From positions 1 to 40,505 of the forward strand of contig MNDR01000042.1 of NCBI GenBank assembly GCA_001915025.1: a stretch of 40,505 bases of DNA, written 5' to 3'. Below are positions 1-40,505 of this stretch, piece after piece. The DNA comes from Gemmatimonadetes bacterium 13_2_20CM_2_65_7 (GTDB lineage Bacteria; Gemmatimonadota; Gemmatimonadetes; Gemmatimonadales; GWC2-71-9). The first letter of the stretch is position 1, and each line of letters starts with the position of its first letter. The notes under the pieces are model-generated. The model ran no database searches. It was not told where the DNA came from and saw only the letters and a program-made list of their open reading frames with translations. Both the position numbers and the translations under genes were made by a program.

Positions 1-1374
1 CTCGTCTTCACGCGGCCTGAGATCGGCACGTTCATCCTGCTCTCGGGCGACTCCGATTTCTCTTCACTCGTGCTCAAGCTCAAGGAATACGGGAAGTACG
101 TGATCGGCGTGGGGATCCGGGAATCCTCGAGCGACCTGCTCATCCAGAACTGCGATGAGTACTACTCGTACAACGAGCTGGCCGGCTTCACGAAGACGAG
201 CGACGTCGAGTACGTGAAGCGCGACCCGTGGGAGCTGGTGGTCGAGGCCGTCAAGCAGATGACGGCGCACAACGATGTCATGCGCTCCGACCGCCTGAAG
301 CAGGTCATGCAGGAGATCGACCCGAACTTCGATGAGAAGGACGCCGGCTTCTCGCGCTTCAGCAAGTTCGTGATCGAGGCTGCGCGGCGGGGCCTCATCA
401 CGCTGACCCGGCTCGACAACGGGCAGTACGAAATCGCGCTCGGCCCGCAGGTCGAAGGCGCCGCGGCGCAGCCGACGCTCGCGACGCTCGCCGAGTCGAA
501 CGATCGCGCCCCGCGCGCCGAGCGTGAGGGGGGGGGCCGTGGGAGCGCGCGCCGTGGTGGACGCGGTCGCGGAGGACGTGGCCGCGGTGCAGATCGCGAG
601 GAGCAGCCGGCGCCCAGCTCGGAGCCCGCAGCGGCTCCCTCGGAGCAACCCGAAGCGCCTGCCGCGAAGTCCGGTTTCTCATTTGGCGACGCGTTCGGCT
701 TGTTGAAGCAGGCTGTGGGCCGGATCGGCATGGACGAGGACCAACCGTCACCTGCGGGCGGGGGCGACGAAGCACCGCGCCCGGTCCTCGAGGCACCGAT
801 GCGCGAAGTGCAGGAAGAGGAAGACGACATTCCGATGCCGACGTCATCGGCGCCGCCGCCGCCGTACAGCACGCCGTCGTCTTCTGCCCCAGGTATCCCA
901 ATGCGCAGCCCCCGCTTCCGGCGCGGCTCACGCGGCGGCGGCCATCGGCCCGGCGCCGGGGGAGGCATTCCCGAGATCCCCAAGATCGGCGTCGTCGAAG
1001 TGGATCCAAATTTCCGGCCGCGTGGTGATATGATGGTTCCCCCGGCCCCCCCAGTTCCTCCGGCGGCGCAGACGCCGCCGTCGAAGCCGCCAGTCGTTAG
1101 TGGTGGCGAACCGAGCGAGCGGGGTGGGCGCGGTCGTGGTCGCGGAGGCAGAGGCCGCGGTGAAGACGGCGAGCGCGGCGGTCGTGGTCGTCGCGGTGGT
1201 CGCGGCGGCCGTGGCCGTGGACCGCGACGCTACGAATCGGAAACACCCGACATCACGAATCAGTCTTCCGTAGAGTCGGCGTCGCCTCCAGAGCCCGCCC
1301 CCCCCCCCCCCCCCCCCCCCCCCAGGCGAGGTTCTACGCGCGACCCACGGCAGAGGTCGCGCGTGGCCTATTAG
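1..1374 (+). CDS. NYN-domain (LabA/DUF88-like) protein C-terminal part, with LOTUS/OST-HTH-like domain and long RG-rich and Pro-rich tail; 5' truncated by window edge
   Basis: Frame 1 is open from base 1: LVFTRPEIGTFILLSGDSDFSSLVLKLKEYGKYVIGVGIRESSSDLLIQNCDEY (NYN-type SGDSDF motif), then DRLKQVMQEIDPNFDEKDAGFSRFSKFVIEAARRGLITL (OST-HTH-like), then RG repeats. The end at 1374 depends on the poly-C length. Confidence 0.8.
   Translation, partial: LVFTRPEIGTFILLSGDSDFSSLVLKLKEYGKYVIGVGIRESSSDLLIQNCDEYYSYNELAGFTKTSDVEYVKRDPWELVVEAVKQMTAHNDVMRSDRLKQVMQEIDPNFDEKDAGFSRFSKFVIEAARRGLITLTRLDNGQYEIALGPQVEGAAAQPTLATLAESNDRAPRAEREGGGRGSARRGGRGRGGRGRGADREEQPAPSSEPAAAPSEQPEAPAAKSGFSFGDAFGLLKQAVGRIGMDEDQPSPAGGGDEAPRPVLEAPMREVQEEEDDIPMPTSSAPPPPYSTPSSSAPGIPMRSPRFRRGSRGGGHRPGAGGGIPEIPKIGVVEVDPNFRPRGDMMVPPAPPVPPAAQTPPSKPPVVSGGEPSERGGRGRGRGGRGRGEDGERGGRGRRGGRGGRGRGPRRYESETPDITNQSSVESASPPEPAPPPPPPPPRRGSTRDPRQRSRVAY
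1298..1323. repeat. 26-nt poly-C homopolymer at the NYN / DNA glycosylase junction
   Basis: Uninterrupted C run counted directly from the sequence. Confidence 0.95.
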
Positions 1375-1892
1375 GCCGCATCCTCGTCAGCGATATCGGC
1401 GGGCGCGGACGCCAGACAGCGGGCCGCATCGTCGAGGTCGAAGCCTACGTCGGTCCCCACGATCCCGCGTGTCACGCCTTCGGGCATCGGCGCACGGCGC
1501 GCACGGAACCGCTCTACGGCGCTCCGGGGACGGCATACATCTATTTCACCTACGGGATGCATTGGTGTCTGAACGCCGTCACCGAGCCGCAAGACTTCCC
1601 CGCAGCTGTCTTGATCCGCGCGCTCGAACCCATCGTCGGCCTGGAGACGATGCACCGCCGGCGCGGCGCGGAACCGTTATGCGGCGGGCCCGCTCGACTG
1701 TGTCAGGCGCTGGGTATCACGGGCGATCTGAACGGCGCTTCGCTGCAGGATGGTCCGCTCCGGATCGTGGAAGGATCGAAGCCAAAGCGGACCGCCATCG
1801 TCAGCGGTCCGCGTATTGGTATTTCCCAAGCGACCGACTGGCCGCTGCGCTTCTATATCAAGGATTCGCCCTGGGTCAGTGCTGCTCGGTAA
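1332..1892 (+). CDS. 3-methyladenine DNA glycosylase (AAG/MPG family); start codon not identifiable
   Basis: Frame 3: FYARPTAEVARGLLGRILVSDIGGRGRQTAGRIVEVEAYVGPHDPACHAFGHRRTARTEPLYGAPGTAYIYFTYGMHWCLNAVTEPQDFPAAVLIRALEP matches the MPG family. No ATG/GTG/TTG lies in this frame between the stop at 1161 and FYARPT. Confidence 0.85.
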   Translation, partial: FYARPTAEVARGLLGRILVSDIGGRGRQTAGRIVEVEAYVGPHDPACHAFGHRRTARTEPLYGAPGTAYIYFTYGMHWCLNAVTEPQDFPAAVLIRALEPIVGLETMHRRRGAEPLCGGPARLCQALGITGDLNGASLQDGPLRIVEGSKPKRTAIVSGPRIGISQATDWPLRFYIKDSPWVSAAR

Positions 1893-2946
1893 TGCCTTCC
1901 TTGGAGGTGCCGAGGCTTAAGCGGATCCCGCCTTGCAGCGTGTGCGTGTTGCTCTGGAGCAGGAAGTTGGCCGCGCTCGATGTCAAGAGATAGTGCGCAA
2001 AGACGTTGAGCTTGCTCGAGTAGTTGATCTGTAGACCGCCCATGACCCAGAAAAACGCCTTGCTCGCCGCAGTGTGTACGCGGTCGTCCGCCTCCACCGC
2101 TTGCGACATGTTGCAGCCGGTGCAATCGACGGTCGGATTCAAAACCTGCATCAGCGCGAACCCACCACCGGCGAACGGCTCGATGACCTTCTGCGCCGGG
2201 AACGCGAGGACGCCGAACATGAGGCGCCGCATATCGTGGAAAGTGACGTCGCGGAAATCGGGCCCCACCGAAGAGTTGGTGGAGTTGGGATCAAAGATCA
2301 CCGTCTGCGCCGCGGTGAGGAAAATCGCCTGCTCGTAGGCCACGTACAGTGCTGTCCGCCGCGACTTGATGAGCCAATGGCCACCGACGATCGGGTCGTA
2401 GACGTAGGGTGCCGGCGGAATGAAGAAGTAGGAGACGCCGGCGGAACCCTGAACTTCACCGGTGAACGCGTTACTGTAGAACGGGTTGTCGGGCCGGTAT
2501 TGGGCGCGCACGTCGCCGCGGAGCGCCACGTGATGTGACAGGAAGAGGCGGAAGCCCAGGCCGCCATAGACCAGGTGCTGCGTGAAATCGTACGGCGCTG
2601 CCTTGCCGAAGATCATGCGCGAGTAGCCGCCCGAGGCTAGGATCGACGACTGGTCGCCCACCGGCAAGTTCAGAACGAGGCCGGCACTGACGGTGGAGAC
2701 GGTGATGTCCTGCGTCGCGGCCAGGTTCGTGGTCGCAACGTAGTCGCCCGTCACCTCGAGGCCGACGCGGTCACTCAGGTTGTAGCCGATGCGCGCGCCA
2801 CCACCAAAACCATTCTTGACGAGGAACGAGCGGTCGAACCGCCACCACGACCCGAAGCCGCCGAACTCGATGTTCTGCGCGCGCTGCGCTGCGGCGGGAA
2901 CCGTTACCAAGGAAACGAATCCCACCAGGAGAATCAGCCGCTTCAT
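1876..2946 (-). CDS. Outer-membrane beta-barrel protein with signal peptide
   Basis: MKRLILLVGFVSLVTVPAAAQ signal peptide, then alternating strand pattern (RIGYNLSDRVGLEVTGDYV... HHVALRGDVRAQYR). Confidence 0.7.
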   Translation of the reverse strand: MKRLILLVGFVSLVTVPAAAQRAQNIEFGGFGSWWRFDRSFLVKNGFGGGARIGYNLSDRVGLEVTGDYVATTNLAATQDITVSTVSAGLVLNLPVGDQSSILASGGYSRMIFGKAAPYDFTQHLVYGGLGFRLFLSHHVALRGDVRAQYRPDNPFYSNAFTGEVQGSAGVSYFFIPPAPYVYDPIVGGHWLIKSRRTALYVAYEQAIFLTAAQTVIFDPNSTNSSVGPDFRDVTFHDMRRLMFGVLAFPAQKVIEPFAGGGFALMQVLNPTVDCTGCNMSQAVEADDRVHTAASKAFFWVMGGLQINYSSKLNVFAHYLLTSSAANFLLQSNTHTLQGGIRLSLGTSKEGITEQH

Positions 2947-2969
2947 CGGGACTCCTCCCCACGGCTCCG

Positions 2970-5444
2970 CTACGGAGCCGCCAACAGGACCGCGTTGAAG
3001 AGCAGCTTGAAGGTGCCGTGGGTCTGACCCCGGAACTGGGGCCGGAACCCGAACAGGATCACCCGTCCGCTGCCGACCGGTGCCTCTACCAGGGCCGCCT
3101 TGCCCTCGAGCCGCTCCTGGTAGCGGGCATAGCCCGATCGCAGGGGCGCCACGGGATACGTCGCCAAGGCCCGTGCCGGGGCCGAAACGCTGAAGGCGGC
3201 GCTATTCTCGAAGTAGATGTCGAGGGAGTCGGGCACCCCTAGCGTAACCGGGCTCCCCTCCCTCTCCACCCCTCCCAAAAGCACACCGAAAATAGAGCCT
3301 GGGGCGTAAAATCGCAAAACCTGGGGACCCGATGCCTCACCACCTAGAACGTTAGCCACCGGGAGGTTAAGGCGTGTAATCGCGAAATTACTTGAACCGT
3401 CGAGACAAACCAGCGTGCCACCTCCCCGAACAAAGTCCGAAATGGCACTCGCGCCCGACTCGCCCATCCCGCCCGAGTACTGCAACGGAATGCGAGTCGA
3501 ATCGAGCCCCCGAGTTATCGAACCGGACTCGGCGTCGGGCAATACAATCACGTCGAAGCGCTGTCTGAGACCTCCTCTCCGCAGATCGCTGTCGTGAAGT
3601 GTCGTGTAGCTGATCCCATATTGCTCGAACAGCCACCTCGTCCACCCCTCGTCCACGTTGGCAACCCACGGCTGATACAATCCGATGCGCGGCAGCCGTT
3701 GGCGCGCGACGGATCTATCGACCGCCGCGGTCGCGCGTGTCGCTGTCACCGTGAATCCGTGTCGAGCTGCTTGCTCGCTGAGAATGGCGCGCGCCTTCGG
3801 GCCACGCACGATGAGGCTGTCGCCCGCCACCGTGACCAATTGGCCCGCTGACAACAGCTCCGCAATCGCGCGTGACTCGGCATTGGTGCGATTTCTCAAG
3901 ACAAAGACATCTCCGCTGCCGTCGATTCTGCCGGGTGGTGGTGTCACGCTGTCCACCTGCACGAGGTTCGCGGTGAACGGCGCACTCACGACGTCCGCGC
4001 GAACGTTCATTGTGAACGGCAGCGTCCATCCGGCGACGTCGTACGGCGGACGGTCGCCGACTGGCGTGTACTGCTGCGGCTCGAGGAGGGCTTTAGCGTG
4101 GGCCCGGAACGGCTGTCCCATCGGCACGACAAGCGAACCGGCAGAATAGCGGCGTCCATCCGCCGTGAATGCTTCGGTGGCGCGCCACACCTCGACGCCG
4201 GCCGCCGTGAGCACGTTGGCTAGTGTGGCCCACGCTTCGGGATCACGCTGCTCGGGCGGCGGCGGCAGCACATAGGCAAAGGGATTGCCCGCCCGTCCCG
4301 CATCGATCTCCCGGCGGCCGAGGTCCACAAAGCGATCGATGACCTGCAGGCGATCGTGCGCCGCCAGCCGCACCAGCGCTTTGGAGGCGAGCAGCTCGTA
4401 ACGCACAATGTCGCCCAGGCGCCACGTTCCGCCCGGCCAGGGCGCGGGATAATTCACGCCGCGCGCCGGTTGATGCACGGAGTCGAGCGGCAGCGTGATC
4501 GGCGATCCGAGTCGAGCGCTCGCCGCTTCCGAGAGAATGCCGACCATGTTGTGGCGAGTGGGAGTGGAGCGAAAGCCACCGTGCCACCACAAGTCGTACG
4601 TTTGTTGATGGGCGACGCCGGTCAGCCCCGCGTCGTAGATCGCCGCCGCCATCTCCGTCCCGGCCTGATTGATCGCGGCGACGAGCGCCGGCTCGAGATT
4701 GGGGTTGACGGGATCCTGGAATGGCGGCAGGAACAGGCGGACGCCGTTCGCGCCCATCTGATGAACGTCGTAGACGATTTCGGGAAACCACTCCTTGTAC
4801 AGCATGCGCGTGACGAGGCGCGTTTCCACCTGCGTCAACATGAACCAGTCGCGGTTGTTGTCGTGGCCGACGTACTTGTGGTAAAGCCACGGCAGCGGCC
4901 CACCCTCGTAGCGTGTGCCCTTGTAGCGCCGATACCAGCTGACCACGGTATCGAGACCATCGGGGTTCATCGACGGAATCAACAACACCACCACCGAATC
5001 GAGCAGCACGCGCAGATCCCGGTCGGTCACGAGCCGGTACGCGAGCGTCATGCCCATCTGACTCGATGCGACTTCGGTCGAGTGGATGTTGTTGCTGATC
5101 AGAATCACAGCCGGTTGTTTGCGCCTGAGATCTGCGAGAACGGTGTCGCTCAACCGGCGCGGATCGGCGAGCAGCGCCTGTGCGCGCTCGATCTCCGCGA
5201 GACGCGCCTGATTTCCGGGCGATGTAATCACCATCAACTGGAACGGCCGGCCTTCAGTCGTTCGTCCCAGCGTGTCGACGCGGACGAAACGGCTGCGCTG
5301 CGCGAGGAGATTCATGTACCCACTGACTTGCTTCCAGTCGGCGAGCAGGGAATCGGTGCCGGGTTCGAAACCAAGAACGGCGGCTGGGCGGATGGGCGGT
5401 TCGGCGGTTTGTAAGAGCGCGAGCAGGAGCAGGGGCGTCATCAA
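2970..5444 (-). CDS. Secreted M14-family zinc carboxypeptidase
   Basis: N-terminal signal; SNNIHSTEVASSQM and YDVHQMGANGVR motifs; 824 aa; ATGA-type overlap with upstream kbl. Confidence 0.8.
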   Translation of the reverse strand: MMTPLLLLALLQTAEPPIRPAAVLGFEPGTDSLLADWKQVSGYMNLLAQRSRFVRVDTLGRTTEGRPFQLMVITSPGNQARLAEIERAQALLADPRRLSDTVLADLRRKQPAVILISNNIHSTEVASSQMGMTLAYRLVTDRDLRVLLDSVVVLLIPSMNPDGLDTVVSWYRRYKGTRYEGGPLPWLYHKYVGHDNNRDWFMLTQVETRLVTRMLYKEWFPEIVYDVHQMGANGVRLFLPPFQDPVNPNLEPALVAAINQAGTEMAAAIYDAGLTGVAHQQTYDLWWHGGFRSTPTRHNMVGILSEAASARLGSPITLPLDSVHQPARGVNYPAPWPGGTWRLGDIVRYELLASKALVRLAAHDRLQVIDRFVDLGRREIDAGRAGNPFAYVLPPPPEQRDPEAWATLANVLTAAGVEVWRATEAFTADGRRYSAGSLVVPMGQPFRAHAKALLEPQQYTPVGDRPPYDVAGWTLPFTMNVRADVVSAPFTANLVQVDSVTPPPGRIDGSGDVFVLRNRTNAESRAIAELLSAGQLVTVAGDSLIVRGPKARAILSEQAARHGFTVTATRATAAVDRSVARQRLPRIGLYQPWVANVDEGWTRWLFEQYGISYTTLHDSDLRRGGLRQRFDVIVLPDAESGSITRGLDSTRIPLQYSGGMGESGASAISDFVRGGGTLVCLDGSSNFAITRLNLPVANVLGGEASGPQVLRFYAPGSIFGVLLGGVEREGSPVTLGVPDSLDIYFENSAAFSVSAPARALATYPVAPLRSGYARYQERLEGKAALVEAPVGSGRVILFGFRPQFRGQTHGTFKLLFNAVLLAAP

Positions 5445-6634
5445 ATGAGTCCCAATTTCGTGCCGACCTTCTTGAAGGCACGAAGCGCGAAATCGAGATC
5501 GTCGCGCGAGTGCGCCGCCGAGAGTTGGCAGCGGACGCGCGCATGTCCTTGGGGGACAACCGGATAGCCGAATCCGGTCACGAAGACTCCTTCGGCGAGC
5601 AGCAACTCGCTCATGCGAATCGCTTTGGCCGTTTCGCCCAGGATCACGGGCACGATCGGCGTCTCCCCCGCCAGCGGCTTGAAGCCGAGGGACAGTAGCT
5701 GCTCGCGGAAGTAGCGCGCGTTCGCGTGGAGCTTCGCGACCAGCTCGGGATGCGCTTCGACGTGGCGCACGGCGGCGAGCGCGCTCGCGGCCACGGTCGG
5801 TGGAAGGGCATTGCTGAAGAGCTGCGGCCGGGAGCGCTGCGTGAGATAGTCGGTAAGCGCCTGAGGACCGGCGGTGAATCCGCCCGCCGCCCCGCCGAGT
5901 GCTTTCCCGAGCGTCGAGGTGATGATGTCGATGTCGCCGAGCATGTCGTAGTACTCCGCGGTGCCGCGACCCTCCGTGCCGAGGACGCCGGTCGCGTGCG
6001 AGTCATCGACGGCGAGCACCGCGTCGTACTTGCGTGCGAGCGCCGCCAGATCGGGCAGCTTGGCGATGTCGCCTTCCATCGAGAAGATGCCGTCGGTGAA
6101 GATCAGTTTGCGGCGCGCCTTCTCTGCGCCGCGCAACTTCTCCTCCAGATCCTTCATGTCGGAGTGCTTGTAGACCGCGGTCTGACATTTCGTGATCGCC
6201 TTGGCGAGTCGGATGGAGTCGATGATCGACGCGTGATTCAGTTGATCGGAGATGACGAGGTCCGGTTCGCTCAACACGGTGGGGCAGAGGCCTTCGTTCG
6301 CGTTCCAGCAGCTCACGTACGTCAGCGCGGATTCGCATCCGACGAACTTCGCCAGCGCGGTTTCGAGCTCGCGGTGAATGGTGAACGTGCCGCAGATGAA
6401 TCGGACCGACGCGGTGCCGGCGCCCCAGCGCTCGAGCGCGTCCTTCCCCGCCTGGACGACCGCGGGGACGTCGCAGAGTCCCAGATAATTGTTCGACGAA
6501 AGAATGACGACCTCGCCGCGGCCTTCCATCTTCACGCGTGGGTCCTGGGGCGAGTCGAGATAATTGAGCCGCTTGTAGACGCCTTCCTTCTTGAATTCCG
6601 CGAGCTCGTTCTGCAGCTGCCCGATGAAGCTCAT
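5441..6634 (-). CDS. kbl: Glycine C-acetyltransferase (2-amino-3-ketobutyrate CoA ligase)
   Basis: SSNNYLGLCDVPAVVQAG, DDSHATGVLGTEGRGT, STLGKALGGAAGG PLP-binding region; adjacent to tdh. Confidence 0.93.
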   Translation of the reverse strand: MSFIGQLQNELAEFKKEGVYKRLNYLDSPQDPRVKMEGRGEVVILSSNNYLGLCDVPAVVQAGKDALERWGAGTASVRFICGTFTIHRELETALAKFVGCESALTYVSCWNANEGLCPTVLSEPDLVISDQLNHASIIDSIRLAKAITKCQTAVYKHSDMKDLEEKLRGAEKARRKLIFTDGIFSMEGDIAKLPDLAALARKYDAVLAVDDSHATGVLGTEGRGTAEYYDMLGDIDIITSTLGKALGGAAGGFTAGPQALTDYLTQRSRPQLFSNALPPTVAASALAAVRHVEAHPELVAKLHANARYFREQLLSLGFKPLAGETPIVPVILGETAKAIRMSELLLAEGVFVTGFGYPVVPQGHARVRCQLSAAHSRDDLDFALRAFKKVGTKLGLI

Positions 6635-7659
6635 GCGATCTCCAGAATGACTTTACCGGCGTCGCCCGAGCGGATGGCGGCGAGCGCGTCGTCGATCTTG
6701 GTGAGCGGGAATTTGTGAGTGATGACGGGGCGCGGATCGAACTGCCCGCTCGTGAGAAAGCGGCGCATCAGGTGCCAGGTTTTGTACATCTTGCGGCCGA
6801 TCACCCCATAAATCGTGATCCCTTTGAAAATGATCTCGTTGGCGAAGTCGATCGGCACCTGTGCGGTAGGAATTCCCAGGAGTTGGACCCGTCCGCCGAG
6901 GCTTACGGACGCGAACGCCTGATGCAGCGCCGACGGCACCCCCGACATCTCGCACACCACGTCCGCGCCCTCGCCCGCGGTTTCGGCAAGCACGGTCTTC
7001 ACGACGTCGTCTTTCGCGGCATTGATTGTCACCTGGGCGCCCATCCGCGCCGCGAGCGCAAGTCGCTTGGGGTTGACGTCGGATGCGAGCACTCTGCTGG
7101 CGCCCGCCGCTCTGGCGATCCCGACGGCGAAGCAACCAATCGGGCCGCAGCCCACAACGAAAACGGTGCTGCCGGGAATCTCTGCCGTCAGCACCGCGTG
7201 AAACGCATTGCCCATCGGATCCATGATCGCGCCGATCTCGGTGGGGATGCCGTCGAGCGTCAGCACGTTGGTCGCCGGCATCACGATGTACTCGGCGAAG
7301 GCGCCGTCGCGATCGACGCCGATGATGCGCGTGTTCCTACAGATATGGCTGTTGCCGGTGCGGCACTGCAGGCAGTGGCCGCAGACGATGTGACCCTCGG
7401 CCGTGACCAGCTGACCCACTTTCAGCTCGGTAACGCCGTCGCCGATCGCCTGGATCTCCCCGGCGAACTCATGTCCCACGACGAGCGGCGGCTTGATCCG
7501 GCCTTGGGCCCACGCGTCCCAATCGGCGATATGGAGGTCGGTGCCGCAGACGCCGGCGTGCCGCACGGCGATCAGCACCTCGCCGGGTCCTGGGACCGGC
7601 TTGGGGACGGACTTCACGGTCAGGCCGGGCGCGCGTTTTTCCTTGACGATCGCTTGCAT
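6631..7659 (-). CDS. tdh: L-threonine 3-dehydrogenase
   Basis: GHEFAGEIQAIGDGV, CGHCLQCRTGNSHICRNT zinc site, VVGCGPIGCFAVGIARAAGASRVLASD Rossmann motif. Confidence 0.92.
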   Translation of the reverse strand: MQAIVKEKRAPGLTVKSVPKPVPGPGEVLIAVRHAGVCGTDLHIADWDAWAQGRIKPPLVVGHEFAGEIQAIGDGVTELKVGQLVTAEGHIVCGHCLQCRTGNSHICRNTRIIGVDRDGAFAEYIVMPATNVLTLDGIPTEIGAIMDPMGNAFHAVLTAEIPGSTVFVVGCGPIGCFAVGIARAAGASRVLASDVNPKRLALAARMGAQVTINAAKDDVVKTVLAETAGEGADVVCEMSGVPSALHQAFASVSLGGRVQLLGIPTAQVPIDFANEIIFKGITIYGVIGRKMYKTWHLMRRFLTSGQFDPRPVITHKFPLTKIDDALAAIRSGDAGKVILEIA

Positions 7660-7686
7660 GGGCTCTCGGAATGGGAACGGCCCGAT

Positions 7687-10638
7687 TCAGGTTTTAGCCG
7701 GGCCCCGCTCGGGCTCGATCCGGACGGCGCAGATCTTCAGCTCCGCCATCTTCGCGTAGGGATCGAGCACCGGATTGGTGAGGAGGTTGGCCGCCGCTTC
7801 ACGGAAATGGAATGGAACGAATACCTGGCCGCGCGCGACGCGTTCCGTAATGCGCGCGGCGCTGACCATGGAGTTGCGGCGCGACGTGAGCCGCACCAGC
7901 TCGCCTTCACGGACGCCGATGTCCTTGGCATCCGCGGGATGAATCTCTACGATCGGCGTCGGCTCGCGAGCATCGAGCCCGCTCGCGCGGCGTGTCATCG
8001 TGCCGGTATGCCAGTGGTAGAGCTGGCGCCCCGTGTTCATGACGAAGGGATAATCGTCATCCGGCAGCTCCACCGGGTCGGTGTATTCCACGGGAACGAA
8101 CGTGGCGCGGCCGTCCGACGTGGGGAATGCGTGGTCGAACAAAAACGCCGTACCCGGATGATCAGTCGTGGGCACCGGGTACTGCAGCCCCGCGCCTTCC
8201 AACCGGTCGTACGTGACCCCCGCCCAGCTCGGCGTCAGCGCCGCGATCTCGCGCATGACGTCTTCCGCCGAACGGAACGTCGTCGGCAAGCTGAGGCGCT
8301 GCGATAAGTCGATCAGGATATCGAGGTCGGCCCGCGCGTCACCGGGGCAGTCGATGGCTTTGCGGCCGATCTGAATCCGCCGTTCCGTATTGACAAACGT
8401 GCCCGTTTTCTCGGCAAAGCTGGAGCCGGGCAAGACGACGTCGGCGTACCGCGCCGTCTCGGTCAGAAAGAGATCGTGCACTGCCAGGAACTCGAGCTCC
8501 TGGAACCAGTGCTCGGCGTGCGCGATGTCGGGGTCGGAGATGATGGGGTTCTCGCCCATGATGTACATGCCGCGCACCGCGCTCTCGGGACGGACCACCT
8601 CGGTCACCATCAGTCCTTTTTCGAGCGAGAGCGATTGCGCCGGCACGTTCCAGGCGCGCGCGAAGCGGTCGCGGACGGTACGATCGCCGACCGGCTGATA
8701 GTCGGTGTAGACGAACGGGATCGCGCCCACGTCCGATGCGCCCTGCACGTTGTTTTGTCCACGGATCGGGAGCATGGTGGCACCCCACCGTCCGATCATC
8801 CCGCAGGCGAACATCAAATTGAGCAGTGAGGTGACGATGTCGGTGCCGTTGGCGTGCTGCGTCAGCCCCATCGCCCACAGCGTGCTGGTGTTCGGCCCAC
8901 GCGCATAGATCTCGGCGGCGCGGCGAATCTGCTCGGCGGGGATGCCGGTGATCTTCGCGGCTTTGTCCGGCGTGTACGGCTTTACGGCCGCGCGGACCTT
9001 CTCGAAATCGTGCGTGCGCGTCGCGATGAAGTCCCGGTTTTCGAGGCCCAACGCGAGAATGTGATGCAGCATCGCCGAATAGAGGGCGACGTCGGTCCCT
9101 GGCTGCATCTGCAAGTGGATGTCGGCGCGGCCGGCGAGCTCGGTCCGGCGCGGATCGGCGACGATCAACGTGGCGCGCTTCTCGTGCGCGCGTTTCAGCG
9201 CGGCGCCGAACACGGGATGCGACTCCGTCGTGTTCGCACCGGCGATGAAGATCACGTCGCAGGCCGCTTCGATCTCGCGCATCGAGCCGGAGGCAGCCGC
9301 CGTATTGATCGCGCGCTGCATCGCCGCAACGGACGTCGAGTGACACAAGCGTGTGCAGTGATCGACGTTGTTCGTTCCCAACGCGCCGCGAAACATCCGC
9401 ATGATCAGGTAATTCTCTTCGTTGGAGCACTTCGCCGACGAAAAACAGGCGAGCGAATCCGCGCCACGCGCGCCTTTGATCCTGAGCAGCTCCTGCGCGG
9501 TGAGCTCGAGCGCTTCGTCCCACGTGGCTTCGCGGAATGGCGAGTACCATTCGTCCGGCGTCGCCACGCGGTCCCGAATGTCCATGTCGATCCGTTCCAG
9601 CAGCGGCAGCTCGCGCACGGTTTTGCCAGTGGCGCGGGGCGGGGTACCGGGTTTGGGGCGCTGGCCTTCTCCCTCGATCGTGCGCCACGGTCCGCCGCGC
9701 CGGTCGGCTCCCGTGGGTCCTTTCCATAACCAGCGGCCGTTTGCTTTGGTCCAGCCTGTTCGAATCAGCGGCCGTACCAGTCGGTCGCGGTGCTGAGGGA
9801 AGTCGTAGCCGAAGCGACCCTTCACGCAGGTCGATCCCTGGTTCGGGGTGTTCAGCTCGATGTCGGGCGACGTCACGCGAACGATTTTGTTGTCCGCGAC
9901 GTGAAGGTCGACCTGGCAGCCGACGCCGCAGTAGGGACACACGGAGCGAACGACTTTGTCGGGATGACGGATCTGCTGGGGAGCGAACCGTTGCCGCGGC
10001 ATCACCTCGAAAATCGCGCCCGTCGGGCAGACGCGAACGCATTCACCACACCACGTGCACCCCGCTTTATCCGGATCGCCATCCGCACCGACGATGATTT
10101 CGGCGTGCTCACCCCGCCACCCGACGTCGAGGACGCCGACGACCTGAATGTCCTCGCAGGCCCGCACGCAGCGGGTGCATAAGATGCAGGTCGACATGTC
10201 GTGGCGGATCATCGGATCGCCCGGCCGCTCGTCGCCCGAGCGCAACGGCAGATCCCGGTCCTCTATCGCCGTTGGAACGACGTCGTACTCGACCAGGTAG
10301 CGCTCGAACTCGTTGCGCGGCTGGGCTCGACCGCCGTTGCGGAGATGCTCAGCCGGGTACCGCTCGGCGAGCAGCTTCAAGACGCCGTGGCGATTCTCGA
10401 CGGCCGCGTGCGATCGCGTCGTCACGACCAGGCCGTCGGCGACCTTGGTGGCGCAGGCCGGAATCAGTTTGGGTTGGCCTTCGACTGAAACAAGGCAGAT
10501 CCGACAATTGCCGACGATCGACAGCGTGGGATACCAGCAGAGCGTCGGAATTTCGATGCCCGCTTGCCGGGCGGCATCGAGAATCGTGCGCCCTGCTTCG
10601 ATCGAGATCTTGTGTCCGTCGATCTGTAATGCGGGCAT
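7687..10638 (-). CDS. fdhA: Formate dehydrogenase alpha subunit (molybdopterin, Cys-type), with N-terminal 2Fe-2S and 4Fe-4S domains
   Basis: CILCTRCVRACEDIQ, CTWCGECVRVCPTGA, CPYCGVGCQVDLHV, NNVDHCTRLCHSTSVAAM (Cys at the active-site region), MGENPIISDPD. Confidence 0.9.
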   Translation of the reverse strand: MPALQIDGHKISIEAGRTILDAARQAGIEIPTLCWYPTLSIVGNCRICLVSVEGQPKLIPACATKVADGLVVTTRSHAAVENRHGVLKLLAERYPAEHLRNGGRAQPRNEFERYLVEYDVVPTAIEDRDLPLRSGDERPGDPMIRHDMSTCILCTRCVRACEDIQVVGVLDVGWRGEHAEIIVGADGDPDKAGCTWCGECVRVCPTGAIFEVMPRQRFAPQQIRHPDKVVRSVCPYCGVGCQVDLHVADNKIVRVTSPDIELNTPNQGSTCVKGRFGYDFPQHRDRLVRPLIRTGWTKANGRWLWKGPTGADRRGGPWRTIEGEGQRPKPGTPPRATGKTVRELPLLERIDMDIRDRVATPDEWYSPFREATWDEALELTAQELLRIKGARGADSLACFSSAKCSNEENYLIMRMFRGALGTNNVDHCTRLCHSTSVAAMQRAINTAAASGSMREIEAACDVIFIAGANTTESHPVFGAALKRAHEKRATLIVADPRRTELAGRADIHLQMQPGTDVALYSAMLHHILALGLENRDFIATRTHDFEKVRAAVKPYTPDKAAKITGIPAEQIRRAAEIYARGPNTSTLWAMGLTQHANGTDIVTSLLNLMFACGMIGRWGATMLPIRGQNNVQGASDVGAIPFVYTDYQPVGDRTVRDRFARAWNVPAQSLSLEKGLMVTEVVRPESAVRGMYIMGENPIISDPDIAHAEHWFQELEFLAVHDLFLTETARYADVVLPGSSFAEKTGTFVNTERRIQIGRKAIDCPGDARADLDILIDLSQRLSLPTTFRSAEDVMREIAALTPSWAGVTYDRLEGAGLQYPVPTTDHPGTAFLFDHAFPTSDGRATFVPVEYTDPVELPDDDYPFVMNTGRQLYHWHTGTMTRRASGLDAREPTPIVEIHPADAKDIGVREGELVRLTSRRNSMVSAARITERVARGQVFVPFHFREAAANLLTNPVLDPYAKMAELKICAVRIEPERGPAKT

Positions 10639-10689
10639 GCCTCATATAGATACACGCCCCGCCTGCGGCGCAAGTCTTGATGCTGATCG

Positions 10690-10727
10690 AACCCGGCGCT
10701 GTGACATGCCCATCACAGCGCCGGGTT
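10690..10727. terminator. Perfect 15-bp inverted repeat (possible terminator or operator)
   Basis: AACCCGGCGCTGTGA-CATGCCCA-TCACAGCGCCGGGTT; arms 10690-10704 and 10713-10727, 8-nt loop. No strong T tract on either side. Confidence 0.6.
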
Positions 10728-10752
10728 GAACCTCAATTTTCGACTGTAGGAA

Positions 10753-10920
10753 TCAGACTTTCGGGTCTATCGGTAGGTGGCGATGCGTGTGATCGCCATC
10801 TTCTCCCTCGTCGGTAAACCAGCAGTAGGCCCAGATCTTGGCGGGTCGCAGGACCAGTTGGCCGGCCCGCAGGATGATGCCCATCGGTTCATCGTCAAGG
10901 ACGAGCGGGAGAGTGGTCAT
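10753..10920 (-). CDS. Small hypothetical protein, 55 aa
   Basis: Reverse strand MTTLPLVLDDEPMGIILRAGQLVLRPAKIWAYCWFTDEGEDGDHTHRHLPIDPKV*; below the ORF-track cutoff; the only sensible ORF in an otherwise empty ~370-bp gap. Confidence 0.5.
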   Translation of the reverse strand: MTTLPLVLDDEPMGIILRAGQLVLRPAKIWAYCWFTDEGEDGDHTHRHLPIDPKV

Positions 10921-11011
10921 GTCGCTCGCCTAGGCAATCATCCTGCCACTGCATCGCAAAACTAAGTTGTTGAAATAACTGCCGATACATAGTGAGACGG
11001 CGCCCGAAATG

Positions 11012-11890
11012 TCAGTCCGACACGTTCAGCGCCGTGTCGAGCTGACGCGGGGGTTTGATCGCGGTAAAGCCGGATCGCTTCGACCGTCGCCCGCGCTGCA
11101 CCTGCCATCCGCGATAGAGGGTCTGGAGCGCCTCGGGAGCCAGCGGGATCACTTCACGGCTCGCGCTTCCTGCGGGGAGGACGACGTGGACGCCACCTGA
11201 GGGCGTCCGTACCTGCAAATCGGCAATGACTGAGGCGCGGTCTTTTGCCCGCAGCTGCGCGAGACTGCCCGGCGCAATCGCGACCAGCGTCGGCGAGAGA
11301 TCGGGGAACCAACTTCCAAAGTTGATGACGAGCGCCTGAAACGCGCCCGCGAGCTGCTCGCTGACGGCGCGTCCTTCGGCCGCTTCGACGGCGCCCAGAT
11401 CTTGGTCGAGTAAGAACACTTCGGCGTCATGGGCGGCCAGGAATAGGGCTTCCGCGAGTGCGGGCGCGCCGAGGGCGACGACGACGTCGCCGGGCTCGAG
11501 GCGCGCCGCCCACGGCACGATCGGATGCGCGCGATCGAATCCCCAATGCGTCGGCTCGCGCTGCGCTTCCCGAAGGGCGCGATGCTTTTGCCGCCAGCGT
11601 GGGAACGACGGCAGACGCAGCCGTTGCGCGATGATGCGGTCCACATGCTCGAGCAGGAGGACTTCGGTCAGCAGGTATTGGTCCTGCGTGCTGGCCTGCA
11701 GCTCGCGCACCGCCTCGTCGCCGATTTCGAGCAGTTCCGCTCGCGGGACCGTGTTCTTGTATTCCTCGAGCCGCTGCAAGAGGAACTCCTGATACTCCTG
11801 CTTCAGCGAGCGTAGCGCCCGGCGCACGGGCGGAATGCCCCCCCCGGTGCCGGTCCTGTTCGCGCGCTCGAAGGGAAGAGAGGTCAGCAT
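11012..11890 (-). CDS. Hypothetical protein, possible divergent class I SAM-methyltransferase-like fold
   Basis: ATG at 11890 (MLTSLPFERANRTG...), overlapping the CDF stop codon; Rossmann-like LEPGDVVVALGAPALAEALFLAAHDAEVFLLDQD. Confidence 0.65.
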   Translation of the reverse strand: MLTSLPFERANRTGTGGGIPPVRRALRSLKQEYQEFLLQRLEEYKNTVPRAELLEIGDEAVRELQASTQDQYLLTEVLLLEHVDRIIAQRLRLPSFPRWRQKHRALREAQREPTHWGFDRAHPIVPWAARLEPGDVVVALGAPALAEALFLAAHDAEVFLLDQDLGAVEAAEGRAVSEQLAGAFQALVINFGSWFPDLSPTLVAIAPGSLAQLRAKDRASVIADLQVRTPSGGVHVVLPAGSASREVIPLAPEALQTLYRGWQVQRGRRSKRSGFTAIKPPRQLDTALNVSD

Positions 11891-12759
11891 GGCTCGACGT
11901 GCACGGTCACTTCCTGGAGCGCGAGGTCTTTCTTCAGTCGCTCTTCCACGGCGTCGGCGATGGCGTGCGCGTCCGCCACATTCGCCGCCGGATCGACGGC
12001 AATCGTCACCTCGGCGTAGCGCACGCCTGTCCCGGCTCCACCGCGAGAACGGATGCCGTACGCGCTTTTCACGCCTGCGACGGCCTGAGCCGATTGGCGG
12101 ATGGTGGGCTCCGGGATGGCGCGCTCGTCGACGAGCACCGGCACCGCGCGCAACAGGATCTGATAGGCAACGCGGACGATCAAGAGCGCGACCAATATCG
12201 CGACCACGGAGTCGACCCACGTGTATCCCTGCCGCGAGAACAGCACGCCGATCAGGACGCCGATCGTGATGAAGACGTCGGCACGCGTGTGTGCCGCGTC
12301 GGCGATCAACAAGTCGCTCGAAAGCTCGTGTCCACGCCGGTTTTCGTACCAGGCGACGAAGACGTTCGTGGCGAGGGTGACGAGGAGCAAAGCGAGCCCG
12401 GCATCGCTGACCTGGACGGCGCGCCCACCGGCGATGAGGCGCCCGATGGCACTGCGTACGAGCTCGAAGCAGGTCACGGAGAGGAACACGACGATGCTCA
12501 ATGCACCCAGCGTCTCGAACTTGCGGTGGCCATAGGGGTGGTCGTCGTCGGGCGCGCGGGCGGCTACTCGCACGACGATCAACCCGAGCACGTTGTAGAC
12601 GGCGTCGACTGAGGAATGGATGGCATCGCCAAGCACGGCCAGGGATCCCGCCACGGTGCCGACGGCGGCCTTGGCAATTACCACGGCAACGTTGGCGACC
12701 AGCAGACCGCGAAGTACGCTGCGGACCGCCGCCGACCGGTCTAGGGCCTTCCCGGGCAT
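11884..12759 (-). CDS. Cation diffusion facilitator (CDF) family transporter
   Basis: LAVLGDAIHSSVDAVYNVLGLIVVRVAARAPDDDHPYGHRKFE and DLLIADAAHTRADVFITIGVL (paired HxxxD motifs). Confidence 0.92.
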   Translation of the reverse strand: MPGKALDRSAAVRSVLRGLLVANVAVVIAKAAVGTVAGSLAVLGDAIHSSVDAVYNVLGLIVVRVAARAPDDDHPYGHRKFETLGALSIVVFLSVTCFELVRSAIGRLIAGGRAVQVSDAGLALLLVTLATNVFVAWYENRRGHELSSDLLIADAAHTRADVFITIGVLIGVLFSRQGYTWVDSVVAILVALLIVRVAYQILLRAVPVLVDERAIPEPTIRQSAQAVAGVKSAYGIRSRGGAGTGVRYAEVTIAVDPAANVADAHAIADAVEERLKKDLALQEVTVHVEPC

Positions 12760-12800
12760 GGGTGCAAGCTTGTGATGGGGGCCGATTTAGTCAACTTTGC

Positions 12801-12832
12801 TTGACAACACTTAGACAATTGTATAAATGTCT
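12801..12832 (+). promoter_or_regulatory. Candidate promoter with overlapping inverted-repeat operator for the ArsR/SdpR-like repressor
   Basis: TTGACA 12801-12806 and TATAAA 12822-12827 (15-nt spacer); AGACA (12813-12817) N10 TGTCT (12828-12832), immediately upstream of ATG 12837. Confidence 0.5.
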
Positions 12833-12836
12833 GTCC

Positions 12837-13109
12837 ATGGAAGACTCCCTGTTTCGTGCCCTGGCCGATCCGACGCGGCGAAAAATCCTCGAGCTGCTAT
12901 CCGAAAAGGATCGCACTGCCGGTGAGATCGCCGAGCGATTCCCGATCGCGTTCGCGTCGGTCTCGCACCACCTCGGCGTTCTCAAAGGCGCCGATCTGGT
13001 TGCCACGGAGCGTGAGGGACAATTCATCCGCTATCGGCTCAATACCACGGTCTTCCAGGAACTGGTGCGGTACTTCATGACTCGCTTCTCGGAGAAGAAC
13101 AATGCGTAG
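12837..13109 (+). CDS. ArsR/SdpR-family winged-helix transcriptional repressor
   Basis: MEDSLFRALADPTRRKILELLSEKDRTAGEIAERFPIAFASVSHHLGVLKGADLVATEREGQFIRYRLN. Confidence 0.9.
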   Translation: MEDSLFRALADPTRRKILELLSEKDRTAGEIAERFPIAFASVSHHLGVLKGADLVATEREGQFIRYRLNTTVFQELVRYFMTRFSEKNNA

Positions 13110-13751
13110 CCGCTGGTTTGGTCTGGTGATCGCCGTGTTGGCCACGGTCATATCGGTGTGGGCTTATCCGCGTCTCCCGCCCACGGTCGCGACCCACTGG
13201 AATCTGAACGGCACGCCCAACGGCTTTTCGAGCCGGCTGGTCGCGGTCTCCATCATGCCGCTTGTCATTCTGGCGATGACGGGATTGTTCAACGTGCTGC
13301 CCAAACTGGATCCGCGGAAAGAGAACTACGCCAAGTTCATCCACGTGTACTGGTTGATCGCCAATGCGGTGATCGTCTTCATCGCGGTCGCGCACGTCCT
13401 GATCATTTCGTCGGCGCTCGGCTTCCCCGTGAAGATCGATCGGCTGATGCCGCTCGGCATCGGACTGCTGTTCATCTTCCTCGGCAACTACCTGACACGC
13501 GTCGAGCCGAACTGGTTCGTCGGCATTCGCACGCCGTGGACGCTCTCGAGCGACACCGTCTGGCGGAAAACGCATCGCACCGGTGGCTGGCTCATGGTGC
13601 TCGCGGCCTTGTGATCGGCCTCGGCGCGTTCATGCCGCACGCGGCCCTGCTGCCGTTGATGTTCGTGACGATTGTGTGTGTGGCGGCGATTCCGGTGGTG
13701 CAGTCGTACGTCTTATGGAAGCGAGAGCGCGGTAAGCAGGACGCCCTTTAG
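13102..13751 (+). CDS. SdpI-family (DUF1648-containing) integral membrane protein, frameshifted near 13605-13612
   Basis: Frame 1: MRSRWFGLVIAVLATVISVWAYPRLPPTVATHWNLNGTPNGF... FLGNYLTRVEPNWFVGIRTPWTLSSDTVWRKTHRTGGWLMVLAAL*. The expected tail IGLGAFMPHAALLPLMFVTIVCVAAIPVVQSYVLWKRERGKQDAL* continues in another frame to 13751. Confidence 0.8.
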
Positions 13752-14728
13752 GTAGCCGGTCTCGGGAACGTTGAGGAGCTCGGGGTGGTCGCCGGCCGCG
13801 CCGGTCGCTCCAAGGAACTGAATTCGGCGGCCGGAATCGCGCGCGGCATCAGCGAGCATTGCGTTGAACAGGTCGCGGCTCACGTGATAGGAACACGAGG
13901 ACGTGAACAGCACACCGCCAGGCGCCAGAATCTTCATCGCTCGCAAATTGATCTCCTTATATCCGGCTACGGCTCGGGCAAGATTGGCCTTGGTCTTGGC
14001 GAACGCGGGCGGATCGAGGACGATCGTATCGAACCGCTCGCCGCGCCGCTCCAGCTCCCGCAGCAGATCGAAAGCATTCGCCTCTCGCCACTCGATGTTG
14101 CCGATGCCGTTGAGCCGCGCGTTCACCGCGCCGCGCGCGAGCCCCTCAGTGCTCTGATCCACTGCGAGCACCTCTTGGCGAGATAGCGCACGCCATCCTC
14201 GGCGATCTCGATTGTCTGGGGCACCTGTCCCTCGGCTAACGTCACCTCGAGCGGCAATCCTTCGTGACGCCGCACGGCCGCGTCGTTGCGGAGCAGGATT
14301 CCTTCGGGCGTGAGGGCCTCTCGAATGCCGGCGAGGACATCGGCGCGAGCCGTCTCGAGTCCCGCGGAGAGCAATTGTGCGACGATCCACGAGTCGTACT
14401 TGTCCACGATCAACGAGGGCAGCCCGTCTCCCTCGCCATGCACGGCGCGCCACGCGGTCGCGTTGATGCCGTTCCGCCGGCGTACGGCGTCCCCGATCCG
14501 ATTCGCCCACCACCGCGCATCGATCGGCTCGTCGGCACGCGTGAGCAGTCGCAACCGGATTTCGGAACTGGGTGAGTAGAGCGCGCGGCCGAGGAATTTC
14601 CCCCTTCGATCCGTGACGGGGACGATGCCTGGTTTTTTCTCGGGCTCTTCGGCGACGTCACTGCGGTAGACCCACGGATGCCCTTGTTTCCATCGTTCCG
14701 CGCCGCGCGCTGTAATCTTGACCGTCAT
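13713..14728 (-). CDS. RlmI-like 23S rRNA (cytosine) methyltransferase with PUA domain; frameshifted and apparently internally deleted near 14171-14180
   Basis: MTVKITARGAERWKQGHPWVYRSDVAEEPEKKPGIVPVTD... EIAEDGVRYLAK in one frame; EVLAVDQSTEGLARGAVNARLNGIGNIEWREANAFDLLRELERRGERFDTIVLDPPAFAKTKANL... in another. The segment carrying the motif-I (FSYTGGF-like) region is missing between them. Confidence 0.8.
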
Positions 14729-15087
14729 CTATCCGGTCGCAGCTTCGCTGCGTCCCGCAGGTACATATGTTTCAGCGCGCGCTGTGACTTGGCTGTATAG
14801 AAGTGCAGCAGCACGCGAATGCAGCGCGGCAGGCCGGAACGCACGGCCACCTCGGCCGCGCCGAGGAGCGGGACTTCAGTCCACCCGAGTCGTCGCGCGG
14901 CGCGGGCGGGGTAGTCGGCGTCCAAGTCCGGGGACGTCGTGAAGATCGCGCTCTCCACGTCCTCGGGAGCGAAGCCGTTCGTGGTCTGCAGGGCGGCGAG
15001 CAGCTCTTGGGTCGCCTCGAGAATCGCGTCACTCGTGTTCGCGGTCGCGGTGGTCGCGCCCCGCAGGCCGCGCAGGATCTTGGTCAT
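14725..15087 (-). CDS. aroH: AroH-type chorismate mutase
   Basis: RGLRGATTATANTSDAILEATQELLAALQTTNGFAPEDVESAIFTTSPDLDADYPARAARRLGWTEVPLLGAAEVAV. Confidence 0.88.
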   Translation of the reverse strand: MTKILRGLRGATTATANTSDAILEATQELLAALQTTNGFAPEDVESAIFTTSPDLDADYPARAARRLGWTEVPLLGAAEVAVRSGLPRCIRVLLHFYTAKSQRALKHMYLRDAAKLRPDR

Positions 15088-15715
15088 GGCGCTCGTCGAT
15101 CAGTTGCGTTTGATGGTGATCACGGACCCGGTCCTACTCAAGGGCCGCGATGCGGTCGCTGTGTGCCGCGCCGCGGTCACCGGCGGCGCGACGATGATTC
15201 AGGTCCGCTGGAAAGATGGCTCACCGGCCGACGTGCTGCAGATGACCCGATCCCTCGTGGCCGCCTTGCCCGTCCCCATCCTCGTCAACGATCGCGCGGA
15301 TATCGCCCTTGCCGCGGGGGCCGCCGGCGTCCACCTCGGTTGGGAAGATCCACCGCTCGATTCGCTGCGGCCCCACATGCCGGCCGATTTCCTTTTGGGC
15401 ATCTCAGTAGGAACACCGGATGAAGCGGCGCGGGCGAGCGCGTCATCCGCGGACTATTGGAGCATCGGTCCGTGCTTCGCCACACCGAACAAGTCCGATG
15501 CCGGTCCGCCGCTTGGACTAGAGGGCTTCGCGGCGCTCGCGCGCCTGGCGCCCGAGGGGGTCCCGGTGATCGGCATTGGTGGCATCACGGCGGCCAACGC
15601 GTCAGCGATCGTGGACGCCGGCGCCGCGGGCGTTGCTGTCATCGGGGCTGTGCTTAGCGCCGCGGACCCTGAGTCTGCGGCGCGGGGACTGCGTGGCGCT
15701 GTCTCACGCGTTTGA
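15086..15715 (+). CDS. thiE: Thiamine-phosphate synthase
   Basis: ATG at 15086: MALVDQLRLMVITDP... GGATMIQVRWKDG, ILVNDRADIALAAGAAGVHLGWED, IGPCFATPNKSDAGPPLGLEGF, GIGGITAANASAIVDAGAAGVAVIGA. Confidence 0.88.
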   Translation: MALVDQLRLMVITDPVLLKGRDAVAVCRAAVTGGATMIQVRWKDGSPADVLQMTRSLVAALPVPILVNDRADIALAAGAAGVHLGWEDPPLDSLRPHMPADFLLGISVGTPDEAARASASSADYWSIGPCFATPNKSDAGPPLGLEGFAALARLAPEGVPVIGIGGITAANASAIVDAGAAGVAVIGAVLSAADPESAARGLRGAVSRV

Positions 15716-16664
15716 TAGCCGCCAGATGATCGGCATAGGACGCCGAGAAAATGTGCTTGCCGTCGGGCTGAGCCACGAAATAGAGATAGCCGATCGGTGC
15801 GGGATAGAGCGCCGCGATCAGACTCGAGTCGCTCGGCTGATTGATCGGTCCGGGCGGCAGTCCGGGATACAAATACGTGTTATAGGGCGATCGGATCTGG
15901 AGCTGTCTTTCCCAGATGCGGTGCAGACGGCGCCCGTAGGCGTAGATGATCGTCGGATCTGCCTGAAGCGCCATCCCGCGCTTCAGCCGGTTGGTGTAGA
16001 CGGCTGAGACGTAGGGGCGGTCCGGGCGGTAGCGCACTTCGGCTTCGACGATCGATGCGAGCGTCACGATCTGGTGCCGCGTCATCGCCAGCTCGCTGAC
16101 CCTGGCGTCCCATTCCGGTTGCCAACGGCTGATGAATTCCTGCGTCATCAGATGGACGAGCTCGCGGGCGCGAATGCCCTGCGGCACGATGTAGGTCGTT
16201 GGGTAGAGATAGCCTTCGACGCCCTTCGGATTGTGGCGGATGCCCAGCTCGCGCTCGAATGCCGTGTCTCTAACCGCCGCCATGAATGCTTCTTTGGGAA
16301 TGTGCAGCCGGTACAACGCGATCTCGGCGACTTCGGAGGCCATCAGTCCTTCGCGCACCGTGAACCGAACTTCGACCCCGCGGCCCCGCTTCAACGCGGT
16401 GACCACCTCGCTCCACGATTCGTTACGATGGAACGGATACAGGCCGCTCTTGAGCGACGAGCCCAAGCCGCGCGCGCGCGCATAGAGGCTGAACCAGTCG
16501 CGGTTGTCGATGACGCCGCTCGCGACCAGCGAGTCGACGGCCTGGTTGAATGTGGCGCCCCGAGGGATGGTCACGATGATGCTGTCGGCACGCGCTGCGG
16601 GTCCCGCGGCCGGTTGCTGCTGGCTGCACGCGGCAAGGGCCCAGACGAGCACCAGTCGCCTCAC
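15654..16664 (-). CDS. mltG: Endolytic transglycosylase MltG (YceG-like)
   Basis: GVEGYLYPTTYIVPQGI, VTLASIVEAEVRYRPDRPYVSAVYTNRLKRGMALQADPTIIYAYG, SPYNTYLYPGLPPGPINQP. Confidence 0.92.
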   Translation of the reverse strand: MRRLVLVWALAACSQQQPAAGPAARADSIIVTIPRGATFNQAVDSLVASGVIDNRDWFSLYARARGLGSSLKSGLYPFHRNESWSEVVTALKRGRGVEVRFTVREGLMASEVAEIALYRLHIPKEAFMAAVRDTAFERELGIRHNPKGVEGYLYPTTYIVPQGIRARELVHLMTQEFISRWQPEWDARVSELAMTRHQIVTLASIVEAEVRYRPDRPYVSAVYTNRLKRGMALQADPTIIYAYGRRLHRIWERQLQIRSPYNTYLYPGLPPGPINQPSDSSLIAALYPAPIGYLYFVAQPDGKHIFSASYADHLAAIKRVRQRHAVPAPQTQGPRR

Positions 16665-17101
16665 AGCGCCGTGCCCTTTCTGGTGTCCAGAAAGTGTTGA
16701 AGGAGCAGGGCGGCCGCCATCGCGTCGAGGTCTGCTTTGCGACCGCGCGTCGATCCGCCCATCTCACGGACGGCCGCCAGCACGCGCGCCGTCGTCATGC
16801 GCTCGTCCCACAGGATCACCTCGCGCGTCGGTCCCACGCGACGTTTGATATCATCGGCGAGGTCCCGCGCGGCGTGAGCCGCATCACCTTCGGCCCCATC
16901 CTCGTTCAGGGGGAGGCCGACGACGATGCCAACCACCTGGTGGCGATCGATTTGCGCGAGCAGCGGCGCCATTGGGAATCGTTTGCCGGCGCGGCGGGTG
17001 AGCGTGGCGAGGGGCTGCGCGAGCGTCTGCGTTTCGTCGGAGAGGGCGAGACCAATGCGGCGTTCGCCCCAATCGACTGCCAGCAGCCGGCCTCGCGTCA
17101 C
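16661..17101 (-). CDS. ruvX: Holliday junction resolvase-like RuvX/YqgF
   Basis: [51 protein letters not shown]. Confidence 0.9.
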
Positions 17102-18357
17102 CCTTGCGACATCGTCTGGAAGAACTCGGTGTTGGTCTTCGTGCGCTTCAGCCGCTCGAGCAGGAACTCGATCGCTTCGACGGGCGGCATGTCGGACAGG
17201 AAGTTGCGCAGCAAGTACACCTTGTTGAGCTCTTCCTTGGTGAGCAACAGCTCTTCCTTACGGGTGCTGGTGCGCTGGACGTCGATCGACGGGAACGTCC
17301 GTCGCTCGGCGATGCGCCGATCGAGAATCACTTCCGAGTTACCGGTGCCCTTGAACTCCTCGAAGATCACCTCGTCCATGCGCGAGCCGGTGTCGATCAG
17401 GGCCGTGGCGAGAATGGTCAGCGAGCCGCCGCCTTCGATGTTGCGCGCTGCGCCGAAGAAGCGTTTTGGCTTCTGTAGGGCATTCGCGTCGACACCGCCT
17501 GAGAGAATCTTGCCCGAATGCGGCACGACGACGTTGTGCGCGCGGCCCAGACGCGTGATCGAATCGAGGAGAATCACGACGTCCTTGCCGTGCTCGACCA
17601 GCCGCTTCGCTTTCTCGATCACCATGTCCGCCACCTGCACGTGCCGGTCGGCCGGTTCGTCGAAGGTCGAGGAGACCACTTCGACGTTCGGCCCCTTCAC
17701 GTTTTCTTCCATGTCGGTCACCTCTTCGGGCCGCTCGTCGATGAGCAGCACGATGAGGTAGACCTCGGGGTGATTCTCGATGATGGAGTTGGCGAGCTTC
17801 TGCATCAGGATGGTCTTACCGGCTTTCGGCGGCGACACGATCAACCCGCGCTGCCCTTTGCCGATCGGTGACAGAATGTCCATGACCCGCATCGACAGAT
17901 CGCCGTCCTTGCGCTCCAACTTGAGCTGCTGTTCGGGATAGCGAGGCCGGAGGTTGTCGAACGCGACGCGGTGTTTGGCCTTCTCTGGCTCCTCGCCGTT
18001 CACGACTTCGACTTTCAGCAGCGCGAGATAGCGCTCGCCTTCCTTCGGCGGCCGCACTTGCCCGGTGATCGTATCGCCGGTGCGCAGATCGAAACGTTTG
18101 ATCTGACTCGGCGAGACGTAGATGTCGTCGGGGCCGTACAGATAGTTCCAATCGGCACTGCGCAGGAAACCATAGCCTTCGGGGAGGATTTCGAGGACGC
18201 CCTCGCCGCGCAGCACGGTGTCGGAGTCGAGCAGCGACTGCTCGATGCGGAAAATGAGATCCTGCTTGCGGAGCCCGGAGTAGTTGGTGATGTTCAGGCT
18301 CTCGGCCATCGCGTGTAGTTCCGCGACGGACTTTCTCTTTAATTCGGCGATATCCAC
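17098..18357 (-). CDS. rho: Transcription termination factor Rho
   Basis: [82 protein letters not shown]. Confidence 0.97.
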
Positions 18358-18471
18358 GTGTGCTTCAGCTCCGTTTGCGCTACGGCGGGGAAAACCCGGG
18401 ATTGGGGGAGTGTTCTCGTTGATAATGGAAACTTGGAGTTATGGCGGTATGGGAACGAGTGATAGTAGGCC

Positions 18472-19584
18472 GTGCCGGGCGGCGCGTCAAGAGTGGCCGT
18501 GACCCTGACGCCATGCCTCCTCGCTTGGCGCACCACCCCCCTTCACGACCGTGAAGTTGTTGATGCGCTTGTAGATCCGGCGCACGCCGGCCCCTCCCCA
18601 GAGCTGGCTTCTGCCCTCCGACAATGGCCGGGGACTTACTACTGGTCCGATGAAGCGGACGGTCGTCACCTCGTCCTCACGCGCCGCACGTACAAGAGTC
18701 GCGAAGCATGGAGCATGCACGCCTTGCTGTTCGCGGCGGTGCTCGTCACGACGACGTTGACCGGCGCGATGCTCGGCGGCGGGATTTCGATGCATCCGAG
18801 CAGCTGGCATGGAGCAACATTCTTTCACGCCTTGTCCCGCGGTCTCCTGTTTTCCCTCCCGCTTCTGGCAATTCTGCTCACCCATGAGCTCGGCCACTAC
18901 ATCACGGCGCGGCGGTACCAGATCAACGTGTCACCGCCCTTTTTTTTGCCGAGTTTTCCCCCGCCGTTCGGCATCGGGACGTTGGGAGCCTTCATTCGGC
19001 TCCGCACGATCGTAAATGACCGGCGGCAGCTGCTGGACATCGGCGCCGCAGGTCCGATCGCCGGTTTCGTCGTCGCCCTCCCCATCCTGTGGATCGGTCT
19101 CTTGCATAGTCATCCGACCTTGGAGCGCGGGCTTCACGGGATGGTGGTGGCGCTAGGCGACGATACTGTGTTACCCGGTGACTCGGTCCTGACCCTGCTG
19201 TTGCGCCGTTTTCTGATTGGACAAGATCAGACCATCGTGCTGCACCCGACCGCGTTCGCCGGTTGGTTCGGGATGTTCGTGACGATGCTCAATCTCCTGC
19301 CGATGGCGCAGCTCGATGGCGGCCACATCATTTACTCGGCGACCACGCGCTGGCACCAGCCAGTTGCCCGCGCCTTCTGGGTCGTCGTGATGCTGCTGGG
19401 ATGGTTCTGGATTGGATGGTTGGTCTGGGGATTCGTCGTCCTGTTGCTGTCGCGCGGTCAGCTGCGACATCCGCCCGTGCTCGACGCCTACCGGCCGCTG
19501 CCTGCCTCGCGCAAATGGCTGCTCTTGGCCAGTCTGGTTCTCTTCATCCTGACCTTCGTGCCGGCACCATTCCGCGCGCCCTGA
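18472..19584 (+). CDS. Site-2 protease-like M50 family metalloprotease
   Basis: LTHELGHYITARRYQINVSPPFFLPSFPPPFGIGTLGAFIRLR, LLPMAQLDGGHIIY; multiple TM segments. Exact start uncertain. Confidence 0.85.
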   Translation: MPGGASRVAVTLTPCLLAWRTTPLHDREVVDALVDPAHAGPSPELASALRQWPGTYYWSDEADGRHLVLTRRTYKSREAWSMHALLFAAVLVTTTLTGAMLGGGISMHPSSWHGATFFHALSRGLLFSLPLLAILLTHELGHYITARRYQINVSPPFFLPSFPPPFGIGTLGAFIRLRTIVNDRRQLLDIGAAGPIAGFVVALPILWIGLLHSHPTLERGLHGMVVALGDDTVLPGDSVLTLLLRRFLIGQDQTIVLHPTAFAGWFGMFVTMLNLLPMAQLDGGHIIYSATTRWHQPVARAFWVVVMLLGWFWIGWLVWGFVVLLLSRGQLRHPPVLDAYRPLPASRKWLLLASLVLFILTFVPAPFRAP

Positions 19585-19641
19585 GCTATTGCGTAACTCC
19601 AAGCCATTTATAATGTTCTTTAAAACCAGCCCTGGAACGGC

Positions 19642-19932
19642 ATGCCTGGCCAACCTGTCCGATATACGCCGCCCGCAGCTGCTGCGACCGATACGGTCGT
19701 CCACGACCTGCCCCCGATTCGCTTCGACGGACAACCCATAGACATCCGACTCTCCCTGCGCCGCTCCGATGATGGTATCTGGCGTGGCCGCATATTGTTC
19801 GGTGCTGAAGGCACGGAGGCGGAGCGCTCCAGCGCCGAGATCTTCTGCGCCGCGTCGGAGCAGGACTTGTGGCAGTCGGTGCGGGACCTGCGGGATCACC
19901 ACCTGCGTGACCTCTATCGTTCGTTGCTTTGA
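19642..19932 (+). CDS. Hypothetical protein, 96 aa
   Basis: Stop overlaps the start of the next gene (TGATG), suggesting coupling; perfect TATAAT at 19609-19614 upstream. Confidence 0.65.
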   Translation: MPGQPVRYTPPAAAATDTVVHDLPPIRFDGQPIDIRLSLRRSDDGIWRGRILFGAEGTEAERSSAEIFCAASEQDLWQSVRDLRDHHLRDLYRSLL

Positions 19933-20123
19933 TGGCTGATCCGAAGGGGGGAGGGCTGTCCAAGCTGCGGCACGACCTCTCCAATCCTCTGTCGGCTATT
20001 CTCGCCGAGACTCAGCTCCTGCTCCTCACGCCTGAGAAACACGATGAGGAGACGCTGGCCGGTCTCAAACAAATCGAGGACCTGGCGCGCACGATGCGTC
20101 AGATGCTACAAAGCCTCACGTGA
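19932..20123 (+). CDS. Small stand-alone HisKA (DHp)-like protein, 63 aa
   Basis: MADPKGGGLSKLRHDLSNPLSAILAETQLLLLTPEKHDEETLAGLKQIEDLARTMRQMLQSLT*; H-box-like LRHDLSNPLSAI with no downstream HATPase domain. Confidence 0.65.
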   Translation: MADPKGGGLSKLRHDLSNPLSAILAETQLLLLTPEKHDEETLAGLKQIEDLARTMRQMLQSLT

Positions 20124-20288
20124 GTCGGCGGCATCGCCCTCGGTATTGCCCTCCCACCGCATGGTGGCCTCCTCGCTTTATCAGTCGCTGGGCCAGACCC
20201 GTCGCTTTCCTTATTAAGCATTCGCCGCGGAAGTGGCGCAGGTGAGCCGTGTCATAGCGCCCCCGGTCAGACAACCGTAAGAATCAAT

Positions 20289-20320
20289 CCCCTTGCGCGA
20301 GGTTGACGCAGGGGCATTTT
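20289..20320 (+). terminator. Possible hairpin followed by TTTT upstream of the CsgG-like gene
   Basis: CCCCTTGCG ... CGCAGGGG with one bulge, then CATTTT; weak. Confidence 0.3.
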
Positions 20321-20351
20321 ACACCCCCTTCACTGGCGGGAGTCCCGGACG

Positions 20352-21662
20352 TTGGCTGGTCGCAGGCGCCTGCTCTTAACGATGAGCGGTCTGGTTGTGG
20401 CTTGCGCTGGCGGGCCACGAACCGGACCTGTCACCCCGGCAGAAATCCCCGCCCTCAAAGCCCAAGCAGCACAGCAACCCCGCAACGCTCAGATCCAATT
20501 CCGACTCGCCGCCGCCCTCATGGCCGTGGGGCGGTGCGATACGGCCGTGGTCGTCGCGAAAGCCGGTCAGATGTTGGCCCCCGGCGAGGCCCTCGGCGCC
20601 ATGGTGATCGGCGGCTGTCAGGAGAAAGACGAGGGGGGGCGTTACGACCTCGCCTACGCGACCTACACGGACTTCGCCAACCGCTATCCGCAAGCCCGTG
20701 GCGTAGCGGCGGTTCGGGCACTCGGACAGCTCGCTCTTCGGACCCAAGCCACCCAGACGGCAAAGCTCGCGCTCGCCCGCGAGTCGACGCTCACCCCACA
20801 GGCTCCTGAGCCGTCGACGCTGGCGATCCTGCCGGTGACGATCGCCGGGGATTCGAGCCTTCAGCCGCTGTCGCGGGGACTGGCTGAAATGCTGACATCG
20901 GATTTGGCGATGGTGCGCAGTCTCCGGTTGCTCGAACGCATGCAGATTGGAACGCTGCTCGACGAGCTGAAACTCGCCCAAAGTGCCCGATCCGATCCCG
21001 CAACAGCCGCACGCGTGGGGCGATTGCTGCGGGCCGAGCGGATGGTACAGGGCGTCGCGGCCATTACAGAGAACGGGCCAGTGCGGATGTCGGCGACGGT
21101 CGTACGCGGCGACGGCACCGTGCGGTCCGGCGCGCAAGCCAACGGCACGTTCAAGCAGCTGCTCGAGCTCGAGAAGCAGCTCGTCTTCGGCCTCGCGACG
21201 CAGCTCGGCATCCAACTGACCGATGCCGAGCGGCAGCGAATCTTGCGCCAAGGTCCGAAGAACCTCGCAGCGTTCCTCGCGTACAGCCGGGGACTCGAGG
21301 CGTTGGATCGCGGTGATTACCGCGCCGCGGCTGCCGCGTTCGGCGCCGCCGTGCGCGCCGATCCGTCATTCCAGGCGGCCCAGCAACAACAGCAGGCGGC
21401 CGCCGCCGCGCCCGCGGTGCAGGCGTCGCCGGGCGATGTCGTGACGGTCGTCGAAGCGGTGGCGCAGCTCACGACGCCGACCGAGCCGGCCTCGGTGGGT
21501 GTGTTGCAGCAGACCACTGTAGACGTGTCGCAGATCGGCGCGGACATCACTCCGCAGACCGGAGCTCAGAGCACCGTGAGTCACCCGACGCCCGAGAGTC
21601 AGGGCATTTCGAACATCGGACAAGTGACTGGCGTGTTACGGATCATCTTCAAGCGGCCATGA
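20352..21662 (+). CDS. Lipoprotein with TPR-like repeats and CsgG-like domain
   Basis: Lipobox-like GLVVACAGG; STLAILPVTIAGDSSLQPLSRGLAEMLTSDLAMVRSLRLLERMQIGTLLDELKLAQSARSDPATAARVGRLLRAERMVQG resembles CsgG/FlgT-type domains. Confidence 0.65.
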   Translation: MAGRRRLLLTMSGLVVACAGGPRTGPVTPAEIPALKAQAAQQPRNAQIQFRLAAALMAVGRCDTAVVVAKAGQMLAPGEALGAMVIGGCQEKDEGGRYDLAYATYTDFANRYPQARGVAAVRALGQLALRTQATQTAKLALARESTLTPQAPEPSTLAILPVTIAGDSSLQPLSRGLAEMLTSDLAMVRSLRLLERMQIGTLLDELKLAQSARSDPATAARVGRLLRAERMVQGVAAITENGPVRMSATVVRGDGTVRSGAQANGTFKQLLELEKQLVFGLATQLGIQLTDAERQRILRQGPKNLAAFLAYSRGLEALDRGDYRAAAAAFGAAVRADPSFQAAQQQQQAAAAAPAVQASPGDVVTVVEAVAQLTTPTEPASVGVLQQTTVDVSQIGADITPQTGAQSTVSHPTPESQGISNIGQVTGVLRIIFKRP

Positions 21663-22774
21663 TCACGGCGCGCTGGTGGCTGCTCCTCATCATTGCCAGC
21701 GCGCTCGTCCCCGCAGTTGGCGCTGCACAGGGCACGACTGCGACTGCGCGCAGCGGCGTGTACTTCGAGTCGTACAGGTTCGGGTCGGGACTCGCGTTCG
21801 ATCGGATCAGCGAGTTTACGATTCCCATCAGCGTCACACAGCGTCTCGGCGACCGGCTCGCTCTTGATATCGGCACGGCATTCGCTAGCGCTTCAGTGCG
21901 GCTGGCTGGCGGCGGCAGCATTGATCATTCGGGTCTTATCGACACCGACCTTCGAGCCACATTAGGCGTGATTCCTGGGAAGCTCGTCTTCAATCTCGTG
22001 GGCACGATTCCAACCGGTGCCACAGCGGTGCCAGACACCACGATCCCATTGTTCGGCGCGACCGCAACGGATGTCCTAGGCTTCACAACTCCGAGCTTTG
22101 GCACGGGCGGCGGCATCTCGGCGGGATTTGCGTCCGCGTTCAAGATGTCGTCGGATTGGGCGATCGGAACCGGCATGAGCTATCGCCACGGCGCGAGCTA
22201 CACACCGGTGACGGGCGGCGGTACGCTCACGCCGGGCGGCGAGGTGCGCGTCCGATTCGGCTTAGAGGGGCCGTTCGGAGGCGGGAAGTATTTTCGCGGC
22301 GCGCTCGTCTACACGACGACAGGCGCGAACGATATCGGCGGCGGGCGCCAGAGCTCGATCGGCGACCGTATCCTCGCGTACGGCGCGGTCAGCATACCCT
22401 TCGGCCGATCGCACCTGGCCCTGTACGGCTGGGAAATGCGGCGATTGCGCGCGCGGAACTTCGACGCACCCGCTACACTGGCCGTGCCGCGCGGCAATGT
22501 GCTCGCGCTCGGCGCGCGGCTCGAGCGGGCCCTGACACCGCGCGCGACGCTCGTGCCGACGTTGGAATTTCGGCACGAGCTCACTGGGCCCACTGCCCGG
22601 ATGGAGCTGCTTGGCTTTCTCGTGCGCACAGGCACGGATCTGCGATACCAGATCAGCAGCTCTGCCACAGGTGTGATTCAGGCATCGCTTGCCTTCGGCA
22701 CGCTGCAGGACCAAGGCACTAAGGTCTCCATCTTTGGTCGGCGTCTCGGTGCGCTGATCGAGTGGTCCCGGTGA
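21659..22774 (+). CDS. Outer-membrane beta-barrel protein
   Basis: Signal peptide MITARWWLLLIIASALVPAVGAAQG; ATGA overlap with previous gene; alternating strands typical of transporter-like barrels. Confidence 0.65.
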   Translation: MITARWWLLLIIASALVPAVGAAQGTTATARSGVYFESYRFGSGLAFDRISEFTIPISVTQRLGDRLALDIGTAFASASVRLAGGGSIDHSGLIDTDLRATLGVIPGKLVFNLVGTIPTGATAVPDTTIPLFGATATDVLGFTTPSFGTGGGISAGFASAFKMSSDWAIGTGMSYRHGASYTPVTGGGTLTPGGEVRVRFGLEGPFGGGKYFRGALVYTTTGANDIGGGRQSSIGDRILAYGAVSIPFGRSHLALYGWEMRRLRARNFDAPATLAVPRGNVLALGARLERALTPRATLVPTLEFRHELTGPTARMELLGFLVRTGTDLRYQISSSATGVIQASLAFGTLQDQGTKVSIFGRRLGALIEWSR

Positions 22775-25700
22775 CTCGCTCAAGCGCCGCGCCCTGGCGT
22801 TGGCGCGCGTTGGCGGTGCTCGTCGGGGCGCTCGGACTCAACTGCACTGATGCGACGGGTCCCGGTCGCATCAATGGAAGGCTCGTCCTGATGCCCGCTT
22901 TCGAGAGTAAAGCGGCGAGCCAAATCGATTTCGACCGCATGCGCGTTACGATCGTCCACACCAATCGGGCTGCGGTGCTTGATACGGTCATCTCGATTCC
23001 CTCGACGGTCGACACCATCGACGTCTCGCTGCGGGTCCCCCTCGCCTCCTCCAGCGAGGATTTCCTGCTCTACCTCCGCCTCGTGAACGCGGCTGGTGAT
23101 ACAGTGCTGCGCAACGAGCCGTACCCGCAGCAGGTCACGGTCTCGTCAGGAGGAGGGACGGCCGGGACGCCGGTGGCTGTCCTGCTGCGTGCGACGATTG
23201 CATCGGTTGTCGTGACGCCTCCGGAGGTCTCGTTCTCTTCCTTTGGTGACACGCAACGGCTCAGTGCCGTTGCCCTCGACCAGAACGGCGTTCCACTCAC
23301 CATACAGCCAGCTGCTTTCGTGTGGTTGTCTTCGGCGCCGGCAATCGCGTCAGTGAACCCGACCACGGGACTTGTAACAGCGGTCACGAATGGCAGCGCA
23401 ACGATTAGCGCAACGGCATCGGGTGTTTCCGGAACACTGCTCGTTGCTGTGAGTCAGGTCGCGACGCAGCTCGCGTTTACGACGTCCCCATCAACGGCGG
23501 CTGCCGGCATAATCATCGCTCCGCCGATCACCGTGGCGGCGCAAGACGCGCGGGGCAATGCAGTAACCGCGTTCATTGATCTGGTAACGGTCACAATCGG
23601 CGCGAATCCGGGGAACAGCGTTCTGACGGGGACTACCGCGAAGGCGGCGGTGGCCGGCGTCGCACAATTTGCGGACCTGCGTCTCGATCAGCCCGGCACC
23701 CAGTACACGCTGGTGTTTACGACGCCGAATCTGCCGCCGATCACCAGCGTGCCATTCGACGTTCTCGCGGCGCCCGCGACCGTGTACTGGACCAATGCCG
23801 CCGGTGGGTCGTGGACCACCGCTCGGCGGCTCCAGCGGAACCCAGACGCTCACTGTGCCGAGCCATACGCTGACGTTGAATGGCGCCGGAACGGTCACCG
23901 CCAATGGCAAGCTCCAACTTGTGAACGGCACTGTCGCGGGGGTCGGGCAGCTCATCAATAAGGGGACGGTGGACCTCGCCGCAGGTACGCTGGAAGCGCC
24001 GCTCGCGTTCAGGAATGAGGGAGTGCTCGCGCTACATGGCTACACCTACCTGAATGGGTCGGTAACGACGGTCGCGGGATCGGTGATGCGTTTGGAAGCG
24101 GACTACAGCAGCTCCTATTACAGCTACGCGACGATCGCAAGCGGTTTCACCAACAACGCCACAATTGAGCTCAACACGATCAACGGGCCCGGCTCGGTCG
24201 GCTTAACGGTCACGACGGGGACCCTGGCGAACGCGCCAGGCGCGGCGATCAACATACTGGCGGGGACAGGTGGGTCACGCCAACTCGATGCGGCGCTCGA
24301 TAATCAGGGCACAGTGGCGGTGGGCACTGCGACCACGTGGCAGCATGGCGCGTCGGCGACAACGCACCGCAACAGCGGCATCATCAACGTCAACGCCAAC
24401 CTGACGCTGAACGCGTACAGCTATCCTGTCAGCACCACATTCACGAACACAGGGACGATCACGGTCGCCGCCGGCGATACGCTCAAGGTGTCGTACGGAG
24501 CAGTCCACTACGCCGCCGGAACGTTGAATGGAAACGGAACAGTCTATCTGAGCTCCGACACGCTCTATTTGGGCCAGGGACTCAGCAATTCCGTCCTCAC
24601 ACTGCTCCTCGAGACTGCCACGGTGGATGGCCCTGGCACGTTTACGAACGCGACCGGCAAGGCGCTGGCGGTGAACGCCAGCACGATCAACGCTCCGATC
24701 GATAATCAGGGCCAACTGACGCTGCGAGGCTACAGCTATTTGAACGGCTCGGTCTCGACTGCTGCGGGATCGGTGCTGCGGATGGTGGCAGACTACTCGA
24801 CCTACTACTACAGCTACGCAACGGTGGCCAATGGCTTCACCAACAACGGTCTGATCGAGCTGACGTCGGTGAACGGAGCAGGGCCCGCATCGCTCGCGGT
24901 GACGACCGGCAAGCTGGTGAACGCGCCGGGCTCGGTGCTCAACGTCATACCCGGGTCTGGAGGAACGCGGCAGCTCGATCTGGAGTTAGACAATCAAGGC
25001 TCAATGACCATTGACGCTGCGACCTCGCTACGACACAGCGCGTCCGGAGCAGCACATCGCAACAGCGGCACTCTCGACGTCGGCGCAAACCTCACGCTCG
25101 ATCTCTATTCGTCCCCGGCGACCGGCACCTTCATGAACACCGGGACGATCAGCATAGCTGCTGGGGACTCGCTCAAGGCGTCGTACGGGGCGATCCATTA
25201 CGATGGTGGGACGTTGTCCGGCGCAGGGACCGTCGCGCTGACGAGCGATACCCTCTATCTGGGTCAAAGCTTTAGCAATTCCGTCGTTTCGTTGGTCCTG
25301 AACAGCGCGACCGTGAATGGCCCTGGCACGATTACGAACGCGACGAGCAAGACGCTCGTGGCGTCCGGGAGTACGATCAACGCCCCCCTCGTCAATCAGG
25401 GCCTGCTGCTGCTCCACAACTATTACAACAATCTGAATGGTACAGTTACGACTGCCGCGGGTTCGACTATGCGAGTCGAGGGAGATTACAACGCAGGCCC
25501 CGCGTACGTGACATTGGCAACCGGCTTCACGAATGTTGGAACGCTAGAGCTCACGACGATCAACGGGCCTAGCTTCGCGAGCTTTGCTGACACCGGTGGG
25601 ACATTGGTGAACGCGGCCGGTGCTACAATCGACATACTCGGCGGCACTGGGGGCAACTGCGAATTCGATGTAGAGTTGGACAACAAAGGCACCCTAAGTA

Positions 25701-28700
25701 TTGCAGCTCCGACGACGATGAGTCGCAGTAAAGTGGCGAATCACGTGAACAGTGGCACGCTGGACGTGAGCGGAGATCTGACAGTCAATCAGTATGGCTA
25801 TCCGGTGTCGAGCAGCTTTACAAACACGGGGTCCGTCACGGTCGCTGCGTCGCACGTCTGGAAAATCTCGTACGGTTCGTTTACGCACAGCGCAGGGACG
25901 TTGAGCGGTGCAGGGGCGCTCGATCTGAGCAATGTGACCGCGGGGAACTTTAGCGTCGCATACGCTCTGGGCGACCTGAGGCTCAACAACACCACGGCAA
26001 GCTTCGCGACCGATCAGTCAACGGCCACCACGACGTACACGCTCAACGGCGCGACCGTCAACGGCCCCGGATCGTTGATCAACGTGAGCGGGAAGACACT
26101 GGTGATCGCCGCGAGCACTATCAACTCGCCGCTGAATAACCAGGGGACGCTGACGCTGCACGGCTACTACAACAACCTCAACGGCCCCGTGACAACGGCA
26201 AGCAGCTCGCTCATCCGGGTGGAAGGGGACTACAACAGTGGTCCCGCTTATGTCACCGTTGCAAATGGTTTCACGAATAATGGGGCTCTCGAGCTGACCA
26301 CGATTAATGGGCCGAGCTTAGCGAGTTTCGCCGATACCGGTGGGTCGTTGGTGAATGGGGCAGCGGGAACAATCAACGTCCTCGCTGGGGCCGGCGGGAG
26401 TCGACAGTTCGATGTCGAGCTGAACAATCAGGGAGCGGTGAGTATCGGCGCACCGACCACGATGAGTCGCAGTAAAGTTGCTAACCACGTCAACAGCGGG
26501 ACGTGGGACGTGAGCGCCGGGGATCTCACCATCAATCAGTACGGCTCTCCAATAGCGGGAAGCTTTACCAATACTGGGGCGATCACGGTGCGGGCGTCTC
26601 GAGTCTGGAAGATCGTGTACGGCTCCTTCACCCACGGCACGGCCGGGAGTCTAGGCGGCGCGGGCGGGCTCGATCTGAGCAACGTGACTGCCGGGAATTT
26701 CAACGCCGCACTTACGCTTGGCGAGCTCCGGCTCAACAACTCGACCGCCAACTTCGCAACCGATCAGTCCACAGCCACGACAGCGTACACGATTAACGGT
26801 TCCACCGTCAATGGTCCGGGGCGATTGATCAACGCCAATGGTAAGACCTTGGCGATAGCCGCCAGTACGATCAACGCTCCTCTCGATAACCAGGGGACGC
26901 TGACCCTGCATGGCTACTACAACAACTTAAATGGGGCGGTGACGACAGCCGCGAGCTCGCTGATGCGAGTCGAGGGCGACTACAACGTCACGGGTCCAGC
27001 CTATGTGACTGTCGCGAATGGTTTCACCAACAACGGCACGCTCGAGCTGACGACGATTAACGGGCCAAGCTTTGCGAGCTTTTCGGACACTGGCGGAACG
27101 CTGGTGAATTCGAGCACGGGTGCCGTTAACGTGCTCGGTGGAGCCGGTGGCAATCGAGACTTCGATGTAGAGTTGAACAATCAGGGCACTGTCAGTATCG
27201 GTGCACCGACGAACATGAGCCGCGCCAAAGTCACAAACCATATCAACACTGGAACGCTCGACGTCAGTGGGGGTGACCTGACACTCAGCCTGTACGCGAC
27301 ACCGCTCGGCAGCTTTACGAACAATGGGACCATCACCATTGGCGCCGGGCGCGTGTGGAAGATCAGCTACGGATTCTTCACACACAATTCGGGCGGCTTG
27401 GGCGGGGCGGGCGCATTAGATCTGAGCTCGGTGTCGGCCGGAAACTTCAACGTCGCTCACACGCTCGGTGAGCTCCGGCTCAACAGTTCCACTGCCAACT
27501 TCGCGACCGACCAATCCACGGCTGCTACGGCATTCACGTTGAACAACGCGATCGTGAACGGACCCGGCATCTTCACCAATGCTGCGAGTAAGACGCTTGT
27601 AGTGTCCGCGACCACGCTTAACGCGCCGCTAGATAACCAGGGTACGCTGGCCCTACACGGGTACTACAACAACCTCAATGGGCCCATCACAACGACCGCG
27701 GGCTCAATCATGCGCGCGGAGGGAGACTACAACGCGAGCCCCGCGTACGTCACGGTCGCCAGCGGGTTCACGAATAACGGGACGCTTGAGCTTACGACGA
27801 TCAACGGACCGAGTTACGTAATTTTCGCTGATACTGGCGGCACGTTGGTGAACTCCACGAGCGCAGTTATCAACGTCCTCGGTGGAAGCGGCGGGACTCG
27901 CGAGTTCGACGTCGAGCTGAACAATCAAGGCACGGTCAACGTCGTAGCGCCCACGACCATCAACCGCGGCAAGCTGACGAATCACCTGAACAGCGGCACG
28001 GTGAACATCAGCGGCGGCGATCTCACACTCAACCAGTATGCCTCGCCGACGGCTGGCAGCTTTACCAACAATGGCACGGTACAGATCGGGGCCGGTCAGC
28101 AGTTGTCAATCCACTGCTGGTACGCTTTTCACCTTCAATCAATCGACCGTGAATGGGACGGGGACACTGACGAACGCTTCGCTCAAGACGCTCAGCGCTT
28201 ACTACAGCACGATCAATCTGCCACTCGTCAATCAAGGCGACCTGACGTTGCTGGGTTCGAGCAACCTCTCCGGGCCGGTCACGACCACATCGGGATCGAC
28301 GCTGCGCGTGCAGGGGGACAACTACGGATCGTACGCGACCGTCGCGAATGGCTTCACGAACAATGGCACGCTCGAGCTGACTTCGATCAACGGGGGAGGC
28401 TCCGCAGGTCTTGCCGTCATCACGGGAACGTTGATAAACGCTCTTAATGCAGTGATCAACGTGTTGCCTGGAACGGGCGGCTCCAGGCAGCTGGATTTTG
28501 AGTTGAATAACATGGGGTCGGTGAATATCGCTGCAGCCACAACCACGACCCATAATCCTGTAGCCGCGCACAGCAACAGCGGCATAATCACGCTTGGCGG
28601 TGGCGACTGGACCATCAACCAAGTTGACAACGGCAACTTCACCAACCTTGCGGGCGGGCTGATTGATCTCGGGCCGAGCAACATCCTGCACGTCACGTTG

Positions 28701-29099
28701 GGGACCGTGTCCAACGCATTGAACGGCAAAATTGTTGGTTCGGGTACATTTGACGTTCGCGTGCCGGCGCGGTACACGAACGACGGCGATCTCTCGCCCG
28801 GGAAGTCGCCCGGAATTCTAACGGTCGCCGGGGATCCAACCTTGTCGCCGACGAGCACGCTCACAATCGAGCTTGGTCAGAAGCCAACGGATCCATCTGA
28901 CCGGCTTGACGTAACGGGAAACGCGACGCTCGATGGCACGCTCGGGGTGAGTTCGCTGGCTGGAAGTTCCGCCGGCACCTTTACGGTCATGACCTTCAAG
29001 ACCAGCACGGGACAATTCGCACGGGTGTCTCCATTGCCCGCGAATTGCAATAGTCAGCCGATTTACACCCCGACGTCTGTTCAGATCGTCTGTTCATAA
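22771..29099 (+). CDS. Giant repeat-rich lipoprotein or surface protein (Ig-like N-terminus, ~7 beta-solenoid-type repeat units, DRLDVTG C-terminal domain), split by two frame changes near 23815-23825 and 28105-28115
   Basis: GTG at 22771 overlaps the previous TGA; lipobox LGLNC. Frame 1 up to WTNAAGGSWTTA (~23821), frame 2 LGGSSGTQTLTVPSHTLTLNGAG... to AGQQLSI (~28110), frame 3 STAGTLFTFNQSTVNGTGTLTNAS... GDLSPGKSPGILTVAGDPTLSPTSTLTIEL... to 29099. Confidence 0.75.
23960..28450 (+). repeat. Tandem protein-coding repeats, ~690-750 bp period, about 7 units (last one shortened)
   Basis: DNQG(T/Q)L(T/A)L(H/R)GY...LNG landmarks at about 24702, 25391, 26132, 26885, 27632 and 28226; spacings ~689, 741, 753, 747 and 594 bp. 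Confidence 0.85.
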
Positions 29100-29117
29100 G
29101 CATTCCAGGGGGGTGTC

Positions 29118-30629
29118 ATGAAGCGTTTTAGTTTGCTGCTGGTCGGCGCAGGAGTGCTGGTGGGATGTGGCGGCGGTGACGGAGGAGGTGGTGGTCCGCC
29201 CACGATTACGTCGGTCGTCGTTAGCGGCGATTCGACCGTCTTCTTGAACGGCACCCGCCAGCTGACCGCTACCGCGAAATCGGGGACCACGACCGTGACT
29301 AACGGCGTCACGTTCGAGTGGGTGTCCGCCGACACCACTCGCGCGGTCGTGTCGGCCAGCGGCCTCGTATCCGGTGTCCGGTTAGGCGCGACGGACATCA
29401 CGGCGCGCGCGGTGGTGAACGGGACACCGACATCCGTCACCAGCTCCGCGCACCCGGTCCGCGTACGCATCGCCGCTATCGTCGTGACGCCAGTGAGTCC
29501 TGCGGCGCTCAATTTCGTGGGTGACACGCAGCGCTTTGCCGGCGAGCCGCGCGACGCCCAGGGCGTGGCCGTTCCCGGACTCACGATCACCTGGTCCTCG
29601 ACGGACACGGCATTGGCGATTGCCGCAAGCGGCCTCGCGACGGCAGTGCGCCGTACGAACGCGGGTGGACGCAACGTGCGTGTACGCGCGACGACGGACG
29701 GCGTCACCGACTCGAGCGTCCAGATCCTCGTGCGCCAGATCCCCGTTGCCGTGCATCTGAACCCGAGCACCTTCCCGACACTCGCGTCGCTTGGTCAAAG
29801 CGTGAACGCGGCATGCGTGGTGCTCGACTCCGCGAACGACACCATCCCCAATCATTCGTGCGGCTGGTCCATCACCGGGACCGACAGCGGCGTCGTCACC
29901 TTCAGCACGAACAACGCCCCCGCGACGCGCATCACCGGGCGCAAGAATGGCGACGCCAACATCCAGGCCACGGCGTTTGCCAGCATTTTCGCGCCGAATT
30001 TCATTCAGGTCAGGCAGGCGGCCGCGCGCGTGGTGCTTCACCCCACGACGCTCGATACGTCACAAATCGTTGTGAACGACTCGATGCGGTTCATCGATTC
30101 AGTGTTCGATGCGAATGACTCGCTGCTGAGCGCGCCACCGGCGGCCATCGTCTGGTCGTCCACCACGTCTTCCGCCACCGTGGATGCCAACGGCCACGTG
30201 ACGGCCGGCTCCGGCGCGGGCGCGACTTTCATCGTGGCAACGAGCGGCACGTCGAAGGACAGCGCGCTGGTGGTCATCGTTCCGGCCGCCAACGCGAGGA
30301 CGTTGAGCGGAGACGTACAGCCGATTTTTAGCCTGAACTGCGCCAGTTGTCACGACGGCGTCGGCACGTCGTTACCAGGCGTGCAGGACTTAACGGCGGG
30401 TCACTCGTTCGCGAGCATCGTGAACCATGCTGCGATTCAATCTGCCCTCAAGCGAGTACTTCCTTCGGTTCCCGATTCGTCCTACCTGGTGCACAAGATC
30501 CAGGGAACGAATCTCTTACCGCCCGCGAGGGGTTCCGGAGCGCGCATGCCGCTGAACGGAAATCCACTGAGCCGCGGCCAGATCAACACGATCCGTAACT
30601 GGATTCTGCAGGGTGCGAAAAACAACTAA
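29118..30629 (+). CDS. Lipoprotein with bacterial Ig-like (BIG2-type) domains and C-terminal c-type heme motif
   Basis: Lipobox LVGCGGG; repeats of (V)VVTP...STDTALAIAASGLATAV type; C-terminal DVQPIFSLNCASCHDG (CXXCH) and SGARMPLNGNPLSRGQINTIRNWILQGA. Confidence 0.75.
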   Translation: MKRFSLLLVGAGVLVGCGGGDGGGGGPPTITSVVVSGDSTVFLNGTRQLTATAKSGTTTVTNGVTFEWVSADTTRAVVSASGLVSGVRLGATDITARAVVNGTPTSVTSSAHPVRVRIAAIVVTPVSPAALNFVGDTQRFAGEPRDAQGVAVPGLTITWSSTDTALAIAASGLATAVRRTNAGGRNVRVRATTDGVTDSSVQILVRQIPVAVHLNPSTFPTLASLGQSVNAACVVLDSANDTIPNHSCGWSITGTDSGVVTFSTNNAPATRITGRKNGDANIQATAFASIFAPNFIQVRQAAARVVLHPTTLDTSQIVVNDSMRFIDSVFDANDSLLSAPPAAIVWSSTTSSATVDANGHVTAGSGAGATFIVATSGTSKDSALVVIVPAANARTLSGDVQPIFSLNCASCHDGVGTSLPGVQDLTAGHSFASIVNHAAIQSALKRVLPSVPDSSYLVHKIQGTNLLPPARGSGARMPLNGNPLSRGQINTIRNWILQGAKNN

Positions 30630-32342
30630 GCGCGCTTGAGGTAGCGCCGGCCGCGGAGGAGATAGAGGAAAAGGAAAACCACCGTGAGGGCGCTGACGCC
30701 GTATTTCCACACCGCACTGGCGTCAGACGTCGACAATAAGCCCTCGATCGTGCCGGCGATCGCGAGCAATGTCACGACCGCGCCGAGCATGCGCGCGGCG
30801 ATCCGCCCCTCGAGGACGAGCGCGTCTTTGCGCGTGCGATCGCCGGGCGCAATCAGCGCCTTTGCCAAACGGAATCCCGCTCCAGCCGAAATAAATATCG
30901 CCGTCAGCTCGAGCACTCCGTGGCCAACGACGAATGTGACGAGATAGCTCAGCGCGTTGTAGTTCTTGAATAGCCCCAGGCCGAGCCCGAGCATCATCCC
31001 GTTGGCGAAGAGCAGCCAGGCTGTGAGCAGCCCACCCGTCATCCCACCGACGAACACGCCGAACGAGACTTGGATGTTGTTGGTGATGATGGCGGCCGCG
31101 ATAACAGGTCGCTCTTCCCCCGGTGCTTCGGCATAGCCGCGTCCCTCCGCCGTTCGCTCCGCAGCCTGTTCGGCACGCCTGACCATGACGGGCGGCACGA
31201 TTTCTTCGGCGAGCGACGGCCGCTCCCGAATCATGACGTAGCCCACAGTGGCGGGAATCGTGAACAGCAGAAACGCGAGCAAGACGTATTGCCACGACGC
31301 GACGACGGCCGCCGGGAAGTCGTACAGGATGTAGTGTAGCAACGGGGTGTGCTCTCTGCCGCGCGCGCGATACAGCGCGTTGTGTCCCGCGCTGACCACG
31401 CGCTCGAGATAATCGATGACGCGCGGATCGACCTGATAGGTCCGAGCACGGGCCAGATCCGCTGCCACTTCGCGGTATTGCGCCGCGAACGCGGGAATCT
31501 CGCCGGCGGACAATGCGCCGACCCCGGAGCGCTCCATGCGGAGCGCGGTTTCACGGAACGACTCCCAGCCGCTTCGTTTCTTCTCGACGAATCGCTCCGC
31601 GGGCACACTCATGCGACCGGCGGCACCGGCCTGTGGTCGGGCCGCAAAACGGCTCCGCCGCTTACGCTGCTCCTCCGCGAACACCGTGACGAGATACGCC
31701 TCCGGGTCCGCGTTGCGGCGCGGAATCCGGCCCTCGAATCGCCGCACGAAATCAGCGGTAATGCGAACCTGCACTTCGGGCGCCAGCTCGTTCAGCCGTC
31801 CCAGGAACCGGTCCAGCAGTCTGAACTCCTGCTCCGAGAGCTGGGGCGGCCCTGTCTCGAGTGGCTCGTCAGCCGGTTGCGTCGCTGCTCCAGTCTGCAG
31901 AGCCGCCCCCCCCCCCAACGTCCAATCCGTTGGCCGATCACGAACGACGATCGTCCCCGCCGCTATGTCGCCCGGCCGCTTGTTGCTTCGGTGGAGGAAG
32001 ATCGTCAGCAGCGCAGGAAGGAGCGGCGGCCAACGCCTGCTTGCCGGGGGTGCGGCCGCCGTTCAGCGCCTCGAACAGCGTGAAGTAGCCCCACACCAGG
32101 AAGAAGACCAGCAGCAGCATGAGCGCGGCCAGCCAGCCGCGCGCCGTTTTTCCTGTCTGCCCGACGACTGCGTCAAAAACCAACGCGAGCATGAGCAAGG
32201 CGAGCAACATGAAGAGAAGATCGAGCAACGCCGCCGCTAGGCGGGAGCCGATGCCGGCCAATTCAAAGTGGACGTCGACGTGCTCCGGCGTTTCGACGCC
32301 GTGGCGTTGCCGGAGATCGAGGTCTCGCGCGGAAGGCTGCAC
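30626..32342 (-). CDS. RDD-domain / SpoIIM-like membrane protein, apparently one fused gene broken by an internal deletion and frameshift near 32020-32035
   Basis: MQPSARDLDLRQRHGVETPEHVDVHFELAGIGSRLAAALLDLLFMLL...FFLVWGYFTLFEALNGGRTPGKQAL in one frame; LLTIFLHRSNKRPGDIAAGTIVVRDRPTDWTLGGG...PPQLSEQEFRLLDRFLGRLNELAPEVQ... (SpoIIM part) continuous in another frame. Confidence 0.75.
31906..31916. repeat. 11-nt poly-C run (poly-G on coding strand) at the RDD/SpoIIM linker
   Basis: Counted directly; encodes the GGG just after the TTG used as start in the ORF track. Confidence 0.9.
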
Positions 32343-32354
32343 GTCCTCATCTTA

Positions 32355-32379
32355 CCCTGCGACCGTCACTCGCGCAGGG
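32355..32379. promoter_or_regulatory. Small inverted repeat in the divergent intergenic region
   Basis: CCCTGCG (32355-32361) N11 CGCAGGG (32373-32379) between divergent genes starting at 32342(-) and ~32424(+). Confidence 0.35.
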
Positions 32380-32423
32380 AGCCGACTATTCCGGAGAATC
32401 TGAGCACCTCGAATCTGAGACCG

Positions 32424-33284
32424 ATGCAGCTCGGCGAGATCCTCGACGGCAGCTTCAACATCTTTCGCCGCCACTTCGGCCTCTTCATGCGCCTCAGCAT
32501 CCTGCTCGTCTGGTTGCCGACCGCGCTGGGGATTTACATCCAGCTCCGTTTCAGCGGCAACCCGCAGGCGATGCTCGCCTTTTTCGAGGAGCACGCGGCG
32601 AGCGTGGTGTTATGGGGACTCGTGATGCTGGTGGTGTTTACGACGGCCGGCCTGCTACTCCGGACCGGGACGATTCGCATCATCTCCGACTCGTATCTCG
32701 GACAAGAGCCGACGTTGGGATCGGCGCTCCGCTTGGGCGCTTCGAAGATCATCCCGCTCCTGCTCGTGACGCTCAGCAAGAGCCTGCTGCTCGTGTTGCT
32801 TATGTTCTTCGGAGTGTTGGTCGTTCTCTTGCTCGGCGTCTCCTCCAAGATCATCGGAGGCGTTGGCGCGCTATTCGCGTTCGCCGCCGGTTGTGCGCTC
32901 TTCTGGTTCGTCCCCTATGTCGCCACCGCGTACGGCGTGACGACTCCGGTGGTCGTGCTGGAAGACCTGTCCAGCTCGTTCGACGCGTTCGGCCGCTCGT
33001 GGGACCTGACTCGCGGCGCGCGCGGCAAGCTCTTCGCAACCGTCGCGGTCACGTTGCTCATCTCCCAATTTCTGCCGGGAATCGTGGTGAGCGGCATGAG
33101 CACCGCGGTGGGTCTGACCGCCGGCTCGAACTGGCAGCCGTTCTTTGCCGTGCTCGGCTCGCTTCTGGGAATCGTGCTCGCGCCGATTCTGCCCTGCGCG
33201 CTCACGCTCGCGTACTATGACCTGCGCGTGCGGCGAGAAGCCTTCGACATCCAGATTCTGAGCGAGCAGCTGGGCGCACGCTGA
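32424..33284 (+). CDS. Multi-pass integral membrane protein (GPDPase membrane-domain-like)
   Basis: MQLGEILDGSFNIFRRHFGLFMRLSILLVWLPTALGIYIQ...; many TM helices; ORF open further upstream so start uncertain. Confidence 0.7.
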   Translation: MQLGEILDGSFNIFRRHFGLFMRLSILLVWLPTALGIYIQLRFSGNPQAMLAFFEEHAASVVLWGLVMLVVFTTAGLLLRTGTIRIISDSYLGQEPTLGSALRLGASKIIPLLLVTLSKSLLLVLLMFFGVLVVLLLGVSSKIIGGVGALFAFAAGCALFWFVPYVATAYGVTTPVVVLEDLSSSFDAFGRSWDLTRGARGKLFATVAVTLLISQFLPGIVVSGMSTAVGLTAGSNWQPFFAVLGSLLGIVLAPILPCALTLAYYDLRVRREAFDIQILSEQLGAR

Positions 33285-33331
33285 TTTTCCAAACTCCTCT
33301 GCCTGCAGTTCCGCCAGCGCCTCCCCCAGCA

Positions 33332-33937
33332 GTGGATTCGCTGCGACGCGTGGTGGGCCAGGTGTTCTCGCGTCCCGAATTCCAGTGGGTGGAACGTCAT
33401 CGCGTGCTCAGCTGGCTGCTCCAGCAGTGGGACAAGTTTCGAGACTGGCTCAACCGCCTCGCGGAGCAGCATCCCACCGGTTACAACATCGGCCTCGGCC
33501 TCCTGGTGATCGTGCTCGTCGTGCTCGTAGTGCACATCGGATACGTCGTCTGGCGGATCGTTCGGCCTGGCGCGCGCACTGGAGCACGGGCGACCACGGC
33601 GCGGCCGGGAATCATCGTCAATGCCGCCTGGCACGTCGCGCGCGCGGAGGAGCTGGCGCGGGCCGGACATTATGCCGAAGCACTCGCGCACCGGTTCCTC
33701 GCGGCCGTCCTCGAGCTGGACCGCATCGGGGCACTCCGCTTCCACGCCTCCAAGACTCCAGCTGAATACGTCGGCGAAGCGAGGCTCGACGAATTGGGTC
33801 GCGCTTCGCTCGCACGCCTGGTCACGCAGCTCTACCGTCATCTCTTCGGCGCGGTGCCGTGCGACGAGCGAGAGTATCAATCCTTCGGCATCGCCGCCCA
33901 GGAGCTGGCGACACGGCAGCATGTCCTACCGGCTTGA
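33332..33937 (+). CDS. DUF4129-like membrane protein
   Basis: Single TM, then HVARAEELARAGHYAEALAHRFLAAVLELDRIGALRFHASKTPAEYVGE; position in a MoxR/DUF58 cluster. Start codon uncertain. Confidence 0.7.
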   Translation: MDSLRRVVGQVFSRPEFQWVERHRVLSWLLQQWDKFRDWLNRLAEQHPTGYNIGLGLLVIVLVVLVVHIGYVVWRIVRPGARTGARATTARPGIIVNAAWHVARAEELARAGHYAEALAHRFLAAVLELDRIGALRFHASKTPAEYVGEARLDELGRASLARLVTQLYRHLFGAVPCDEREYQSFGIAAQELATRQHVLPA

Positions 33938-35201
33938 AGTCGGGCTGACGCTGCTCCTGGCCAGCGCCATCGGAGTCGCGATTTGGGCCGCGAACCGCGC
34001 ACCCCGGACACCGCAGTTCGACCTGCGCCCCTCGACCTACCTCAGTGGGCCCGACGGCAGCAAAGGTCTGTATGAAGTGCTCCGCAGTCTCGGTCGGGTG
34101 ACGGAGCGTCGCCGGACGCCGCTCTTCACCTTGGCCGAGGAGCGCGCCCCCCCCCATCGTCCCGCGATCCTCGTGCTCCTGAACCCCGCCATCGGATTGC
34201 AGGACGCGGAGCTGCAGCAGGTCGTGCGATTCGTGCGCGGCGGCGGCGCGGTGTTGGCGACAGGATGGGGCGGCGGTGTCACACGCTGTGCCGGTTGGCG
34301 TACGCAGCACGCGTTGCCCTCCCCTCGCGAGGACAGCATCGCGGTTCGGTTACCGAAGTCCGGGGAGCGCTTATGGCTGCCGCGGGCAGAGCGGGTGCTG
34401 ACACGGATCATTGCCGAGGACACGGCGGCGACCGCGCTTCAGGGACTGGTAAAAGGTGAAGCGGGATCGGAAACCGGGATCTGTGGAGCGCTGGTCCCGT
34501 TCCAGCAGGACACCGTCATCGCCGCCGTGAATCACCGGCCTGTGATCTTGCGGCTGTCCTACCGCGGCGGTGGGACCATCACACTCGTCGCGGATCCAGG
34601 ATGGTTCACGAATCGCGTCTGGCGGAGCACCGACGTACCCATTGTTGCCTTGCCGTTGCTAACGCCGCGTCCGGAGAGACCGGGCAGAGTTGCCTGGGAC
34701 GAATATCATCAGGGGTTCAGTGATAAGAGCGCGACGTCGCTGGCGGCTCACACGTGGAGTTGGTTACGCAGCTCGCCCACCGGATGGGCGGTCCTGCAGC
34801 TCGTCGCGGTGGGATTGATCTGGTTGGCGCTCGCCGCGGTACGGTTTGGTCCGGCCCGTTCCGTGATCGAGCGGCGCCGTCGCTCGCCGCTCGAGCATCT
34901 CGAAGCGCTGGGCGCCGGTCTCGAGAGCGCGGACGATGCGGACACAGCGGTCCGGCGCCTCGCGCTCGGACTGCGGCGCCGCTTGGGACGCGGCGTCCAG
35001 TCGAACGACGAGAACGTGGTGCCGTGGCTCGAAAGTCTGGAGCTCGCGACGCGAGGCCCCAAAGGACGGGCGGCGGTTCGCCGGCTTCGCAATTTCTTGA
35101 CGGTACGGGATCGCGACCCCGCTCGCGTCCTGCATGCTGCCCAAGCCGTGGAGGACGTGTGGGAGGAGCTGCGCCCGCGCACGACGCGCAACGCATCGTA
35201 G
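33921..35201 (+). CDS. DUF4350-like membrane protein
   Basis: ATG 33921: MSYRLEVGLTLLLASAIGVAIWAANRAPRTPQFDLRPSTYLSGPDGSKGLYEVLRSLG; DEYHQGF motif followed by TM. Confidence 0.75.
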   Translation: MSYRLEVGLTLLLASAIGVAIWAANRAPRTPQFDLRPSTYLSGPDGSKGLYEVLRSLGRVTERRRTPLFTLAEERAPPHRPAILVLLNPAIGLQDAELQQVVRFVRGGGAVLATGWGGGVTRCAGWRTQHALPSPREDSIAVRLPKSGERLWLPRAERVLTRIIAEDTAATALQGLVKGEAGSETGICGALVPFQQDTVIAAVNHRPVILRLSYRGGGTITLVADPGWFTNRVWRSTDVPIVALPLLTPRPERPGRVAWDEYHQGFSDKSATSLAAHTWSWLRSSPTGWAVLQLVAVGLIWLALAAVRFGPARSVIERRRRSPLEHLEALGAGLESADDADTAVRRLALGLRRRLGRGVQSNDENVVPWLESLELATRGPKGRAAVRRLRNFLTVRDRDPARVLHAAQAVEDVWEELRPRTTRNAS

Positions 35202-36115
35202 CAGCCCTGCGCCAGGTGGTGCTGGGACAAGAGGCCGCAACCCGCGAAGTGCTGGTCTGCCTGCTGGCACGCGGGCACATCCTGCTCGAAGGCGTGCCGG
35301 GCACCGCGAAGACGCTGCTCGTGCGCACGCTCGCGCTCGCGCTCGACGTGCGGTTCGTGCGCATCCAGTTCACGCCGGATCTGATGCCCGCCGACATCAC
35401 GGGCATCACGCTGCTAACCGGCACGCACGAATTCTCGTTCCGGCCGGGACCGGTCTTCGCCGACCTGATCCTCGCCGACGAGATCAACCGGGCGCCCGCG
35501 AAAACCCAGGCAGCGCTGCTCGAGGCGATGCAGGAGCGCACGGTGACGGTGGACGGCCAAAGTCACCCGCTCTCCACCACGTTCACGGTGTTCGCCACGC
35601 AAAATCCCATCGAGTTCGAGGGCACCTATCCGTTGCCCGAAGCCGAGCTAGACCGTTTCATGGCGAAGGTGCTCATCGGTTATCCTGCCGCTGCGGTAGA
35701 GCAGGGAATCCTCACTCGCTATGTCGAGGGCTTCGAGGCCGATCGCACGGACACGTACGGCGTCGCTCCGGTCGTCAGCGCCGATGGGCTGGAGCGGTTG
35801 CGCCAGGCCGTGGATACCGTGCGCGTAGAGCCGCTGATCACGGCCTACATCACCGCCATCGTTCGCGCGACGCGCGAAGCCGCGTCGCTCACACTCGGCG
35901 CGAGCCCGCGGGCCGGCGTGGCGCTGTTTAAGGCGGCGCGCGCCGCGGCACTGCTCGAGGGCCGGGACTTCGTCATTCCCGATGACGTGAAGCTGCTCGC
36001 CCCATCCGTGCTGCGACACCGCGTCAACGTCGCGCCGGAGCTCGAGCTCGAGGGCGTGACCGCGGATCAGGCGCTCAAGGCCATTCTCGATCGCATTGAG
36101 GCTCCCACCGCTTGA
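35159..36115 (+). CDS. MoxR-family AAA+ ATPase
   Basis: IVAALRQVVLGQEAATREVLVCLLARGHILLEGVPGTAKTLLVRTLA, FADLILADEINRAPAKTQAALLEAMQE, FATQNPIEFEGTYPLPEAELDRFM. Confidence 0.93.
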   Translation: MGGAAPAHDAQRIVAALRQVVLGQEAATREVLVCLLARGHILLEGVPGTAKTLLVRTLALALDVRFVRIQFTPDLMPADITGITLLTGTHEFSFRPGPVFADLILADEINRAPAKTQAALLEAMQERTVTVDGQSHPLSTTFTVFATQNPIEFEGTYPLPEAELDRFMAKVLIGYPAAAVEQGILTRYVEGFEADRTDTYGVAPVVSADGLERLRQAVDTVRVEPLITAYITAIVRATREAASLTLGASPRAGVALFKAARAAALLEGRDFVIPDDVKLLAPSVLRHRVNVAPELELEGVTADQALKAILDRIEAPTA

Positions 36116-37503
36116 GTTTCGTCACGCTGGTAGCCGTCAGCGCGGTCATCGCCGGCTTTGTTGCACTCTGGTATCTGCTGGGCAGCCGCGCCGGCATTCT
36201 GTGGACGTCGCGGGCGCTCCTCGTCGGCGCGGTGCTCTCGCTGCTGGGCGTGCTCGGGCACTGGTTCCCGTCGGCGCTCGACATCATGCTCCTTGCCGAT
36301 CTCGCGCTTGTCATCTTGATGTGGATCGACGCCGGGCTGGCGCGTCCGGTGACCGTCGCACGCGAACCGCTGCCGGCGCTGTCCGTGGGTCACACCGGCG
36401 CAGTCACCTATCGCTGGACGAACGACTCGCGCCGGCCGGTGCGACTGCGAGTCAGGGAAGTGCGTCCCACGATTCTCGGTGGCATTCAAGCTTCCCGCGC
36501 GGTGACCGTCGCCGCTCGATCTACCAGACGCGAAGACGTGCCTGTCGTACCAGTGCGCCGCGGACGGGAAAGCAGCGGAGAAGGCGGATTCGTGATCGAC
36601 AGCGCGGGTCCGCTAGGACTCGGCCGCCGTCGAGTGAGAATCGCACTGCCGTGGGAGGTCGTGGTGTATCCGCCGCTCGTTTCCATGCGTCTGCGAGCTT
36701 CCGTAGCTGAGGCGCTGCGCCGCGAGGCGGGAATGCGGCCGATTCGTCAGCTCGGCGAGGGACGCTTGTTCGAGTCGCTGCGCGAGTGGGTGCCGGGCGA
36801 TGATCTGCGGCACATCGATTGGAAGGCGACGGCCCGACGCAATAAGGTCATCACGCGTCAGTACGAGGCCGAACGTCGCCAGCAGGTGTTGTTGATGCTG
36901 GATACGGGCCGGCTGATGACGGCGCAGATCGCGTCAGGTGTTTCGCGGCTCGACTTGGCGGTGCAGGCAGCGCTGGAGCTCGCGTACGCGGCGGCCCAGC
37001 ACGACGACAACGTCGGCATCATGGCGTTCGCCGACGGCGTGCAGCATTTCGTCGCGCCGCAGCGCGGCCGCACCGGCGTGCGCCGCGTGCTCGACGTGCT
37101 CGCGGTGCTGGAGCCGAAGTTGGTCGAGCCCGATTATCCCGGTGCCTTTCGGTATCTCGCGGCGCGGAACCGCAAGCGCGCGCTGACGGTGCTGTTCACC
37201 GACGTGATCGACCGCTTCGCATCGGATGCGCTGGTTGCGAACGTCGCGACGTTACGGCCGCGCCATCTGCCGCTGGCGGTGACGCTGCGCAATGCTGAGC
37301 TGGACGCCGTGGCGATGCTGCGACCCGAGACGACGCGCGATGCATTTCGCAAGGCGGCCGCGGAGGAGCTGCTGCACGCGCGCGAGGAGGCGCTCGGCCA
37401 CATGCGCCGGGCGAGGGTGCTGGTGATCGATGTCACACCGGAGCGCGCCGCCCAAGCCGTGGTCGCGAAGTATCTCGATCTGAAGCGGCGCGGCACGCTC
37501 TGA
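36112..37503 (+). CDS. DUF58 domain-containing (VWA-like) protein
   Basis: GEGRLFESLREWVPGDDLRHIDWKATARRNKVITRQYEAERRQQVLLMLDTGRLM is a DUF58 signature; N-terminal TM. Confidence 0.92.
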   Translation: MSFVTLVAVSAVIAGFVALWYLLGSRAGILWTSRALLVGAVLSLLGVLGHWFPSALDIMLLADLALVILMWIDAGLARPVTVAREPLPALSVGHTGAVTYRWTNDSRRPVRLRVREVRPTILGGIQASRAVTVAARSTRREDVPVVPVRRGRESSGEGGFVIDSAGPLGLGRRRVRIALPWEVVVYPPLVSMRLRASVAEALRREAGMRPIRQLGEGRLFESLREWVPGDDLRHIDWKATARRNKVITRQYEAERRQQVLLMLDTGRLMTAQIASGVSRLDLAVQAALELAYAAAQHDDNVGIMAFADGVQHFVAPQRGRTGVRRVLDVLAVLEPKLVEPDYPGAFRYLAARNRKRALTVLFTDVIDRFASDALVANVATLRPRHLPLAVTLRNAELDAVAMLRPETTRDAFRKAAAEELLHAREEALGHMRRARVLVIDVTPERAAQAVVAKYLDLKRRGTL

Positions 37504-37569
37504 ATCACTGTCTGGCCGCGGCACCCGCCGTATAGTATGTTCGGACCCCAAGCTCACGGATTGGACTGG

Positions 37570-39297
37570 ATGCGCGGTCTCAATCGAGCCATACCCATCG
37601 TCTCGCTGACGGCGGCGCTCGCCGGCGTCTCCTGCTCCTTCCCGACCGACAAAAGCGACAAAGTGTTCGTGACGCTCGATGCGCCCGCCCGCGTGGTGTT
37701 GCGCGGTCAGGACATGTCGATCTACGCGCAGGCGTGGCATGTGGTCGGCATCGACACGCAACGGATCGGCAACGTCGACTTCGCGTTCAGCACGGGCAGC
37801 AGCACGATCGCGCGGGTCGAGAAAAACACCGGCGGGTATGCCACCGTTACAGGCGTGAACAGCGGCACCGTGGACATCGGCGCGCGCGCGATCGCATTCG
37901 ATAAAGCGCAGGAGGCGGACCTCGTCGTGCGGGTATCGAATCCCCTCGAGATCGACAGTGTCCGCCCCAAGATCGCGAACTACGGCCAGGTGGTGACCGT
38001 TTACGGCGTCGGTGTCGATTCGATGTTCCTCGCGAGTCTCGGCGGCGTGGCTCTGATCGAATATCCGTTCTCGCGCCTGCGGGACAGCGCGGCTGGGCTG
38101 GGACGCATCTCGTTCTGGGTGCCGCCGCCGGCGCGCTCGGATTCGCTGTTCTTCCTCGGGGCAGGGGTGTTCGGCAAGGATACGGCGATTACCCGCGTCC
38201 TGAGGGACGACATCTTTGAGCCCAACGATACCTTCCCCGCGAACATCAATCTCGACCTGGGTGGGCCGTGGCCGGGCACCATTCTCGCGCCGATTCTCTT
38301 CACGAATCCGGCCCTGGCTTTCGAGCCGGTCGATCGCGCGATCGGGCTGGGGGAGGACTGGTTCCGATTCAGCGTCAGCGATAGCACGCAGCCGTTGACG
38401 TTCTTCATCACCTATCCGTCGATTTTCGGCGACACCGCCGGCACGAGGACGTTCCTGCTCGATTCATTGGCGTACGCGACGGGAGCGCCGGGTGACCCAG
38501 TGCAAAAGTTCTATGGACGCCCGGGAGCCGACTACGTGGGCTCGGATTTTTATCTGTGCAAAGGATATCAGTTCCAGCCCGCGCAGGTGTCGCGCGAGTC
38601 GACCGTCGTGGCATTGAAGACGTTACCGAGCCACGCCATTCACATCATCACGTTCTTTTCGCGGCCCCAACGGTACGGGTTGACCGTGGCACGGGGCTAT
38701 TTCACGGCGGACAAGCGCATCAGGCCGGACGCCTACGAAGAGAATGACTTTTGTCACTACGCGGACAGCGTGCCTGGCCAGCCAAGCCCCAAGCCCCGCA
38801 TCCACGTGACGACCGCGGGATTCAGCGACACGATGAACATCGACAATCCCTTCGAGATCGACTGGTATCGGCTCGAGGTGCCCTCGCACAACTTGGGAGA
38901 CTCAGTCCTCATTCGTCTTCAGGGGCGGCCCTTCGTTGCCGGGCAGGACTCCTCCGATATCGATCTGTATGTGTTGACGGTGCCCGATTCCGCGAGCGGT
39001 ACGACGCTTACCGAGGTCGGATCGTCGGTCAACGCCGGGTCCACCGAAGATTTGATGGTCGATCTCGCGGCGGGATCGTATTACCTGGCCGTCATCGATT
39101 ATGCCGGTGTGGCGGAGCGCTACTCCTTGTGCATTCGCGGTATCCCGTTCCTGTCCACGCCGCGGTCATGCAACCTGATTCTGCCCGGACCCCCAGCCCC
39201 TGGGCCCACGCGCAGCAAGTTGCGGCCGCAAGCGTCGCCGATGGTTGGCGCGCCCGGCGGGCGTCGCCCGTTCTTTCCACCGCGCCGGCGCCCATGA
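37570..39297 (+). CDS. Lipoprotein with Ig/IPT-like and pre-peptidase C-terminal (PPC)-like domains
   Basis: Lipobox LAGVSC; IANYGQVVTVYGVGVDS (IPT-like); EDWFRFSVSDSTQP and EIDWYRLEVPSHNLGDSVLIRLQGRPF...SDIDLYVL (PPC-like). Confidence 0.7.
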   Translation: MRGLNRAIPIVSLTAALAGVSCSFPTDKSDKVFVTLDAPARVVLRGQDMSIYAQAWHVVGIDTQRIGNVDFAFSTGSSTIARVEKNTGGYATVTGVNSGTVDIGARAIAFDKAQEADLVVRVSNPLEIDSVRPKIANYGQVVTVYGVGVDSMFLASLGGVALIEYPFSRLRDSAAGLGRISFWVPPPARSDSLFFLGAGVFGKDTAITRVLRDDIFEPNDTFPANINLDLGGPWPGTILAPILFTNPALAFEPVDRAIGLGEDWFRFSVSDSTQPLTFFITYPSIFGDTAGTRTFLLDSLAYATGAPGDPVQKFYGRPGADYVGSDFYLCKGYQFQPAQVSRESTVVALKTLPSHAIHIITFFSRPQRYGLTVARGYFTADKRIRPDAYEENDFCHYADSVPGQPSPKPRIHVTTAGFSDTMNIDNPFEIDWYRLEVPSHNLGDSVLIRLQGRPFVAGQDSSDIDLYVLTVPDSASGTTLTEVGSSVNAGSTEDLMVDLAAGSYYLAVIDYAGVAERYSLCIRGIPFLSTPRSCNLILPGPPAPGPTRSKLRPQASPMVGAPGGRRPFFPPRRRP

Positions 39298-40505
39298 CCG
39301 GTGCGGCAGGATCCATGATGGAGTGCCTTAAGTGCCACACTCCGCTCCCGGACGGCAGCAAGTTCTGCTACGCCTGCGGCGCGGATGTGACCGGTGGCGG
39401 CACGATGGGCGCGAGTAGCGGCGTCGAAGGATTGATGCAGCGCCTGCAACGGCTCGTCGAAGGGAAGTACCGAGTCGAGCGGATGGTCGGCAAAGGCGGG
39501 ATGGGCGCCGTGTTTCTCGCCCATGACCTGACGCTCGAGCGCGAAGTGGCGATCAAGGTGCTGCCGCCCGACATCTCGATGGACGAGCACATCGTCAAGC
39601 GCTTCCAGCAGGAAGCGAAGACGGCCGCCAAGCTCGATCACACCAACATCATTCCGATCTACCGCGTCGAGAGCGAAGGCGGGCTCAACTATTTCATCAT
39701 GAAGTACATCGCGGGCACGTCACTCGAGGACGTGCTCGATCAGAAGCAGCCGCTCAATAACGACTACCTCCAGCGGGTGCTCTGGGAAGCAGCGTGCGCG
39801 CTGGGCCACGCGCATCAGCGCGGCGTGGTCCACCGCGACGTGAAGCCGGCCAACATCATGTTCGACCACGACGGCCGCGTGATGCTGACCGATTTCGGCA
39901 TCTCCAAGGCGTTGCAGGCCGCCAGCGGGTTCACTGGCACCGGCATGATCATCGGCACGCCGCACTACATGGCGCCCGAACAGGCGAAGGGCGCCACGGT
40001 CGACGGCCGGGCGGATCAATATTCGCTCGGCGTCGTCGGCTACCGGATGATCATGGGTGAGCTGCCGTACACTGGCGATTCCGTTCACACAATCCTCTAT
40101 AAGCACATCTTCGAAGAGGTCCCGCGGGCTGCCTCCAAGCGCGGCGACACGCCGGCATTTCTGACTACTGCGATTTCGCGAGCCTTGTCGAAGGAGCCCG
40201 ACCAGCGCTTTCCAACCATGGAAGATTTCGCGACCGCCGTTTGGCCGGAGCAGCCGGTCGCTTCACCGAAAACCGGCACGGCGCACAAGGGCCGGCGTCC
40301 ACCACCGCCGCGCGCGCGCACCGCGACCGCCGACGCTCCCACGGAAGTGACGACCGCGCCGACGACGCCGATTCCGCGCGCCGGAATCAAGATTCCGGCG
40401 GCGAAGAAGAAGCGCTCTGGGGTGGGCATGCTCGTCGGCGCGATCGTTGTCGTGGCCGCCGGCGTCGGCGGTTACCTCGCCATCGGCAGGAAGTCTGCGG
40501 CTGGT
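39294..40505 (+). CDS. Serine/threonine protein kinase with N-terminal zinc ribbon and C-terminal TM; truncated by window end
   Basis: CLKCHTPLPDGSKFCYACG; VGKGGMGAVFLAHDLTLEREVAIKVL; HRDVKPANIMFDHDGRVMLTDFGISK; GTPHYMAPEQ. ATGA overlap with previous CDS. Confidence 0.95.
   Translation, partial: MTGAAGSMMECLKCHTPLPDGSKFCYACGADVTGGGTMGASSGVEGLMQRLQRLVEGKYRVERMVGKGGMGAVFLAHDLTLEREVAIKVLPPDISMDEHIVKRFQQEAKTAAKLDHTNIIPIYRVESEGGLNYFIMKYIAGTSLEDVLDQKQPLNNDYLQRVLWEAACALGHAHQRGVVHRDVKPANIMFDHDGRVMLTDFGISKALQAASGFTGTGMIIGTPHYMAPEQAKGATVDGRADQYSLGVVGYRMIMGELPYTGDSVHTILYKHIFEEVPRAASKRGDTPAFLTTAISRALSKEPDQRFPTMEDFATAVWPEQPVASPKTGTAHKGRRPPPPRARTATADAPTEVTTAPTTPIPRAGIKIPAAKKKRSGVGMLVGAIVVVAAGVGGYLAIGRKSAAG

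Follow-up and report, generated by a model that had tools for sequence, protein, structure and literature searches.

The window, a stretch of 40,505 nucleotides, derives from a MAG of 2.68 Mb in 101 contigs that is 81.7% complete. It contains three successive genes, which encode a CsgG-like lipoprotein (gene 1), an outer-membrane β-barrel (gene 2) and a repeat-rich lipoprotein (gene 3). The question raised by this locus is whether these proteins act together and, if so, in what. A preliminary description had proposed a surface-display or adhesion system in which the first two proteins export or anchor the third. According to the analysis presented here, genes 1 and 2 constitute a conserved pair that might act as an outer-membrane station for the display of a family of lipoproteins sharing an N-terminal domain, here termed g3N. 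We assign this reading, in which complex formation, surface location and transport are all putative, a probability of roughly 0.5, based on gene organization, conservation, predicted folds and co-occurrence.

Gene layout of the locus

The features of the locus, all on the forward strand, are as follows:

20352..21662, +, gene 1: TPR/CsgG-like/TPR lipoprotein with disordered tail, 436 aa, TTG start (Pfam, AlphaFold2, homologue upstream of the barrel in 77/78 loci)
20808..21203, +, CsgG/TolB-N-like α/β domain of gene 1, residues 153-284 (Pfam, model, Foldseek)
21630..21659, +, conserved C-terminal strand-like motif of gene 1, VLRIIFKRP (homologue alignment, listed tails)
21659..22774, +, gene 2: outer-membrane β-barrel, 371 aa, 16 strands on the model (AlphaFold2, Foldseek)
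22771..23821, +, gene 3 part 1 (frame 1): lipoprotein signal, g3N domain, Big_2 domain
22795..23181, +, signal peptide and g3N domain of gene 3 (profile match 5.8e-42, the window not being independent of the profile)
23812..23830, +, gene 3 frame change 1 (approximately 35-45 residues missing compared with the relative L048)
23822..28110, +, gene 3 part 2 (frame 2): tandem β-helix-like repeats
28094..28112, +, gene 3 frame change 2 (approximately 50 residues of a repeat unit missing)
28110..29099, +, gene 3 part 3 (frame 3): last repeats and autotransporter-passenger-like end (weak NCBIfam match, 1.7e-5)

The start/stop overlaps reported at both junctions are present in the sequence, as ATGA between gene 1 and gene 2 (21659-21662) and as GTGA between gene 2 and gene 3 (22771-22774), where gene 3 starts. 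The TTG start of gene 1 is also used by most of the same-genus copies. The third gene had been described as encoding a lipoprotein of approximately 2100 residues. Its lipoprotein nature was borne out by a lipid-carrying cysteine that is invariant across the family; the length was not, as the region is covered by three ORFs in three frames (22771-23961, ~23822 to 28447 and ~28110 to 29099), which rules out a single ORF. Compared with relatives and with the protein's own repeat units, each frame change corresponds to a deficit of approximately 35-55 residues. The long open stretches on either side of the frame changes point to a misassembly or to a recent lesion; a misassembly is possible as the source is a MAG and the gene is rich in repeats, and a recent lesion or decay of the gene is possible as well. 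No translocator barrel domain was found by Pfam at the C-terminus of gene 3. Further downstream (29118-30629) lies another gene for a lipoprotein-like product, which matches Big_2 twice, ends in a CxxCH-type motif (NCASCHDG) and may carry haem; a relative of this gene is located directly 3' of the barrel gene in G008.

Genes 1 and 2 form a conserved pair

The barrel is encoded in 101 of 201 genomes (the window's own and its nearest 200), and the barrel family is spread over the whole class. The CsgG-like gene lies directly upstream in 77 of the 78 loci with room to test this. Since the same 4-base overlap of gene 1 and gene 2 was found in 31 of 38 related loci (the first measured set), this overlap is not due to chance. 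A scan of genome contigs with the gene 1 alignment identified the pair also in Zixibacteria, Ignavibacteria, Rhodothermia, KSB1, Poribacteria, Eisenbacteria and Fibrobacteres, and in 15 of 20 loci from other phyla or unnamed bacteria the two members are located within approximately 220 bases of each other. In several loci of the other phyla the pair is immediately preceded by genes for a Ser/Thr kinase and a second CsgG-domain protein, an arrangement suggestive of a larger regulated cluster. The second CsgG-domain protein was observed in this position in L233, L234, L192, L196, L184 and L213, preceded in most of them by the Ser/Thr kinase, and the kinases of L192 and L233, the two tested, carry a PEGA domain. 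A decaying copy of the pair, in which both genes have stops or frame breaks, is present in G335 (L367:4044-6597).

The CsgG-like character of gene 1 was confirmed by a match to Pfam CsgG (PF03783) at 6e-9, covering profile positions 33-96 of 210, together with weak TPR matches. In a single-chain AlphaFold2 model built with 34 homologues, in which pLDDT averages 77 and mostly exceeds 90 within folded regions, TPRs at residues 29-147 are followed by the CsgG-like α/β domain (153-284), by further TPRs (305-352) and by a disordered tail. Foldseek returned TPR proteins, the TolB N-domain and CadC, and CsgG only weakly, with a TM of ~0.2. The modeled CsgG-like domain possesses three strands of approximately 10 residues and no transmembrane hairpins. 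On the basis of this model a curli-type CsgG pore, the check on which had been named in the preliminary description, is rejected for gene 1. Homologues of gene 1 end in RIIFRxP or VTIVIRRP, preceded by a linker that varies in length; that the barrel is the binding partner of this C-terminal motif is a guess.

The assignment of gene 2 as a barrel stood as well. Its AlphaFold2 model has a barrel fold (mean pLDDT 91.5), and 16 strands were counted on the secondary structure of the model, with a helix in the loop after strand 5. The best PDB matches in Foldseek are OmpG, CymA and FadL, and the BcsC barrel follows further down at a TM of ~0.5. In Pfam, the window's protein matches no family at the cut-off; a weak BCSC_C match was obtained at 0.022. 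Among 35 barrels of the gene 2 family, none matches DUF560 at an E-value of 0.1 and a single one touches the TonB-receptor model, at 0.001.

The g3N lipoprotein family

The N-terminus of gene 3 carries a domain of approximately 115 residues with the invariant cysteine, g3N, for which no relatives were found in Pfam and PDB. The modules C-terminal to g3N are interchangeable and comprise Ig-like, cohesin and cupredoxin domains as well as repeats: the window's protein has Big_2 and repeats, L048 and L053 have repeats, L049 and L056 cohesin and L035 cupredoxin. A g3N lipoprotein is encoded directly after the barrel in approximately 17 genomes of f1, the window's family, and in some genomes of f3, f4, f5 and f6, and these linked genes often overlap the barrel gene by 4 bases. 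The f2 genomes show no g3N match behind the barrel, and most genomes of the window's genus have no g3N gene at the locus (G002, G003, G004, G007 and G008 carry the pair but lack a g3N gene after it). The majority of g3N genes lie apart from the pair, and many genomes encode further copies, some of them thousands of residues long; these many copies elsewhere rule out that the family is exclusive to the cassette. In a tree of 55 g3N domains the linked copies are not united and at least four changes of linkage are forced, so that an origin of the linked copies as one inherited clade is unsupported. The trio of the preliminary description thus holds in part: the pair is conserved, and the third gene is an interchangeable member of a scattered family that is broken in this assembly. 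A control in which the next gene encoded a lipoprotein in 56 of 474 cases is crude, as spurious ORFs count, and is given little weight.

In the other phyla, a search with the g3N profile resulted in no match at an E-value of 0.001, though the pair occurs there; Roseithermus sacchariphilus MEBiC09517, for example, encodes the pair and shows no g3N match. Divergent lipoproteins whose N-domain is of the same kind are nevertheless encoded after the barrel in Zixibacteria, KSB1 and Eisenbacteria, often with a 4-base overlap. When ten of these N-domains were compared with g3N profile to profile, the result was 97.9% with an E-value of 5e-13 over 126 columns including the signal peptide.

An acidic residue at position +2 to +4 after the lipid-carrying cysteine is present in 45 of 49 g3N proteins, mostly as a single acid, and in none of 12 CsgG-like lipoproteins. 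This difference suggests that gene 1 may face the periplasm and the g3N proteins the outside. Among other predicted lipoproteins, 10 of 23 have such an acid, and some members of this small set resemble unrecognized g3N proteins.

Several single loci deserve mention. In f2, giant g3N genes lying apart from the pair are followed by a gene for a small secreted protein (160-185 residues; L101:14379-14933, L102:1748-2281, L105:4637-5128), which overlaps the giant gene in L101 and L102; its product is a possible partner. A short ORF after the barrel at L050:6296-6508 has an end like that of L048, a same-genus relative of gene 3, and may be what a deletion has left behind. In G045, another contig carries a close g3N relative. 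In the Zixibacteria locus L233 the gene after the barrel (8102-10759) encodes a lipoprotein of 885 residues with a cohesin match, leucine-rich repeats and an asparagine synthase domain, which is odd for a surface lipoprotein and possibly results from a gene fusion.

Co-occurrence of the barrel and g3N

In 395 Gemmatimonadota genomes, searched with the barrel profile (E 1e-50) and with the g3N profile without Big_2 (E 1e-5), both were found in 103 genomes, the barrel only in 24, g3N only in nine and neither in 259, and the association persists at every cut-off tried. Shared ancestry was addressed by counting independent pairs on an rpoB tree. There, 12-13 supported independent pairs differ in the barrel, and g3N differs in the same way in 7-8 of these and in the opposite way in approximately one (median p 0.07; 0.039 with two long branches left out). 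The opposite case, G118, is a fragment of 57 residues; scoring it as absent, a post hoc decision, results in 8.2 versus 0.1 (p 0.008) and, in the reverse direction, in 9.9 versus 0 (p 0.002). Flagellin, used as a control of about the same patchiness, is associated with neither the barrel nor g3N.

Among very close relatives, G130 has both the barrel and g3N and G139 has neither, its CsgG-like gene also being gone; G335, with its decaying pair, shows no convincing g3N match. Both observations fit a co-loss of the pair and g3N. As exceptions, G042 lacks the barrel but encodes a g3N protein along with a truncated copy of gene 1, and in G019 g3N persists although the pair is absent. Since most of the genomes behind the g3N profile carry the barrel, a detection bias may enter the co-occurrence; the contrasts between close relatives speak against a pure detection bias without removing it. 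Taken together, the pair is probably functionally linked to the g3N lipoprotein family. In this wider form, the link from the first two proteins to lipoproteins like the third that the preliminary description drew from gene order is supported by the genome-wide co-occurrence, which extends to genomes where the genes are unlinked.

Proposed role and alternative explanations

In the proposed mechanism, genes 1 and 2 would form a two-part outer-membrane complex in which a porin-like barrel is joined by a TPR/CsgG-like lipoprotein facing the periplasm. This complex would serve lipoproteins that share g3N, gene 3 being one such client with repeat modules for display. At the inner face, the TPR/CsgG-like protein would receive the g3N lipoproteins, which the barrel would pass to the cell surface or hold there. 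Surface display of the g3N lipoproteins is somewhat favored by the evidence described above, and their transport by the pair itself is a tentative proposal. More tentative still is the reading of the pair as a previously unrecognized translocon (flippase) for surface lipoproteins in Gemmatimonadota and several related phyla, with g3N as the recognition tag of the clients and the display modules as interchangeable parts. Against a display station speak the 24 Gemmatimonadota genomes with a barrel and no g3N match, the resemblance of the barrel to ordinary porins and the modest p values of the tree-aware test (0.07 and 0.039).

The strongest rival is an arrangement similar to SusCD or TbpAB, in which the g3N lipoproteins are stable surface partners, as lids or receptors, of a ligand-uptake barrel and the CsgG-like protein acts as the receiver in the periplasm. 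The porin-like barrel with the helix after strand 5 and the binding-type modules (cohesin, Ig-like, cupredoxin) in which the clients end would suit this arrangement, lipoprotein-barrel complexes are plentiful in Bacteroidota (PMC12578637) and the same co-occurrence data fit. However, per genome one barrel stands against several g3N proteins that differ widely, some of them thousands of residues in length, and the barrel is not a TonB-dependent receptor by Pfam. We consider this arrangement unlikely. Slightly less probable is that the pair is a general envelope or signaling unit which g3N tracks through the same way of life, the third gene being a chance neighbor. The pair indeed occurs in other phyla without a match to the g3N profile and in f2 without the third gene, and the upstream kinase and second CsgG-domain protein of the other phyla would accord with signaling; yet coupled lipoprotein genes recur in several lineages and phyla, and the tree-aware co-loss, for which flagellin was null, would remain unaccounted for.

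An export of polysaccharide by the pair, as by TPR and barrel in BcsC, PgaA and AlgK/AlgE, with the lipoprotein binding the polymer at the surface, is improbable: the combination of TPR and barrel, the BcsC barrel among the Foldseek matches and the weak BCSC_C match favor it, but OmpG and CymA are the better Foldseek matches and no glycosyltransferase or synthase adjoins the pair in the neighborhoods that were read. The least probable explanation, that gene 1 forms an oligomeric secretion pore of the CsgG type for the repeat protein, draws on the partial Pfam CsgG match and conflicts with the hairpin-free model, with the poor structural similarity to CsgG and with the separate barrel, which is always present.

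Comparison with known systems

The combination of TPR and outer-membrane barrel, with lipoprotein clients that are often encoded nearby, resembles Slam, the type 11 secretion system (DUF560; NilB, HrpB) (PMC8406197). In Slam, however, the barrel is of the DUF560 (SlipAM) type, which is absent from the 35 barrels examined here, the TPRs are fused to the barrel, whereas here they reside on the separate CsgG-like lipoprotein, and the clients share a C-terminal barrel, whereas the shared client domain g3N is N-terminal. The holdfast anchor HfaABD of Caulobacter likewise has a CsgG-like protein co-encoded with a putative surface protein, and the surface localization of the proteins co-encoded with the CsgG-like HfaB depends on HfaB (PMC6707917). 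HfaB is thought to be the pore itself, whereas a separate barrel is found here and the CsgG-like domain is predicted to have no membrane strands. The pair is somewhat like Slam or HfaB and, by the features compared, a member of neither.

With the curli channel CsgG the locus shares the CsgG-like domain on a lipoprotein; CsgG is a ring-shaped oligomer with two transmembrane β-hairpins per subunit, whereas the model of gene 1 has none and carries TPRs on both sides of the domain. SusCD and TbpAB resemble part of the loci in that barrel and lipoprotein are encoded together, but here the barrel is porin-like with 371 residues, no TonB-dependent receptor is involved and many different clients exist per barrel. 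Type V autotransporters possess a C-terminal translocator barrel, which gene 3 lacks. By the features tested, the cassette is neither a CsgG channel nor an autotransporter nor a SusCD system, and the pair would achieve the display of lipoproteins across the outer membrane with parts different from those of the known systems. In the literature nothing was found on CsgG in Gemmatimonadota or on CsgG with cohesin.

How surface lipoproteins cross the outer membrane outside the Proteobacteria is an open question; for Bacteroidota, a 2025 study on BAM described the crossing as unresolved and the flippase as still to be found (PMC12578637). For related phyla, the pair is a specific candidate, which recurrent operons, co-occurrence and shared losses connect with a defined family of clients, and g3N is a conserved lipoprotein domain absent from Pfam. 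The acidic residues just behind the lipid-carrying cysteine of the g3N proteins resemble those of the surface lipoproteins of Bacteroidota, where acidic residues near this cysteine drive surface export (PMC5080379). In the export signal of Bacteroidetes a polar or basic residue is followed by at least two acids at +3 to +5, whereas the g3N proteins usually have one, at +3 or +4.
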